Positions 1 through 64,000 of a stretch of DNA of 64,000 bases are shown piece by piece; the stretch's first letter is position 1, and every line of letters starts with the position of its first letter. Origin of the DNA: Verrucomicrobiia bacterium (GTDB lineage Bacteria > Verrucomicrobiota > Verrucomicrobiia > Verrucomicrobiales > Akkermansiaceae); assembly GCA_947462875.1 (NCBI GenBank), contig CANHQJ010000002.1:186001-250000 (forward strand). Direction: 5' to 3'. The translations under genes were made by a program, and so were the position numbers. A model generated the notes under the pieces. That model saw only the letters and a program-made list of their open reading frames with translations, was not told where the DNA came from and did no database searches.

Positions 1-2103
1 GCCCATGAGCTCGGCGGTGGCGTTGCCTTCGAAGGGCGTGGTGACATCCATCTTGCAAAGCAGCCCCGTGGGTTTGTTTTGTTCGGTGGCGCAGAGCTCG
101 ATGTTCATGGTGAGGAATGGCTCGGCGACGGTGAGGGTAGCGAATTGGGAGGAGATGAGCACGGGGCCTTTGGGCGTGGGGGCCTCGGCGAGAATGACGA
201 TGGGCCACTGTCCGGTGGCGGCATCGGCACTGGCGTTGATTTCGTAAATCGCTTCGTTCGCGCCCTTGGCGAGATCGATGGTGACGGGCGCGCCTATGCC
301 CGGCGGGATCCAGAGGAAACGCAGCTTCACGGCCTCATCGTAGCCGGCCTGGCGCGTGGCTTTGATGCGCAGCGGCAGTATGCCGTTTTTCACGATGGGG
401 ATGGCGGGCTGTTCCAGGTCGATGCGCAGCGGGGCCTCCTCGGTGACCGCCATGCTGATGCGATCGACGGAGGTGCCGTGGTAGGAACCCTGGTTGTTGA
501 TATCCACGTGTTCGATGCGCTCGTTCAACGCGCCTAAGAGGTTCGGCGGAGCTCCTTCGCCTGTGGGCTTGAGGCCGATGCGATAGAGTCCGCCTGCGAC
601 GGGGGCGTCTGCCGCGGCCTCGATGAGGATGGGAAAGGATGTGGCATTCTTCGGCACGGGAGGCGCGGTGAGTGTCATGCCGGCGGGCAGGGAATCCGCG
701 TAGAGCTGGAGGGCGCAGCCGACATTTTCGCGGGTGAAATTCACGACGCTGGCGTAGCGGTTGCCGCGCGGGACGGTCAGCATTTTCCATTTTTGCGTTT
801 GCACGCGCTCCACGGTGGGCAAGGCGGCGGCGATGCTGGCGGACTTGCGGGTGATCTCGATGCGGTAGGTGAAATCCGGTTGTCCCTTGCGCAGCTTGTC
901 CTGGATGCGCAGGAAATATTCGCCATCGGCCGGGCAGGTCCAGGCGATGGTGCTATCGAGATTGCCCTGGTCGTCATTGGTGGTGAGATTTTTCCCTGTG
1001 GTGTCGCGGATGCTGAGCACGGAGTCGAGCGGCGAGCGCAGTCCCAGGGCACGCGCCTTGATCACGAGCGCTTCGTTTTTTTTCGCTTCGAAGCGGAACC
1101 AATCGGTGTCGCCATTTTCCCCGATGATGCCATGCGCCGCGCAGGGGATGGCGGGCAGATGGGTCGATTCCTTGCTGTTCGAGTTCGGTTCGACTTCGTT
1201 GGCGTAGTCGAGGGGGCTGAGCGCGATCCAGTTCGGAGAAGGAGCGGAGAGGCCATCGGCCTGGGCAAACACGGGGAACGGATTCGGGCCCGCCGCAGGC
1301 AGTGTGACGCTTTGTTTGATCGGTCCGGAAGGATCGCCGATGAAGGTGAACTCGATGGTTTCGCCGGGCTTTCCGCCGGGCGGATAGATGACGGCCGGAC
1401 GCGGAGCGCCGCAGATGTGCAGGCGGTAGCGGCAGTTGTCATTGCCCTCGTAGGCAGCCTCGCGCACGACAACCCGGTAATCGCCATCGGCGGGGGCGAC
1501 GATGGAGGCATAACAATCCGTGCGCAAGAGCGGCGAGTCGTCGCGGCCGCTCAGTTCGAAGCGCTGCGGATCGAGGATGGCGACGTAGGCATCGAACATT
1601 TCCTGCCCGAGACGGATCGCTTCCACTTCCGCCGTGAGGCGTTGGCCTTTTTTGAGATGGCAGACAAAATAATCCTCGTCCTCGAGTTTCGCGACACCAT
1701 GCACGGTGGTATTGAGCTCCACCCGCTGCGGCTGATCGAACTGGTTGTTCGGCTCCACTTCATCAACGCAGCGGAACTGACCGACGAGAAACAGGCGCAT
1801 CTCGGAAATGCCACCGGGCCCGCGCAGGCGGAACTGGTGCTCGCCCAGCGGGGCATCGGCCGCGATGGTGGCAATGGCGGTGATGTGTTTCGCATCGATG
1901 ACCTTGAAGTCGCGGAAGGTGATGCCCGGCTGGTAACAAAGCACCTCCTGCGTATCCGTGAGGCGCTCGCCGTGAAAATGCATTTCCACCTCCGTGCCGC
2001 GCTGCCAACCGCGTGGAATCACGGTGCCGAGCTGCGGCGAATAGCCCCACAGCGGTACTGTGCCGGAGATCAGCAGTGCCAGAGTCAGGAAAAAATGTCT
2101 CAC
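1..2103 (-). CDS. PPC-domain secreted protein, C-terminus beyond window edge
   Basis: The frame is open without a stop for 701 codons from a GTG at 2103 down to base 1, so the stop lies outside the window. The first residues (RHFFLTLALLISGTVPLWG) form a signal peptide, so the product is exported. An immunoglobulin-like module occupies about residues 25-110. Two bacterial pre-peptidase C-terminal (PPC) modules follow, at about 115-220 and 285-400, each opening with an EVEPN motif and containing the D-x-D-W/Y-F core. The GTG lies 12 bases after the DUF1501 stop, so the two genes are probably one transcript. In Planctomycetes and Verrucomicrobia such PPC proteins often sit beside DUF1501 genes, but their role is unknown. 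No clear Shine-Dalgarno sequence is visible. The GTG start is chosen because it alone gives a signal peptide. Confidence 0.8.
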   Translation of the reverse strand, partial: MRHFFLTLALLISGTVPLWGYSPQLGTVIPRGWQRGTEVEMHFHGERLTDTQEVLCYQPGITFRDFKVIDAKHITAIATIAADAPLGEHQFRLRGPGGISEMRLFLVGQFRCVDEVEPNNQFDQPQRVELNTTVHGVAKLEDEDYFVCHLKKGQRLTAEVEAIRLGQEMFDAYVAILDPQRFELSGRDDSPLLRTDCYASIVAPADGDYRVVVREAAYEGNDNCRYRLHICGAPRPAVIYPPGGKPGETIEFTFIGDPSGPIKQSVTLPAAGPNPFPVFAQADGLSAPSPNWIALSPLDYANEVEPNSNSKESTHLPAIPCAAHGIIGENGDTDWFRFEAKKNEALVIKARALGLRSPLDSVLSIRDTTGKNLTTNDDQGNLDSTIAWTCPADGEYFLRIQDKLRKGQPDFTYRIEITRKSASIAAALPTVERVQTQKWKMLTVPRGNRYASVVNFTRENVGCALQLYADSLPAGMTLTAPPVPKNATSFPILIEAAADAPVAGGLYRIGLKPTGEGAPPNLLGALNERIEHVDINNQGSYHGTSVDRISMAVTEEAPLRIDLEQPAIPIVKNGILPLRIKATRQAGYDEAVKLRFLWIPPGIGAPVTIDLAKGANEAIYEINASADAATGQWPIVILAEAPTPKGPVLISSQFATLTVAEPFLTMNIELCATEQNKPTGLLCKMDVTTPFEGNATAELMG

Positions 2104-2115
2104 GATCGTGATTCG

Positions 2116-3447
2116 TTAGGCTTTTTTGGCGAGAATCTCATCGATCACCCGACCGCCATCGCAGATCTCGATGGGACGGTTGCCCGGAGCCATCAGTTCC
2201 TTGTCGGCCTGGATGCCAATTTGATTGTAAATGGTGGTGGCGAGGTCGGCGACGGTGACAGGGTCGTTTTCCGGTTCTCCTCCCAGAGCGTCCGAGCTGC
2301 CATAGACCAGCCCGCGCTTCACGCCGCCACCGGCCAGCATGGTGGAAAACACGCGCGGCCAGTGATCGCGACCACCGGTGGGATTGATCTTCGGCGTGCG
2401 GCCGAACTCCGAGGTGACCATCACCAGCGTCGAGTCCAACAAACCACGATCATCGAGGTCGCGCAGCAAGGCGGCGATGGCCTGGTCGGTGGGCGGCAGG
2501 TTGGTCTCGATGCCGCCCTTGATGTTGTCATGATGGTCCCATCCGCCGGCGGTGAGGGAGACAAATCGCACACCGGCCTCCACGAGGCGGCGCGCCAGGA
2601 TCATGCGCTGGCCGGCCTGGGTGCGACCGTAGGAGTCGCGGAGTTTGGCGGGCTCGGCTTCGAGATTGAAGGCCTCGCGCGCTTGCTGGGACGAGATCAA
2701 TTTGTAGGCATGCTGGTAGAATGCGTCCATCGAGTCGAGCTCATCGGATTTTTCCAAACTACGGAAATGTTGATCGACGGTGTAGAGGAGTTTTTGGCGG
2801 CGGTGAAAGCGCTCATCGCTCACGCCATCGGGCAGGTTCAGGTCACGCACCTTGAAGCCGCCTTGCGCAGGATCCGCACCGAGGGCGAAGGGGCCGAAGG
2901 CGGAGCTGAGGTAGCCGGAATTGGCAAATTCATTCGGCACTTGCGGGATGCAGACGTAGGGGGGCAGGTTGTTGCGGGTGCCGAGCTCGTGCGACACGAC
3001 GGAGCCCATGGACGGGTATTCCACGGCGGGAGAGGGGCGGTAGCCCGTGAACATGTTGTGCGTGCCGCGCTCGTGGGCGGCCTCGCCGTGTGTCATCGAG
3101 CGGATGATGGTCATCTTGTCCGCCACCTGCGCGGTGTGTTTCAGGAACTGGCCGAACTGCACGCCGGGGATTTTGGTGTCGATCGCGCCAAAGGGCCCGC
3201 GATACTCCGAAGGAGCCAGCGGTTTCGGATCGAACGATTCCTGATGCGCCAACCCACCAGGGAGGAAAATGTGAATCACGCTCTTGGCGACGCCTTCCTT
3301 GGTTTCGTAAAATTTCTGCGCCCCCATCGCCTGGCGTTGCAGGAAGCCGGGCAGGGTAAGTCCCAGCCCGCCGAGCAGGCCGACGTAGAAAAATTCACGA
3401 CGGGAAGAATAGCGTTCCAGAGGATTTCCAGGGCATTTGGGTTTCAT
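2116..3447 (-). CDS. DUF1501 domain-containing protein, Tat-exported
   Basis: This 443-residue protein opens with a twin-arginine export signal: S-R-R-E-F-F at residues 15-20, then a hydrophobic segment ending near residue 42. Motifs typical of DUF1501, a sulfatase-fold family, are present: HIFLPGGLAHQESFDPKP, GGWDHH (about residue 300) and a SEFGRTP motif near residue 345. Family members are exported and often pair with DUF1549/DUF1553 proteins. No such partner lies upstream here, where a divergent regulator begins after 145 bases. The gene therefore leads a two-gene unit with the PPC-domain protein. The biochemical function is not established; the family identity is clear. Confidence 0.92.
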   Translation of the reverse strand: MKPKCPGNPLERYSSRREFFYVGLLGGLGLTLPGFLQRQAMGAQKFYETKEGVAKSVIHIFLPGGLAHQESFDPKPLAPSEYRGPFGAIDTKIPGVQFGQFLKHTAQVADKMTIIRSMTHGEAAHERGTHNMFTGYRPSPAVEYPSMGSVVSHELGTRNNLPPYVCIPQVPNEFANSGYLSSAFGPFALGADPAQGGFKVRDLNLPDGVSDERFHRRQKLLYTVDQHFRSLEKSDELDSMDAFYQHAYKLISSQQAREAFNLEAEPAKLRDSYGRTQAGQRMILARRLVEAGVRFVSLTAGGWDHHDNIKGGIETNLPPTDQAIAALLRDLDDRGLLDSTLVMVTSEFGRTPKINPTGGRDHWPRVFSTMLAGGGVKRGLVYGSSDALGGEPENDPVTVADLATTIYNQIGIQADKELMAPGNRPIEICDGGRVIDEILAKKA

Positions 3448-3592
3448 ATGGCTGTAAGGGTGAAATTATGGTGACAATCATCGATGCTACCACTCACGAC
3501 TGTAACGGCGTGTCTTGGAAGGGTATTTCAGAATTTTTCGGATTCAACCAATATTTTCTCTAAAGCGCAAGCGTTCCTTGAAGTCATGGGGA

Positions 3593-4255
3593 ATGAAGAG
3601 TAGCATCACCCGCATGCAGAGCAAAAAAATCCGCGTGATGCTGGCTGACGACCATGCTGTGGTGCGCCATGGATTTAGCATGATTCTTGCGGCCGAGTGG
3701 GATATGGAGGTGATCGCCGAAGTATCAAACGGACGCGAGGCTTTGGAAGTGGGGGAGAAACTCAAACCTGATGTCTGCGTGATGGATGTTACGATGCCGG
3801 AACTCAATGGCATCGAGGCAACGCGGCGCCTGGCGGCCGTCTCGCCCAAAACGCGGGTGTTGGCGTTATCGATGCACAAGGATTCCGTGTATGTCCGCGA
3901 AATTCTCCGCGCGGGAGCCAAGGGCTACCTGCTGAAGGACAGCAGCCCCAAGGATTTTCTCAAGGCCGTGAGAACCGTTGCCGTGGGCAGAGGGTTTTTG
4001 AGTCCGGAGGTGAGTGAAACGGTGCTGGATGACTACCGCAAGCACGTCACCAATCCCATCGATCTTCTCACCAGTCGCGAGCGCGAAGTGCTGCAACTGA
4101 TCGCGGAGAGCAAAACCAACAAGGAAATCGCCAGCGCACTCAATCTGAGCGTATACACCGTGGAGGCGCATCGCGGCAGAATCATGGAAAAACTCAACCT
4201 GCACAGCATTGGCGAGCTTGTCAGGTTCGCCGTGCGCAACGGGCTGATCGATTGA
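3593..4255 (+). CDS. NarL/FixJ-family response regulator
   Basis: This is a two-domain DNA-binding response regulator. The receiver domain has the acidic pair D19-D20, the phosphoacceptor D65 in the VMDVTMP motif and a conserved lysine in LLKDSS. A LuxR-type helix-turn-helix follows (about residues 150-215), with LTSREREVLQLIAES and the recognition helix around SVYTVEAHRGRIMEKL. The start could be the ATG at 3593 or the ATG at 3614 directly before the receiver domain. A longer frame opens at 3515, but its extra residues look non-coding. The sensor kinase gene follows 25 bases downstream and is the obvious partner. The target genes cannot be read from the sequence. Confidence 0.92.
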   Translation: MKSSITRMQSKKIRVMLADDHAVVRHGFSMILAAEWDMEVIAEVSNGREALEVGEKLKPDVCVMDVTMPELNGIEATRRLAAVSPKTRVLALSMHKDSVYVREILRAGAKGYLLKDSSPKDFLKAVRTVAVGRGFLSPEVSETVLDDYRKHVTNPIDLLTSREREVLQLIAESKTNKEIASALNLSVYTVEAHRGRIMEKLNLHSIGELVRFAVRNGLID

Positions 4256-4280
4256 ATCAATTTTCTCACCAAAAGCAACT

Positions 4281-5585
4281 ATGGCACGTACCTTGGGCGA
4301 TACCAATCAACGGGTGGTGACACGAATCATCCTTACGGGATTCGGTCTGGTCTTGATCATTCTGGGGGTTGCCGCGCTTGTGGCCGTGCGCGACAAGCAA
4401 ATCCGGCGCAGTGCCATGATGTCCGTCAAGAATCACTTGATCTATGCGCAACTCTTGAATGAAGTCCAGGCGCAAGAGGACATCCTTTCGCTGGGGCTGC
4501 ACCGGATCCGGAATCACGCGGATCGAGACGAGAAACAGGCGAGATGGCAGGATCTGGTTCGCGCGGATCAGACACTCAGGCAACTCGCGGGAGAGGCGGC
4601 TCACTCGACTCAAGCCGATGAGTGGCAGCGTTTGGCGGAAGCATCAAACCGCTTTACGGAAAAGGCGACCATGGTGCTGAAAGATCAGGATACCGTGGAT
4701 GGAGAGGCGATGGATGAACTCTTCGCGCTGCATGACAGGGTCGTGAAAATGATTCACGACATGATCCAAATCAACATCCAGGACTGGGCGGCCACGGATG
4801 AACAGATGCGTGTGGAACTCGATGATTTGACCAATCAATCGACGATCATGTTGAGTTCCTGTTTTCTTCTCGCCTTTGTGTTTGCAGGTTCCACGGTGAT
4901 GATCGTAAGGAAAAGCATCCAGCGGATCGAGTGGCAGCGCGATGAATTGAATCGCGTGTCATGGCACATGCTCCAGACGCAGGAGGACACCGCGCGCCGG
5001 TTTTCTCATGAACTCCACGATGAGCTGGGGCAGTCACTGGCGGCGGTGCGGGCGAATCTCACCCATCCGTCACTGATGAAGGAGGAGCAACGGGATGACT
5101 GTCTGCATTTGGTGGATGAAGCGATCGCCAACGTGCGCGAGCTTTCGCAGTTGTTGCGTCCGGTGATTCTCGATGACTTCGGACTGGAGGCCGGGTTGCG
5201 CTGGTTGACCGAGCGTTTCGGTCAACGCACGCGCATTTTCGTGGTTTTTGATGGTGCGGCTCCGGGGCGGATCCATCCTGAGACGGAGACGCACTTGTTC
5301 CGCATCGCGCAGGAGGCGCTTACCAATATCGCAAGACATTCCCAGGCAACAGCTGTCAAAGTGAGTCTGCTGCAGGTCGAAGGCGATCTGCTCCTGTGCA
5401 TTGAGGACAACGGCGTGGGGCTGCCTTTGCAAAGCCAGGAAAACGCGAGCAGTCTGGGGATCATCGGCATAAGGGCACGCGCGAGGGAATGTGGAGGAAC
5501 GGTGATTCTGGAAAACATCAAACCGCATGGTCTTCGCCTGACGGCGAGAGTGCCGAAGCGTCCCGCCGCCAGGTTAGAGCCATGA
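4281..5585 (+). CDS. Sensor histidine kinase, HisKA_3 (NarX/UhpB-like)
   Basis: This 434-residue membrane sensor has transmembrane helices at about residues 16-36 and 188-210. They flank a mostly helical periplasmic sensor region of about 150 residues. The HisKA_3 dimerization box reads F-S-H-E-L-H-D-E-L-G, with H246 as the phosphorylated histidine. The ATPase domain has an N box (RIAQEALTNIARHSQ), a G1 box (EDNGVGLP) and a second glycine region (LGIIGIRARARECGG). HisKA_3 kinases normally pair with LuxR-type regulators, and one lies immediately upstream. The ligand is unknown. The sensor region could bind a small molecule directly or through a partner. Confidence 0.93.
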   Translation: MARTLGDTNQRVVTRIILTGFGLVLIILGVAALVAVRDKQIRRSAMMSVKNHLIYAQLLNEVQAQEDILSLGLHRIRNHADRDEKQARWQDLVRADQTLRQLAGEAAHSTQADEWQRLAEASNRFTEKATMVLKDQDTVDGEAMDELFALHDRVVKMIHDMIQINIQDWAATDEQMRVELDDLTNQSTIMLSSCFLLAFVFAGSTVMIVRKSIQRIEWQRDELNRVSWHMLQTQEDTARRFSHELHDELGQSLAAVRANLTHPSLMKEEQRDDCLHLVDEAIANVRELSQLLRPVILDDFGLEAGLRWLTERFGQRTRIFVVFDGAAPGRIHPETETHLFRIAQEALTNIARHSQATAVKVSLLQVEGDLLLCIEDNGVGLPLQSQENASSLGIIGIRARARECGGTVILENIKPHGLRLTARVPKRPAARLEP

Positions 5586-5599
5586 ATTGCGGTTTCCGT

Positions 5600-6328
5600 C
5601 TAAAATGAGATGCTGGACATCAGCCACAGCACCCCGGTGTGGTTTTGTTCCCAGATGCCGCCGCCACGGCGCTGGATGGTCTGCTCCATGAATCCCAGCT
5701 CCACTTTGGTGACGTCGTTGATCTTGTGTCCGATGCCGATAAAGGCGCGGTTTTGATCGAAGTCATTGCCGTCGACATTGGTGCCGAAATTGAAGAACAC
5801 CTCATCGGAGAGAGCCAGGTAGGTTTTTTTGGAAGCTGTTAGAGGGATGGTGGTGCGCAGCATGTAGCGGAGGCGGTTTTCGTAGCGCCAGTGCTCGGTA
5901 TTCCAGTCGCCACCGGCAAACTGTGCCATTTCACCGATCCATCGTTGCTCGAGACGCAGTCGATGCGTCCAGTCCAGACCTAGCCAAGACGTCGTGTGAG
6001 ACACCTGCTGCCAAAGCCGGTGTTCGGGAAATTCATTCGCCGCCGGGTAGTCGCCGTAGGGGTAGCTTTCCACATGGCAGTAGCCGAAGGAGAGCATCGT
6101 GCTCGGGTTAAGCTGGTAGTTCAGGCCCGGGCGCAACAGCAGTTGCTGGCGATCGTCGCCCAGGTCCGAGCGGCGCTCCTGCGCTTCCAGGTGAACGCCC
6201 CAAGGTGAGCCTACGATCGGATGGTCTCCGACATAATTGAGCCACAAATTTCCATTGGAATCTTGTTTGTCTGCAAGACAGGGAAGACTGCTTGCGCCGA
6301 TGAGTATGAGAGTGAGTAAGTTTTTCAT
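5600..6328 (-). CDS. DUF2490 family outer-membrane-like protein
   Basis: The 242-residue product begins MKNLLTLILIGASSLPCLA, a clear signal peptide. The ATG at 6328 was preferred over an upstream in-frame start at 6397, which would overlap sulP. The mature part alternates aromatic and polar residues in short strands and ends in phenylalanine (SSISF), as expected of an outer-membrane beta-barrel. It matches the general pattern of DUF2490, a barrel family of unknown function. It starts only 10 bases after the sulP stop, so it is probably co-transcribed. It could be an outer-membrane pore serving the same substrate; that is inference from position alone. Confidence 0.8.
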   Translation of the reverse strand: MKNLLTLILIGASSLPCLADKQDSNGNLWLNYVGDHPIVGSPWGVHLEAQERRSDLGDDRQQLLLRPGLNYQLNPSTMLSFGYCHVESYPYGDYPAANEFPEHRLWQQVSHTTSWLGLDWTHRLRLEQRWIGEMAQFAGGDWNTEHWRYENRLRYMLRTTIPLTASKKTYLALSDEVFFNFGTNVDGNDFDQNRAFIGIGHKINDVTKVELGFMEQTIQRRGGGIWEQNHTGVLWLMSSISF

Positions 6329-6338
6329 AGAACCAAGA

Positions 6339-7955
6339 TTATACGCGTTTGAATCGGGCGGCTTCCGGGTGCGGTGACACAGGGGTGTGATCGTCAAGAC
6401 CTTCGATGATCAGCTCGCGGTTTTCGAGTTTCCAGTCTTGTGCCATTTCCTGCAATTTTTTGTAAACGGTATGATCGACAAAATGCGCATCGGACAAATC
6501 GATCTTCACCGTGATGTGCTCGCTCATCGCCAGAATGCGCTTGCGCAGGGGCAGCCAGTTGCTGAATACCACGGATTGGGACACGGTCATCACGGGAATG
6601 CCGTCTGTCTCCTTGATCGCCACTTGAGGGCGGAACAGGTTGCCCACCGAGGTGCCTGCGATGGCATGAAGAATCAGCTTCACCAGAATGCCCGCGGCGA
6701 TGCCGATCAGAAGGTCGGTGGCCAGCGTGGCGATCATCGTGACGAGGAAAACGAGGAGTTGCCCTTTGCCCACGTGCCACATGTGGACGAATTCTTTGGG
6801 GGATGCCAGATTGTATCCCGTGAACACCAGCATGCCGGCCAGGGCGGCCAGGGGAATGTTGTTGATCAGCCATGGCACCGAGGCCACGAGGACGAGAAGA
6901 AAAGTGCCGTGCCAGAAATTCGCCCATCGGGTGCGCGCGCCGTTGTTGCGGTTGGCGCTGGAGCGCACGATCTCGCTGATCATCGGGATGCCGCCGATGA
7001 AAGAGACGAGCGTATTGGCCACACCTACGGCAAACAGATCGCGGTTCAGATCGGTGCGGCGCTGCCATGGATCGAGGAAATCCACCGCCTTCGCGCTCAG
7101 CAGCGACTCCAGCGTGCCCACCAGCGAGAACATCACCAACCACTTGAGGCTTGCCATCGAGGTGATGGCGGAAAAATCCGGAAACTTGATACCGCTGAGC
7201 ATGTTCATCGGCAGCGATACCAGATACTTGGGTCCGACCTGATACTCATGGCCCTGGAAATGATAGGTATGTTCGTTTTTGATACCGAAATACAATGCCA
7301 TGGGCGTCGCCACCATGAGCACCAGCATGGGGCCAGGAATGGCCTGCACGAGCTTGTGTTTGAAAAACAGGCGGCCGAACAAAAGGCAGACGGCGACGGC
7401 TCCGATGAGGGCGATTTCCGGATTCATGTGGGCGAAGCTGTGCGGGATCTCCGCGAGAAGCTCCAGCGGCTCTTTCGCATGGGCGGAGACACCGAGCGCG
7501 ACGTGGATTTGTTTGGAAATGATGATGACGCCGATCGCCGCCAGCATGCCGTGCACTGCCGCCACGGGGAAAAATTCACCGAGCGTGCCCCACTTCAGTT
7601 TGCCGAAGATGATCTGGATCAACCCCGAGGCGACTCCCACGGCGAGAGCCTTTTCATAGCCCAGCTCCTGCACGCAGCCGAGCACGATGACAATCATGCC
7701 AGCGGCGGGACCTTTGATGGTGAGTTCCGAATTGCTGATCCACGGTGTCAACATGCCGCCGATGATGGCGGTGAAGATCCCGGCGATGGGCGGGACTCCC
7801 GAGGCGATGGAAATGCCCAGACACAGCGGCAAGGCGATCAGGAATACGAGGAATCCCGATAGCATATCTTGTCGCAGATTCTGCTTCATACCCTTCAGGT
7901 TTCCCACGGGCGTGGGTCCTGCGGACGGTTTTGTTAGGTTGTTTGGTGATGACAT
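6339..7955 (-). CDS. SulP family anion transporter (likely bicarbonate or sulfate)
   Basis: This 538-residue protein has the SLC26/SulP layout: a hydrophobic domain of many helices from about residue 25, then a short cytoplasmic STAS-like domain (about 440-520). Family signatures are [19 protein letters not shown] in the first helix, the loop [17 protein letters not shown], and [11 protein letters not shown] preceded by ISEIVRSS. The ATG at 7955 gives a normal N-terminus; the longer frame to 8402 overlaps dabA on the other strand and is rejected. SulP proteins carry sulfate, bicarbonate or other anions. Divergence from a DUF2309/DabA operon across a shared palindromic region suggests bicarbonate; that substrate is inferred from context, not seen in the sequence. 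Confidence 0.9.
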
Positions 7956-8015
7956 GGTGGTTGGATGATGTTCCGTAACGCTGCTGAAAGTAGCAGGTCG
8001 TGCGGGAAAAATACC

Positions 8016-8094
8016 ATCCCCTCCGCAGGGTAAATTTAGCCCCTGCGAGGGGGTCCCCCCCCCGACCAGTGTGAATATACCCTGCGGAGGGGAT
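8016..8094. promoter_or_regulatory. Inverted repeat in the sulP-dabA divergent promoter region
   Basis: A perfect 17-base element, ATCCCCTCCGCAGGGTA, lies at 8016-8032, and its exact reverse complement lies at 8078-8094. Between them, at about 8038-8054, is a related imperfect copy with the core CCCCTGCGAGGGG. The three copies are centred near 8024, 8046 and 8086, spacings of 22 and 40 bases, close to two and four helical turns. The position between two divergent transport operons suits operator sites for a regulator that controls both. A hairpin in the dabA leader is an alternative. The regulator is unknown. Confidence 0.6.
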
Positions 8095-8135
8095 AGGATT
8101 TGAGCCGATGTTTTGCTACGATGCCCGCACTCACC

Positions 8136-11069
8136 ATGAACCACAGCGAACATTCCCACGGCACCGCTTGCGCTTGCGAGCACCATGCGGCTCAGAAATC
8201 GCCGGCGGCGTTGCTGCACCACGCGCTGGAGCATGCCACCCACTACCTGCCCGCGCAAGGCCCGATCGGTGTGTTTGTCCATCACAACACCTTGCATGCG
8301 TTCCAACACATGCCGTTCGAGCAAGCCGTGGTGAAGGCGGCGGAAATTTTTGACGCGGAGCCGTATCTTTCCGAGCAGACCTATCAGGAGCATCGGCAAC
8401 ACGGACGCATTCTCGATCAGGACATCGATGCCGTCCTGGCCCGCGAGCCGGATGCCGTTCTGTTAGGGGGGCGCCTGACCCGCAGGGAGCTGCGCCGTGT
8501 GTTGCTCATTCCCGGTGTGCGCAGGGTCAATCACGGCAATCTCACCTGGCAGATCGAGGAGGGAAATTTCCTCAGGGAATTTCGCCACGACCTGCCTCCC
8601 ACCGCGGCCAGAGCCCTCGCCTCGGACCAGCCAGATCGCTTGTGGCCCGTGTGCACCAGCCGATACAAGGTCGCGCCGGTGGCTGCGCCGCAGCAGCCGT
8701 CGCGCCCTGCGGAAACCGTTCAGGAAAGCCACGGCATCGCTCTCGATGAAGTGGTCAATCCCGTGCTGGTGCGCTTGGTGAGTTCCTACCTCGATCAAGG
8801 TCTGGCCTACTGGCCGATGCCGGATCGCGAAATCGGTTTTCTCGGAGCCTCGCGCGCTTTGTTCACCTCCACCTGGCTCAGTGATTGGCCCGTGCTTCTG
8901 CGCGGCATTCGCGGTGAGTTTGAGCGCCTTGCGGATCAAAGCGCGCAGGATATCGTGTTGGATCTTCTGGCCGGATTCGGCGTGCCGGAGCAGGACTGGG
9001 AGGCGCTGATCCGGCAGGAGCTGCTGTCGCTGCCCGGATGGGCCGGTATGATCCATTGTCTGGAAGTGGATCCGTTGCTGGCTCCTCATGAACGTCCCTC
9101 GTTCTCCTTGATGGAATTTCTTGCCGTGCGCCTGATCCTCACGTCGGTGGTGCTGAAAAACGTGACGGGTTCGATCACCGAGTGGCGCAGTCATCCGGTC
9201 GGTGCCATGGCCTACCACGATCCACTCACCCACCAGGCCCGCTTGTTCGATGCCTGCCAATTGTTAGGCTATCACAGCGAGTTGTTAGCGGGTCTGAGCG
9301 AAACGGAGTTCGATGAACTTTGTCATGAACTGGAGTTGTGCAACGAATGGGAGCGCCGCAGGCTGCTGCATCTCGCTTATGAACTGCGCCACGAACGCCG
9401 GATTCTCATTCCGCTGTCGCGCCATTGCGCCATGCCGGCGGTGGTGGAGAAATCCGATCGACTCGAGGCGCAGGTGGTGTTCTGCATCGATGAACGCGAG
9501 GAATCGATCCGTCGCGCGCTGGAAGAGGTGGAGCCGCTGATCGAAACCTATGGTGCCGCGGGATTTTTCGGCTGCGCGGTGGATTACACCGGACTCGATG
9601 ATCCGCACGGCGTGTCGCTTTGTCCGGTGGTGGTGAAGCCGGCCCACCAGGTGGCGGAGATTGCGGTGGAGGAGGATCATTCCCTGGGTCATGTCCGCCA
9701 GAAGGCCCGCCGCACTTGGGCGAAACTCACACGCACGGCCAGCATCGGCAGCAGGACTTTGGTGCGCGGCACGGTGAGCACGGCGTGCCTGGGATTTCTC
9801 AGTCTGTTTCCGATGGCCTTCCGCATTCTGGCCCCGCTGCGTTTTGCGCGCATCATGGAGAAACTGAATGCGTTTTTTCTTCCGGAACCGCGCACCGAGC
9901 TGCAGTTCATGCGGAATGACGATGAGTCGCGCCACGCCACCACCGGGCTGCTCTCCGGTTTCAGCATCGCGGAAATGGCGGATCGTGTGGCGAACATGCT
10001 GCACCCCATGGGCATGACCAAAGGCCACGCGCGCCTGGTGGTGGTGTTGGGGCATGGCAGCAGCAGCCTCAACAATCCGTTTGTCTCCGCCTATTGTTGC
10101 GGTGCCTGCGGTGGCAGATCCGGCGCGCCGAATGCCCGGCTCTTCGCTTTGATGGCGAACAAGTCTGAGGTGCGGACCTTGCTGCGCGAGCGCGGCATTA
10201 TGCTGCCGGAAGACACCTGGTTCATCGGCGGCTATCACGATACGTGCAGCGATGATGTCGAGCTCTTTGATACCGATCTGATGCCCTCCTCGCACGCGAC
10301 CGATCTGGTGAAATTGCGCGGAAAACTCGATGAAGCCCGCGCCCGTGCGGCCCATGAGCGCACCAGACGTTTCGAGTCCTTCAACAACCATCGCTCGGTC
10401 AGCGCCGCGCTGCGTCATGTCAAGGAACGGTCGGTTCACCTCGGCGAACCCCGCCCGGAGTATGGCCACTGCACCAACGCGGTGGCGGTGGTGGGACGGC
10501 GTTCCACCACGCAAGGTCTGTTCCTCGACCGCCGGGCGTTTCTCGTGAGCTACGATGTCAAGAATGATCCGGAAGACCGCTATCTCGCTGCCGTGCTCGG
10601 CGCGGTGATCCCCGTTTGTGGCGGCATCAATCTGGAATACTACTTCAGCACGGTGGACAACGAGCGCTATGGCTGCGGCACCAAACTTCCGCACAACATC
10701 AGCGGTCTGTTAGGCGTGATGAACGGCTACCAAGGCGATCTGCGCACGGGCCTGCCCCTGCAAACCGTGGAAATCCACGAGCCGGTGCGCATCCTTTTTG
10801 TGGTGGAAACCACGCCGGAGCGGGTGCTGGCGGTCATTCATGCCAATCCTTTGCTCAAGGAGTTTCTGGAAAACCGCTGGATCCGTCTGGCGGCGATCGA
10901 TCCCGATCACGGCGGTATCCAGGTCTATCGCGGCAATGGCGTGTGGGAGGAACTGAGCGGAGACGAGGAACCGCTGCCCATCGCAAAAAGCTCCATCGAT
11001 TACTACCGCGGCAAGAGCGAACACCTGCCCCTGGCCCGCATCAGCCCGCAACTTCTCACCTCCGCCTGA
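8136..11069 (+). CDS. dabA: DabA-like inorganic carbon accumulation subunit (DUF2309)
   Basis: This 977-residue protein belongs to DUF2309/DabA, the carbonic-anhydrase-like zinc protein of DAB bicarbonate systems. The four zinc-site residues known for the family can be placed: C450 and D452 in F-C-I-D-E-R-E, H640 in G-H-G-S, and C655 in the cysteine-rich Y-C-C-G-A-C-G-G. The 15-residue spacing from H640 to C655 matches that recalled for the Halothiobacillus protein. The ATG at 8136 is preferred; ATG 8121 and TTG 8100 are possible. The N-terminus is rich in His and Cys. Two NuoL/NuoM-like genes follow at once, as expected for a cation-coupled partner. The product should sit on the cytoplasmic face of that membrane complex. 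Confidence 0.92.
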
Positions 11070-11079
11070 AACGATTTTT

Positions 11080-12447
11080 ATGAATGCCACCGCATTGTTT
11101 TTTGTCATTCTCGGGCTTCCGCTCGCGACCTTTTTGCTGCTGGGAATCTCCTGGATGCTGGGATTCAGCGCGGGGGAAAAATGCATCGGGCGAACGATCA
11201 AGACGATCTACTCCCTGATGTTCCTGGCGTTCCTCGCACTCTCGTGGATGCTCTATCAGGATGCCGATCACTCGATCGAAATCCATCTGGGGCAGTGGTT
11301 CGTGCTCGATCACTATGAATATCCGATGGCGTTCCAATGGGATGCCGTCACGATGCCGTTTGCGGGGCTGACCATCATTCTGAGCGGAATTGTCGGTTCA
11401 TTCAGCATCACTTACCTCCACCGCGATCCCGGCTTCCTGCGCTTTTTCCTGCTGCTGGTGCTGTTTTCCTTCGGCGCGCTTCTGGTGTTCACGGCGAGTT
11501 CGCTGGATTTGCTCATCGCCGGCTGGGAGCTGGTGGGCATCACATCGGTGATGTTGATTTCGTTTTTCCAATATCGCCCGGAACCCGTGCGCAATGCCCT
11601 GCGCGTTTTCGCCACCTATCGTGTCGCGGACCTGTTCATTCTTGTTTCGGTGTTTCTCGCACATCAATGGTTCGGTGCGGCCGACTGGGCGAGGTTCCGG
11701 GAAATCGCGCTGGACGCCGGTGTGGCGGGTGTCAGTCCGGCAATGATGACGATTTTTCCGATCCTGATCGTCTTTGCGGCCAGTGGCAAATCCGCACAGG
11801 GTCCGTTTTGCGGATGGCTGGCGCGTGCGATGGAGGGCCCCACTCCGTCCAGTGCGATTTTCTACGGAGCCATCTCCGTGCACGCCGGCCCCTATCTGCT
11901 CTTGCGGGCCGAGCCTCTCATTCGCCAATCGCCGCTTGCCACGGGTCTGCTCTGTTTCATCGGTCTCACCACCGCGGTGCTCAACACGATGATGCAACGC
12001 AGCAGTTCGGATGCCAAAACCTCGCTGGCCTATGCCTCGCAGACGCAACTGGGCATCATCTTCGTCGAGATTTCCCTGGGATGGCACACTCTGGCCCTGA
12101 TCCATGTGATGGGCCACGCGATCGTGCGTGCCATGCAGTTTCTGCGCTCGCCCTCGATGCTCAGCGACTACCACCGCCTGCATTCCGGCGCGGGTGGCGA
12201 GCTGCGTGCCACCGGTGCCCATTACGATCGAATCGTGCCGGACCGTTGGCAGCGCATCCTCTACTGCTTCACCCTGTTCCGGGGCTTTCATGACGCTCTC
12301 TGGGATCGTTTGCTGATCCGTCCCATGTTCCTGATCGTCAGACTGGTGGAAAAAATCGAACTTTCCCCCTCCAAAAACAAGACGCCCCGGCGTGCCGGCA
12401 CTTCTTCTCCGGAGCTCCCCGTGCGGGCCAAACGCGAAACCATCTAA
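11080..12447 (+). CDS. DabB-like proton-conducting membrane subunit (NuoL family)
   Basis: This 455-residue multi-helix membrane protein is homologous to complex I/Mrp antiporter subunits. The helix-5 glutamate is present as E150 (IAGWELVGITSVMLI) and the helix-7 lysine as K237 (SGKSAQ). The later GPTPSSAIFYGAISVHAG stretch matches the conserved NuoL GPTPVSALIHAAT region, with the histidine position changed. The start is 10 bases after the dabA stop. In DAB systems this type of subunit supplies the cation gradient that drives DabA. At 455 residues it is shorter than NuoL, and its C-terminus is a charged tail rather than extra helices. Confidence 0.88.
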   Translation: MNATALFFVILGLPLATFLLLGISWMLGFSAGEKCIGRTIKTIYSLMFLAFLALSWMLYQDADHSIEIHLGQWFVLDHYEYPMAFQWDAVTMPFAGLTIILSGIVGSFSITYLHRDPGFLRFFLLLVLFSFGALLVFTASSLDLLIAGWELVGITSVMLISFFQYRPEPVRNALRVFATYRVADLFILVSVFLAHQWFGAADWARFREIALDAGVAGVSPAMMTIFPILIVFAASGKSAQGPFCGWLARAMEGPTPSSAIFYGAISVHAGPYLLLRAEPLIRQSPLATGLLCFIGLTTAVLNTMMQRSSSDAKTSLAYASQTQLGIIFVEISLGWHTLALIHVMGHAIVRAMQFLRSPSMLSDYHRLHSGAGGELRATGAHYDRIVPDRWQRILYCFTLFRGFHDALWDRLLIRPMFLIVRLVEKIELSPSKNKTPRRAGTSSPELPVRAKRETI

Positions 12448-12459
12448 CGCTTTTTCATC

Positions 12460-13860
12460 ATGTTCTCCGATCTTTCCCTGCCCTTTCTCTCCTCCGGCTT
12501 GCTCCTGTTGATCGCCGGTGCCATCGCATGCGCACCCCGGTTTCAGTTGCGTTCTCCGCGTCGCATCGCCCTTGGTTTTCTCGGACTGGCTCTTTTGCTC
12601 TTTTTGGCCGCCTTTCTGAAAATCCAAAGCCAGGACGAAAAGATCTATCTTGATCCGCTTCTGCCGTGGTTGGAAACGGACACCGTTGATGGCCTGCCGC
12701 TGGTGGTGTTCACGCTGGTGGCGATCATTTCCGTATGCCTCGCGCCGCGCAGGGATGTGAGGGGCTCCTCCCTGTCGGGAATATTGCTGTTGGTGACGGG
12801 CACGACACTCGTCTACACGTCAGCCCACTGGGTGACGTTGAATCTGGGTTGGTGGCTGACCTGCGTCCCCTTTGTGACCGGCATGTTCGGACCGAGTGAG
12901 GACCGCAAGCATACCAGCATCGCTCTCGTCGCCAGCGCGTTGATGCTGACCATCGCCACCGCTCTGCTGCACGCGTCACAAGTCGCGAGCTTGTCCACCA
13001 TCTCCCGTGGCAGTCTGGTGTTTTTTCTCCTCGCGGTGGTGATGCGCAAGGGCTTGTTTCCGCTGCACTCTTGGACGCTGCGTGCGTTTGAAAGCGGTCC
13101 GCTGCTGCCCAAGTCCCTGCTTTTCAATTCCCATCTCGGCGCCATGTTGGTGGCGCGTGCCGAGAGCTCGCATTTGCCCGATTTCGCCCACCAGGTCCTG
13201 TATGGATTGAGCCTGCTGGCCCTGGTGACCGCCCTGATCACCAGTCTGCGCGGATTGACGGAGAAAAAACCCCGCCGCCTGATGGGCCTTGTCTGCATCA
13301 GCCAGGCGAGTTTCATTCTATCGGGATTGCTGGCTTCGAACTCCGCGGGAATCATGGGCGGCATGCTGCACTGGATGGTGGTGGCCCTGGCATCCACCGG
13401 GTTGATCGCGGTGGTGCGGATACTGGAAGTGCGTGTCATCGATGTGGCCGACCCCACGGCGCACCTCGGACTCGCGGTCAGAGCCCCGCGTCTCGCGACA
13501 TTCTTTTTGCTGTCCGGCCTGGCGCTGGTGGGCCTGCCCGGAACTCTGGGCTACTGCGCGGAAGATTTGCTGTTTCACGGCGTGCAGGATCATCATCCTG
13601 TGATGGGTGTGTTTCTGCTGATCGCCACGGCGCTCAACGCGATCAATCTGATGCGGCTGTACAGCGTTCTCTTTTTGGGAGTATTGCCGAAAAACGTCAT
13701 CGAGATCCCCGATGCCCTCCCGCGCGAGCGCTGGCCTCTCACGCTGGTGGTGATGATCCTCATCGCCGGAGGCTTATTTCCCTCCCTGCCCATTTCCCTG
13801 AGAAACAAAGCGGTGAAAACCTTCCACCTCAGCGCTCCGGATTCATCCCATCATGAGTGA
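12460..13860 (+). CDS. Second NuoL/NuoM-like proton-conducting membrane subunit
   Basis: This 466-residue polytopic membrane protein lies 12 bases after the previous gene. It keeps the NuoM-like motif M-R-K-G-L-F-P-L-H-S-W, with K197 at the helix-7 lysine position, and a GLPGTLGYCAEDLLF stretch. The helix that normally carries the key glutamate reads NLGWWLTCVPF, with tryptophans at W131-W132 instead of Trp-Glu. It may therefore have lost half of the proton path, or serve as a structural second subunit. Classical DAB operons have a single DabB, so this three-gene form is a variant. The start is a clear ATG. Confidence 0.85.
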   Translation: MFSDLSLPFLSSGLLLLIAGAIACAPRFQLRSPRRIALGFLGLALLLFLAAFLKIQSQDEKIYLDPLLPWLETDTVDGLPLVVFTLVAIISVCLAPRRDVRGSSLSGILLLVTGTTLVYTSAHWVTLNLGWWLTCVPFVTGMFGPSEDRKHTSIALVASALMLTIATALLHASQVASLSTISRGSLVFFLLAVVMRKGLFPLHSWTLRAFESGPLLPKSLLFNSHLGAMLVARAESSHLPDFAHQVLYGLSLLALVTALITSLRGLTEKKPRRLMGLVCISQASFILSGLLASNSAGIMGGMLHWMVVALASTGLIAVVRILEVRVIDVADPTAHLGLAVRAPRLATFFLLSGLALVGLPGTLGYCAEDLLFHGVQDHHPVMGVFLLIATALNAINLMRLYSVLFLGVLPKNVIEIPDALPRERWPLTLVVMILIAGGLFPSLPISLRNKAVKTFHLSAPDSSHHE

Positions 13861-13928
13861 TGCCGCTGTGATCCGATAGGCATGATTCCACCAGGCGTTT
13901 TGGGAGAACTCGCTACGGTGGGGTGGTC

Positions 13929-14219
13929 ATGAATAGCAGGACCCATGAGAAAAAATTGGTGATCTCCGAGGAGCTGCCCCATGTCGTCCGTGAACTGCCC
14001 GTGCGCCTTGCCATCAGCCATGATCTTCCCATTGAAGTCGGCGCATGGGGTGAGATTTTGTTAGGTCACGGTGGCGTGGGTTGTTTGCTGCGCTGCCGCA
14101 TGGATTACGTGGCGCACGGGGTTTCACAGGAAGAGGGGAGACAGTCGGCTGATAGCGGCATCGCCGTCTTGACAAAGAGCGTTTCCGGTGTCTGGGTAGG
14201 GCAACAATCACGTCCATGA
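13929..14219 (+). CDS. Possible small hypothetical protein, doubtful
   Basis: The interval 13861-14215 has no confident gene. The best candidate is this 96-codon frame (ATG 13929; a GTG lies two codons upstream). Its first two thirds have GC-rich third positions and a few plausible helices, including PVRLAISHDLPIEVGAWGEILL. The stop TGA overlaps the ATG of the next gene by four bases, as in coupled genes. No domain is recognised, and the last third looks non-coding. It could be a remnant. Confidence 0.3.
   Translation: MNSRTHEKKLVISEELPHVVRELPVRLAISHDLPIEVGAWGEILLGHGGVGCLLRCRMDYVAHGVSQEEGRQSADSGIAVLTKSVSGVWVGQQSRP
14169..14174 (+). promoter_or_regulatory. Possible -35 box upstream of the alpha/beta hydrolase gene
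   Basis: A consensus TTGACA lies 42 bases before the hydrolase ATG at 14216. The sequence 17-18 bases downstream (around 14192-14198, CTGGGTA) is a poor -10 box, so this is only a candidate sigma-70-type promoter. If it is real, the small upstream frame is probably not the source of the hydrolase transcript. Confidence 0.25.
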
Positions 14220-15124
14220 AATCGCTACTCCTCCGTTGCCTGTTCGCTCTGACACTTCCGCTCACGGCGCAGGAAATGCCCGCAGATCTGGCGAATCTGT
14301 TGGAATCGCTGAAGAAAGATCAGGACGGGCAGTTGACCCGCATGGCTCAATTGATGTTGGGACCGAATGGCGGAAACAAGTTGTTCTACTTCCCCACCAA
14401 GGACATGCCCGGCACTCCGGAAGAGCGCGGTCTTGTGTTCGAAAACGTCACGTTTTCCACCTCCGACCAGGTCAAGCTTCATGGCTGGTTCCTACCTGTG
14501 GCCAAGGGACAGATTGTGAAAGGCACGGTGGTGTTTTCTCATGGGAATGCGGGTTCCATCGGGCATCACCTGCCCTTCACCGACTGGTTGCCGCGCAATG
14601 GTTATCAGTTGTTGATGTATGACTATCGCGGGTTCGGCAAGTCCGGTGGCGCGCCTTCGCGCGAGGGGCTGATCCGCGACGTCGAAGCGGCCTTTGCCTA
14701 CTCGCTGACGCGCAAGGACATCGCCGGCGGGAAAATTTATTCCTTCGCCCATAGTGTCGGGGGTGCCAAGTCGATCGTGGCACTCACACGCACCAAGGTT
14801 CCCGGATTGCGTGCGGTGATCACGGATGGCACGTTTGCGTCCTATGAAGGCATGGCGACGATCATGGCGGGGAATTTCGGCAAGAATCTGGTGTCGGATG
14901 AGCTCTCGCCGAAGTCCGTGGTCGGCAAACTCCCCGTCCCGCTGCTGATGATCCACGGCACGGCGGATGAAGTCGTGCCCTTATGGCAAGGGAAAGAGCT
15001 CTACGCCGCCGCTCGTCCCCGCAAGACATTTTACGAAGTGCCCGGTGGTCGCCACGGCGACTCCCTCGCCCGCAACAATGGCGAGTATCGGAAAAAGATG
15101 CTGGAGTGGATGGCGCAGTATTGA
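14216..15124 (+). CDS. Secreted alpha/beta hydrolase
   Basis: This 302-residue protein starts with a signal peptide (MKSLLLRCLFALTLPLTAQ) and then has a standard alpha/beta-hydrolase fold. The oxyanion motif FSHGNAG is at about 107-113, and the nucleophile S170 lies in F-A-H-S-V-G-G. The acid D251 follows IHGTA, and the histidine H280 lies in GGRH. It resembles the BEM46/ABHD13-like serine hydrolases. The substrate is unknown; an ester or short peptide in the periplasm is likely. It shows no functional link to the carbon module upstream or the LysR gene downstream. Confidence 0.88.
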   Translation: MKSLLLRCLFALTLPLTAQEMPADLANLLESLKKDQDGQLTRMAQLMLGPNGGNKLFYFPTKDMPGTPEERGLVFENVTFSTSDQVKLHGWFLPVAKGQIVKGTVVFSHGNAGSIGHHLPFTDWLPRNGYQLLMYDYRGFGKSGGAPSREGLIRDVEAAFAYSLTRKDIAGGKIYSFAHSVGGAKSIVALTRTKVPGLRAVITDGTFASYEGMATIMAGNFGKNLVSDELSPKSVVGKLPVPLLMIHGTADEVVPLWQGKELYAAARPRKTFYEVPGGRHGDSLARNNGEYRKKMLEWMAQY

Positions 15125-15192
15125 GAAAGACGTTAGATTCACGGAAACAAGGCGCAAGACTTGAAATACCAGGGTATTTGTTTAACGGACCG

Positions 15193-16080
15193 TTACTCCG
15201 CCACGCTCTGAGCGGCCGAAATGAGCGCGCGGGTGGATTTTTTCAGGCCTTTTTCACGCCAGGCGATGGCGACGTGAAAAGGCTCGGGGGCAGGGGACAG
15301 AGGCCGGTATTGCAGGCGCGGGCCGCTGAAGCAACTGAGACTTTTGGAAACAAGGGCGACGCCACGTCCGCTCTCGATGGCGGTGATCAGGCTGGTCATG
15401 CTGTCATATTCTTCGGCGAGAACGGCTTTTTTCTGCGTGGGGCGGCTGAGGGTTTCGAGCCATTGGTGATACTCGGCGTAGTCTTGCCGGTTGTAGCCGA
15501 TGAGGCGGTGGGTGAATAATTCGGAGAGAGTGATCTTGCGTTTTTTCGCCAGTGGATGATGGGCGGGCATGGCAACGCAGACGGGGTGGCTTTGCAGCCT
15601 CGCGTAGGAAAGATCGCCGCGCTGGGGTTTTCGCGGCAGGGCGAGGAACGCGGCTTGCAAGGAGCCATCGCGCAGGCCTTGCTGCATCTCGCCGCTGGAG
15701 AGGTCGTGCAGGCGCACGCGCACGAGCGGTTGTGTTTGTTCGAAGACGCGCAGGATCTGCGGCAGGATCTGCACGGATAAGGACGGCGCGTAGCCGACAT
15801 CGATGACTTGTTGGTGATCGTCCGAGAGCGCCTGCACGGTTTGCAACGCTTGCGCGGCGCGCTCCAGCACGGCGCGCGCCTCGACGAGGAAGACTTTGCC
15901 CGCGGCATTGAGTTGCAGGGATTTCCCGGTGCGATCAAATAATGGCAGGCCGAGCTCTTCTTCGAGATCGTGGATTTGGCGGCTGAGGGGCGGCTGTGAG
16001 ACGTGCAGACGCTCCGCCGCGCGGGTGACGTTTTCCTCTTCCGCTACGGCAATGAAGTAACGCAAATGGCGCAGTTCCAT
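15193..16080 (-). CDS. LysR-family transcriptional regulator
   Basis: This is a 295-residue LysR regulator. The N-terminal winged helix-turn-helix (MELRHLRYFIAVAEEENVTRAAERLHVSQPPLSRQI) is canonical. The effector domain runs from about residue 90 to 290. The ATG at 16080 is chosen because it places MELRHLRYF at the N-terminus; a longer frame starts at 16122. The gene is divergent from a pirin and an FMN-reductase gene, the usual LysR arrangement with its target. An ATAC-N7-GTAT palindrome lies 14 bases upstream of its start. The inducer is unknown; quinones or other electrophiles would suit the neighbours. Confidence 0.93.
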   Translation of the reverse strand: MELRHLRYFIAVAEEENVTRAAERLHVSQPPLSRQIHDLEEELGLPLFDRTGKSLQLNAAGKVFLVEARAVLERAAQALQTVQALSDDHQQVIDVGYAPSLSVQILPQILRVFEQTQPLVRVRLHDLSSGEMQQGLRDGSLQAAFLALPRKPQRGDLSYARLQSHPVCVAMPAHHPLAKKRKITLSELFTHRLIGYNRQDYAEYHQWLETLSRPTQKKAVLAEEYDSMTSLITAIESGRGVALVSKSLSCFSGPRLQYRPLSPAPEPFHVAIAWREKGLKKSTRALISAAQSVAE

Positions 16081-16093
16081 AAGGATTTTGACA

Positions 16094-16108
16094 ATACCTA
16101 AAAAGTAT
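16094..16108. promoter_or_regulatory. Candidate LysR T-N11-A operator box
   Basis: The sequence ATAC-CTAAAAA-GTAT is an interrupted palindrome with the T-N11-A spacing typical of LysR-type binding sites. It lies 14 bases upstream of the lysR start, within the intergenic region shared with the pirin gene. A TTGACA at 16088-16093 abuts it. This is a standard position for autoregulation and divergent activation. Confidence 0.5.
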
Positions 16109-16185
16109 GCCAAAGCAAGCAAAATGGTATTTCCGCTTTTTCCACATTGACGCTAGTTTGAGTCGTTCACAGAAAAATCAATCTC

Positions 16186-16887
16186 ATGAAAACCATTGTT
16201 AGAAAAGCAGACGAACGAGGCCATGCCAATCACGGTTGGCTGGATTCCTGGCACACCTTCAGTTTCGCCGATTACTACGATCCGCGGCACATGGGTTTCC
16301 GCTCGTTGCGTGTGATCAATCAGGACCGCATCGCGCCCGGTAGGGGATTCGGCACCCATCCGCACCGCAACATGGAAATATTCAGCTATTTGCTGGAAGG
16401 GCAACTGGAGCATAAGGACAGCATGGGCAATGGCCGAGTGCTCTCGCCCGGACAGATCCAGCTGATGAGCGCGGGCAGTGGCGTGACCCACAGCGAGTTC
16501 AATCCGAATGCCGATGCCGAAGCGCACCTGTTGCAAATCTGGATTTTGCCGCGTCAGGCGAACCTCAGCCCTTCCTACACCGAATGGCATCCGGATCCGG
16601 CGTTGGAAAACGCCACCAAAGTGCTGGTGATCTCCGCCGACGGGCGCGATGGCTCGGCGACGATCCACCAGGATGCCGATGTCTATCGCCTGCGTCTTCC
16701 AGCGGGCGAAACGGTCGACCACTTCCTCGGTGTGGATCGCGGTCTGTGGCTGCAGGTCATTCGCGGCAGCATCGAAGTGGATGGCAAGACCGTGCAAGCG
16801 GGGGATGCCATCAGCACGGAATCGGCAGGGGCGTGGCAGTTCCACGCCAACGCCGACAGCGAGGCACTTTTGTTCGATCTACGATAA
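16186..16887 (+). CDS. Pirin family protein (YhhW-like quercetinase)
   Basis: This 233-residue bicupin has the pirin signature. The metal ligands are H58 and H60 in G-T-H-P-H-R-N-M-E-I, plus H102 and E104 in T-H-S-E-F-N. Length and motifs match the YhhW group, some of which have quercetin 2,3-dioxygenase activity in vitro; the physiological role of that group is unclear. It is cytosolic, with no signal peptide. It is divergent from the LysR gene and followed after 27 bases by the FMN-reductase remnant. It may belong to a redox or electrophile response. Confidence 0.93.
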   Translation: MKTIVRKADERGHANHGWLDSWHTFSFADYYDPRHMGFRSLRVINQDRIAPGRGFGTHPHRNMEIFSYLLEGQLEHKDSMGNGRVLSPGQIQLMSAGSGVTHSEFNPNADAEAHLLQIWILPRQANLSPSYTEWHPDPALENATKVLVISADGRDGSATIHQDADVYRLRLPAGETVDHFLGVDRGLWLQVIRGSIEVDGKTVQAGDAISTESAGAWQFHANADSEALLFDLR

Positions 16888-16914
16888 ATATAGTAATTCA
16901 ATCCGCAAAATAAT

Positions 16915-17498
16915 ATGAGCGCCACTCCCAAAATACTGGCACTGGGCGGCAGTCTTCGCCGCGACTCCTACAATCAAAAACTCGCCGCACTGGTGGCCGC
17001 TGGCGCCAAGGCCGCCGGCGCCGAAGTCACGGTGATTTCGCTGCACGATTTCCCGATGCCGCTGTTCGATGAAGACCTCGAAGCCACTTCCGGCAAGCCT
17101 GCCATGGCGAAACGCCTGAAGCAGCTGTTTGCCGATCATGACGGTCTGATCATCGCCTCGCCCGAATACAACAGCAGCGTCACGGCGGCATTGAAAAATG
17201 CCATCGATTGGGTATCGCGCGCGGACTCCGCGGATGAAAAACCCTTTCCGCACTGGCTGGGAAAACGGCGGTGATCTGTGCGGCATCGCCCGGTGGGTTC
17301 GGCGGTCTGCGCGGGCTGGTCCATCTGCGCGCGATTCTCGGAAACATCGGCATCACGGTCTTGCCCGATCAAATCGCGATTGGCTCCGTGCACACGGCGC
17401 TCGCGGAAGACGGCACGCTAACAGATGCCTCGATGGCAAAGCGCGTGAGTGATCTCGGTGCCGGGTTGGCGCGGCATTTGCAGAAACTGTTGGCGTGA
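16915..17498 (+). pseudogene. NADPH-dependent FMN reductase, frameshifted
   Basis: The first part (119 codons to the stop ending at 17274) carries the flavodoxin-fold start with the FMN phosphate loop G-G-S-L-R-R-D-S-Y-N and the signature S-P-E-Y-N-S-S-V. The rest of the family protein (CAASPGGFGGLRGLVHLRAILG and onward to QKLL) continues in another frame from about 17271 to 17498. One extra A in the AAAA run at 17262-17265 would restore a single protein of about 194 residues. This is either a real one-base loss or an assembly error. The intact form would reduce flavin, quinone or azo substrates with NADPH, consistent with the pirin and LysR neighbours. Confidence 0.85.
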
Positions 17499-17504
17499 TC
17501 CGTT

Positions 17505-20180
17505 TTACTTTGACTCACTGGCCGGTGACTTGAGAGCCTTGATCTGATCGCGCAGGGCTTCGGAGGCGTCGAGTTCCTTGGTGCGCAGGCTCATGCCGCC
17601 GTCTTTGCTGAGTTGCTCTTTCACGACTTCCTCCGCATCGGCGAGGGCTTTGTCCAGGTCCTTGAGAGCCATGTAAACCCGGGCTCTGGCGCGCAGATGG
17701 GCGATGTTGTAGGTGGGTTTCTTGAGAGGTTTCCCTTTGGCGTCCACGGCATTCGGATCGTAAGGCGGTGCGAGGCGGAAAATTTTCTCCTGGGCCGCGG
17801 CGATGTCACCTTTTTCCAGCAGAGCCACGACAGAGGTTTCTTCTTCAGCAGCAATGACGTTGATATGCGTGGCGGAGTTGCCGCGATTGGACGGTCCCAA
17901 ACCGGATGACATCAGGGCGATGCGTCCTTTTTGATCGATGAGGATGCTGTTGAGCTGGTTGTCCTCGGACTGGATGCCCAGGCGATGGATGAGCGGATTG
18001 TTCATGCCGTTCGGCACGGTGAGCAACGGGTATGTCGGCTCTTTGCCTTCGTATCCCGCGCGGATCGATTCGGCGCTGCCAGTCAGCATGGCGACGAAGA
18101 ATTTCACATCACCCAGACCGCGGGCGGTGGTGAAATCGGTGAGTTGCTTCATGAATCCCTCGGGTGAGGCGGGAAGCATGTCCTCGCGCTTTTTGCTCCA
18201 CGGTCCCTGTTGGGCGAAAACGATGATGGTCCAGGGGCTATCGAGGTCTTCGGGAATGCGCAGCGGCTTGCCATCGAGGGTTTGCAATTCGGTTTTGAGC
18301 ATGCGTTGGGCGGGTTCGCTCCGACCCTGGGTCATGAAGTAACCTTCCCTGCGACCGAAGGACCAACCGGCGGTGAAGGGGACCTGGAACAGCCAGTATT
18401 CGTGATGTCGATCTAACAGAAACGAGCTGAACAACCACATCATCGGTGATTCGGTGTGGTCCTTGAGGATGGCTTGGCGGCAGTTTTCGTAGAACCTGCG
18501 ATCCGCGACATCGATGGCGAGCATGGCAGCCGCGGCGAGTGCCGGACCGCTGTTGGCGTTTTCTTTGACGAACTTGTCCAGGATATCGCGGGACGCTACT
18601 TTGGGATCGCGCAGTTCGCTGCGGGCGATGCAGAAGCGGGCGACGAGGTCGCAGCCGGCGGGATAGCCTGCCGCGAGGGCGGTTTTCGCTTCGGTGATGG
18701 CATCGTGCAGATGTGCGAGATTGGCTTCCGTCTTCCACAGGCCAAGCAAGGCGGTGATGAGTCGATTGCGTACGATCCAGAGATCGGGGGCTTGCGGGTG
18801 CGCGGTGATGGCCTTGCGTGAGAGATCCACGGCTTTGGCATAGTTCGCGATGATCTCGCTATGGGAAAGGCGGTAGCGCTGGGGCGGGGCGATGAAGCAA
18901 CCCTGGATGGCGCGCAGGGTTTCTTCCGGCACGGCGTTGGCAGCGCGGGTGAGTGGTTTCACTTCTCCTTTGGCGAGTGCCTTGAGTTCGGGCGGACGGG
19001 TGGGATCGATGACGCCCTCGGGATCGAAGATGAGGAAATCTCCCGTCATCAGCGAGGAAAGATGGGCGACGTAGCGTTCTTCTGTCCAACTGCGGGCGAG
19101 TGAGGAACCAAGATAACGCGCATAGTCCGTCTCGCCGTCGGTTTTGTCCTTTGGCCTCGTCGTGCCTTCCATGATCAAGGCGGCGTATCCCGTGGGGCTG
19201 AGGGTGAGGACACGCGGATCCGATCGGACGTAGGCTTTGTAAATGGGATTCTCTTTGCCGCCGGGCAGACGCAGGGCCTGCCAGTCGGCACCATGACCGC
19301 GAATGATGGATTCGCCGGCATCGGGAAGGTCATCGAGATTGATGCTGATGATTTCCAGCCGTCCGCTCAGCTCCTGTTTCATGTCCTTCGCGGCGGTGGC
19401 GAGGCCTTTGATGAGTTGTTCACTCGCGTCGCCCTTGGACCAGAAAAGCAACATCGTCGAGCGTCCGAGCGCATCCATGGGAAAGCGTAGTGTTTTTCCA
19501 TCGGATCGTTCAAATGTGCCGATGAATGGCGCGCCGAAAACCTGGCCGCCGAGTTTGTCGCGCTGGAAGGAAATCATTTCGAGGTCGCCGGCGAAACGTT
19601 CTCCGATCATGTCCTGCAAGTCGTTGACCAGGTTGTTATCGCCGAGTTCCAGCGCCATCAGCATGGCCATGCGCAGCACCTTGGGGCCGGAGGGTGTGTC
19701 GACGTAGCGATCGACGAACGGCCGCAGTGCTTTCGCCCGGGCTTCGGCATTGGCACCTTGTTTGGCAATCTCGGCTTGGGAAAGGAGCAGGTCGGCTTCG
19801 AGGCGGAGGTCGGCGTATTTGTCGGGAGCTTTCACCAGCTCGCGGCAGGTATCGAGCAGCGCCTTGCGTTGATCGGCATCGTCATCCAGCGCGATGAGCT
19901 GCTTGCGGGCGCGGAAGAGGAATTCCAGAATCGGGAAGCGGTCGGGCGACTCGCCGAGCGTCTCCGCCATTTTTTCCGCATCGCGCACCACACGCTTCAC
20001 GGCAAGGCGTTTGCGCGCATCCGATGTTCCTTCCTTGGCGGCCGTGAGTGCTTTGTCGAGCTCGGCGATGTTTTGCGGAGCGGCGGCCTCCTGGGCCAGT
20101 GCTTTGGGGGAAATCAAGGTGGTGGCTGAGCACAGCAAACCTAACTGAATGATGCGTGGCATGGCGAAAGGGAGTCTCAT
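17505..20180 (-). CDS. Secreted redoxin-like/TPR protein
   Basis: This is an 891-residue protein with an N-terminal signal peptide (cleavage near SPKALAQEA). Two thioredoxin/peroxiredoxin-like segments are visible. One lies around residues 215-330 (GAPFIGTFERSDGKTLRFPMD, then STMLLFWSKGD). The other lies around 640-760 (LDGKPLRIP, TIIVFAQQGPW, ILIDQKGRIALM). Both lack the CxxC redox motif. The stretches between and after are helical and TPR-like. It is the last gene of the moxR operon and starts 22 bases after the preceding stop. I cannot name a function; it may be a periplasmic scaffold rather than a reductase. An alternative ATG is at 20162. Confidence 0.78.
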   Translation of the reverse strand: MRLPFAMPRIIQLGLLCSATTLISPKALAQEAAAPQNIAELDKALTAAKEGTSDARKRLAVKRVVRDAEKMAETLGESPDRFPILEFLFRARKQLIALDDDADQRKALLDTCRELVKAPDKYADLRLEADLLLSQAEIAKQGANAEARAKALRPFVDRYVDTPSGPKVLRMAMLMALELGDNNLVNDLQDMIGERFAGDLEMISFQRDKLGGQVFGAPFIGTFERSDGKTLRFPMDALGRSTMLLFWSKGDASEQLIKGLATAAKDMKQELSGRLEIISINLDDLPDAGESIIRGHGADWQALRLPGGKENPIYKAYVRSDPRVLTLSPTGYAALIMEGTTRPKDKTDGETDYARYLGSSLARSWTEERYVAHLSSLMTGDFLIFDPEGVIDPTRPPELKALAKGEVKPLTRAANAVPEETLRAIQGCFIAPPQRYRLSHSEIIANYAKAVDLSRKAITAHPQAPDLWIVRNRLITALLGLWKTEANLAHLHDAITEAKTALAAGYPAGCDLVARFCIARSELRDPKVASRDILDKFVKENANSGPALAAAAMLAIDVADRRFYENCRQAILKDHTESPMMWLFSSFLLDRHHEYWLFQVPFTAGWSFGRREGYFMTQGRSEPAQRMLKTELQTLDGKPLRIPEDLDSPWTIIVFAQQGPWSKKREDMLPASPEGFMKQLTDFTTARGLGDVKFFVAMLTGSAESIRAGYEGKEPTYPLLTVPNGMNNPLIHRLGIQSEDNQLNSILIDQKGRIALMSSGLGPSNRGNSATHINVIAAEEETSVVALLEKGDIAAAQEKIFRLAPPYDPNAVDAKGKPLKKPTYNIAHLRARARVYMALKDLDKALADAEEVVKEQLSKDGGMSLRTKELDASEALRDQIKALKSPASESK

Positions 20181-20202
20181 GGGAATCAGGGGAAAAGGGG
20201 AA

Positions 20203-22161
20203 TTATTTCACCGGCTTGAGCTGCCAGTGTTTCAGGCTGACACCACGGTTCGGCGTGCGGGCGGTGATGCTCACGATATTGCTGCCAGCCGTCAGCTTGA
20301 CGCGGATTGCATTGGTAGGAGCCCACATTCCTTTGGTGTAAGGCATGGCGAAGGGCAAGGGCTCGTCGCGGTTGATGCGCACCAGAACCTCGATGTTCGG
20401 CGAGACAGTGGCGGCCTGGGCACTGAGTTCGTACTCGCCATCGGCGGGCACTTCGAGACGATACTTGAACAGCTCGGGTCGCTGACCGAGGCGGCTGTAG
20501 TGCAGTTGGTAGCCGCCGCCCCAGCTGTTGAGAAATAGAATGCGGTCGGAGCTTTTGCGCGGCGAGTAGCAGGCCACGGCGGGGATGTGGATGATACCAT
20601 CGGCACCGACTTTGATCTCTTTGTCCGCGTCGGGGATTTCGATTTCCTTGCCTTCTTCATCGCCAAGCAGTTCATCGGACTCGCCGAGTTTCATGCCGCC
20701 CACGAGTTCGAGCGCCTCGACTTCCGCCTTTTTGACGATCAGTTGTTTTTTCACAAAAGCGAGGCCTTCCCAGAAGCCGCCGCCTTGGCCGTATTTGCCC
20801 GGAGAAATGCTGACATCTTCTTCGTTCAAGGCATCGCTGATCCATTGTGCGCGAAGCACGAGTTGATAGTCATCGAACTCACGGGCCTGAGAGTCTAACA
20901 GGAAATCGAGGCCGCTTTGCGGGCCGCACCATGCCACCGACCACCAGGCGCCGAGACAGATCACCCAGCCATCGGGTGACCAGTGGCTCATCGCGCCGTG
21001 GGCGGTCTGCGTCGAGGCGCGGGTGGGGATGCCAAAGGCGCGGGTGGTGAGGCGACCGAGGAAAGCGCGCCGTCCGCAGATGCCGCCGAGGGCGATCTCC
21101 ATTTGAGGCCGGGTGCCAAGGGATGGGTCATGCTGGGTACTGCAATACGGCACATCGCTCTTGATGAAGCGAACGTAGCGCCATTTGTAGTCCTCCATGG
21201 TGATGTGATCGGGGCGGTAAACGCGCATCATCTGTCTGGTCCAGGCAAGGTCCTCGTTGCTGTATTCGGAGTCCGTGATGAAGCGGCATTCCCAGGTGTT
21301 CATGTCCTTGAACGCGGGATCCAGTTCGCCGTCGAGAAAGGCTTTTTCGTAATGCAGGTAGCGCGGCACCTGTGCAACGCCGGTTTCGGTCCTGTATACG
21401 ATGCCATAAACCCCGCCCTTTTTCTTATCGATCAGCGGTACAGTAGGAACCTCCGCGCCCGCCTCTGCCTCGGCATCGAGCTTGACGGCCTTCGTCTCGG
21501 TCTGGAGCCATGGCATGTGAATGCTGGTGCCGAGAGCGAGGCGCTGGAAGATGCTACCCACTTCGCGAGCGCGCTCACTGGCCTTGAGAATGGCGTCGTA
21601 CACCTGCATCGCCTCGCCGTATTCGCCCCCGTTGGCACCACCTGCTTCTAGGATTTGGCGCATCAACGGTTCATCGGCAAAAAGCTTTTCTAACAATTTC
21701 TCCTCCTCAGGTCCCTGCTGGGCGAACTCCGCCAGTCCGCGCGGCGTGCCGTGGGTAAGAATGGCGATGCGCATCAGAGTGCCATCGAGCTTGTTGCTGG
21801 ACAGCAGCGGTGTGAGATCGGCCATCAGAGCTTCTCCCGCCGTAAGCAGATCGGCCTGCAATTGTTCGGTGGTTTCCTCGATGGTTTTTTTATCGGCTGG
21901 TTTGGTTTCCTCCGTGATTTTCGGCAGACCATTCCACTTGGTGCGAAGTTCCAGGAAGCGCGTCTTTTTGGCTTCATCGACGGCGGGCAGAGCGGCCACG
22001 GCCTCGGCGCGCAGGGTTTCGAGCTGCTTGGTGTATTTGTCGTGCAGCTCTTCGCCACGGGCGGTCAGCGGGATTCCGACCACTTCCTTTTTAGCCGCAG
22101 CAAGCGGGGCGATGCTGGCGGCGAGAAGCATCGCGATGGTGGGTAGGGTAAGCAGTTTCAT
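20203..22161 (-). CDS. Secreted transglutaminase-like protein
   Basis: This 652-residue protein has a signal peptide (MKLLTLPTIAMLLAASIAPLAAA) and a coiled, charged region to about 230. A transglutaminase-core-like segment follows: C362 in G-G-I-C-G-R-R, then L-T-T-R-A-F-G-I-P-T-R, and H393 in S-H-W. This resembles the Cys-His core of bacterial transglutaminase-like cysteine proteins, though the third residue is unclear. The C-terminal 130 residues end in a beta-rich module (ELSAQ, NIVSITARTPNRGVSLKHW) like a carbohydrate-binding domain. It lies eighth in the moxR operon. The activity could be peptidase, amidase or cross-linking. Confidence 0.72.
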   Translation of the reverse strand: MKLLTLPTIAMLLAASIAPLAAAKKEVVGIPLTARGEELHDKYTKQLETLRAEAVAALPAVDEAKKTRFLELRTKWNGLPKITEETKPADKKTIEETTEQLQADLLTAGEALMADLTPLLSSNKLDGTLMRIAILTHGTPRGLAEFAQQGPEEEKLLEKLFADEPLMRQILEAGGANGGEYGEAMQVYDAILKASERAREVGSIFQRLALGTSIHMPWLQTETKAVKLDAEAEAGAEVPTVPLIDKKKGGVYGIVYRTETGVAQVPRYLHYEKAFLDGELDPAFKDMNTWECRFITDSEYSNEDLAWTRQMMRVYRPDHITMEDYKWRYVRFIKSDVPYCSTQHDPSLGTRPQMEIALGGICGRRAFLGRLTTRAFGIPTRASTQTAHGAMSHWSPDGWVICLGAWWSVAWCGPQSGLDFLLDSQAREFDDYQLVLRAQWISDALNEEDVSISPGKYGQGGGFWEGLAFVKKQLIVKKAEVEALELVGGMKLGESDELLGDEEGKEIEIPDADKEIKVGADGIIHIPAVACYSPRKSSDRILFLNSWGGGYQLHYSRLGQRPELFKYRLEVPADGEYELSAQAATVSPNIEVLVRINRDEPLPFAMPYTKGMWAPTNAIRVKLTAGSNIVSITARTPNRGVSLKHWQLKPVK

Positions 22162-22218
22162 GATAAGGCGGTCGGTTGATGATACGTGGGGCGAGTTACG
22201 GTGTTTTCATATGAGCCA

Positions 22219-23277
22219 CTACTCCTGATAAATCGGAATGTAGCGATGGGGGGTGCCGAGGATGATGATGGCCATGGGGGTGGCGTGGGGGTAGTTTTTG
22301 GATTTGCCTTCGACCCAGGAGCCGTCGGGCTGTTGGATGGAAATGAGTGCGTCGCGGATTTGTGGATACCATTTGGTGTAGTGCTCTTCTCCGGCCTGGA
22401 CCATCGCTTGAATGGCGTAGTAGTGGGTGTAGAAATAATACCCGATTTCCTCTTGGTTGAAAATCTTCGGGCTGTTTTCGAGGTAGCGGATGGAGGCTTG
22501 CACCCACTCGGTTTCGCGCATGCCGCAGAGCTGCGCGGCGTAGGCTCCGCCGGCGGTGCAGGCGAGTGTGGAGCCGGTGTTTCCCTGATAACCAAAGCCG
22601 CCGGATTTTTCATTCCACACCTGGTCGCGCAGGTAGCCGACGACCCGGTCGATGGTTTCCGTGGGCACGAGCACACCCGCCTGACGGGCCGAGGCGAGGG
22701 AAACAAACACCATGGCGGTGACGGAGGTGTCTTGCCCGGCATCGGGGCGGGCGTGGTAGCGCCAGCCGCCGAGCGGGCTCTGCGCGCGAAGGATCACCTG
22801 CACGGCGCGCTCAAGGGCGATCTGGATTTTTTTGTTGTCCTCTTTTTTGGCGGTCATGCCCCAGAGTTCGGACAGCGCGAGCGTGTACAGGCCGTGTTCA
22901 TACATGGCACCGGCGTAGCCAGTGGGGGATTCCCTATCGTGTTTGAGCAAAAATTCCTTGGCGCGATCGAGCGCGGCACCGTGGCGACCGAAACCGGGAA
23001 AATGCCCTTTCACCATGAAGGCCATGAGGCCGAGAGAGGTGCCGGCCATTTTGTATCCGCCATCGGGATTGCTCCAGGAGCCGTCGGGATTCTGGGTGGA
23101 GATGAGCTGTTGCAACCCGCGCTCCATCGCGCGATCCGCGGCTTCGGTGAGTTCCAACGCATCGCCTTCCTTGGGGGCCTCTGCCGGTGCCGCAGGCTCC
23201 TGCGCGGTAAGCTGCGTGGGATGCATGCCAGAAAACGCGATGCAGAGCGCGAGTGTGATTTTTGTTAGATGGTTCAT
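22219..23277 (-). CDS. Secreted prenyltransferase/squalene-cyclase-fold repeat protein
   Basis: This 352-residue protein carries a signal peptide and QW-like repeats of the alpha/alpha-toroid fold. Examples are QLISTQNPDGSW, RAQSPLGGWRY, GGFGYQG and ISIQQPDGSW, alternating with helices such as GTSLGLMAFM and QDTSVTAMVFVSLA. The catalytic DxDD motif of true squalene-hopene cyclases is not seen. Secretion also argues against terpene synthesis, so a binding or scaffold role is likelier. Its start overlaps the preceding esterase stop by four bases (ATGA), so the two are translationally coupled. Confidence 0.85.
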   Translation of the reverse strand: MNHLTKITLALCIAFSGMHPTQLTAQEPAAPAEAPKEGDALELTEAADRAMERGLQQLISTQNPDGSWSNPDGGYKMAGTSLGLMAFMVKGHFPGFGRHGAALDRAKEFLLKHDRESPTGYAGAMYEHGLYTLALSELWGMTAKKEDNKKIQIALERAVQVILRAQSPLGGWRYHARPDAGQDTSVTAMVFVSLASARQAGVLVPTETIDRVVGYLRDQVWNEKSGGFGYQGNTGSTLACTAGGAYAAQLCGMRETEWVQASIRYLENSPKIFNQEEIGYYFYTHYYAIQAMVQAGEEHYTKWYPQIRDALISIQQPDGSWVEGKSKNYPHATPMAIIILGTPHRYIPIYQE

Positions 23278-24059
23278 TGCGGTGCTGGGGTGCTTGGTTG
23301 TTTTGGGCCGATCATCTCGATGGCTTTGGCGGCGAAGCGTTCGCCGAGTTTGATGGATTCTGCCGGGCGGTAGTGGAGATCGCCCGCGGCGTTCGGATCT
23401 TCCTGGATCAGGTCATCGGTATCGATCCACTCGCCGTCCTTGTGATCTTCGGCGAGCTTCACCTGGACTTCACGCATTTTGGTCCAGTGCGGATTTTTCA
23501 GATTTTTCATATCGAAATCGCTCAGGCGTCCGATCACAAATTTGACATCATCGCGTTTCAAGTCGGTCTCCAGTCGCTGGAAGAGTTTCAGGAAACTTTC
23601 CGCATAGACATCCGCATGGGATCTCCCGGCATCGGACTCTCCCTGCATCCAGATGAATGTGACCGTGGCAAAGGTTTGATCACCCGCGGCGGCTTTGACC
23701 GCTTCGATCAACGGTGGATAGAGGCTGCCGTTGTCGCGCTGCTCTTGTTCGCTCGGTGGGTGATTGTCGGAATAACGGTAGCCGGCGCACCAATAACGGA
23801 TGCCGCGGCCGCTTTTCATGCTCATGGCAATCGTGACGTTCTCCTTGCCGTAGGCCTCTTCGACTTTTGCGGAAAATCCCTGCATGAGGTTTTTCGTCAT
23901 GTTCGATTGGCCGGAAAGGATGAACAAATGCTTGCCGGATTGCGCAGCGGACTCCGCAACCGCGCCCTGTCCCATCGCGGGGACGATATGCACGCAAGCG
24001 ACGACAAGACAGACTCTTGCGAGGCGGATCAATCCCATGCGATGAATGGCTGCGATCAT
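23274..24059 (-). CDS. Secreted SGNH/SASA-family carbohydrate esterase
   Basis: This 261-residue secreted protein belongs to the sialate O-acetylesterase/acetylxylan esterase (SASA) group of SGNH hydrolases. The nucleophile S52 lies in L-S-G-Q-S-N-M, block III appears as W-M-Q-G-E-S-D at about 137-143, and D227 with H229 complete the site in A-G-D-L-H-Y. Family members remove acetyl groups from glycans. The ATG at 24059 overlaps the upstream stop by four bases; M8 (24038) would give a shorter signal peptide. Finding it in a MoxR/Bat operon suggests a cell-envelope or surface glycan substrate. Confidence 0.88.
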   Translation of the reverse strand: MIAAIHRMGLIRLARVCLVVACVHIVPAMGQGAVAESAAQSGKHLFILSGQSNMTKNLMQGFSAKVEEAYGKENVTIAMSMKSGRGIRYWCAGYRYSDNHPPSEQEQRDNGSLYPPLIEAVKAAAGDQTFATVTFIWMQGESDAGRSHADVYAESFLKLFQRLETDLKRDDVKFVIGRLSDFDMKNLKNPHWTKMREVQVKLAEDHKDGEWIDTDDLIQEDPNAAGDLHYRPAESIKLGERFAAKAIEMIGPKQPSTPAPQ

Positions 24060-27000
24060 TTGGCGACTCGTTCGTAGTAGTTCTTCAGGGTGGCGCGGAA
24101 TTCGAGCGGAAGCTCGCGGGCGAAGTTTTGGTTCAGCGCGGCGCGGTTGCGCTCACCGAGGATTTCCCACTCGGATTTTTTGTCCTTCGGTGCCTCGCCG
24201 CTGACGAACTCGGAGATTTCACTGACGGATTCCGAGAAATAGAGATCGTCGGTTTCGGCCTCGGTAACCACATCGCTGTCGCTACTCGATGCGGGTGGCA
24301 CGGCGGTGTTGAGAATGAGTGCCTGTTCGATGATGAAATGGCGCACGGTTTGATCGATCGTGAGTTGCCCTGCGGTGGCAGCGGCTTTGTCAGAACTTTT
24401 CAGCATCTCGACCACCGGCGTGATTTGTTTGTGGGCCTTGGCGAGCATGGGATGCTGGAGGCCTTCGACTTGATTCGATTTGATGAGAGCATCGGCGAGC
24501 GCTTGTTGGGCGGCGGCGAGACTTGGCAGATCCTTGTCGGCCGCGGCATTGGTGCGACGCAACAACACGCGGTGCTTGCTGGTGGTATCGAGCACGGCGA
24601 TGAGGCGGTGCAGTTCGGGTGGTTCCGCTTTTGTGAGAATGATACCGGGCAATCCATTGAGCATGGCGATGATGATATTCACCTGCTCGGAATGAGCGGC
24701 AAAGGCCTTTTCCGCGGATTGCATCGCTTCGGTGGCAGGTTCGCCGGCTTGCAACTGGCTGAGTGCTTTGTTCATGTGCATGGAAGGCACCATGCCGTCG
24801 AAGGTGAGATCGAGTCCGACAAATTTCTCTTTCACTTTTTCATCGAGCAAATCGAAATCGATGCGCCCGGCGACGTTCGAAAGCGCCTCGCCGTAGGCTT
24901 TGGCCTCGGCGGCGAGTGCTTGTTGCAGCGCGAATGCTTCCTGCGGTTTGTTTTGTTCGCGCAGCTGGCGTTGGCGGAAGGCGAGCATGGAGCCATCCGT
25001 TTGCAGGTTGTGGAGAAACTCGACAATCTCGGTGACGTAGCCCGTCTGCACCGCGATCTCGGCGACCAGGCCTTGGACTTTCGCGAGGGATTCCACGGCT
25101 GTTTCCTGAATCTCGGCGGCGTCCTCGCCATCGCCGTCTTCCATGGCGAGCAAGGCATCTTCTACGTCCGATGCCGCGAACACCAGCGGCGTGCCGACAT
25201 CCAATCGCGCGGCGACGACATCGAGAGTCGGGGCGATGTCAGTGAGGCACTGGAGCAAATTGCGCTGCGGGGCCAGCAGGGCAGTCAGTTGTTTTTCATC
25301 GGCTTTCTGCGTGGCTGCGATCAGGTCGTTTTGTCCACCGACCACATCGGCCATGTCATTGCTGGCATTGCTCACGGCTTGCTGGAAACCGATGAGTTGT
25401 TGTTGCAAATTGAACTGCACCAATTGTCCCTCGGCGATGGTGCGGGCTTCGGTGAGCGCGGCGGCGGCGGCTTCTTGCGGCTCGATGGCATCCTCGGTCT
25501 TCTTGGCGCGGAGTTGGGTCACGGCCAGGGTCATGGCCTTCGAGGCCGACTCGACCCGACTGAGCAATGGCAGCACTTCCTTCGCGGGTGTGGTTCCCTC
25601 GCCGGACAGCTCCTTGCGGAATGCGTCGAGTTCCACGCTTACCGCGACAAATTCTTCGGTCAAAGCGGCGGGGTCTTTTTCATCGAGAGCCACTTCCTCG
25701 GTTTGTTCGATCAGTCCGATCGCGCGGGTTTCGAGTTGTTCCAGCACGCTGATGCGGTCACTGGCATCGGAGACCTGAGCGGATACGCCGAGGGTGTTCT
25801 GCGCCAGCTCCACCGACCAGCGGTTGACGATGCCATCGAGCTCGCGCAGTGCGGCGAGGGCATCGCGCTGGCGGGTGAGTGCCTCGTCTTTCGACTGTGC
25901 TTGCAGGCTGGCGACGGCTTCGGTCATCAAGGATTCCACGCGCAAACGTCGCTCATCGCTGGGTGGTGCGGGCGGCAAGGTGATGTCTAACAAACCAGCG
26001 CGCGGTGCGGGAATCCGGGACATGCCCGTCAGCAGCAATCCATCGCGCAGAGCTGCCTGGCGTTTGGCAAGCGCCGTGAGATCCGTGGCGGTTTGGGCAT
26101 CGGTGAGGAGTTTTTCCTGAGCAGAAATGAGGCTGGTCAACTGCTCGCGCAAGGAGCGGATCAGCGCGTATTCGGCACCGCTGCGCATGGTAAACTCGGC
26201 TTCTAACAAGGGACGGATCAGGGGATAAAGCGAGGCATTGGCTTCCGCGGATTTGCCCGCTCGTGTTTGCGCGGCGGCACTGCGAAGGGTGTCAGTCAAT
26301 TTCGATTTCCGCAGGTCATGGATGCTCCGACTCAGACCCAGCACGGCGAGCGGCCGTTTGTCGTAGCGGATGCCGGTGGTGAGTTGATTGAACAACTGAT
26401 CGGTCCAGGTGGCGACTTCTTCGATGCCTTTTGCCAAGGCCTCGGGCTGATCCGATGCTTGATTGAGCCGCAGGCGGGCGCGCGCCAGTTCTTTCGCGAG
26501 CATCGTCGTTTCGCGAGCGAAGACCTCGCGCGAGGCATCAATGCCGCGCAGCAGAACAAGGCCGGCGAGTTCGCGGGCGGCTTGGTTCACCGCCGCGGTG
26601 GCGGGGCGTGGATCGCGAGTGGTGGCGCCGACTTGGGCGCGCAGCAGGTCGGCGGCGCGGGCGACGTGATCGCTGGCGATGGTGCGCATGGCATCGCGCA
26701 GGGAAGCTAACGAAGCGCTCTCCAACGCATCGGTGACTTGGTTGGCAGCGAGGTCATCGAGCAAGGCCTGCACTTCATCGGCGGTGGTGACGAGTTGCTC
26801 GCGCACCATTTCCTGGCGGATCGCTTCGAGCTGGCAGGTGGCGAGGTAACTCTCCGCAGTGGGATCTAGACTGACAGCCAGATCATGTGCGGCGCGCTGC
26901 TGGCGATAGAGCGTGCGCACCCGGGTGAGCAGTCGCTCCATTTGTTTGGTGACTTCCGCGAGGTAATCTTCGCGGGAAAGAAAAGTGATGCGCCGTGTGT

Positions 27001-28465
27001 CCGTGCGTGCCACGTGAGTGCCGCCTTCGCCCGGATACTTGTCCGTGACTTCGACGAGGAAGGATACCGAATCGCCGACCTGCAAGTCGGTGATTTCCTT
27101 GCGATAATCCCAGTCAATGGTTTGTTCGCCCTCGCCCTTGGGCGTAGGCAACCCGACTGTTTTTTCCGGCCTGCGGTTGACTCGATAAATCACACGCGTC
27201 GCCCCGATGCCGTGATCGTCCTGCATGCGCACGGCCAATGTCAGCGGTCGTCCCAGCATCGCATTGATATTGGCGACGGGTTGGGTGAGTTCGATGCGCG
27301 GCGCTTGGTCGGAGGCGACCTGTAGGAAATAGCGCGGACTGGTGAAGGAGAAGCCGTGTGTGTTTTCGACCCACGAAAAGCTATAGCCGCGCGAGGCGGA
27401 TGCCGTTTCCGATAGAGTCAGCGTGCGACCATCGGCGCCGATTTCCAGCGGCAGGTCTTCGGCATCATCGCGGTGCAATTTCGCCTCGCGGATGGGAGTG
27501 TCGAGCGTGAGCTGCCAGCGCACTTTCGTTTCCTCCGGCACGGTGAGCGTCAATGCCTCGATGGTTTCATTCGGACGTTCGATGTAGTCGGGGAAATCGA
27601 GTTCCACCGCCACCTTCGCCATGCGGGGGGCGGCAATCACGCGCACCTGACGCCAATCACTGCGCGCATCGCCCGCCTTCACGCGGTAGCTGAAATCGCG
27701 CGAGGCAGCCGCAATCTGGTAGGTTCCCAATCCGTCTTTCACCTCGAGATTGATTTCGCGCGGACGGCCTTCGCCGGTGCGCAGCGAAAGTTCGGCGGAC
27801 TTGGGAACTTGGCCGGAAAGACGAATTTCGATCGTAGCTGCGGAGCCTTCCTGGATCACCAAGTCACCCGTGCCCAGATCGATTTGCGTATTGGTCGGAT
27901 AGACAATCGCGAGCCACGGCGTGAACAATCGACCGAATCCCGCTGCGAGGAAAGGTCCTTTGAGAATCGCGAGCAGGAGGAAAATCCCCGCAATGCCGAG
28001 CACGATGCGCAGCGGTTTTTGCAGAGCTTTCATCGGCACCACCTGCTGCGGGGCGACGGTAAGCACTGCCTCATTCGCCCTGCGTTGCGCGAGTTCCCAC
28101 ATCGCCGCCGAAGTGCCCGGAGTGGCACCCTGTTGTTGAAATTGCAGCGCGGTGAAAAGCAGGCTATCGAGACCGGTCTGGCTGTCCTCGATCTGTTGCG
28201 CGGCCTGCATCGCATCGAAACGACGCAAGCGAGATCCGCCCTGACGCCATGCCTGGATCAGTGCCACTGCGAGCACCGCCAGGGCCGCGACGGCACGCAG
28301 CCAACCCGGAAGGTAGGCGAGGCGGTCGATCAGAATCACGCCGAGCGCGAGCGGGATGAACCAGCGGGCGAATGCCAGCGCGGCACCGGCCGCATGCCGA
28401 CGCTGCGTGCGTTGCCAAACGGCATGCAGGCACTGGTGGAGGGTGTTGTTAGATTCTTGGCTCAT
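24056..28465 (-). CDS. Giant DUF4175-like membrane protein of the MoxR/Bat operon
   Basis: This 1469-residue protein has three transmembrane helices near the N-terminus (about 33-50, 57-76 and 157-180). A beta-rich region then runs from about 190 to 480. The rest is more than 900 residues of helical, coiled-coil-like sequence rich in Ala, Glu, Gln and Leu. The layout resembles the DUF4175-type proteins that accompany vWA genes in Planctomycetes and Verrucomicrobia. The ATG at 28465 overlaps the previous stop (TAATG); an in-frame extension to 28549 lies inside the vWA gene and is rejected. It probably spans the envelope as a scaffold. Confidence 0.82.
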   Translation of the reverse strand: MSQESNNTLHQCLHAVWQRTQRRHAAGAALAFARWFIPLALGVILIDRLAYLPGWLRAVAALAVLAVALIQAWRQGGSRLRRFDAMQAAQQIEDSQTGLDSLLFTALQFQQQGATPGTSAAMWELAQRRANEAVLTVAPQQVVPMKALQKPLRIVLGIAGIFLLLAILKGPFLAAGFGRLFTPWLAIVYPTNTQIDLGTGDLVIQEGSAATIEIRLSGQVPKSAELSLRTGEGRPREINLEVKDGLGTYQIAAASRDFSYRVKAGDARSDWRQVRVIAAPRMAKVAVELDFPDYIERPNETIEALTLTVPEETKVRWQLTLDTPIREAKLHRDDAEDLPLEIGADGRTLTLSETASASRGYSFSWVENTHGFSFTSPRYFLQVASDQAPRIELTQPVANINAMLGRPLTLAVRMQDDHGIGATRVIYRVNRRPEKTVGLPTPKGEGEQTIDWDYRKEITDLQVGDSVSFLVEVTDKYPGEGGTHVARTDTRRITFLSREDYLAEVTKQMERLLTRVRTLYRQQRAAHDLAVSLDPTAESYLATCQLEAIRQEMVREQLVTTADEVQALLDDLAANQVTDALESASLASLRDAMRTIASDHVARAADLLRAQVGATTRDPRPATAAVNQAARELAGLVLLRGIDASREVFARETTMLAKELARARLRLNQASDQPEALAKGIEEVATWTDQLFNQLTTGIRYDKRPLAVLGLSRSIHDLRKSKLTDTLRSAAAQTRAGKSAEANASLYPLIRPLLEAEFTMRSGAEYALIRSLREQLTSLISAQEKLLTDAQTATDLTALAKRQAALRDGLLLTGMSRIPAPRAGLLDITLPPAPPSDERRLRVESLMTEAVASLQAQSKDEALTRQRDALAALRELDGIVNRWSVELAQNTLGVSAQVSDASDRISVLEQLETRAIGLIEQTEEVALDEKDPAALTEEFVAVSVELDAFRKELSGEGTTPAKEVLPLLSRVESASKAMTLAVTQLRAKKTEDAIEPQEAAAAALTEARTIAEGQLVQFNLQQQLIGFQQAVSNASNDMADVVGGQNDLIAATQKADEKQLTALLAPQRNLLQCLTDIAPTLDVVAARLDVGTPLVFAASDVEDALLAMEDGDGEDAAEIQETAVESLAKVQGLVAEIAVQTGYVTEIVEFLHNLQTDGSMLAFRQRQLREQNKPQEAFALQQALAAEAKAYGEALSNVAGRIDFDLLDEKVKEKFVGLDLTFDGMVPSMHMNKALSQLQAGEPATEAMQSAEKAFAAHSEQVNIIIAMLNGLPGIILTKAEPPELHRLIAVLDTTSKHRVLLRRTNAAADKDLPSLAAAQQALADALIKSNQVEGLQHPMLAKAHKQITPVVEMLKSSDKAAATAGQLTIDQTVRHFIIEQALILNTAVPPASSSDSDVVTEAETDDLYFSESVSEISEFVSGEAPKDKKSEWEILGERNRAALNQNFARELPLEFRATLKNYYERVAK

Positions 28466-30828
28466 TAGGGTAAATCGTGTCTTCTGCGCAATATCCACTC
28501 GATGCCGAGCAGGCCGACCAGCAGCAAGGCCACCAGCCAGGAGTCCCACAGAGGACGCTCCGAACGCACGGTGGTGGTGATCGGTTGGGCATCTAACAGT
28601 TTGGTGAGGCTGCTCAAATCCTTCGGCTCCAGACAGGCGCCGCCGGTAAGCTTGGCGATGCGTTGCAGGCTTTCCCGCCGCATCTCGGTATCGGACAGCT
28701 CGCGGTTGACCGCGGCCACCTGGAACTCGGTGGTGTTTGAAACTTCCTTGTCGTTTTCGTTTGCCTCCAAGCGATAACGTCCGGCGAGTGGCGCGGTGAA
28801 ATAGCCTTCATACAAGCCCGGCGAGGTGCGGTCGGGCTGGAGGCTCAGCGTCTCGCGCAGGGCATTGCCATCGGCACCATTGACGGTGATGTCAAACGAT
28901 GGCTGCACGACTGGCTCGAAGTTTTCGTCGAGCACATGCGCATAGAGTCGTGCCTGCTCGCCATCCTGATAGAGTGTGCGATCGGTCTCGATGCGGATGC
29001 GCTTGTGCTCGCCCATCAGGCGCGAGAGTGTGAGAAACTGGATCGCCTGCGACCACACGCGCCAGTGGTACTTGTCGCCCGTTTTGAAACGCAGACGCCA
29101 CAAGCGGTCGCTGGCCATGCTCAGGCATTTGCCCGTGCCATAGCGATGCCAGGCGACCAAGGGATAGCCCTGCGCGCCATTGGCGGCATCGGACAAAGTC
29201 GCCAGCACCGTGGCGCCGGGTTTGACACCACTGAGCGGAGGCAAGTGATCCAGCGGCGCGACGCGACTCCAGATGCGATCGTTCTCCTCGGTCTCGGTTT
29301 CCAAAAGCATCACCATGCTGCTGCGTCCTTCGGGCGTGAGCACCGGATAGACCGACTCCGAGGTCATCTCCCACTCGCTGTCCGCATCAAAACGCACCGG
29401 CATGATTGATTCAATCGGCGTGCCCACATACGACGAGGGCGTGTGCATCTGCCCACAAAGCACCAGCAGCGAGGCCCCGCGGTCGCGGATCAGCTCTTCC
29501 ATCAAGTTTAACTCATCTGTCGTGAAAAACTGCGAGTCCACATCGCCGAGGATGATGAGGTCGTACTTGAACGCTTCCTCGCGTTTCGAGGGAAAGCGCT
29601 CGATGTATTCCGGCGAGTTGCGGGCGAAATCCGCCCCTGCGGAGGAGGAAATGAAAGTGGTGTTGAGCCGTGGATCGCGTTTCAGGATCGCACTCAAATA
29701 GCGGAACTCCCAGCGGTTGTTGCCCTCGATATAGAGCACGTTGACCTTTTCATTCACCACGCGGATGCTGCGCTCGACGCGGTTGTTCGCCACGGAAATT
29801 TCGTCGTCGAACGGCTCGATCGCCACCGCCACGCGCGCCGCGCCTTTTTGATAGAGATCGACATTGAACTCCACATCTTCAAATTGCAATCCACCCTGCA
29901 AACGGATGCGCCGTTGGAACACCTGGCGGTCGTTGATTTGAATCGTGAGCTGGGCTGAGCGTTTTTCGTAACCTTTGGAAAGCACCTGCACCTGCACTGG
30001 CACGCTGTCGCCCGAAAACGCCACTTCTTGCATCACGATGTTGCGGATCGAAATGTCATCCGGTTGCTCCAGACCGATGGGCACGGGGTAAACCGGAATG
30101 CCACGCGCGCCGAGATCCTGAAGCACGGCTTCGATGCGTTTCGATGAAGTGTTTTCAATGCCATCGGTGAGCAGCACAATGCCCGCAGGCGTGGTCGCGC
30201 CGGACTTCGCCGCCGCTTCTAACGAAGACGCGATGGCGGTGGCCGGTTCGTTCGCGACGAGATTTTTCCGGTCATCCTCACTGAGGATTTGCGTCGAGCG
30301 CCCGAAGCTGTGATAGCTCACGTCGAACGATTCGCCCAATGTTTGGAAAACAGGTGCCGCGGACTTGTCGAGAATGCCGCGTGCGAGATCGAGACGCGAG
30401 GCGGATTGGATGGCCTGGCGTTGATCCGCATCGAGACGCATCACCAATTCCTCCGGCTCCAGCGCTTCGTTAGAGAGCATGCCGAGGGCCTTGGCGGCAT
30501 CGGCGATGTCCTGCGTGTTTTTCCGCTGGTCTTTCATCGACATGCTCTCCGAGACATCGATGAGGACAGGCAGCGTGCGCTGCTGGGTGTGCGTTTCGTT
30601 GACCACGGCAGTCGGTTCGAAAAGCGATGCCAGCACGAGAACCAGCGCCACCAGTCGCGCGAAAAACAAACTCACACGCAGCCACAGCGGCAGTCCCCAC
30701 GCGCGGCGGTAGAGGAAAACACTCAGCAACAGCACCGCCGCAAAAACAGCGACCATCAGCGGAGTCGAAAGCGGGCGGGCCCAGAAGAATTCATCGGGAC
30801 CGAGGGTCATGAGCAGGGAATTAAGCAT
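28465..30828 (-). CDS. vWA-domain membrane protein (BatB/glutamine-amidotransferase-like)
   Basis: This 787-residue protein starts with two transmembrane helices (about 25-41 and 52-70). A von Willebrand A domain follows with the MIDAS motif D-V-S-E-S-M-S near residue 92. A class I glutamine-amidotransferase-like domain lies at about 355-560 (NVLYIEGNNRWEFRYL, YDLIILGDVDSQFF, LLVLCGQMHTPSSY). A final transmembrane helix is at about 760-778. This architecture is common next to MoxR and DUF58 genes. The vWA domain is expected to bind metal and a partner protein. It overlaps batA by eight bases. Confidence 0.88.
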   Translation of the reverse strand: MLNSLLMTLGPDEFFWARPLSTPLMVAVFAAVLLLSVFLYRRAWGLPLWLRVSLFFARLVALVLVLASLFEPTAVVNETHTQQRTLPVLIDVSESMSMKDQRKNTQDIADAAKALGMLSNEALEPEELVMRLDADQRQAIQSASRLDLARGILDKSAAPVFQTLGESFDVSYHSFGRSTQILSEDDRKNLVANEPATAIASSLEAAAKSGATTPAGIVLLTDGIENTSSKRIEAVLQDLGARGIPVYPVPIGLEQPDDISIRNIVMQEVAFSGDSVPVQVQVLSKGYEKRSAQLTIQINDRQVFQRRIRLQGGLQFEDVEFNVDLYQKGAARVAVAIEPFDDEISVANNRVERSIRVVNEKVNVLYIEGNNRWEFRYLSAILKRDPRLNTTFISSSAGADFARNSPEYIERFPSKREEAFKYDLIILGDVDSQFFTTDELNLMEELIRDRGASLLVLCGQMHTPSSYVGTPIESIMPVRFDADSEWEMTSESVYPVLTPEGRSSMVMLLETETEENDRIWSRVAPLDHLPPLSGVKPGATVLATLSDAANGAQGYPLVAWHRYGTGKCLSMASDRLWRLRFKTGDKYHWRVWSQAIQFLTLSRLMGEHKRIRIETDRTLYQDGEQARLYAHVLDENFEPVVQPSFDITVNGADGNALRETLSLQPDRTSPGLYEGYFTAPLAGRYRLEANENDKEVSNTTEFQVAAVNRELSDTEMRRESLQRIAKLTGGACLEPKDLSSLTKLLDAQPITTTVRSERPLWDSWLVALLLVGLLGIEWILRRRHDLP

Positions 30829-32980
30829 TCTCGGGCACGGGGTTGGGGGTTGCGGATTCTTTGGCGCGACCGCGTGACATCATGCGGTCGGCGAGCAAGC
30901 ATTCGATGAGAAGAAAAATCAGGGCGGCGATCATGAACGTGCGCCAGGCCGAGCGACCGGTGCGGCTGGTCTCGATGGCCGCTGCCAGTTCATCGCCACT
31001 CGCGGCGACTTGCAGACCGAGACCTTCGAGGTTCGTGCGCAGCTCCGCTTCTGCGAGAGAGGCGATTTGCGACTCGCGGGGATCGACGTTCACGGCAATC
31101 GGCAAACCAGCGGCCTGCACACTGACGCGTGCGGTGTAGTAACCCGCCTCGGGGGCGTTTTCTAACAAAGCCACAAACTGCCCATCGGTCTCGCGCACGG
31201 GCACGGTGAGATTTTTTCCTGATGGCGACTCAAACACGGCATCGCTCGCATCCGGCTGATCGACATACGTGAGCGAGAGCGAGTCACCGACGTTGCGCGG
31301 GCTTTCAAACTCGCGGCCCGAGAGGTAGGTGACAATCTGTTGCATCACCAGCGGGAAAACGGGCGTCAGCGCCATGTTGTTCCAGGTGGTCTCGGCGGTG
31401 GTGGTGAACTGGAACACCTGCCCGCGCCCCAGTGCTTTTTCTAACAGAACCGGTGCGCCGCTACCGGCGAGTTGCAATACGGCGAAGCTGCTCGGCATGG
31501 TCTCCACCTCCAACAAACGCGTGAAGCGGGTTTCACTGAGCAGATCCTCGGGCAAGGAAAGAAGCGGCAGGCAGACGGGGTGATCGGACAATTCGGCATC
31601 GAGCGGCTTGCCCGCGCCGAGCGCATCGCTGGTGGTCATTTTGCTGCGCAACAACGCGGGCAACAATGGCGTTTCCGCACTGCCGGCGCGTTCGTTCCAC
31701 GCCTCCGGTTTCACCTGATCGCCGCCGAACCAAATCAGTCCATTTCCCCGACGTACGAAACTTTCGAGTTGCTCGGCCTGCTCCTTGGTGATTTCGGGCA
31801 CATCGGCGAATACCAACACATCGACCTGGCTGAGGTCTTCCGTGGGGAAGGATAGCCACGGCACGGAGCGCGCGGTGAAATCTTCTCCCGCCGCACTGCC
31901 AGCACGCGCCAGAAGGGCGGACACCACCAAACGTCCGGCATCGCCCGCAGAGCCGTCGACGCAGAGCACCGAGACCCGGTCACGCACCACCGCGACCGTG
32001 CGACGCACATTGTCCGCCTCCAACGAATCTCCCGAAATTTCCGCCGTGATCCGAGCGGCTCCGGCATTGTGGAAGGGGACGAACAGCGATACCGTTTCAG
32101 AGTCACCGGGGGCGATCAATGGAATCACCTTGCGATCAATTTCCACGCCATCGACGCGGCATTGCAGCGAGACACTGGCCGCGGGGGCGCTGCCGTGGTT
32201 GCGCACCGTGGCGCGGTAGCGGGCGGTGGTTCCTTTGCGCAAGACACCGGCGACCAACTCCAGATCGGTGACGGCGAGATTGTCATCGCCAGTGCGCACC
32301 GGCACCACGAAGACCTCGGCTTGCGCATCGAGCGCGGCGAGAGCTTCGCGCAGGCGGGCGGACGGTTGTTTCCAGTCGGCTGCCTGGGCATCGGTAATCA
32401 GATAGACTTCCTTCTGCGGGGCCTCCATGTCCGCCACTAGTTCGGCGATGCGTTTCGGCTCGTTGACCAGATCCATCGTGCCGGAACTGGCGGAAAGAGT
32501 CGCGATGGCTTCATCGAAACGACCCGCATCATAGGCCATGTTGCGCAGCACGACACGTTGGTCGCCGCCCATCATCACCAGCGTGATCGGATCGCCGGGT
32601 GCCATTTTTTCGCGAATGACTTCCAGGCGTTTGATCGCTTCATCAAACCGCGTCGCACCCTGTGTGCCGTGCGCCATGCTGAAGGAGGAATCGATCGCGA
32701 TCACCACACCCGCGCGTCGTTCGCCGGGAAACCACGAGGACTTGTCCCAGGCCGGTCGCGCCAGTGCGAAGACCAACAGTAACAGCGCAAGGCAGCGCAG
32801 GATCAGCAGCAACAGATCGCGCAACTTGATCTGCCGCGAGCGCACCCGCACGCTGCGATTGAGAAACTGCATCGCCGCCCACTCGGTGTGTTGGACTTGG
32901 AAGCGATTGAGCAAGTGCGCGAGAATCGGCAAACTGATTCCGATCGCCGCGAGGAGTAACAATGGATTGAGAAAACTCAT
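30821..32980 (-). CDS. BatA-domain vWA membrane protein
   Basis: The 719-residue product opens with the BatA N-terminal domain: two helices (about 5-22 and 58-76) joined by a segment ending in LRDLLLLILRCLALLLLVFALARPAW. A vWA domain follows, with the MIDAS D-S-S-F-S-M at about 96-101. Beta-rich CARDB-like segments fill the centre, and a transmembrane helix closes the C-terminus. In Bacteroides-type Bat operons these proteins support aerotolerance or envelope stress, though that role is not general. The start overlaps the DUF58 stop by four bases, so translation is probably coupled. Confidence 0.9.
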   Translation of the reverse strand: MSFLNPLLLLAAIGISLPILAHLLNRFQVQHTEWAAMQFLNRSVRVRSRQIKLRDLLLLILRCLALLLLVFALARPAWDKSSWFPGERRAGVVIAIDSSFSMAHGTQGATRFDEAIKRLEVIREKMAPGDPITLVMMGGDQRVVLRNMAYDAGRFDEAIATLSASSGTMDLVNEPKRIAELVADMEAPQKEVYLITDAQAADWKQPSARLREALAALDAQAEVFVVPVRTGDDNLAVTDLELVAGVLRKGTTARYRATVRNHGSAPAASVSLQCRVDGVEIDRKVIPLIAPGDSETVSLFVPFHNAGAARITAEISGDSLEADNVRRTVAVVRDRVSVLCVDGSAGDAGRLVVSALLARAGSAAGEDFTARSVPWLSFPTEDLSQVDVLVFADVPEITKEQAEQLESFVRRGNGLIWFGGDQVKPEAWNERAGSAETPLLPALLRSKMTTSDALGAGKPLDAELSDHPVCLPLLSLPEDLLSETRFTRLLEVETMPSSFAVLQLAGSGAPVLLEKALGRGQVFQFTTTAETTWNNMALTPVFPLVMQQIVTYLSGREFESPRNVGDSLSLTYVDQPDASDAVFESPSGKNLTVPVRETDGQFVALLENAPEAGYYTARVSVQAAGLPIAVNVDPRESQIASLAEAELRTNLEGLGLQVAASGDELAAAIETSRTGRSAWRTFMIAALIFLLIECLLADRMMSRGRAKESATPNPVPENA

Positions 32981-33903
32981 GATCGAGCTTGTGCCGAGGG
33001 GGCGCTAAGATTTTGACGTTTGAGGACAATTTCACTCAGCACCGCATCGAGCGGGAGCTTGGTGTTTGCCATGGTGAAATCGATGAGACTGCCCACGCAT
33101 CGCGCGTTGAGCGTATCGAGAAATTTCTGCATTGCCGCGAGGTAGCTTTCGCGCATGCGGTCGGTCTCGGTGGTGAGCGGTTCTTCGCCTTCGAGACCAT
33201 CGAAGCGCCACGTCCCCTTGAAAGGAAACTCCAGCTCGTACGGGTCAAGCGTCTGGATGACGATGACGTTGTGGCCATCGTATTTCAAGTGATCCAGCCC
33301 CGACATGATGTCATCCACATCGGAAAAAAGATCCGAGATCAGCACCACGAACGAGCGCCGTTTCATCATCAGGGCGATGTCGTGCAGCTGCTTGGCGATG
33401 GTCGTTTTGGGGATCGGCTTGGTCACGCGCAGCATGCGGTCGATCTCCAGAATGACATTCATCGACGAGCGCGGCGGCATGTAGGCGCGGACTTCGGAGT
33501 CGAACACCGAAAGCCCCACCGAGTCCCGCTGTTTCAGCACCATGTAGGCGATGGAGGCGGCGAGAAACTTCGCGTATTCGAGTTTGGAAACTTTGCCCGA
33601 GCCATAGGTCATCGAAGCGCTGGAATCCACGAGGATATGGCAATCGAAATTCGTCTCCGCCTCGTAGAGTTTGGTGAAATACTTTTCCGTGCGACCGAAC
33701 ACGCGCCAGTCGATGGAGCGGATCGGATCGCCGGGTGAATACTGGCGGTGATGGGCGAACTCCGTGCTGAAGCCTTTCAAAGGACTGCGGTGGCTGCCCA
33801 CGCGCAAGCCTTCCACCACCTCGCGCGCGACCCACTCAAGATCACCGAGTTTCTGCAAGACCTCGGGATCGAGATACTGCGTTTCTGGCAAATGCTCTGA
33901 CAT
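32977..33903 (-). CDS. DUF58 domain-containing protein
   Basis: This 308-residue protein matches DUF58. The family signature is present as S-I-D-W-R-V-F-G-R-T-E-K-Y-F-T-K (about residues 63-80). It is followed by a vWA-like strand with MIDAS-type ILVDSSASM. No signal peptide or membrane helix is seen, so it is cytosolic. DUF58 proteins almost always accompany MoxR ATPases, and a moxR gene lies 9 bases upstream. They are thought to be MoxR clients or adaptors that prepare vWA partners; this has not been shown for this organism. Confidence 0.93.
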   Translation of the reverse strand: MSEHLPETQYLDPEVLQKLGDLEWVAREVVEGLRVGSHRSPLKGFSTEFAHHRQYSPGDPIRSIDWRVFGRTEKYFTKLYEAETNFDCHILVDSSASMTYGSGKVSKLEYAKFLAASIAYMVLKQRDSVGLSVFDSEVRAYMPPRSSMNVILEIDRMLRVTKPIPKTTIAKQLHDIALMMKRRSFVVLISDLFSDVDDIMSGLDHLKYDGHNVIVIQTLDPYELEFPFKGTWRFDGLEGEEPLTTETDRMRESYLAAMQKFLDTLNARCVGSLIDFTMANTKLPLDAVLSEIVLKRQNLSAPSAQARS

Positions 33904-33912
33904 GAGGAAAGG

Positions 33913-34917
33913 TCACTTGCCGTTGGCGGGGATCGTTTCTAACAACTTCGCGATGAGCGTGTCGGAGGTCATGCCTTCGGAACGCGCGGCGAAGTTCGGG
34001 ATGATACGATGGCGAAGAATCGGCAGGCACAGCTCGCGGATGTCCTCGATGGTCACATGGCAACGACCGCGCAGGGCGGCGCGTGCTTTGCCGGCGACGA
34101 TGAGATTGAGCGACGCACGCGGACCGGCGCCCCAGGACATGAGTTTGTTCACGAAGTCCGGCGTGTCCGGCTGGCCAGGGCGCGTGGCGCGGACGAGGGC
34201 GGCGGCGTATTGGAACACATTGTCCGCGACTGGAATGCGGCGCACGACGTGTTGGAACTCAAGAATCTGTGGGCCATCGACGACTTGATTCGTCACCGGC
34301 TCATTGTCGGTGGTCACGCTGCGCATGATATCGAGCTCTTCGGAATGGCTCGGGTATTTCACCATGATGTTGAACAGGAAACGGTCAAGCTGGGCTTCGG
34401 GAAGCGGATAGGTTCCTTCCTGTTCGATCGGGTTTTGCGTGGCCAGCACGAAAAATGGCGCGTCGAGTTTGTATTCTTCACCGCCAGAAGACACGCGTTT
34501 TTCCTGCATCGCTTCGAGCAGTGCGGCTTGCGTTTTCGGCGGGGTGCGGTTGATTTCGTCGGCGAGCAGAAGATTCGTGAAAATCGGACCTTTTTGGAAT
34601 TTGAAACTGCGGCGATGCGTTTCCGGATCCTCCTGCAAGAGCTCCGTGCCCGTGATGTCGGACGGCATCAGGTCAGGCGTGAACTGGATCCGCTTGAAGC
34701 CCAGCGCCATGGTCTTGGCGAGCGAGCTGACAAGAAGAGTCTTGGCAAGACCGGGAACCCCGACCAGCAGGCAGTGGCCTCGGGCGAAAATGGCGATCAT
34801 CATCTCATCGATGACATCCTCCATTCCCATAATCGTTTTACGCAGTTCTTTGACGATTGCGTCTCTGGCTTCGCCGAGTTTTTCCACGGCTTGAATGTCA
34901 TCGGTTGGATTGGTCAT
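33913..34917 (-). CDS. MoxR-family AAA+ ATPase
   Basis: This 334-residue AAA_3 ATPase has Walker A G-V-P-G-L-A-K-T (53-60) and Walker B L-L-L-A-D-E-I-N-R-T-P-P. A sensor-1 ATQNP motif and the small C-terminal lid domain follow. MoxR proteins act as chaperone-like ATPases for vWA clients such as those encoded next in this operon. This is the first gene of the nine-gene operon, and its ATG at 34917 follows a 205-base intergenic gap from the divergent phosphatase gene. No promoter stands out in that gap. Confidence 0.95.
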   Translation of the reverse strand: MTNPTDDIQAVEKLGEARDAIVKELRKTIMGMEDVIDEMMIAIFARGHCLLVGVPGLAKTLLVSSLAKTMALGFKRIQFTPDLMPSDITGTELLQEDPETHRRSFKFQKGPIFTNLLLADEINRTPPKTQAALLEAMQEKRVSSGGEEYKLDAPFFVLATQNPIEQEGTYPLPEAQLDRFLFNIMVKYPSHSEELDIMRSVTTDNEPVTNQVVDGPQILEFQHVVRRIPVADNVFQYAAALVRATRPGQPDTPDFVNKLMSWGAGPRASLNLIVAGKARAALRGRCHVTIEDIRELCLPILRHRIIPNFAARSEGMTSDTLIAKLLETIPANGK

Positions 34918-35122
34918 AGGAGTCGATTGGGGAATGGCTGGTTGAAATGTGCTCGGCAGTTACTTTTGTGATGAACCGTTTCTTTCATGATAAAGTTGTT
35001 TGAATTGCTGGAGCGAGGGACATCCGCGAGAGACGGCGAGGAGGGGAAGGAAGTCTTGGCGGCGGAATTTTTCCGGGATCCGCTTCGATCTTGACGAGGC
35101 CGGGGGGGCTTGTGGTAGGGTG

Positions 35123-35614
35123 ATGGCGATGCCAGATACCACATCATCCGAGGGGGCGAATGTCCTGTTTGTTTGCACGGGAAATACCTGTCGCAGCCCC
35201 ATGGCGGAGGGCTTGTTTCGCAAGGCGCTGGGTCAGCGTGCGGGCTGGGTGGTGCGCTCGGCCGGAGTCGCGGCGAGTGTGGGCAGCAAGGAAAGCCGGG
35301 ATACGGCAAAGGTGCTGAGTGATCGAGGTGCGGCGCTGGAGGGTTTCCGCAGCCAGCAGGTGAGCGAGGCTCTGATCGAGGCGGCGGATGCGGTGTTTGC
35401 CATGACAGAGGGGCATTTGTATGCGCTGGAGGATGAATTTCCCGGGCACACGGACAAGTTTTATCTGATCGGCGATTTTGTCGATGATGCCGCCTGCGAT
35501 GGCGATGTGCCGGATCCCATCGGCATGGGGCCGCGTGCCTACGAGGAGGTGGCACGGGTGCTGGAGTCGGCCTTTCCGGGAATTCTGCGTTTTCTGGAAG
35601 GTTCGGGAAAATAA
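35123..35614 (+). CDS. Low-molecular-weight phosphatase, YwlE-like
   Basis: This 163-residue protein has the LMW-PTP P-loop C18-T-G-N-T-C-R-S, with nucleophile C18 and arginine R24. An acid-loop aspartate lies in V-P-D-P-I-G. The loop is identical to that of YwlE-type protein-arginine phosphatases, including the threonine at the fifth loop position (T22) that favours phosphoarginine. The ATG at 35123 follows a weak purine-rich TAGGG; ATG 35129 is equally possible. The frame extends upstream to 35000, but that part is not protein-like. The next gene is an RpiB-GlyA fusion, echoing the Bacillus ywlE neighbourhood. Confidence 0.88.
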   Translation: MAMPDTTSSEGANVLFVCTGNTCRSPMAEGLFRKALGQRAGWVVRSAGVAASVGSKESRDTAKVLSDRGAALEGFRSQQVSEALIEAADAVFAMTEGHLYALEDEFPGHTDKFYLIGDFVDDAACDGDVPDPIGMGPRAYEEVARVLESAFPGILRFLEGSGK

Positions 35615-35693
35615 TCGCCACAGGTACACTTCTTGGTTGAAAATCACCGCCGCCCAGTGCATCAGTGGGGCGTCCCTCAGGACATAGAATCTG

Positions 35694-37367
35694 ATGAGCC
35701 AAAAAACAGTGCGCGTAGCAGTCGGGGCCGATCACGGCGGAGTGGAGATCAAGAATGCGGTCGTCGCCGCACTCGCGCAGTGTGGATGCGAGGTGAAGGA
35801 CTACGGCGCGCACGGTCATGACTCGGTCAATTATGCCGATTACGGAAATGTCGTGGCGATCGGAGTGGCGGATGGCTCGTATGATTTTGGCGTGCTTTGC
35901 TGCACATCGGGCGTGGGCATGTCCATCACCGCGAATCGCCACCACGGCGTGCGTGCGGCGAACGTGCGCACGATCGAGGAGGCGGTGACCAGCCGCGAGC
36001 ACAACGACGCGAACGTGCTTTGCCTCGGTGCCAAGTCCGTGGATGCGGAGACCGCCCAGGCGATGGCGGAGGCTTTTGTGAAGGCCGCCTTTGCCGATGG
36101 GCGACACAGTTGTCGCGTGGCGGCCAGTTCCGGCAGCCGCATCGAGGTCACGGATCCGGCCGTTTTTGCGGCGATCCGCGCGGAGGAAAAACGCCAGCGC
36201 AACAACATCGAGCTGATTGCCTCGGAAAATTTCGCCTCGCCCGCCGTGATGGAAGCGCAGGGATCGGTGCTCACCAACAAATACGCCGAGGGCTATCCCG
36301 GCCGCCGTTGGTATGGGGGCTGTGAAAACGTCGATGTCATAGAGCAGCTCGCCATCGATCGACTCAAGGAAGTCTTCGGTGCGGAACACGCGAACGTGCA
36401 GCCGCACTCCGGTTCCCAGGCGAACACCGCCGTGTATTTCTCCGTGCTCAAGCCCGGCGATCGCATCCTCACCATGGACCTCGCGCACGGTGGGCACCTG
36501 ACCCACGGCCACAAGGCGAATTTCTCCGGAAAATTCTACGATGTGGTGCACTACGGCGTGAGCCAGCAAGACGAGTGCATCGACTATGATTTGTTGGAAA
36601 AAATGGCGCACGAGTCCAAGCCCGCGCTCATCACCTGCGGAGCCAGCGCCTACTCGCAGATCATCGACTTCGAGCGCATGGGCAAGATCGCCCGCGAGGT
36701 GGGTGCCTATCTGTTTGTGGACATGGCGCACATTGCCGGACTGGTCGCAGGCGGCGTGCATCCGAATCCCGTGCCTTTTGCCGACTTCGTCACCTCCACC
36801 ACGCACAAGTCCCTGCGCGGTCCGCGCGGTGGCGTGATCCTGTGCAAAGAGGAATTCGCGAAAAAAATCGACGCCCAGGTGTTCCCGGGCATCCAGGGTG
36901 GCCCGCTGATGCACGTCATCGCGGCAAAAGCGATTTGTTTCGGCGAGGCGCTGAAGCCCGAGTTCAAAGCCTATCAGCAACAAATCGTGAAAAACGCGCA
37001 GGCGATGGCGACACGTCTCACCGAGCACGGTTTCCGCATCGTCTCCGGCGGCACCCAGAACCACGTCATGCTGGTGGACCTGCGCAGCAAAAAACTCAAC
37101 GGAACCCTGGCATCGCATGCGCTCGATGAAGCGGGCATCACGGTGAACAAAAACTCGATTCCTTTCGATACCGGCACGCCGATGAAACCCAGCGGCATCC
37201 GCATCGGCACTCCCGCCGTCACCACGCGCGGCATGAAAGAAGCCGACATCGTGCAAGTGGCCGACTTCATCAACGAGGCTCTGAAAACGCCCGAGGACGA
37301 GGCAAAACTGCACGCCCTCCGCGATCAGGTCTTCGCCTTCAACCGCGCGTTTCCGATGCCTTGGTGA
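35694..37367 (+). CDS. glyA: RpiB-GlyA fusion: ribose-5-P isomerase B with serine hydroxymethyltransferase
   Basis: Residues 1 to about 145 are a full RpiB/LacAB domain: ADHGG at about 12-16, the catalytic-loop region [26 protein letters not shown] and G-R-H-S-C-R-V. The usual CGTG loop here reads CTSG. From about residue 155 the protein is a complete serine hydroxymethyltransferase: [14 protein letters not shown], the glycine-rich [22 protein letters not shown], the [12 protein letters not shown] region, and the PLP lysine in S-T-T-H-K-S. The reactions would be ribulose-5-P to ribose-5-P, and serine plus tetrahydrofolate to glycine plus methylene-tetrahydrofolate. It lies 79 bases after the phosphatase gene. 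Confidence 0.93.
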
Positions 37368-37429
37368 TTTGTTGCCCAAGGTTTTCGGCGCAGGGCGACG
37401 GGGGCTCGTTAGCCGGATCCAAGCGAGAC

Positions 37430-38164
37430 TCACCGCTTCTCCAACACCAGAAAATTCCGCACGGGTTTGTTCCAGATGGCCCGGTAGGTTGCGGGGCCGC
37501 CTTTGATTCCCTGGGCGACGTAGAGGTCGGCGGAGGTGCCGCCGTCGAGGTTCAGGGCGCTGGCGATGGGGAAACCGCAGGGGCTTTGGCCGGCGATGGC
37601 TTGTGAGAGCTGGGCGAGGGTGCAGGGCGAAGTGCGGACCATCATCCAGAGCGTGCCGCCATCCCAGGCGATGAAACAACGCGCGCTGGTTTTGCCGTTT
37701 TCCAGCCCGGCAATCGGTTTCGATAGCTCCGCGAGCAAGGGGCCCGCTTGCAGCAACTGCGGGGCATTGAAGTTCGATTTTTCCCGACGCAGAATGCCGG
37801 TGCGGCCGTTCGCTTCAAACCAGACCCCGGAGCCGAGCGATGACGGATTGTTCGCGCCGAGTTTTTTGCCATCGCTGATCATCACGCCTAACGGTTTTCC
37901 CTCGGGGGTGAAAAATCCGGCATTGATCGCAGCGAGCGCGCTCACCGATCGTGCCGCGGCGCGGGCATCGGGCCACAGCGATCCGGGACCGTTCGGTTGA
38001 TCAAGCAGGCGCAGGCGGTGGGAGCGGGCATCGAAACTGACGGCCTGTAGCGTAATGCCTTGCAGCGTCACGACATGCAGTTGCGGCTTGGCGACATCGA
38101 CAGGGATGGCGCGCGGTGCCGCCTCGCAACCGATCACCAGCAGGGCGAGCAGAAAGAATTTCAT
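37430..38164 (-). CDS. DUF2233/NAGPA-like phosphodiester glycosidase
   Basis: This 244-residue protein carries a short hydrophobic N-terminus (MKFFLLALLVIGCEAAP) that resembles a lipoprotein signal, with a cysteine at residue 13. The phosphodiester glycosidase (NAGPA/DUF2233) signatures are INAGFFTPEGKPLGVMISDG at about 80-99 and ALNLDGGTSADLYV near residue 203. Family members cleave sugar phosphodiesters. Its start overlaps the upstream channel gene stop by one base (TGATG), so the two are coupled. The substrate is unknown. Confidence 0.88.
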   Translation of the reverse strand: MKFFLLALLVIGCEAAPRAIPVDVAKPQLHVVTLQGITLQAVSFDARSHRLRLLDQPNGPGSLWPDARAAARSVSALAAINAGFFTPEGKPLGVMISDGKKLGANNPSSLGSGVWFEANGRTGILRREKSNFNAPQLLQAGPLLAELSKPIAGLENGKTSARCFIAWDGGTLWMMVRTSPCTLAQLSQAIAGQSPCGFPIASALNLDGGTSADLYVAQGIKGGPATYRAIWNKPVRNFLVLEKR

Positions 38165-39831
38165 CAGGGTGATTGGTGGACGGTGAGTTGCGGGAAGGGG
38201 ATGACCCAGTGATTTTCATTGGCGGCATCCACGGCTCCGCCTTGCAGCATGCGCTGGATGACGTTGAACTGCGGGGCCAGCTCGCCATCGACATTCGCGG
38301 TGATGCGGAAATCGAGCGAGGAGGCCGAGGCCGAGGCGAATTCCACATTGACCGAGCGGATGGCGTCCTTGCCGAAGCGTTCGACGAGAGATTGATAGAT
38401 TTTTTTCTGAATGATGTCCGGGATGAGCGTGGTGGCGATGGATTGGTATTGGTAATCGAGACCGAAGGTGGTGGATACCTGGAACTGCGGCGAGATGTTT
38501 TCCGGGTTTTTCGAGAGGTAGGTCAGCGTCGGATAGGTTTTGTAGGAGCCGCCGAGTTTCACCAGCACCACCTGCTCGGGCGTTTGTTGCACGACCTTGC
38601 CCATCACGCCATCATCGAGGATGACCCAGTCATCGATGCGGGTGGGGAACCACGGCTCCTTCGGCATGGAAGGGCGCGAGTAGCTCGACAGAATGGTTTT
38701 GGCGGGCAGCCGCAGGGTGGCGCCATTGAGGTCCGGATTGTGCAGCACGCAGAAGAAATTCAGTGTTTCGACACGCCAGGGCAGGCCGTTGTAAATGATG
38801 CGCTCGCCCTCGCGCACCGTGCCGAGATTGAGAATCAGGCGGATTTGCTCGAAGTAGGGCGGCAGCGCCGTGCGCGAGGCCCAGGCCAGACCGATGAACA
38901 AAATCGAAACCACCGTGAGCAGGAGCCAGTCATTGCGGATGTAGAGCGTGAGCACCGTGGCAAAAATGGCGGCGATGATGATGAAGGCATTGGCAAACAC
39001 ATCCACCAGACGCGAGGTGAGGCCTTCCTGGTATTTCTTGTGGATGGGACTGACCTTGCGAAACATCCGATAGAGACGGCGCAGCAGGACCAGCGTGATG
39101 GCGAAGGCGATCACGGCCAGCAACAGACTGAGGCCGCGGTTTTTCCAGAAATGGGAAATCATGCCCGCGAGCAAGGAGACCACCGATGGCGCGTTGCGCT
39201 TGCGTTCCTCCAACTGCACCGTTGTGTTGGCCATCGAGCTCTCCGCCTCTAACAATTTTTTCTCCCAGGACTTGCGGGCCGAAGCGAGCTCGCGCGTGAC
39301 TTCCTCCGATGTGCTCTCCTTGAGCAGTTGATCGATCTGGGCGAGGGCTGCTTTGGCGAGGGCGAGCTTGGCGGTCCACTGCACGACCTGTGTTTTCAGG
39401 CTTTCAATCTCGCGCGGCTGGGCGGTGGCATCGCGCAGTTCGCGGATGGCGGGCTGGAAAATGTTCTTGAGCTCCTCGTTGATGCTCAGTGGCGTCTCCG
39501 CTTGCGCCACGGCATCGCTCGGGTTGATGCCCGTGGCGGTGGTGTTGAAGGCGGTTTTGAGCTCTTTGATCTTGGCGCTGAGCCGGTCGATCTCGGCGGT
39601 GATTTCTTTTTTCTGTTCCTCGGTGCTGGCTTTTTTCAGCAACTCGCGCTGCGCCGTGCGCTCCGCTTCATTGGCGCGCAGGGATTCCGTGAGCACCCTG
39701 AGCGCGCGGATTTTTTCGCTTTCCGCCGGTTCGGCGGGTGCCTGCGGAGCATCCTTGGGCGCGGGGGGCTCCTGCGCGGGAATCGGGCAAGTGAAAAGCA
39801 GTGCAAGGCACAGAAGAAGCGGACGCGTCAT
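38164..39831 (-). CDS. MscS-like mechanosensitive ion channel family protein
   Basis: This 555-residue protein has a signal peptide and a long helical periplasmic region (about 25-215) rich in Glu, Lys and Ala. Four to five transmembrane helices follow (about 220-350), then a beta-rich cytoplasmic domain with LNLGTVREGERIIYNGLPWRVETL. This layout fits the larger MscS/MscK-type proteins, although the pore-lining helix is less clear than in MscS itself. It overlaps the DUF2233 gene downstream. A role in osmotic relief or envelope transport is likely but not certain. Confidence 0.72.
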   Translation of the reverse strand: MTRPLLLCLALLFTCPIPAQEPPAPKDAPQAPAEPAESEKIRALRVLTESLRANEAERTAQRELLKKASTEEQKKEITAEIDRLSAKIKELKTAFNTTATGINPSDAVAQAETPLSINEELKNIFQPAIRELRDATAQPREIESLKTQVVQWTAKLALAKAALAQIDQLLKESTSEEVTRELASARKSWEKKLLEAESSMANTTVQLEERKRNAPSVVSLLAGMISHFWKNRGLSLLLAVIAFAITLVLLRRLYRMFRKVSPIHKKYQEGLTSRLVDVFANAFIIIAAIFATVLTLYIRNDWLLLTVVSILFIGLAWASRTALPPYFEQIRLILNLGTVREGERIIYNGLPWRVETLNFFCVLHNPDLNGATLRLPAKTILSSYSRPSMPKEPWFPTRIDDWVILDDGVMGKVVQQTPEQVVLVKLGGSYKTYPTLTYLSKNPENISPQFQVSTTFGLDYQYQSIATTLIPDIIQKKIYQSLVERFGKDAIRSVNVEFASASASSLDFRITANVDGELAPQFNVIQRMLQGGAVDAANENHWVIPFPQLTVHQSP

Positions 39832-39950
39832 AGGAATTCGATACGATAGACGGAGGAGAGCACCACGTCAACGGCAGACAAGATGATCCCAGAGCGCTCT
39901 GCGATGCAACGCCATTTGTGCAGCGCGAACCGGAAGACTTTTTTTTCTCA

Positions 39951-39984
39951 AAAAAAATCCCGACCACGATGAGGTGGTCGGGAT
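39951..39984 (-). terminator. Rho-independent terminator after the DUF4340 gene
   Basis: On the minus strand, an 11-bp perfect stem (ATCCCGACCAC with GTGGTCGGGAT, loop of 6 bases) is followed by a run of seven or more T residues. It lies 19 bases past the stop of the DUF4340 gene and closes the ABC/GldG operon. Confidence 0.9.
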
Positions 39985-40002
39985 CGGGAAAATGGTGGTG
40001 GC

Positions 40003-41223
40003 TTATGGACCGTCGATGGATACCGGTGGGGTGGTGGCCTCGGCGGGCTGCGTGGCGGCGCCGGGGTCGGCGGCGGCTTTTTGCAGCAGCTCGGCGCGCG
40101 GTTTCAGCAGGGCGTCGATGGTGTACTTCGAGAGCTCATAGACCCGGCCTTGGTAGGCTTGTTCGGTTTTGAGTTTTTCCTGCAAGGTCTTGAGCGATGC
40201 CTGGAAAGCCTCATCCGCGGCTTTGGCGTCTTCCGGTTTTTCGTCGGCAGGCTTGGTGCGCGCGGTGGCGAACTTGCCCTCGACCTTGACCGTCATTTGG
40301 AAATTTTCCTCCGCAGGCGCAGGTTCCTCGCCGGGCTGGGCGAGAGCATCGGGGACTTTCAGCGCGGGCTTGGCCAGCAATGTGAGCGTGTAGGTGAAGC
40401 CATCGGTGGTGGTGATGGTGGCGACGCGGCGCTCGGGCGATTGTTCGACCACACTGGCTTGCGTGCTTGTCACATCCTGGAAGCGCGCGGCGGAGAGGAG
40501 CGTTTTGTACATCTCCGTGGCAGCGGTATCGAGCTTCTCGGTGGCGGCGGCACCTTCGAGGGCGAACTCGGCGTTTTCATCGGCGCGTGTGAGTTTCCAC
40601 TCGATCTGCTCCGGCTTGCCTGCGGCGGTGACGGCGACGGAGTTGATTTTATCGACGGCGATGAATGCTTCGTTGAGCCAGTCCTTCGGATTCGCCGAGG
40701 CGGTGGGGAAGCTTTCGCTGGTGACGTAGATGCCACTGGTATCGGCGGCGTTCTGGATGTAGCGCCCGCCGCCTGTGGAGTCCTTGCCGAGGAAAATGGT
40801 GGCGGCGTTTGATTTGTCGGCCTTCAGGAAGGTGAGCTGCACGCCGTGTTCCTCGGGTTTTTTCGAAGTGAGATCCATGCCAAAGCGCTTGCCGTAGCTG
40901 GGGCCGGCTTCGATGGCGTGGCTGATCTTCACGCTTTCGATGGTGCGCAGCAGGTTGTTGATGTTGGTGAAGTTCGCGGGGTAGTTGCCGCGCTCCACGA
41001 CGATCCATCCATCGGCACTTTTTTCCAGCGTGACCGATTGCTCGGCTCCTTTGATCTGGATTGAGCTCACTTCGGTGGCGGGGAAGGAGGCGAGCACGGT
41101 CTCGCCGCGGTGGCGGTCGGTTTGCGCTTCACCCGAGTCGCCCTTGCGCGACTTCAGCGAGATGACACCGGCAGCCAGGACAAAGACGAAGATCCACAAG
41201 ATGATGACTGTTTTTTTCGACAT
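40003..41223 (-). CDS. DUF4340 domain-containing protein
   Basis: This 406-residue protein has an N-terminal membrane anchor (about residues 5-23) followed by a beta-rich exported domain. The DUF4340 pattern is seen in SIQIKGAEQSVTLEKSADGWIV and in the LTFLKAD...ATIFLGKDSTGGGRYIQ segment. It is the last gene of the four-gene ATPase-permease-GldG operon and is followed by a strong terminator. The C-terminus is Ala/Pro/Thr-rich. DUF4340 proteins regularly accompany GldG-like proteins, and their molecular role is unknown. Confidence 0.88.
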   Translation of the reverse strand: MSKKTVIILWIFVFVLAAGVISLKSRKGDSGEAQTDRHRGETVLASFPATEVSSIQIKGAEQSVTLEKSADGWIVVERGNYPANFTNINNLLRTIESVKISHAIEAGPSYGKRFGMDLTSKKPEEHGVQLTFLKADKSNAATIFLGKDSTGGGRYIQNAADTSGIYVTSESFPTASANPKDWLNEAFIAVDKINSVAVTAAGKPEQIEWKLTRADENAEFALEGAAATEKLDTAATEMYKTLLSAARFQDVTSTQASVVEQSPERRVATITTTDGFTYTLTLLAKPALKVPDALAQPGEEPAPAEENFQMTVKVEGKFATARTKPADEKPEDAKAADEAFQASLKTLQEKLKTEQAYQGRVYELSKYTIDALLKPRAELLQKAAADPGAATQPAEATTPPVSIDGP

Positions 41224-41259
41224 ATGATGTGAGGAAGGTTGTTGGAGAAAGGGGTTCGA

Positions 41260-43194
41260 TTAGCGGGCGCGGGAGGCGCGGCGGCGGGAGAATGCGACGG
41301 CGAGACCGGCGAAAAACACGAGGGGTGGCACGATACCGAGATTCATGGCGATGATGCGCGCGGAGAGCGAGTCCTTGTCGCGCTTCAGGCCCTTATACAG
41401 GTCGCGGATCTGGCGGTTGGTCTGTGTGACCTCCTCGCGGAATTTTTGCTCCTCTGCTTCCATCTCCGGGGCGAGGCGGACATCGCGGCTGTTGCTGCGA
41501 TCGGCGGCGATCTTGGCGAGGCGGTCCTGGGCCTCGCGCAGTTTCGCTTGCAGTTCTTTTTGTTTGTCCTGCGTGGAGCTTTCCGCAGTGGCTTCCATTT
41601 CGCGGATGAGAGTGAAGGGGCGGCGGATCGAGGCGCGGCTGCGGGCACCGATGAGATCGGAAGACGAAGCGGCCTGGTCGATGATGTTGAGCAGCAGCAC
41701 CGAGTTGCCATTGTAGGGCATCGCTGCCTGCATGCCGCCCATGTTTTGGATGCGGTAGGCACCTTGGTTCGAGAAGGCATCGGTATCGGCGATCACAAAC
41801 ACGCTGGATTCGGCACTGCCTTCCTTGAGCCATTTCGATTCTTCCGGCTTGGGAGCCTCTTCTTTTTTCTCGCCTTCGGCAGGAGCGGGTTCTTCTTTTT
41901 TCTCACCGGGTTTGCCCTCGGGGAACGCGGTTTTGAAACGACCGGTCAGGCGGGTAACGAGCTCGTAGGAGCGGCGATTGGTGATGGAGATGTTGCCGCT
42001 GAACTGCGAAGCTTCCATGGCATCGACGAGGCCGGCTTGCACCGACGAGCGCAGCAGGGTCGAAGCGGAAAGGCCGTTGTTGCCTTGATTGGTGATGGCG
42101 CCGGGCAGCACGAAGAACAGATCGTTGAGGTTTTTCGTAATGACATCGGTTTTGTCCGGCATCGCTTCTTTCGGAAGGCTGAGGATGGCGTAGCCGGGGC
42201 GATTGCCCTGAAGGATGGTGCGGTACTTGGCATCGGCGAGGGTTTGCGTGCTCTCGAAATTGATGTTCCAGGCGGGCAGAAGCGTGGGCAGGGTGGAGGA
42301 CACCGGAGTGCCGCCACCGCCGCCGCCAAACATCGGATTGCCGCCAGCGGTCGCCGCGGCCTCGAACGAATAGGCATCGAGGCAGGCGATGAGAGTGCCG
42401 CCGCGCAGGATGAACTGATCGATGGCGAATTCCGTCTCCTTGCTGATGCCCGCAGGATGGACGAGCAGCAGGACATTGACGTCGCTGGGGATTTCCTGTG
42501 CCGCCATTTCCACATCGCGGATCTCGTAGGTCTGGGCGAGCTGTTGCAGGATGACCCAGCCCGGATTGCCTTGCTGGCCGGGCATCATCGCGGGACCGGG
42601 CTTGAGATTCAGCGCGCTCATCACGCCGATGACGGGCTTTTTCACCGCCGAAACTTCGCCGACAGCGCGGGAGAGATTGTATTCAAACATGGTCTCCTGT
42701 TCATCGAGCGCCTGGGTATCGAAAGGATCGATATTGATGCGCGATGTCTGGTCCAGGCAGGAAATCGCCAGGCCGAGCGAGACGTTTTCATACTGGTTGA
42801 TGTTTTGCGTCTGGATGCCATCGAGGTTCGCGGAGTCCTCGGCATCGGTATCGGGCTGAGGGTCGAGATTTTCCACGCGCAGTTTGCCATTGGACAAATT
42901 GACGTATTCCTTGAGGATGTCATCGACGCGGCGGATGAAAAGTTTCGTCTCGCGCGGCAGGGCCTCGTTTTTACGCGAGGCATAGTAGCGGATGGTGATC
43001 GGGGCATCGAGTTTCGAGAGGATCGACTTCGTGCCCTTCGAGAGCGTATGGACCCTGTCCTCGGTGAAATCGGCGCCCTTCGTGCCGAAGGATGTCAGCG
43101 AAATCAGCCAGTTGGCGAGGAAGGCAATCAGCACAAGCGCCGCAATGCCAAAGGCGGCGCGAACGACGGGATGAGTGGTTTTCGGGTGATGCAT
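41260..43194 (-). CDS. GldG-like ABC-associated membrane protein
   Basis: This 644-residue protein has an N-terminal transmembrane helix (about 13-32) and a large extracytoplasmic GldG/IFT52-like domain with DRVHTLSKGTKSILSKLDAPITIRYYAS and VNVLLLVHPAGISKETEFAIDQFILRGG. A lysine/glutamate/proline-rich linker lies near 460-500. A coiled coil (about 555-610) leads to a final transmembrane helix. The ATG at 43194 is preferred because longer frames run into the permease gene. In Bacteroidetes, GldG works with GldA and GldF; elsewhere the role is unknown. Confidence 0.88.
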   Translation of the reverse strand: MHHPKTTHPVVRAAFGIAALVLIAFLANWLISLTSFGTKGADFTEDRVHTLSKGTKSILSKLDAPITIRYYASRKNEALPRETKLFIRRVDDILKEYVNLSNGKLRVENLDPQPDTDAEDSANLDGIQTQNINQYENVSLGLAISCLDQTSRINIDPFDTQALDEQETMFEYNLSRAVGEVSAVKKPVIGVMSALNLKPGPAMMPGQQGNPGWVILQQLAQTYEIRDVEMAAQEIPSDVNVLLLVHPAGISKETEFAIDQFILRGGTLIACLDAYSFEAAATAGGNPMFGGGGGGTPVSSTLPTLLPAWNINFESTQTLADAKYRTILQGNRPGYAILSLPKEAMPDKTDVITKNLNDLFFVLPGAITNQGNNGLSASTLLRSSVQAGLVDAMEASQFSGNISITNRRSYELVTRLTGRFKTAFPEGKPGEKKEEPAPAEGEKKEEAPKPEESKWLKEGSAESSVFVIADTDAFSNQGAYRIQNMGGMQAAMPYNGNSVLLLNIIDQAASSSDLIGARSRASIRRPFTLIREMEATAESSTQDKQKELQAKLREAQDRLAKIAADRSNSRDVRLAPEMEAEEQKFREEVTQTNRQIRDLYKGLKRDKDSLSARIIAMNLGIVPPLVFFAGLAVAFSRRRASRAR

Positions 43195-43214
43195 GACGTT
43201 GGAAAAAGTGAGGG

Positions 43215-43949
43215 TTATGCGCGTTTGGCGGAAAGGATGGCCGAGGTGCCGAGCAGGCAGGTGAAAATGATGGAACCGAACCAGACCATGTCCTGGTAGC
43301 GGAACATGCCGCGGGTGAGCGAGCGGAAGTGATCCCATACGCCCAGCGAGGTCAGGGCCTCGACGAGGAAATCGACACGGAACTTGGCGAGCTCGCGGAT
43401 GAAGGCTTCGTATCCACAGAGCACCATGAGCGTGCAAATCGCGACAGAGACGATGAGGCAGACCACCTGGTCGCGCGTGCAGGCGCTCACCAGCATGGTG
43501 ATGGCAAGGAACACGCAGCAGGTCAGGTAGGAGCCGAGGTAGCCGGAGAAGATGCGCCAGTTGTCCGGCTCGCCGAGGTAGTTCACCGTGATGATGATGG
43601 GGAATGTCAGCAACAGCGCGAGCAGCCAGACGAAGGCGGCGGCGAGATACTTGCCGATGATCGCGGTCCACGGCGGAATCGGGAAGGTGCCCAACAGCTC
43701 CAGGGTGCCGTTGCGTTGCTCATCCGACCACAATTTCATGCCGACCGCCGGAGCGAGCAGCATGTAGAGCCAGGGATGCCAGAACAGGAAGGACCATTCA
43801 AGATTCGCATCACCCGCGAGGATGAAGGCGCCGAAAGTGAAATTGAACAGCAACGAGATCAGCAGGAAAATCAGGATGATCGCGTAGGCTGTCGGTTGGG
43901 TGAAATAGGAAACAAGTTCGCGTTTGAGGATCGTCCAAATGTGTTTCAT
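43215..43949 (-). CDS. ABC transporter permease (GldF/NosY-like)
   Basis: This is a 244-residue polytopic membrane protein with six predicted helices. It contains the ABC-2 type pattern K-R-E-L-x-S-Y-F (residues 9-16) and M-K-L-W-S-D-E-Q-R-N-G-T-L-E-L-L before the third helix. It lies between the ATPase gene (18 bases) and the GldG-like gene (20 bases), which fixes it as the membrane partner of that ATPase. The transported substance is unknown. Confidence 0.92.
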   Translation of the reverse strand: MKHIWTILKRELVSYFTQPTAYAIILIFLLISLLFNFTFGAFILAGDANLEWSFLFWHPWLYMLLAPAVGMKLWSDEQRNGTLELLGTFPIPPWTAIIGKYLAAAFVWLLALLLTFPIIITVNYLGEPDNWRIFSGYLGSYLTCCVFLAITMLVSACTRDQVVCLIVSVAICTLMVLCGYEAFIRELAKFRVDFLVEALTSLGVWDHFRSLTRGMFRYQDMVWFGSIIFTCLLGTSAILSAKRA

Positions 43950-43967
43950 AGAAAAAAGGGGTTGGGT

Positions 43968-44702
43968 TCAGGCCGCGCTGTGGGCGGAGTCGTGCGTGGT
44001 GAGTTCGCGGAAGAGATCGTGCAGCGAGCCGCTGGGGCTCTGCGCTTTCAGCTCGGCAGGCGTGCCATCGGCGACGATTTTACCGCGATCGACGATGACC
44101 GCGCGGGTGCAAGAGGCGTCTACTTCCTCGAGGATGTGGGTGGAGAAAAGGATCGTTTTGCTTTTGCCGAGGCGCTTGATGAGCTGGCGGACTTCGTGTT
44201 TTTGGTTCGGGTCGAGACCATCGGTGGGCTCGTCGAGAATCAGCACCTCCGGATCGTGCAGCAAGGACTGCGCGAGGCAGGTGCGGTGGCGGTAGCCCTT
44301 CGAGAGCGTATCGATGGATTGTTTCGCCACCGACTGCAGGAAACACGTTTCGATCGCGCGCTCGACCGCGTCCCTCTTGGCGGGGCCGCTGAGATTGCGC
44401 ACATCCGCGCAGAACTTCAGGAAGCCGATGACCGTCATGTCATTGTAGAGCGGCGCGGATTCCGGCAGGTAGCCGATTTTTTGTTTGGCGAGGTAAGGTT
44501 CATCGACAATCGAGTGTCCGCAGACGCGGGCATCGCCCGAGCTCGGGGTGATGAAGCCGGTGATCATGCGCATGGTGGTGGATTTTCCCGCGCCGTTCGG
44601 ACCGAGGAACCCGAGGACTTCACCCGGTTTGACCGTGAAGGAGAGGTCGTTCACCGCGAACTTGGGACCAAAATGTTTTGTCAGATTTTCAACTTCGATC
44701 AT
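43968..44702 (-). CDS. ABC transporter ATP-binding protein (GldA-like)
   Basis: The 244-residue ATPase begins MIEVENLTKHFG at 44702; a longer frame to 44879 is rejected because the extra residues are not domain-like. Walker A is G-P-N-G-A-G-K-S-T at about 37-45. The C-loop region is altered to L-S-K-G-Y-R-H-R, Walker B is V-L-I-L-D-E-P-T-D-G-L-D-P, and the H-loop is S-T-H-I-L-E-E-V. It is the first gene of the four-gene operon with the permease, GldG-like and DUF4340 proteins. Confidence 0.93.
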   Translation of the reverse strand: MIEVENLTKHFGPKFAVNDLSFTVKPGEVLGFLGPNGAGKSTTMRMITGFITPSSGDARVCGHSIVDEPYLAKQKIGYLPESAPLYNDMTVIGFLKFCADVRNLSGPAKRDAVERAIETCFLQSVAKQSIDTLSKGYRHRTCLAQSLLHDPEVLILDEPTDGLDPNQKHEVRQLIKRLGKSKTILFSTHILEEVDASCTRAVIVDRGKIVADGTPAELKAQSPSGSLHDLFRELTTHDSAHSAA

Positions 44703-44890
44703 ATGCTGGGTTGTTCGTGAATGAGAGAAAACAGTCTCATCGCAACGCATAGCGATGCGGGCGCTGAATTTGTCTAAAATTCCCCCATTGTCAAGGTGGG
44801 TGTGGGTTTTGAACGGTGCTGTCGATTTTCGTGCTTGCCATGCCGCGTGGAATCGCGCAGGGTATATGCATCGTTTCACAATAACCCTTT

Positions 44891-45226
44891 ATGAAAAAAC
44901 TCGTCTATCTGATCGCTCTGCTGGTATTTGTTGGTTCCCTGCCTGTGCACGCACAGAGAAACAGACGCAACGGGGCGGCGCAGAAGGCTGCGGCGGAGAA
45001 GCGCAAAAAAGAAGAGGCGGAGAGAGCGAAAAAAGACAAAATCAACAAAGAGATCGAAGAGTTCATCAAAGACCGCGACCGCAATCGCGACAAGTCGTTG
45101 ACACTGGAGGAGTTTACCAGCGGCGAGGGCGATGCCAAGGCGGCGGAGGCGAAATTCCAGGAATACAACAAAAACAAGGATCGCTATCTTTCCAAGACGG
45201 AGATCCAGGAATTGTTAGGTCTGTGA
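44891..45226 (+). CDS. Small secreted EF-hand protein
   Basis: This 111-residue protein has a signal peptide (MKKLVYLIALLVFVGSLPVHAQ), a basic/acidic coiled segment (about 25-55), and two EF-hand-like loops. The first, D-R-D-R-N-R-D-K-S-L-T-L-E-E-F, has good ligand spacing for calcium. The second, NKNKDRYLSKTEI, is degenerate. Such small EF-hand proteins are frequent in Verrucomicrobia and Planctomycetes, and their role is unknown. It stands alone on this strand. Confidence 0.85.
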   Translation: MKKLVYLIALLVFVGSLPVHAQRNRRNGAAQKAAAEKRKKEEAERAKKDKINKEIEEFIKDRDRNRDKSLTLEEFTSGEGDAKAAEAKFQEYNKNKDRYLSKTEIQELLGL

Positions 45227-45232
45227 TGGCCT

Positions 45233-45248
45233 AGGCTCTCCGGAGCCT
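45233..45248. terminator. Weak hairpin between convergent genes
   Basis: A 6-bp stem (AGGCTC with GAGCCT, loop TCCG) lies between the EF-hand stop at 45226 and the stop of the opposite small membrane protein at 45250. There is no T-run on either strand, so this is at most a weak bidirectional terminator. Confidence 0.3.
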
Positions 45249-45249
45249 C

Positions 45250-45540
45250 TCACTCGAAGGGCGGCAATTGCTGGATTTGTTTCCAGGCTTTGCCGATGAG
45301 CACGAAAAATCCGACAAGAGCCAGCAGATCCACCACGGGACCGTAGATGGTGAGCAGTGGCGATGTGGCATCGGGCACGAATTGTTTTGTGATCCACTTG
45401 GCCGCAACCGCAAACAGCAACAAGCCGTTGCCGACGATGAGCGGATACATCCAGAAGCGCGGCGAGTGATAGCCTTTCTCGGTGGTTTTGCGGTGAAACA
45501 TCACCGCCGCGATGACGGAAACGACAATGAGGATCAACAT
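45250..45540 (-). CDS. Small three-helix membrane protein of unknown function
   Basis: This 96-residue protein has three hydrophobic helices, at about 1-15, 30-50 and 65-85, and a short polar C-terminus (KAWKQIQQLPPFE). No named family is recognised. It lies between the convergent EF-hand gene and ndk, which is on the same strand 67 bases upstream. The clear ATG and alternating hydrophobic/loop pattern support a real gene. Confidence 0.65.
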   Translation of the reverse strand: MLILIVVSVIAAVMFHRKTTEKGYHSPRFWMYPLIVGNGLLLFAVAAKWITKQFVPDATSPLLTIYGPVVDLLALVGFFVLIGKAWKQIQQLPPFE

Positions 45541-45607
45541 GGCGCGGGAGTGGAAAAAAAGGGCCCGCCGGTAGAACCGAGCGGGCCGGGATCATCGGGG
45601 AAAAGGA

Positions 45608-46030
45608 TCAGGCAAACACTTCGCCGTCGCGGAAAAAGCGCTTCAGCTCGGCGGCGGCGGCCTCCGGGGAATCAGAGGCGTGGCAGACGTTGACCATTTT
45701 GTCTTCGCCGAAGTCACCGCGGATGGTGCCGGCAGCGGCAGCTTTCGAGTCGGTGGGGCCGAGCAGGTCGCGCACCCGGGAAATGGCGTTTTCACCCTCC
45801 AAGGCGAGTGCGATGACGGGCGTCTTGCTCATGAAAGCCACAATTTCCGGGAAGAATGGTTTGTCGGCGATGTGAGAGTAGTGGTCGGCCAGAATCGCAT
45901 GATCCAATTGCATCATCTTGATGCCGCGGATGCGAAATCCTGCCGATTGGAAGCGCGCCAGAACGGTGCCGACGATGTTTTTTTCGACGGCATCGGGTTT
46001 GAAAAGAATCAGCGAGGTCTCAGTATTCAT
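45608..46030 (-). CDS. ndk: Nucleoside diphosphate kinase
   Basis: This is a 140-residue NDK, the standard length. The phosphorylated histidine H117 lies in the signature N-V-C-H-A-S-D-S. The N-terminal motif L-I-L-F-K-P-D-A-V and the R-x-x-x-G-P-T-D-like region (RDLLGPTDSKAAAAGTIRG) bind nucleotide. The enzyme transfers the terminal phosphate between nucleoside triphosphates and diphosphates in the cytosol. The ATG at 46030 fits family N-termini; a longer frame begins at 46066. Confidence 0.96.
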   Translation of the reverse strand: MNTETSLILFKPDAVEKNIVGTVLARFQSAGFRIRGIKMMQLDHAILADHYSHIADKPFFPEIVAFMSKTPVIALALEGENAISRVRDLLGPTDSKAAAAGTIRGDFGEDKMVNVCHASDSPEAAAAELKRFFRDGEVFA

Positions 46031-46172
46031 CGGCAGTGGGGTAGTCGCTGTGAGCATGGCACGCAAGTCTTTTTTTTGGGGCGGGTAGGCAAGGTCGGGC
46101 GGCGGATGGCGGGCTTTTTTGAGAATTTAGGAAAAAACTTCGTCAAAATTTTCCCTGCTTGGGCGTCAAGCT

Positions 46173-46204
46173 GCGGAAACAGCCGGTTTTGGCCGTGTTT
46201 CCGC
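46173..46204 (+). promoter_or_regulatory. 5' leader hairpin before the autotransporter gene
   Basis: A perfect 9-bp stem (GCGGAAACA at 46173-46181 with TGTTTCCGC at 46196-46204) encloses a 14-base loop containing CCGG and GGCC. It ends 24 bases before the ATG at 46229. No T-run follows, so it is not a standard terminator; it may stabilise the mRNA or control translation. Confidence 0.4.
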
Positions 46205-46228
46205 AACCCCATCCCTAAACCCAACTCT

Positions 46229-49200
46229 ATGAAACTTCGTCGTACTTTTTTCCATGGCACCCTTGTCTCCCTCGCGCTCCTCGCCAACTCCTCCGCCGCC
46301 ACGCTCTACTGGGACGGCGGCACCGTGAACCTTCCCGGCGTAGGCAATGCCGCCAGCAATCCCGCCGCGAACGGCACTTGGGACAGTGGCACGGTGAAAA
46401 ATTGGGACGTGGCTCCGAGTAACTCGTCCTTCGTCGCTTGGAGCAACAGCTTCGCGGATACCGCGGCGTTTGCTGGTACGGCGCGCACCGTCACGGTGAG
46501 CGGAACGGTGCAAACGGGTTCCATCAACGTTGCGACCACGAACTACATTTTCAACTCGGGCACCATCAGCTTTTCGGGTGGCAACATCGATGTCACTTAG
46601 TCTGGTATTCAATGCCACGGGCAATACCGCGAATACCGCGACGGGTGGAGGCATCGGCACCATTTCCGCGAACAACACCGGGCTGACCTCGTTTGAGTTG
46701 AACACGGGAGGCATTTCCAACCAATTGCTGGTCAGCAACGCCGGTGCCTTGGGGCCCGCCAGCAGCACGGTGAAGCTGACGCAGGGGATCTTAGGATTAT
46801 CCGCCGTGGCGGGCACGACCTACAACGCCTGGCCCACCAACTTTGCCGGAGGCGTTCTGCGCCTGCGCATCACGGGCACCAGCACCTACGCGGGGAACGG
46901 CACACTCACCGCGAATGCCGATCTCGCCACCATTGCGGGTGCGCATCTCGCCTATTCGGGCAATCTTGCCCTGGGCACGAACACCCTCACCCTCGCGCCC
47001 CAAAGCGCCACTGGAGCCGTTACGATCCAAGGCGTGATTTCCGGTGATGGCAATGTGCGAACGCTCAATTCCGTGGCCGGCAATGCAGACGGCACGGGAG
47101 TCTCCACTCTCACCAATACCAATACTTATGTTGGATCCACCACGGTAGGCACCGGCACCCTGGCACTGACCGGAAGCGGTTCGATCAACAGTTCCAGCGG
47201 CATCACTGTCAACGGTACCAATGCCAGATTTCTTCAAAACAGCTCGGTGGCTGTGACGCCTACGGTGACGCTGACCAACGGCACTCTCACAGGCAGTGGC
47301 ACCGTCAACACCGTGAACGTCGGTGCGGCAACGGGAGGCATCATCAGCAACAACAACGGCGTGGCGGGCGCGGCATTGTCGATCGGCACCCTTACCCTCA
47401 GCGGAGCCGCCTCGATCAATCTCTTCAGCAACAGCGCCTCCGCGGCGTTGGTGGTGGGAACTCTCAACAACAACTCCGGCGCCGGGCAGGTGGTGATCAC
47501 GGCGAACAACCCGGGCGGATGGGTGAATGGCACGACGTATTCCCTGATCAACTACACCACCCTGGGTGGCACCGGTGGCAACAACTTCGGGCAAGTGATC
47601 AACGGACTATCGGCGCGGCAATCGGCGACGTGGAGTGACAGCGGGTCGTCGATTCAAATCACCGTCAGTGGCGATCGACCGTATTGGGTAGGGGATACGG
47701 ATAACACCTGGAACACCTCCACCATCAACAACTGGAAGCTGGAAACGGGTGGCGCTTACACCACGTTTGTCGCGAACGACGATGTGCTTTTCAATGACAA
47801 TGCCACCGCCGCCGGACCCATCGTCGTCAACATCGATCAAGCGGACGTTCAGACCAATGTGATCACGGTCAACAATACCACGAAGGACTATACGATTGAG
47901 AGCAGCGGTGGTTTTTGGATTCAGAGCGGCAGTCTCATCAAGAGCGGCACGGGCTCGCTGACACTGAAAACCGCGAACAAATACACGGGAGGCACGACGC
48001 TCAATGCCGGCACTCTGAACCTCGGCACTGCCACGGCTCTCGGCGCCTCGGGAAGTCTCACCATCAACGGCGGAACCATCGACAACACCAGCGGATCCGC
48101 TCTCACAACTCCGAATTACACTCGCACGATCAACGGCAATTTCGCCTTCACCGGAACCAGCGATTTGAATTTAGGCACGGCGGCCACTTCGTTAGGCAGC
48201 GCCACGGGTGCCGTGCGCGGCATCACCACAGCGGCGGGCACCTTGACGCTGGGTGGGGTCATCTCCGATGGAACCACCGGCCAAGGCATCAGCAAATCGG
48301 GCAATGGGACCTTGGTTCTCTCGGGCGTCAACATTTTTTCAGGCCCAGTAACCGTCAATGCGGGGACCTTGCGTCTCGGTGCCTCCGGTATTTCCCTGGC
48401 GAATGGCGCGCTTGGCAGCAATGCCTCAGGCACTACGGTGCAAGCGGGGGCCACTCTGGATGTGGCGGGCTTCAATACCTTTGCGGAGGCTATCACCATC
48501 GCGGGAAGCGGCGCGGGCGGCACTGGTGCTCTGATCAACACTGGAGCCACACAGCAGAACGCCGTGAAGCATCTGACCCTCGCGGCGAATGCCACGATCG
48601 GTGGCACGGGGCGTTGGGACATGCGGCAGAACAGCGCCACGCCCACGCTCGACATGGGTGGGTTTACCCTGACCAAGACCGGGCTGAACACGGTTTCTCT
48701 GGTGGGCGTTGCCGTTTCCAATCCCGGAAACATCGACGTCACACAAGGCAATTTCGCGATTCAAACCTCCACCGACATGGGAGGAAGTGCCGCCAACCTC
48801 ATCACCGTGCGCGATGGTGCCACGCTCAGTGCCTGGCAGAGTTCCATTCCGCTGAATTGGGCGATCCAGTTGGCAAACAATGCCACGCTCTTTGCCGAAA
48901 GCAGTGCCGCGATTACGCAAAATGTCTGGGCCGGGCCGATCGATATTGCTGCGGGATCCGCGACTCTTCGGGCAGAAGGCACTGCATCGCTCACAGGCGT
49001 TATTTCCGGCACGGGAAGCTCGCTGATCAAGACGGGAGTCGCCTCCGTATTCATCACCAATGCCAATACCTACGATGGCAGCACCACCATCAATGCCGGT
49101 TCGATCATCGCCCAACATTCCTCGGCGCTGGGCACCGGCACCACGGCCACAGTGGCCAATGCGGCGCGACTGGAGCTCGACAACATCACCATCAGCGGCA

Positions 49201-50633
49201 AGACGATTACGATCTCAGGCGGGGGAACGAATTTCTGGGGCCCATTGCAAGGCCGATCCGGCACCAGCGTATGGGCGGGAAATGTCGTCATCGCTGCGAA
49301 CGGCACGCGCATCGGCGCGGCGTCGGGTGCTTCGCTCGAAGTGTCCGGTGTCATTGATAGCGGCGCGAACGTGTTCAACGTGACCTATCGTCCGGAGAAT
49401 GCTACTTCGACAGTCATTGTTTCCGGAGCGAACACCTACATCGGCTCTACTTCCATCCTCGGCGGAGTCGTGGTGGCGAAATCGCTCAACAGCGTGGTGG
49501 GCGGAACGGCATCCAGCAGTTTCGGTGCGCCTACCACCGTGACCGATGGCACGATCAGCATGAGCAATGGTGCGCCGGGGATCCTGCGTTATGTCGGCAC
49601 CGGCGAAACCACCGACCGTGTCGTGGACCTGAGCGGCACCACGTTCGGCGTTACCCTCGATCAGTCCGGGGTTTCCGGCTTGCTGAAATTCACCAGCAAC
49701 TTCACCGCGACGGGAGCGGGCAGCAAGGCGCTGACCTTGCAGGGCTCCACGGCAGCTACGGGTGAAATTGCGGGTGCCATCGTGAACAACAGCGCCACCA
49801 ATGTCACCTCGCTGGTGAAAGAGGGTAGTGGAACATGGACGCTTTCCGGCATCAATGCGTTCACGGGGGCCACTCAGATCAATGGCGGCACCTTGCAGTT
49901 GGCTGCCACGGGGTCCATCGCCACCAGTCCGACGATCAGGATCGGCGCCGGTGCGAAGCTCCAGACGACCGCGCAGGCTTCGTTCGCTTTATCCGGCGCA
50001 CAGCCCGTCACCATTGTGGTGGATGGTGCCGGCTCCGGCTCCGCCGGCATGATCGAAGCCAGCGGACTGGCGATCGGCAGTGCGGTGGTGAATTTCACCG
50101 TCAATGGCACGCTGGATGATGCGGCGTATGTGATCGCATCCTACACCAGCAAAACAGGGTCTGCCTTCGCTTCTGTGACTGCACCGAGCGGATACACCAT
50201 CGATTATTCCTACAACGGCGGCACGCAGATCGCGCTGGTCAAATCCGGCTACGCCGCATGGCTCGCCGGCTATCCTGATCTCGCCGACAAAACCGAGGGC
50301 GGAGATTCCGATTCCGATGGTATGAAAAATGTGTTAGAGTATGTGCTGAACGGCAATCCCGGAGTTTCGGATCCGATCATACTGCCCACCATCGATGCCA
50401 CGGGGTCGAACTTCGTGTTCCAGTTCACGCGGCGCACGGAGTCGGCCGATGACACCATCCAGGTCTTTGAGTATTCCACCAATCTGAGCGGCTGGACGCC
50501 TGTCAACATCACCGGCACTCCCGGAGCCGGAGTGTCATTCGGCACTCCATCCGGTGGCCTGCAAACGGTGACGGTGAGCATTCCGAAAAACGGCGAGGTC
50601 AAAATGTTCGGACAACTCAAGGTGACGAAGTAA
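46229..50633 (+). pseudogene. Autotransporter-associated beta-strand repeat protein, frameshifted
   Basis: The reading starts at ATG 46229 with a signal peptide (LVSLALLANSSAATLYWDGG) and stops at a TAG at 46598-46600. The rest (SLVFNATGNTANTATGGG onward to 50633) continues in the +1 frame. A single base difference near 46590-46600 separates the two parts. The whole would be about 1470 residues of repeated parallel-beta-helix units with motifs such as LTLGGVISDG, GNGTLVLSG and TVNAGTLRLG. It ends with the verrucomicrobial module Y-A-A-W-L-A-G-Y, the calcium-binding-like GGDSDSDGMKNVLEYVLNGNP, and a final beta domain. It is probably a surface adhesin or matrix protein. Confidence 0.82.
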
Positions 50634-50730
50634 GACCGGCATGCGCGCAACAGGGCTGTTTTGGCAAAAATGCCGGCATCTTCGTTTAATGTGTTGGCAT
50701 CTGTGCGCCTGATCGTGCAGGATAGGGCGC

Positions 50731-51666
50731 ATGGCGATTTGGGGATTTGAGCCGATAGCGATGGAGCGGGTGTGGGGCGGCAGGATGTTGGAAACGCATT
50801 TCCAACGAGCCCTGCCGGAACCCGCTGTGCCCTTTGGCGAGTCGTGGGAAATGGTGGATCGTGCGGAGGCGCAGTCGGTACTGCGCACGGGGCCGCTGGC
50901 GGGCATGACCTTGCACGAGCTGTGGCGCACGCGGCGCGAGGAACTGTTTGGTGCGGGCCTGCCTGACAGTGAGCGTTTTCCCTTGCTGGTGAAAATTCTC
51001 GATGCCCGCGAGGACTTGTCGATCCAGGTCCATCCGCCGGAGTCCCTCGCGGCGAGTATGGGCGGCGAGCCGAAAACGGAGATGTGGTACATCGCCGCGG
51101 CGGCACCGGGGTCCAGGCTGGTGGTGGGGCTGCGCGAGGGAGTCACGCGCGAAACTTTCACGCAGGCCATCCACAGCGGTACGGTCGCGGAGCAAGTGCA
51201 TGAAATGCCGGTGAAGGCGGGTGATTTCATTTTCATTCCCTCGGGGCGCTTGCATGCGATCGGGGCAGGCCTGTTGATTTTTGAAATCCAGCAGAACTCG
51301 GACACGACCTATCGGGTGTTTGACTGGAATCGGCTGGGGCTGGATGGAAAAGCGCGACAGCTTCACATCGAGGAATCGCTGGCGAGCATTGATTTTTCCG
51401 ACATCGCACCCGCGCCGGACAAGGCTCAGGGAAACGTGATCGCGGCCTGCGAGCATTTTGTGGTCGAGCGCTTTGTGTTGCCAGTGGGCGAGAGCATCGG
51501 CTGCGCACGCGCCGACCGTTTCAGCCTGCTGCACCTTGTCGAGGGCGAGCTCATCGACGGCGAGGGAGCGAGTTGGCGGGCGGGCAGCACCGTCTTGCTC
51601 ACGGTGGGGGAAGCGGGTGTGCGGGCCGTGACGGGGGCCGTTGTTTTACGCACGCACATTCCGTGA
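50731..51666 (+). CDS. manA: Type I mannose-6-phosphate isomerase
   Basis: This 311-residue cupin isomerase is of the short Bacillus type. Zinc and active-site motifs are Q-V-H-P-P (about 90-94), K-T-E-M-W-Y, G-R-L-H-A-I-G (about 171-177) and Q-Q-N-S-D-T-T-Y-R-V-F-D-W. It interconverts mannose-6-phosphate and fructose-6-phosphate in the cytosol, supplying GDP-mannose or allowing mannose use. It lies 97 bases after the autotransporter gene and is followed after 43 bases by the redox-membrane gene. No sugar operon surrounds it. Confidence 0.92.
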   Translation: MAIWGFEPIAMERVWGGRMLETHFQRALPEPAVPFGESWEMVDRAEAQSVLRTGPLAGMTLHELWRTRREELFGAGLPDSERFPLLVKILDAREDLSIQVHPPESLAASMGGEPKTEMWYIAAAAPGSRLVVGLREGVTRETFTQAIHSGTVAEQVHEMPVKAGDFIFIPSGRLHAIGAGLLIFEIQQNSDTTYRVFDWNRLGLDGKARQLHIEESLASIDFSDIAPAPDKAQGNVIAACEHFVVERFVLPVGESIGCARADRFSLLHLVEGELIDGEGASWRAGSTVLLTVGEAGVRAVTGAVVLRTHIP

Positions 51667-51709
51667 ATCTGCCGCTTGCGTCGAAGTGAAACCGCGCTAC
51701 CGTCCGCCG

Positions 51710-52660
51710 ATGACGCGTTGTGAGCAGGGAAATTGCAAGGTTCCGGGATGGATGCCGTTGGTGTTGTGTGTGGCGGGAGTCTATTGCCTGGCATTTGCGA
51801 TCGTGACTGTTTGCTGGCCTGCGAAGGCGTATGGACTGACGGGCTTGCATGCATCGGGCCATCACTTTCTGGTTCAGGTGATCGGGTTGTTTTACGTGGT
51901 CTTTGGGATAAGTTTTTTTCTGGCGGCCAGAGATCCGATTCGGCATTGGCGCATCGTTTTGGTGTGCACGCTGAAAATCGCGGTGGTGGTGACGGCCGCG
52001 CTGTTCACCTGGTGGCGGGAGATTTTGCCGACTCCGATGATCCTGCTGCTGGTGGTGGACGATCTGCTGTGGTTGATTCCGTTTCTGATGATCCTGTGGG
52101 CGACGGTGCAAGCGAATCTGGGCCGCCCGCCCCTGTATCAGGAACCGCTTGGCCTGGCGCAGGCGGCGGATCAGTATCGCTTGTCCAGTGGGGAAACGCT
52201 GGCGGAAGCCGCAGAGGAACAAGTGGTGGTCCTCGTGTTTCTGCGCCACTTCGGTTGCACATTCACGCGCCAGCTGTTGCGCGGATTGGAGTTGATCGAG
52301 CAGCAAGCCAGCCAGCACAAGGCGCGGTTGGTGCTGGTGCACATGCTGCAATCGGGCAAGGAAACGGCCTACCTGGGTGATCGCACGGGGGTCGCCCGCA
52401 TCGCGGATCCCTACTGTGAGCTGTATCGCAGCTTCGGTCTCGGCAAAGCGGGTTTCTGGGAGCTGTTTGGTCCGCGGGTGTGGCTGCGCGGCATCATCGC
52501 ATTGTTCCGCGGTTGCGGCGTGGGGCACCTGGCGGGAGATGGCTTGCAAATGCCGGGCGTGTTTTTGTTTCATCGCGGCAAGGTGATGGCCTCGCAGCCG
52601 GCGCGCAGTGCGGCGGATCTGCCGGATCTGGAGGTTTTGTTCGCTGCGCAGCAGGGTTGA
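51710..52660 (+). CDS. Membrane-anchored PRXL2/SelL-like redox protein
   Basis: This 316-residue fusion starts with four transmembrane helices (about 14-36, 53-73, 80-99 and 109-132). From about residue 145 it has an AhpC-TSA_2 (PRXL2/SelL-like) thioredoxin-fold domain. The domain signature F-L-R-H-F-G-C-T-F-T-R places C183 at the peroxidatic position, but the second cysteine of the usual Cys-Pro-Phe-Cys motif is threonine (T186). The downstream DPYCELYRSFGLGKAGFWELF and PGVFLFHRGKV stretches fit the family. It may be a membrane-bound one-cysteine peroxidase. The ATG at 51710 is preferred to 51641, which overlaps manA. Confidence 0.78.
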   Translation: MTRCEQGNCKVPGWMPLVLCVAGVYCLAFAIVTVCWPAKAYGLTGLHASGHHFLVQVIGLFYVVFGISFFLAARDPIRHWRIVLVCTLKIAVVVTAALFTWWREILPTPMILLLVVDDLLWLIPFLMILWATVQANLGRPPLYQEPLGLAQAADQYRLSSGETLAEAAEEQVVVLVFLRHFGCTFTRQLLRGLELIEQQASQHKARLVLVHMLQSGKETAYLGDRTGVARIADPYCELYRSFGLGKAGFWELFGPRVWLRGIIALFRGCGVGHLAGDGLQMPGVFLFHRGKVMASQPARSAADLPDLEVLFAAQQG

Positions 52661-52824
52661 TGCCTGAGGGGGCAGGGCGGACTGACGAGAGATTTTTCTT
52701 CCGAAACAAACGGGGAAGTTGAGGCGGAAAATGGTGCGTTTTACACGAGTGAGGCGTGTTTTTCTTAGTATGGGAAGGCCTCGCCAGGCGCTGCTCACCC
52801 CAATCGTTGGCACGCATGCGGGGA

Positions 52825-54192
52825 TCAGCGCTGATAAATTTTTTCCGCGCGATCGAGGTAGCGCGAGACGTGATCGTCGTGCTGCAGGAGTCCCTGATCG
52901 AGGCGTTGTTTGAGTTTCATGTAGTCATCGAACACGCCGCTGGTCTCGCGTGCGCGGGTGATTTCAAACCAGTCGAGATAATCGATGGCCCGCTTGCCGC
53001 GCTGGCTCATGAGCAGGCGGGTTTCCTCGAGTTCGCGGAGTTTTGCGGCGATGTCGTATTTTTTCGGCGGCTTGACGATGGCCTGGAGCAGGTTCTGGTA
53101 TTCGACCAGCAGATTCCGGTAGGACGGGAAACAGCGGTAGCTGAGGCGCACCAACGATTCCTCCGCATGGCGCACGCCGAAGACGCGCGCACCCTCATCG
53201 AGCGCGGCCAGCTCCTGCCAGGCGCCGAGTTCGCGATCGCGGGCGATGCCTTGTTCATCGCGGAAGCGGAGCTTGAGCGCATCGGCGAGGGCGATTTCGG
53301 TTTCCTGGATCGACATCACCTCGGTGAGGGAATTGCGCGACTGGTTGGCCATTTGCAGCGCCCACCATTTTTCGAGGCTTTTCTGCGAGAGGTTGAGTCC
53401 GGGGAAATGCTTGCGCAGCAGCACCGGCATGTCGCCGCCGAATTGCGCGGCCTCGCCCATGAACGAGCGGAAGGCGTCGGTGCCGGATGGCTGCTCTAAC
53501 AAGGCCATCATCAGGCCGCCGGCGGAGACGCGGAAGGCGGCGCGCATGGCGCTGTCCGCTTCATCGAACTGCTGCTGGGACATGTCTAACATTTCCACCA
53601 GCTGGTAGAGTCCGCCCGCCTGGAAAACGGCCTGGTAGAGGCGTCGGTCGCTTTTGCCGCGCCGCCACTCGATCACTTCGGAGAGACCTTCGACCAGCCA
53701 GGGTCGCACCAGCAAGCGCTCCTCGAGCGGGCCCGGTTTGATGGTGCGCAGGGATTTTTCATAAACCAGTGAAGAGAGAATCGCGGAGCGCAGGCGTTTG
53801 TGATCGATGCCCTGGGCGAGATGGACGTGGAGGTTCATCTTGAATCCATCTTCGCCCCACTGCAGGTCGATGACGATGGTGCGCTTGGGAATCGGGTCGC
53901 CTTGCTGACCATGCAGTATGATCGAGACCGGCACCTTCCACGCGTCTTTTTCCTGACTCAGCCCGAGGAAATCGGTTTTGGCATCCTCCGCGAGGAACGC
54001 GATCGTGCCGCGGAGTTTCGGTTCCGCGCCGCTGATGCGGAATTGGCGGCTGGAGCTGGTGGTGATCGCCTGTCCTTCCACGGGGCGGTCGGGAAACTCC
54101 GCGACGGGGGGTGCGGCGGGCGCGGGCACGGCGGATTCCTGCGCATCGCAGAAACAAAGCGGCAAGCCGATTATCGCCCACAGGCATTTCAT
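52825..54192 (-). CDS. Secreted protein of unknown function
   Basis: The 455-residue product has a signal peptide (MKCLWAIIGLPLCFCDAQE) and a beta-rich N-terminal domain (to about 130). A helical domain follows with RPWLVEGLSEVIEWRRGKSDRRLYQAV at about 165-190. That stretch is reminiscent of the region after the zinc motif in gluzincin peptidases (WLxEGLA), but no HExxH is present, so an active protease is unlikely. I do not recognise a family. It is 46 bases downstream of aroD on the same strand and may share its transcript. Confidence 0.7.
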   Translation of the reverse strand: MKCLWAIIGLPLCFCDAQESAVPAPAAPPVAEFPDRPVEGQAITTSSSRQFRISGAEPKLRGTIAFLAEDAKTDFLGLSQEKDAWKVPVSIILHGQQGDPIPKRTIVIDLQWGEDGFKMNLHVHLAQGIDHKRLRSAILSSLVYEKSLRTIKPGPLEERLLVRPWLVEGLSEVIEWRRGKSDRRLYQAVFQAGGLYQLVEMLDMSQQQFDEADSAMRAAFRVSAGGLMMALLEQPSGTDAFRSFMGEAAQFGGDMPVLLRKHFPGLNLSQKSLEKWWALQMANQSRNSLTEVMSIQETEIALADALKLRFRDEQGIARDRELGAWQELAALDEGARVFGVRHAEESLVRLSYRCFPSYRNLLVEYQNLLQAIVKPPKKYDIAAKLRELEETRLLMSQRGKRAIDYLDWFEITRARETSGVFDDYMKLKQRLDQGLLQHDDHVSRYLDRAEKIYQR

Positions 54193-54238
54193 GCGTTCAT
54201 GCTGCCAAATCCGCTTCTCATGCGCAAGTCCGATCGGA

Positions 54239-54955
54239 TCACGGCGAGGGGATCTTTTTTTCGTGAATGGCTGCGCGCAACGTGGCGGCGGGCCATTGTC
54301 CCGGAGCGGTCGGGGCTTGGCCGATGTAGCCGTAATTCAATACCGATCCCGCCAGGGCGCAGCGCACGCGCGACGCGGGTGCCAGTTCTCCCATGCCCAT
54401 GGTGGAAACGCAGATCGCCGCCGGCTCGCTCTGGAATGACTCGAGCACCTCCATCTCCGCGGCATCGTGCAGGGTGGCGGCGAATTTCGCCACGCTCGCC
54501 CCGCCTGCGCGCGCGCGCTCCCGCAACTCGCGCCAGAGATCGATCGGTGGCAATCGGTCAAAATGATGCGACGAGGCGATCCAGGGAATCGATCTCTCTG
54601 CCAGCAGCGCGAGGGTTTCGCGCATCTCGTGCATCGATGCGATTTCCACATCGACCGCCGCGGCCTCCTCGCACACAGCGGCGATCATGGCCGCGCGCGC
54701 GGCAGCCTCCAGCGGCATCACGCCGCCCTCGGACTGACAGCGTGCTGTGAATAGCAGCGGTTTGCCAGAGAGGTGCGCCCATGGTTTTTGCGAAAGCTCC
54801 CAGCCATCGCGGCACAGCACATCGAGCCGGATCTCCACCACGTCACAAACGGCATCGGCGAGCCCAGGCGCGCAGTCGATCAGGTCAGCCATGCCGCCGA
54901 AGCTGCCGACCACAAGTGGACGATGAGAGGAGAAGGAAAGAATCGGTCGAGGCAT
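54239..54955 (-). CDS. aroD: Type I 3-dehydroquinate dehydratase
   Basis: This 238-residue TIM-barrel enzyme is of the type I (Schiff-base) class. E41 and R43 lie in V-E-I-R-L-D, and F69-T-A-R72 with E76-G-G follow. The catalytic histidine is H130 in S-S-H-H-F, and the imine-forming lysine is K157 in V-A-K-F. The late motif S-T-M-G-M-G-E-L-A-P-A-S-R and a final Y-G complete the site. It converts 3-dehydroquinate to 3-dehydroshikimate in aromatic amino acid synthesis. No other shikimate gene is nearby. Confidence 0.88.
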   Translation of the reverse strand: MPRPILSFSSHRPLVVGSFGGMADLIDCAPGLADAVCDVVEIRLDVLCRDGWELSQKPWAHLSGKPLLFTARCQSEGGVMPLEAAARAAMIAAVCEEAAAVDVEIASMHEMRETLALLAERSIPWIASSHHFDRLPPIDLWRELRERARAGGASVAKFAATLHDAAEMEVLESFQSEPAAICVSTMGMGELAPASRVRCALAGSVLNYGYIGQAPTAPGQWPAATLRAAIHEKKIPSP

Positions 54956-55109
54956 CGCACAAAAGCCATGGTGATGAACTAACGATTGTCAACACCGGAA
55001 ATAAAAATTTCATGTATTTACGGATGAAAAATATTTCGCGATGGCTGAGTTTTTGTCTGGTCAAAGGGGGGGTGATTTCTTAGTTGTTGAAAACTTTCTG
55101 ACAGAAAAT

Positions 55110-55727
55110 ATGAAAATCCAACGTATCCTGAAATCTTTTGTTGTCTGCGCGTCGGTGGCTTTGGCCCCATGTGCATTTGGTCAAGCCTCGAAAGTGACGG
55201 CGGACAAGCCTGTCTTCGACGACCTGCCGTCTCCCGAATTCCCCGGTGGCAACAAACAGAAACCCTTCAAGCCGAAGGACTGGCTGGAAGTGGAAACGAA
55301 GTTCAAGGTGGAGATGAGTCCGGAGCCGAAATCCAAGACCGCCGAGGAAGTGGTGGTGAAATGGTATGTGGCGGTGAAAAATCCCGAGAAGTCCGGAACG
55401 ATGTTCAAGCTTTCCAAGACCGTCACCCACATCAACGTGCCGCTCAATGAGGATGTGTATTCTTCCATTTACCTCAGCCCCGCATCGGTCACCCGCCTGA
55501 CGGGCAGCCCGCGCAATGGCAAAAACGCCGTGGAGTTCGTGGGTTATGAAATTATCGTGAACGGTGAAGTCAAGGCCTCCGATACCAACAAGGGACCCGC
55601 TAAATGGTGGACATTGGCCAGCGAAAAAATTTCTGACAACAGCAGCGTGCCGCTTCTTTCCAAAGACGAGACTCCCTTTGCCGCGATGTGGTGGGACCGT
55701 TACGCCGACGTCAAGAAAGAGAAATGA
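55110..55727 (+). CDS. Amuc_1102-family pilus-like protein
   Basis: The 205-residue product has a signal peptide (MKIQRILKSFVVCASVALAPCAFGQ) and a compact beta-rich domain with the segment DWLEVETKFKVEMSPEPKSK. It matches the Amuc_1102 family by content and by its place before the PilM-like gene. The ATG at 55110 is chosen over 55041 because it begins a clear signal peptide. It is the first gene of the cluster. In Akkermansia the corresponding gene is part of the Amuc_1098-1102 locus, whose products form a surface-associated complex. The precise role of this subunit is unknown. Confidence 0.85.
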   Translation: MKIQRILKSFVVCASVALAPCAFGQASKVTADKPVFDDLPSPEFPGGNKQKPFKPKDWLEVETKFKVEMSPEPKSKTAEEVVVKWYVAVKNPEKSGTMFKLSKTVTHINVPLNEDVYSSIYLSPASVTRLTGSPRNGKNAVEFVGYEIIVNGEVKASDTNKGPAKWWTLASEKISDNSSVPLLSKDETPFAAMWWDRYADVKKEK

Positions 55728-55782
55728 TTTCCCCTGCCAGCTCCCGTCAGCTCGCCGCGTCTAACAAAATTTACCCAAAAAT

Positions 55783-57657
55783 ATGGCTGAAAACCAGACC
55801 ACTGTCACACTCAACATCGGATCACAGCGCATCAGCATGGCTGTGTTTGAAACCTCGAAATCCGGCGGCCTCGTGCTCAAGGCTTTTGAATCCTCGGAAC
55901 TGCTGGCCGATCCCGCCACGGAGGCGGTGCGCATGCCACAAACCCGTCTCGCGATTCTCGAGCTGGCGCAAAAGCTGAAAATCGGCAAGGCCAAGGTTCG
56001 CTATGCCGTTTCCGGTCAATCGGTGTTCACCCGTTTTGTCAAACTGCCGCCGTTGGACAGCGACAACATCGAACAACTCGTGACCTTCGAGGCCCAGCAG
56101 CAGTTGCCCTTCCCGATCGATACCGTCGTGTGGGATTACGAATTGCTCGATGGCGGATCCGGCGAAAAAGAAGTGGCACTGGTGGCGATCAAGTCCGATG
56201 CCCTGGATGAAATCAACAGCTGTGTGATCGGTGCCGGCATGACCACGGCGGAGATCGACGTGGCTCCGATGGCTCTCTTCAATGCCTTCCGCAATGCTTA
56301 TGCGGATGTCACCGAGCCGGTCCTGCTCATCGATGTGGGTGCCAAAACGAGCAACCTGCTTTACATCGAAGGCAAGCGCTTTTTCACCCGCAGCATTCCC
56401 GTGGGCGGTGCCTCGCTCACCACCGCGATCGCGAAGGAATATGGCATCAATTTCGCCGAAGCCGAAGGTCAGAAAGTCACCAACGGCATCGTCACTCTCG
56501 GCGGCGGCCACACCAGCCACCTCGATGAAGCCGTTGCCGCGCTCGGCACGGTCATCCGTAACGCGCTGACCCGTCTGCCCACGGAAATCGCCCGCACGAC
56601 GAACTACTACCGCAGCAACCACGGCGGCAATGCGCCGCGTCGCGTGATCCTCGCCGGTGGTGGCGCGAACCTGCCCTACGCCAAGGAATTTTTTGAGGAA
56701 AAACTCGGTCTGCCTGTCGAATACTTCAACCCCATGCGCAACGTCATGGTGGGCAAGGCGGTCAATCCGGAAGTGATCCAAAAGGAAGCCCACATGATGG
56801 GCGAATTGGTCGGCCTGGGACTGCGCGGCATTGGCAAGTCCAGCATCAACATCGATCTGGTTCCGGCCAGTGTCGAGGCCGAGCGCGCCGCCGAAAAACG
56901 CCGCCCCATCCTCATCGCCGCCGCTGCCGTATTGGTCGCGGGCTTTGCCGGCTATGCCGTGCTGAGCATGAGCGCCGCAGGAAAAGCCGAAGACAAACTC
57001 GCCGAGTTGGAAACGACGAAACAGGAGCTCGCCGCTACCGCCCTGCCGCTCAGAAAACTGCTCGCCGACGAAACCGCGATCAAGGCATCGGCCTCGGGTT
57101 ACGTCGCCATCAAGGACGCGCAGGACTTCTGGCCCGGCGTGCTCACGGATCTCCGCAAGCACTTCACCAGCGAGTTCACCTGGGTCACCGACCTCGAGCC
57201 TTTGGCAAACTACGATCCCACCAAGCCGAATGAGGCCAAAGTCAAAAATGGCGACTCTGTCGTGAAAGATGAATTTGGTGCCGACTACGGCTCCTCGCAG
57301 CTGGAGAACATCAAGGTCGAGGCTCCCGCGGCGCCGGCTTTCGGTCCGAAGCCGAAACCCGGTCAAGCAGTCGCCGCCCCGGCACCTGCCGTTCCCATGG
57401 CCAACGCCATTCGCATCAAGGGTCTGTGGCGCGACAATGACGCGAAGCAGAATGTCGTTAACAAGCTGGTCAAGGCCCTGCGCGAAAGCAACAGCCCGTA
57501 TCTGACCTTCTCCCTGAAAGGTGCCGATGGCAAAGAGGTCCCCTTGAAAGACGAGCAAGTCGTCAAGAGCCTCAAGGCCATTGCCGAAGCGGAAGAAGAA
57601 TTCGCCTGGCCCTTTGAAATCGTCATCCCGCTGGCGCAACCCATGCCGACTCGCTGA
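55783..57657 (+). CDS. Amuc_1101-family PilM-like protein fused to a PilN-like part
   Basis: This 624-residue protein has an actin-like PilM domain in residues 1 to about 355: TVTLNIGSQRISMAVFE, LLIDVGAKTSNLLYI and RRVILAGGGANLPY. A transmembrane helix follows at about 375-397 (PILIAAAAVLVAGFAGYAVL), then a coil and a beta-rich exported domain similar in layout to PilN. In classical type IV pili PilM and PilN are separate proteins; here the fusion would cross the inner membrane in one chain. It lies 55 bases after the Amuc_1102-like gene. Confidence 0.92.
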   Translation: MAENQTTVTLNIGSQRISMAVFETSKSGGLVLKAFESSELLADPATEAVRMPQTRLAILELAQKLKIGKAKVRYAVSGQSVFTRFVKLPPLDSDNIEQLVTFEAQQQLPFPIDTVVWDYELLDGGSGEKEVALVAIKSDALDEINSCVIGAGMTTAEIDVAPMALFNAFRNAYADVTEPVLLIDVGAKTSNLLYIEGKRFFTRSIPVGGASLTTAIAKEYGINFAEAEGQKVTNGIVTLGGGHTSHLDEAVAALGTVIRNALTRLPTEIARTTNYYRSNHGGNAPRRVILAGGGANLPYAKEFFEEKLGLPVEYFNPMRNVMVGKAVNPEVIQKEAHMMGELVGLGLRGIGKSSINIDLVPASVEAERAAEKRRPILIAAAAVLVAGFAGYAVLSMSAAGKAEDKLAELETTKQELAATALPLRKLLADETAIKASASGYVAIKDAQDFWPGVLTDLRKHFTSEFTWVTDLEPLANYDPTKPNEAKVKNGDSVVKDEFGADYGSSQLENIKVEAPAAPAFGPKPKPGQAVAAPAPAVPMANAIRIKGLWRDNDAKQNVVNKLVKALRESNSPYLTFSLKGADGKEVPLKDEQVVKSLKAIAEAEEEFAWPFEIVIPLAQPMPTR

Positions 57658-57697
57658 TCCTCATCCTTTTGCTAATCCTTATCCCACTTACGTTACC

Positions 57698-58720
57698 ATG
57701 ACCTCTAAGGAAAAAAAATTCACCGGCATTCTCGTCGGAGCCTCCGTGCTCTGCATCGGCGGCCTCTACGTCGTCGCAGGCAAGGGCTCGTCCCGCTACG
57801 ACACCGCCAAAGAACAATTCGATGCGCTCACGGGCGAAATCAACAACATGCAGAATCTGCCGCTGTTCCCCAGTCCGCAGAATTTGCAGGCGAAGGAAAA
57901 AGCCGTGGCTGATTTCAAAGCCAATGCCGACCAATTGGCGTCGAAGCTGCAAGCGAAGCGGCCCAAGTCCCTCGATAACACCGATCCGCAAACCTTCACC
58001 GATACCCTGGTGAAGACGGCCGATGCCACCATGAAAGCCTACGCCGCCGCCGGACTCACCACGGAGAAGGGCCTGCCCAAGGGGTTCTACCTCGGATTTG
58101 AAAACTACGTCAGCACCCCCGCGCAAGGCGGAGCCACGGGCATTCTCGCCTACCAGCTCAGTGCCATCAGCGAAGTGCATGCCTTGCTTGCCGCCGCGAA
58201 GCCGGCCAAGCTCCTGAATTTCCACCGCCAGCCGCTGAGCGAGGAGAAAAACGAACCCTACACGCCCGTGGCCGGTCAGTCCTATCGCGCGCTGCCGTTT
58301 GAAATTTCCTTCACCGGTCCTGAGAGCAGCATGCGTGAGTTCATCAACGGCTTGCAGTCCTCGAAAGACCATTTCTACGTCATCCGCAGCATGCGCGTGG
58401 CGAATGAAAAACAGGAAGGCCCGAAAGCCTCGGATGTGGAGTTTGATGTGAAGCCCGCGGCAGGTGCCGGTGGCGCTGCCGGTGGTATCTTTGATCCCGG
58501 CGATGCCTTTGTGCTGCCTGAGGATCCTCAGCCCGCCGCTGGCGGAGCCGCCGCTCCCGGAGCCGCGCCCACTCCACCGGAGCCCGCTCCCGCGCCCGAG
58601 CCAGCGCCGAAGGCTGATTCCAGCCGCATTTTGAAACAAGTGCTCGGCAGTGAAAATGTGCAAGTCTTCCTTCGTGTTGATCTTTTGCTCTTTGATGCCC
58701 CGGCTCCCGCCACCAAATAA
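57698..58720 (+). CDS. Amuc_1100-family pilus-like protein
   Basis: This 340-residue protein has one N-terminal transmembrane helix (about 9-27), a helical coil (about 30-90) and two alpha/beta ferredoxin-like lobes, as known for Amuc_1100. A proline/alanine-rich segment (about 283-310) is followed by a final VLGSENVQVFLRVDLLLF. Amuc_1100 of Akkermansia is the surface protein reported to act on host TLR2. This homologue shares position and layout, but a host effect cannot be assumed. The ATG at 57698 follows the PilM-like stop by 40 bases; a longer frame overlapping that gene is rejected. Confidence 0.9.
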   Translation: MTSKEKKFTGILVGASVLCIGGLYVVAGKGSSRYDTAKEQFDALTGEINNMQNLPLFPSPQNLQAKEKAVADFKANADQLASKLQAKRPKSLDNTDPQTFTDTLVKTADATMKAYAAAGLTTEKGLPKGFYLGFENYVSTPAQGGATGILAYQLSAISEVHALLAAAKPAKLLNFHRQPLSEEKNEPYTPVAGQSYRALPFEISFTGPESSMREFINGLQSSKDHFYVIRSMRVANEKQEGPKASDVEFDVKPAAGAGGAAGGIFDPGDAFVLPEDPQPAAGGAAAPGAAPTPPEPAPAPEPAPKADSSRILKQVLGSENVQVFLRVDLLLFDAPAPATK

Positions 58721-58747
58721 TCTTTCCTCAGAACCCACTTTTCCTTT

Positions 58748-59839
58748 ATGAAAAAAAGCTACGAAAAAATCATCCTCGCGGTATGCGCGCTGGCGGGCCT
58801 CGGTCTCGCTTATGTCGGATACTCCAAGAGCAGCTCGGTCGACACCGAGTTCGATTTCATGGCCAAGCAGGCTGGTAAAAATGATACCGCCGTCGAAGGT
58901 GCGGAAAAACTCACCGCTACCCTCGGTACAGTGACGCAGCCGGTTTTGTTAGAGCAAGCGACCCTCGGCGACAGCAACCGCCCCGTCGATAATTTCGTCG
59001 GAGTGTCGCTCTATGCCAAAAAACCCGCTGCCGGAGAAAAAACCGCCAAGCCGGTGGATCCCGTGCTCGATGCGCCCATTCATCCGCCTATCCCTAACAT
59101 CTGGTGGTTGGAGAACAAAATCGATCCCGGCTTCGGCGATTCGCCCGATCGCGATGAAGACAAGGACGGATACTCGAATCGCGAGGAGTTCGATGCCAAG
59201 ACGAACCCCACCGATGCCAAATCCTTCCCCGCACTGATCCAGAAGCTGCAATTCGCCAAGTACGAATCCGTGGGCTATTTCCTCTGGTTCTCCAGCGCGC
59301 TGGGGCCTAACCAATACCAGTTCAAGATCGTCGAGTTACCCCCCGCCTTTGAAGCGGCTCCACCGGTCGAGCAAGAGCAATTTCTCGGCAGCTCAGGGCT
59401 GAAATACAATCGCACGGCGGACTTCATCGGCAGCGGCGCGAATATTTTCACCGAAGGTTACGGCAAGGATCGCTTCAAGCTCAAGAGCGTGAGTGAAAAA
59501 GAAGTGACCAACGAGGCGACCAAGCTGACCACCAAGAATGACTTCGCCGTCATCGAGGATCTGGCTCCCAACAAAAAAGAGGAGTTTGAAATTCCAAGGA
59601 ATCCGAAATCCAAGGAACGTCCCGGCACGGTCCGCTACGACCGCACGGCCACTCTGGTTCTCAACGCTGTGGGCGAGGAAGGCAAGGAATTCAAAGTGCA
59701 GGAAAACACCACGTTTTCGCTTCCCAGCAGCAAGGGCGATAAGGCCTATTTGCTGAAAAAAGTGACCTCCGCCGCCATCACGGTGGAATACAAGGATGCG
59801 GAGGGCAAAACCCAAACCATCGAAATCAAGAAAAACTGA
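58748..59839 (+). CDS. Amuc_1099-family pilus-like system protein
   Basis: This 363-residue protein has an N-terminal transmembrane anchor (about 9-26). A domain with a calcium-binding-like D-R-D-E-D-K-D-G-Y-S-N-R-E-E-F loop lies at about 136-150, and the rest is beta-rich. It fits the Amuc_1099 family by layout and place between the Amuc_1100-like and secretin genes (27 bases after the former). It may link inner-membrane parts to the secretin, as PilP does in type IV pili; that comparison is inference. Confidence 0.85.
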   Translation: MKKSYEKIILAVCALAGLGLAYVGYSKSSSVDTEFDFMAKQAGKNDTAVEGAEKLTATLGTVTQPVLLEQATLGDSNRPVDNFVGVSLYAKKPAAGEKTAKPVDPVLDAPIHPPIPNIWWLENKIDPGFGDSPDRDEDKDGYSNREEFDAKTNPTDAKSFPALIQKLQFAKYESVGYFLWFSSALGPNQYQFKIVELPPAFEAAPPVEQEQFLGSSGLKYNRTADFIGSGANIFTEGYGKDRFKLKSVSEKEVTNEATKLTTKNDFAVIEDLAPNKKEEFEIPRNPKSKERPGTVRYDRTATLVLNAVGEEGKEFKVQENTTFSLPSSKGDKAYLLKKVTSAAITVEYKDAEGKTQTIEIKKN

Positions 59840-59855
59840 ACGAATTTTTCGCCTT

Positions 59856-59861
59856 TTGACA
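59856..59861 (+). promoter_or_regulatory. Possible internal promoter before the secretin gene
   Basis: A consensus TTGACA lies 52 bases before the secretin ATG, in the 73-base gap after the Amuc_1099-like gene. An AT-rich GAATATTA at about 59883 is the best -10 candidate, but its spacing of about 20 bases is long. The secretin could thus be made at a different level from the rest. Confidence 0.3.
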
Positions 59862-59912
59862 AATTTCTCTTTCCAATTCTCAGAATATTAGACAAAACAA
59901 CTCCCGACACAC

Positions 59913-62558
59913 ATGCAAAAAATACCAGCGCTTAACACCAGTCGCACTGCCGCAGCCTTGATGGCCGCAGCTGCCTTGATGCCCGTGATGAATGCTCACG
60001 CGGGCGAAGGCTCCTACGGTTCCTCCGGTTCCACCGGATCAGGTCTCGCGCAACGCGAAGCCATTCGTCGTCAGCAGGCCGTCGCCGAAGCCGATCAGCT
60101 CCTCGCTGAAGGCCGCGAAGCCTACGCCGCCCAGGATTATGAAAAAGCGGTCACCAAGTACAAGCAAGCTCTCGCCAAGCTGCCACCCGCACCGGTTCTC
60201 GATGACCGCCGCACGGTGATCAAACAGCACCTGGTGGATGCCTCGATCGCATTGGCTGGTCAGTACCGCAAGGTCGGCAAATACACCGAAGCCCGCGCGC
60301 TTCTCGATTTCGTTCTTTCTCCTGAAGTCGATCCCGGCAATGGCCGTGCGCAGGTCGAATTGGGCTACCTCGATGACCCGATCCGCACCAATCCGGCTCT
60401 GACCTATGAGCACACCCAGAACGTGGACAAAGTGCGCCGTGCCCTCTACATGGGTGAAGGTCACTACAACCTCGGCAAGTTTGACGACGCCATGCGTGAG
60501 TTCGAGGGTGTTCTTCGCATCGACCCCTACAACAAAGCCGCCCGTCGTTGGATGGAGAAAATCGCTGCCGCGAAGTCGGACTACTACCGTTCCGCCTACG
60601 ACCAAACCCGTGCGGAATTGCTCATGGAAGTGGACAAGGCCTGGGAGCTTGCCGTGCCTCGCGATGCGCCTACGGCTGGTCCGGGCGATATCATGGACCC
60701 GCGCCTGACCTCGGGCTCGGCTCTGATCATGGAGAAACTCCGCTCCATCATCATTCCGGTGATCGACTTCGAAGACACCTCTGTCGAGGAGGCCGTCGAT
60801 TTCCTGCGCACACGTTCGCGTGAACTGGATACCACGACCACCAATCCTGCCGAAAAAGGCATCAACTTCGTGGTGCGCAAGCCACAGGCCGGTGCTGCTG
60901 CCGCTGCCGCGGATGCTACCGGTCTGGAAGCCGCCGCTGGCGGTCTCGGTGTTGTGGCGGATCCCGGCGCTCTTCGCGTCAAGGAACTGCGCCTCACTAA
61001 CGTGCCAGTCGCCACCGCTCTGAAATACATTTGCGACAGCACCCGCCTGAAATACAAAGTGGACGACTTCGCGGTGACCCTTGTTCCTGCCACGGATGAC
61101 GGTGAGGACATCGTGACCCGCTCCTTCCAAGTGCCGCCCGACTTCCTTGATGCCCTGAGCGATGGTGGCGGTGCCACGGAGCCTGCGGCTGACCCCTTTG
61201 CCACGACGGCCGAGTCCGGTGGTGGTGGTGGTCTCAAGCCTCGTGGCAATGTGCAGGATCTGCTCAAAGCCAAAGGCGTGCCGTTCCCGGAAAAAGCTTC
61301 CGCGAACTTCATTCCCGCCAACAGCACTTTGGTGGTGCGCAACACTCCCACGAACCTCGACCTGATCGAGCAAATCGTGGACGCAATGAAGATCGATACG
61401 CCGAAGCAGATCAAGATCATGACCAAGTTCGTGGAGATCAGCCAGGAGAACAACGAAGAGTTGGGCTTTGACTGGATCGTCACTCCCTTCGGTCTCGGTG
61501 CCGATCTTTTCGCCGGTGGTGGCACGATTGGCAGCGGCACGCCGCGCAATAACACGGATTTCATCAATCCCGTGAACTTCACGACGATTGACGGTATTCC
61601 CGCGAACCCAGGTCAGGACGTTTACAACATCGTGACCGGTGGCAATCGCTCGGGCTCGGCTGCGATTACCCGTGACAGCATCAGTTCCATTCTGAACAAC
61701 CCGAACCGCACGGCGCAAAACACTTCCGTGGCTCCGGGCATTCTGAACCTTACGGGTCTGTTCAGCCAAGGTCAGGTGCAAATGATCATGCGCGGTCTGT
61801 CGCAGAAAAAAGGCGCGGACATCATGACCGCTCCGAGCATCATGGCAAAATCGGGCCAGAAAGCCACGATCGAGATCATTCGTGAATTCATTTATCCCAC
61901 CGAATACGAGCCCCCCGAACTGCCACAGCAGGTTGGTGGCGGATTCGGCGGCGGCGGTGGTCTCGGAGGTATCGGCGGCGGTGGCGCTCAGTCATTCCCT
62001 GTGACCCCGGCAACTCCTACCGCATTCGAACCGCGCAACACCGGTGTGACCTTGGAAATCGAGCCGACCCTCGGTAACAACGATTCCGTGATCGACCTGC
62101 GTTTCGCTCCGGAAATCGTCGAGTTCGAAGGATTCATCAACTACGGCAGCCCGATTCAATCACCTTCTTCGGACGCCCTGGGCAACCCGACCACGGTAAC
62201 CATCACGGAAAACCGTATCGAAATGCCCGTGTTTTCGGTTCGTCGCGTATCCACAGCGCTTTCCATCTACGACGGCCACACCGTGGCAGTCGGTGGTCTG
62301 ATGCGTGAAGACGTGCAGAACGTGGAAGACAAGGTGCCGATTCTCGGCGATATTCCGCTCATCGGCCGTCTGTTCCAGACCAAGGCGGAAAACCGCATCA
62401 AGAGCAACCTGATCATCTTCGTGACCGCGCAAATCATTGATGCGACCGGTCGTGTGATGAAGGACAACTCCGCGCCAGTGGGTGGTGGTGATGTGATGCC
62501 GGCCGGCGTTTCCGGCTTCGACGGATCGCCAAGCCTGCTGCCTCCTGTGGGCAACTGA
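59913..62558 (+). CDS. Amuc_1098-family type IV pilus outer-membrane secretin
   Basis: This 881-residue secretin-family protein has a signal peptide, then a TPR-like helical domain (about 45-240). A secretin/TonB short N-terminal-like region follows (about 270-400), and an N-domain with TLVVRNTPTNLDLIEQIVD at about 470-488. The beta-barrel secretin domain runs from about 495 to 845. The family signature V-P-I-L-G-D-I-P-L-I-G-R-L-F is at about 808-821. A glycine-rich loop (GGGFGGGGGLGGIGGGG) lies near 675. The protein should form a multimeric outer-membrane channel for the pilus-like system. A strong terminator follows. Confidence 0.94.
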   Translation: MQKIPALNTSRTAAALMAAAALMPVMNAHAGEGSYGSSGSTGSGLAQREAIRRQQAVAEADQLLAEGREAYAAQDYEKAVTKYKQALAKLPPAPVLDDRRTVIKQHLVDASIALAGQYRKVGKYTEARALLDFVLSPEVDPGNGRAQVELGYLDDPIRTNPALTYEHTQNVDKVRRALYMGEGHYNLGKFDDAMREFEGVLRIDPYNKAARRWMEKIAAAKSDYYRSAYDQTRAELLMEVDKAWELAVPRDAPTAGPGDIMDPRLTSGSALIMEKLRSIIIPVIDFEDTSVEEAVDFLRTRSRELDTTTTNPAEKGINFVVRKPQAGAAAAAADATGLEAAAGGLGVVADPGALRVKELRLTNVPVATALKYICDSTRLKYKVDDFAVTLVPATDDGEDIVTRSFQVPPDFLDALSDGGGATEPAADPFATTAESGGGGGLKPRGNVQDLLKAKGVPFPEKASANFIPANSTLVVRNTPTNLDLIEQIVDAMKIDTPKQIKIMTKFVEISQENNEELGFDWIVTPFGLGADLFAGGGTIGSGTPRNNTDFINPVNFTTIDGIPANPGQDVYNIVTGGNRSGSAAITRDSISSILNNPNRTAQNTSVAPGILNLTGLFSQGQVQMIMRGLSQKKGADIMTAPSIMAKSGQKATIEIIREFIYPTEYEPPELPQQVGGGFGGGGGLGGIGGGGAQSFPVTPATPTAFEPRNTGVTLEIEPTLGNNDSVIDLRFAPEIVEFEGFINYGSPIQSPSSDALGNPTTVTITENRIEMPVFSVRRVSTALSIYDGHTVAVGGLMREDVQNVEDKVPILGDIPLIGRLFQTKAENRIKSNLIIFVTAQIIDATGRVMKDNSAPVGGGDVMPAGVSGFDGSPSLLPPVGN

Positions 62559-62579
62559 TCTTCGTTTTGTTTTTCGACC

Positions 62580-62611
62580 AACGGGTGGACGCGAGTCCAC
62601 CCGTTTTTTTT
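62580..62611 (+). terminator. Rho-independent terminator after the secretin gene
   Basis: A perfect 10-bp stem (ACGGGTGGAC with GTCCACCCGT, loop GCGA) is followed by a run of eight T residues. It begins 23 bases after the secretin stop and closes the pilus cluster. Confidence 0.93.
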
Positions 62612-62766
62612 GTCAGGAAGGCTGGCCGCGATCGATGCGGAAGACCGCAGTCGTGGCATGCGTGCATTTGCCAGGAATCCATACCAGCCTTCACCCTGGA
62701 CGCTGTCCGCAAACAAGGTGGAATGGTTCGGATGGTTGTGGGTGAGCAAACAAGGCTTGCCCCGCC

Positions 62767-62787
62767 GGACGGCTCGGAGAGCCGTCC
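62767..62787. repeat. REP-like palindrome downstream of recA
   Basis: The palindrome GGACGGCTC-gga-GAGCCGTCC (9-bp arms) lies 12 bases past the recA stop. There is no T-run on the minus strand, so it does not look like a standard terminator. Similar GC-rich palindromes are dispersed between genes in some bacterial genomes, but only one copy was seen in this window. Confidence 0.4.
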
Positions 62788-62799
62788 CTGCCTATTTTC

Positions 62800-63837
62800 T
62801 TATTTCTTCGGCTCGTTGAGCTTGGCCAGCACGGCGGCTTCGAGTTCGGCGTAGAGGGCGGAGTCGTTTTTCAGCATGTCCTTGGCCGCATCGCGGCCTT
62901 GGGCGAGCTGGGTGCCGTTGTAGCTGAACCAACTGCCGCGCTTTTGCACGATCTCCATTTCCAGGGCCAGATCCAGAAGCGATCCGGTGGAGGAAATGCC
63001 CTCGTTGAACATGATGTCGAATTCCGCCTCGGCAAAGGGCGGCGCGACTTTGTTTTTCACGCATTTGATCTTGGTGCGATTGCCCATGACGGTGCCATCG
63101 GAGGCCTTGATCTGGCTGATGCGGCGGATGTCCACGCGGACGGAAGAGAAGAATTTCAGGGCGCGTCCGCCGGGGGTGGTCTCGGGGTTGCCGAACATGA
63201 CGCCGATTTTTTCGCGGATCTGGTTGGTGAAGACGCAGACGGTGCGCGCCTTCGAGATGAAGCTGGTGAGCTTGCGCATGGCGGCGCTCATCAAGCGGGC
63301 TTGAGCGCCGACGGTGGAATCGCCGATCTCGCCGTCGAGCTCTTGTTTCGTGACAAGGGCGGCGACGGAATCGAGCACGACGACGTCGATCGCGTTCGAG
63401 CGGACAAGTGCCTCGCAAATCTGCAGGGCCTCTTCGCCGGAGGAGGGTTGGGAGACCAGCAGGTCATCGAGATTGACGCCGAGGCGGCGGGCGTATTGGG
63501 GGTCGAGCGCGTGTTCCACGTCGATGAACGCTGCCAGACCGCCGCGTTTTTGTGCCTGGGCGATGAGCGTGAGGGTGAGAGTGGTTTTACCCGAGGATTC
63601 CGGGCCGAAGATTTCGACGATACGGCCGCGGGGGAAACCGCCGACGCCGAGGGCGCGGTCGATGAGCAAATTGCCCGTGGGGATGACCTCCACGTCCATG
63701 CGGGTGTTGTCGCCCATGCGCATGATGGCGGCTTCACCGAATTCTTTTTGGATGTGGGAAATTGCTGCGTCGAGATTGCGCTTGCGGGCATCGGCCAATT
63801 TTTCGGCCCCGGTATCAGTAGTGGTTTTCGCTGCCAT
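62800..63837 (-). CDS. recA: RecA recombinase
   Basis: This is a 345-residue RecA of normal length. Walker A G-P-E-S-S-G-K-T spans residues 78-85, Walker B is [10 protein letters not shown], and the DNA-binding loops are intact around [18 protein letters not shown]. RecA forms filaments on single-stranded DNA, promotes strand exchange, and triggers LexA self-cleavage. The ATG at 63837 follows a probable LexA-controlled promoter. No recX follows; instead a palindrome and the opposing secretin terminator lie downstream. Confidence 0.98.
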
Positions 63838-63899
63838 GAGATGTGTGTGGTTGACAGGGCTGACTTTGCCGGAAAAATCGCGATCGTCAACAAAAAAGA

Positions 63900-63913
63900 T
63901 GTTCGATTGAACA
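63900..63913. promoter_or_regulatory. LexA (SOS) box upstream of recA
   Basis: The 14-base palindrome reads TGTTC-N4-GAACA, which I recall as the LexA motif reported for Verrucomicrobia. It lies 63 bases upstream of the recA start, just downstream of a candidate promoter, where bound LexA would block transcription. No other copy was noticed in this window. Confidence 0.8.
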
Positions 63914-63928
63914 AAAAAGTGCCTTTTT

Positions 63929-63955
63929 ATTGTAATTTCAAGGATTTTTTGTCAA
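63929..63955 (-). promoter_or_regulatory. Candidate recA promoter (-35 TTGACA, -10 TACAAT)
   Basis: On the minus strand TTGACA (63955-63950) is followed by AT-rich DNA and TACAAT (63934-63929), a spacing of 15 bases; CAATAA at 63932-63927 gives 17. The transcription start would fall near 63920, beside the LexA box. The spacing is slightly short for the better -10 match, so the exact -10 is uncertain. Confidence 0.6.
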
Positions 63956-64000
63956 TGCGCGGGTTTGTGGCGAGGTGTGATTGACAGGGGCGGGTGGGGG

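Follow-up and report, generated by a model that had tools for sequence, protein, structure and literature searches.

A conserved operator-type element between divergent sulP and dabA genes in Verrucomicrobia, with a nearby candidate two-component regulator

Introduction

What controls the two divergent, probable carbon-uptake units headed by sulP and dabA in a Verrucomicrobial genome? To our knowledge, inorganic-carbon sensing and uptake control are poorly known outside the autotroph models. The DNA analysed here (the window) is a stretch of 64,000 nucleotides from Verrucomicrobiia bacterium, assembly GCA_947462875.1, contig CANHQJ010000002.1, positions 186,001 to 250,000. From its letters it had been proposed that an inverted 17-base repeat between sulP and dabA, together with a third, imperfect copy, forms a three-site operator that switches both units, possibly in response to CO2/bicarbonate, through a factor encoded elsewhere. 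The features of the region are as follows (window coordinates).

3593..4255, plus strand: NarL-type response regulator (Response_reg + GerE), candidate binder of the sites (domain search, co-occurrence)
4281..5585, plus strand: HisKA_3 histidine kinase, candidate partner (domain search, neighbourhood comparison)
5600..6328, minus strand: DUF2490 protein between kinase and sulP (domain search, neighbourhood comparison)
6339..7955, minus strand: sulP (Sulfate_transp + STAS; ORF list, domain search)
7987..7992, minus strand: predicted -10-like hexamer of sulP, TACTTT (A+T-rich block +21 to +26, weaker)
8014..8032, minus strand: proximal sulP site TACCCTGCGGAGGGGATGG, spacer 7, including the first 17-mer (pattern match and sulP-side alignment)
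8040..8054, minus strand: distal sulP site, the middle copy of the original prediction (sequence; CC/GG columns 22-23 bp upstream in 26 sulP promoters)
8055..8070, plus strand: putative degenerate distal dabA site, CC there and GG partly (position from the relatives' alignment)
8078..8096, plus strand: proximal dabA site TACCCTGCGGAGGGGATAG, spacer 7, including the second 17-mer (40-locus table)
8117..8122, plus strand: predicted -10-like hexamer of dabA, TACGAT (T-rich block +20 to +25 past the site)
8136..11069, plus strand: dabA (ORF list, domain search)
11080..12447, plus strand: dabB-like gene (Proton_antipo_N/M), NuoL-like (ORF list, domain search)
12460..13860, plus strand: second dabB-like gene (Proton_antipo_M), NuoL-like (ORF list, domain search)

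In many relatives the DUF2490 gene likewise lies between the kinase gene and sulP, or beside them, and its product may be a member of the uptake system. The genome also encodes a second, distant DabA (G000:C15:14799-16691, 38% identity), near which no exact site was found.

Results and discussion

The repeat in the window

The 17-mer ATCCCCTCCGCAGGGTA occurs exactly at 8016-8032 on the plus strand and at 8078-8094 on the minus strand, in the opposite orientations that had been described. With up to three mismatches allowed, these are its only two matches in the window; in 100 shuffles of the window the mean was 0.11 matches and none reached two. The whole genome (3,954,095 bases) contains two exact copies, both between sulP and dabA, and at three mismatches four more places were found, against three matches of a reversed control pattern. 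Both 17-mers are contained in an imperfect palindrome (8009-8101) with 45-nt arms that are 76% complementary. At 8041-8053 the middle copy, CCCTGCGAGGGGG, differs from the 13-mer core in two positions, but such matches number four in the window against 3.3 expected, so that taken alone it is no better than chance; the sole ground for giving it meaning is that a second copy is conserved in the promoters of relatives.

All three copies fall between the start of sulP (7955, minus strand) and that of dabA (8136, plus strand), confirming their location in DNA common to both operons. Of the three distances, two agree with the predicted helical-turn spacing: the outer sites are 62 bp apart from centre to centre (5.9 turns) and the middle copy is ~22-23 bp (~2 turns) from the sulP-side site, but its distance to the dabA-side site, ~39 bp, corresponds to ~3.7 turns. 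The repeat is real and looks functional.

Conservation upstream of dabA and sulP

Scanning genome contigs for DabA yielded 24 loci, mostly Verrucomicrobial by record title. Many of the genomes are metagenome bins, and the titles Bryobacterales (L081) and Blastocatellia (L090) may reflect binning errors or transfers. The upstream DNA of the relatives' dabA genes was found to have a common site, TACCC-N7/9-GGGATRG, of which the 17-mer is the core. On the dabA side, ATACCC-N6..10-GGGATRG was scored from 150 bp before dabA to 45 bp inside it. Among 40 regulator-bearing dabA loci the site was exact in 32, at one mismatch in 5, at two in 2 and at three in 1; two mismatches or fewer were thus seen at 39 of the 40 loci, against 10 of 800 composition-preserving shuffles. 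Eighteen of the loci (the window, L069-L083, L088 and L091) were known when the pattern was written. The core TACCC..GGGATRG was set before the other 22 were fetched, and the leading A was added after viewing those 22. These loci, outside the motif definition, gave 18 exact sites, 3 at one mismatch and 1 (L229) at three, so that 21 of 22 lie within one mismatch. Five control loci (L085, L087, L089, L092 and L090) had 3 to 5 mismatches; in L090 dabA sits behind sulP.

The 40-locus set comprises 37 of the order's 40 DabA genomes, examined upstream, plus L073, L081 and L225. Dropped before the count were L202 (upstream DNA cut), L084 and L086 (DabA N-terminus missing), G354 (the C-terminal part of DabA alone) and G427 (DabA 43% identical, upstream not fetched). 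By coordinates or sequence, L183-L185, L190, L196, L204-L206 and L208 were treated as duplicates of L071, L079, L072, L074, L075, L080, L091, L076 and L082. The dabA genes of G323, G384 and G335 (L198, L199 and L205) each carry one in-frame TGA, from sequencing error, decay or recoding.

On the sulP side, scored with the TACCC pattern and without a shuffle control (as were the SulP-iota-CA genes below), 28 loci gave 7 exact sites, 11 at one mismatch, 8 at two, 1 at three and 1 (L207) at four. The spacer is 7 bp in nearly all sulP-side sites and mostly 9 on the dabA side, where the window's genus and a few others are exceptions (7 or 8, twice 10). In L090 (700-860), where sulP and dabA are in tandem, a site-like GATCCC-N7-AGGGATAG lies ~50 bp before sulP, and the regulator is 71% identical; cross-phylum transfer or mis-binning is possible.

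Three genomes are instructive as to what is kept. G249 retains sulP, dabA and both sites, with different letters within each arm. G252 has no divergent sulP (a 75% identical sulP is convergent downstream, cut by the end of the locus), and its dabA-facing site is at one mismatch with a second copy alongside. G263, the genome of L072, has dabA, sulP and the regulator pair spread over three contigs, and an exact site is found both at dabA and at the separate sulP (72% identical). This is explained by a trans-acting factor and not by a local hairpin. Absence of the repeat from close relatives with the gene pair had been named as grounds for abandoning the operator; relatives keeping the sulP-dabA pair have retained the site.

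Genome-wide, the exact pattern does not exceed its reversed control in number, which implies that few promoters at most are involved. In the window's own genome it has at most one exact match besides these two promoters, at C15:78211, so that the regulon predicted there is very small. The gapped exact pattern gave 55 matches in 24 whole genomes against 51 for the reversed control, i.e. no enrichment, with 15 of the 55 preceding dabA or sulP by coordinates. In a further search of 17 genomes it gave 26 matches against 61, at least three preceding a SulP-iota-CA-like gene and at least one a dabA fragment (L242 and L250 left out). The 17-mer itself, at two mismatches, has matches in 94 of the 260 genomes of the window's family, mostly scattered, as were those of the reversed control; one, in G252, lies upstream of dabA.

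Promoter anatomy

To describe the dabA promoters, 31 having spacer 9 and no more than one mismatch were aligned on the GGGATRG end, which makes the site columns conserved by choice of pattern. Outside that choice, A at -23, C at -16 and A at -9 are each present in 31 of 31. A distal copy lies 22-23 bp upstream (CC at -40/-39 in 31 and 29 of 31, GG at -30/-29 in 30 and 22 of 31), and downstream T is found at +20, +21 and +25 in 25, 28 and 29 of 31, resembling a -10. The sulP promoters (n = 26, spacer 7) are organised alike: the CC columns are kept in 25 and 26 of 26 and the GG columns in 24 and 23 of 26, and there is an A+T-rich block at +21 to +26 that is weaker than at dabA. The plan of each promoter is thus a strong proximal site, preceded at 22-23 bp by a weaker distal copy and followed after ~20 bp by a -10-like block; no conserved -35 is evident in the aligned promoters. 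As the two-site layout is shared by the sulP promoters, the middle copy can be assigned as the distal site of sulP.

Taking the block as the -10 would put the centre of the proximal site at about -44 and that of the distal site at about -66. With these predicted starts the layout is that of a Class II activator-dependent promoter, a site lying next to the -35 position at constant distance and near the -10. In the window (8117-8138) the -10-like block would leave dabA a leader of ~5-9 nt, and several relatives are similar; either the dabA mRNA is indeed almost leaderless, or the block is not a -10.

The distance between the two proximal sites, determined at 28 loci, is 60-62 bp in 16, 64 in 1, 39.5-153 in 8 and 523-1924 in 3, the values for L207 and L229 being based on weak sites. 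With so variable a distance, joint action across the gap is not required, and the 60-62 bp spacing may be ancestral or a help to cooperation. The proposed control of both units by one operator is thus sustained to the extent that a conserved operator-type element is present at sulP and at dabA, even on separate contigs; its three-site form is better read as two two-site promoters back to back, the dabA genes of relatives having a distal copy of their own. From its sequence conservation, the element is a genuine pair of conserved operators serving two units that probably take up carbon.

A candidate regulator and kinase

The statement that no regulator gene is adjacent needs correction, as a candidate is encoded close by: a response regulator and a kinase at 3593-5585, one gene beyond sulP. 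The regulator contains PF00072 (REC) and PF00196 (LuxR-type/GerE HTH), both above cut-off, and PF07730 (HisKA_3) was found in the kinase. The phospho-acceptor D65 is invariant in 17 regulators, and H243 and H246 in 19 kinases; the HTH part of the same regulators and the core of the same kinases are largely invariant and the sensor half of the kinase is variable. The structural model of the kinase (pLDDT 76.5, pTM 0.37; moderate) suggests a helical sensor half, and the best 50 matches listed in a fold search are all, by title, kinase parts and signalling proteins.

The regulator, the kinase or both are near dabA, within the fetched stretch, in 12 of the 17 relatives' loci that defined the motif, the regulator being 76-87% identical in those 12 and DabA 52-74% over all 17. 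A regulator orthologue of at least 76% identity is present in 17 of 17 genomes behind the motif, and one of 71% in G281 (the genome of L090). At E ≤1e-50 no regulator was found in the genomes of L085, L089, L092, L084 and L086 (in the last two the dabA start is off the contig), and the L087 genome has a match of 52% at best. Among the 260 genomes of the family, some DabA homologue is present in 22 and an orthologue (at least 73%) in 3; at E ≤1e-80 the regulator is found in exactly those 3. In the order (386 genomes) the regulator is present in 57 and DabA (E ≤1e-180) in 40, all within the 57, leaving 17 regulator-positive genomes without DabA by that cut-off. For these cut-offs, chosen in this analysis, exact tests that ignore shared ancestry gave P = 3.5e-7 (family) and 3e-41 (order); the co-occurrence could come partly from joint inheritance. 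The regulator is retained even where it is on another contig (G263, G264 and G260). Neither the regulator's nor the kinase's own promoter has a site at one mismatch or fewer. The regulator is linked to the sites by co-occurrence and linkage, and on these grounds the NarL-type regulator (3593-4255) is most likely their binder.

A likely link to carbon

The regulator neighbourhood was fetched for all 17 regulator-positive genomes of the order without DabA by cut-off. One (L225) has a dabA fragment with the site at a contig end. Several encode a 611-aa protein in which SulP is joined to a CaMKII_AD domain (domain scan in L224); this fusion matches PDB 3h51 and ends in HHSS at its C-terminus, which is the motif given for iota-carbonic anhydrases in a passage of PMC8425729. 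With a CaMKII_AD/NTF2-like domain and HHSS, the fusion partner is a putative iota-carbonic anhydrase (iota-CA). In L214, L217-L221 and L224 the fusion is followed by an SPFH/Band7 gene and adjoins the regulator pair, without this DabA; identities to L224 are 79-95% for the fusion and 90-98% for the SPFH/Band7 gene.

Seven copies of the SulP-iota-CA-like gene with full upstream DNA are preceded by the site, 2 exactly, 3 at one mismatch, 1 at two and 1 at three, the last two carrying, by eye, a GGCTAT variant. As the best matches at the regulator and kinase promoters have at least two mismatches, only those of these sites with no more than one mismatch are clear. The genome-wide pattern revealed an eighth copy, its site exact, on another contig of G431, and in L221 and L241 two tandem site copies precede the gene. 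A SulP-beta-carbonic-anhydrase (SulP-beta-CA) fusion (PF00916 + PF00484, domain scan) is encoded in L213 (8139-10418). Its gene is there flanked by those of the regulator and kinase, as are homologues found by tblastn in L216, L076 and L080 and, broken, in L227; in L223 such a fusion is beside regulator and kinase. No clear site of their own was found for the SulP-beta-CA fusions, and in L211 and L212 the regulator has no recognisable carbon gene near it.

Because these fusions recur beside the regulator or the site, the recurring partner is CO2/bicarbonate handling. The suggested response to CO2/bicarbonate gains support from this association of SulP-CA fusions with the site or the regulator cluster, which backs the carbon signal without proving it; the signal itself we infer.

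Proposed mechanism and alternatives

The arrangement that we regard as probable is one of divergent activator-dependent promoters whose tandem sites are bound by regulator 3593-4255 under control of the kinase. One promoter would serve sulP and the other dabA with the two dabB-like genes, each having two tandem sites for one protein, a strong one near -44 and a weaker one near -66 from the predicted start. The kinase (4281-5585) would switch the regulator, which when phosphorylated would bind beside the -35 position and recruit RNA polymerase, turning both uptake units on together, most likely upon CO2/bicarbonate shortage or a proxy for it. Regulator binding and activation, as opposed to repression, are deduced, like the signal, from sequence comparison. 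A wider proposal, which we put forward tentatively and think rather less likely than not to be correct in full, is that the kinase is a membrane sensor of CO2/bicarbonate and that kinase, regulator and TACCC-N7/9-GGGATRG sites form a dedicated inorganic-carbon regulon of these Verrucomicrobia, governing whichever uptake module a species has (DabAB with SulP, SulP-iota-CA or SulP-beta-CA).

The operator could be real and yet be bound by another transcription factor encoded elsewhere, the response regulator being merely a passenger of the island. Linkage alone can yield co-occurrence, a clear site is missing from the regulator promoter and 17 regulator-positive genomes are without this DabA, but the regulator is kept together with dabA when on other contigs, no LysR is conserved beside dabA and the genome has no CsoR-family gene; we consider such a factor unlikely. 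It is also fairly improbable, and slightly more so, that the regulator represses by blocking both promoters: a site by the -35 position could hinder polymerase too, but tandem sites before a -10 without a conserved -35, as found here upstream of the -10-like block, are more typical of activation.

That the working element is an RNA or DNA hairpin (an attenuator, terminator or structured leader) might be supposed because the predicted fold of the strand, as DNA, is much stronger than that of shuffles (z -6.3). Single sites persist, however, when the other arm is on a different contig, and at dabA genes without a divergent sulP (L070, L072, L075, L076, L080, L082 and L091), and the distance between arms ranges from 39.5 to 1924 bp; an Rfam search gave three microRNA families alone, all below gathering scores. 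A hairpin thus seems very improbable, and a dispersed REP- or MITE-like repeat is scarcely credible, for although the element is palindromic, G+C-rich and intergenic, its position is fixed in relatives and the exact 17-mer is absent elsewhere in the genome, where a REP element had been the original prediction's own alternative.

Two further candidates were rejected. A CsoR/RcnR-type operator would need a PF02583 gene, and none was found in the genome (0 of 1; control search positive in 6 of 14). As for a LysR/CbbR-controlled operon, the LysR of the window (15196-16080) has matches of at most 27%, in 3 of 24 loci, and is not conserved beside dabA. Downstream of the dab genes (15193-16122), this LysR-type gene is preceded by one for an alpha/beta hydrolase.

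Comparison with known systems

Among the papers listed in searches of the open-access literature, none dealt with this operator or with control of dabA by a two-component system, and the terms operon, LysR and transcription do not occur in the main text of the DAB2 structure paper PMC13144422. The regulator resembles those of the NarX/Q-NarL/P systems in having REC and a LuxR-type HTH, and VraR and NarL are among its nearest relatives of known structure. The left half-site, TACCC, is like the start of the NarL heptamer consensus TACYYMT, as given in a passage of PMC4886647, but TACYYMT is not found in both half-sites (TACCCTG in the window, TATCCCC/CCATCCC on the other side). The likeness being limited to the left half, the sites are not called NarL sites; they differ further in half-site spacing, TACCC and GGGAT being 7 or 9 bp apart, and in serving carbon uptake targets rather than nitrate. 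The relatives' fusion shares the CaMKII_AD domain and HHSS end with the iota-carbonic anhydrases, as these are described in part of PMC8425729, and differs in that the putative enzyme is fused to a SulP transporter.

The kinase core is like DesK and VraS, among the best 50 matches listed, and the regulator is nearest to VraR, but the sensor half and the targets differ from those of DesK-DesR and VraS-VraR. The regulon would be new and its parts familiar, and a strong candidate for its regulator is encoded close by. With the operator defined, a sensor-regulator pair proposed and a small regulon predicted whose recognised members point to CO2/bicarbonate, a small control circuit dedicated to carbon uptake is now open to direct testing. 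The findings also suggest that different uptake modules are able to share one circuit.

The regulators of carbon uptake CmpR, NdhR/CcmR and CbbR are LysR-type. Their control resembles that proposed here in being exerted on a small regulon for inorganic carbon uptake, and differs in that the candidate here is a two-component pair and no LysR is conserved beside dabA. If the proposal is correct, these Verrucomicrobia would have a two-component carbon circuit, unlike the LysR-type circuits known from autotrophs.
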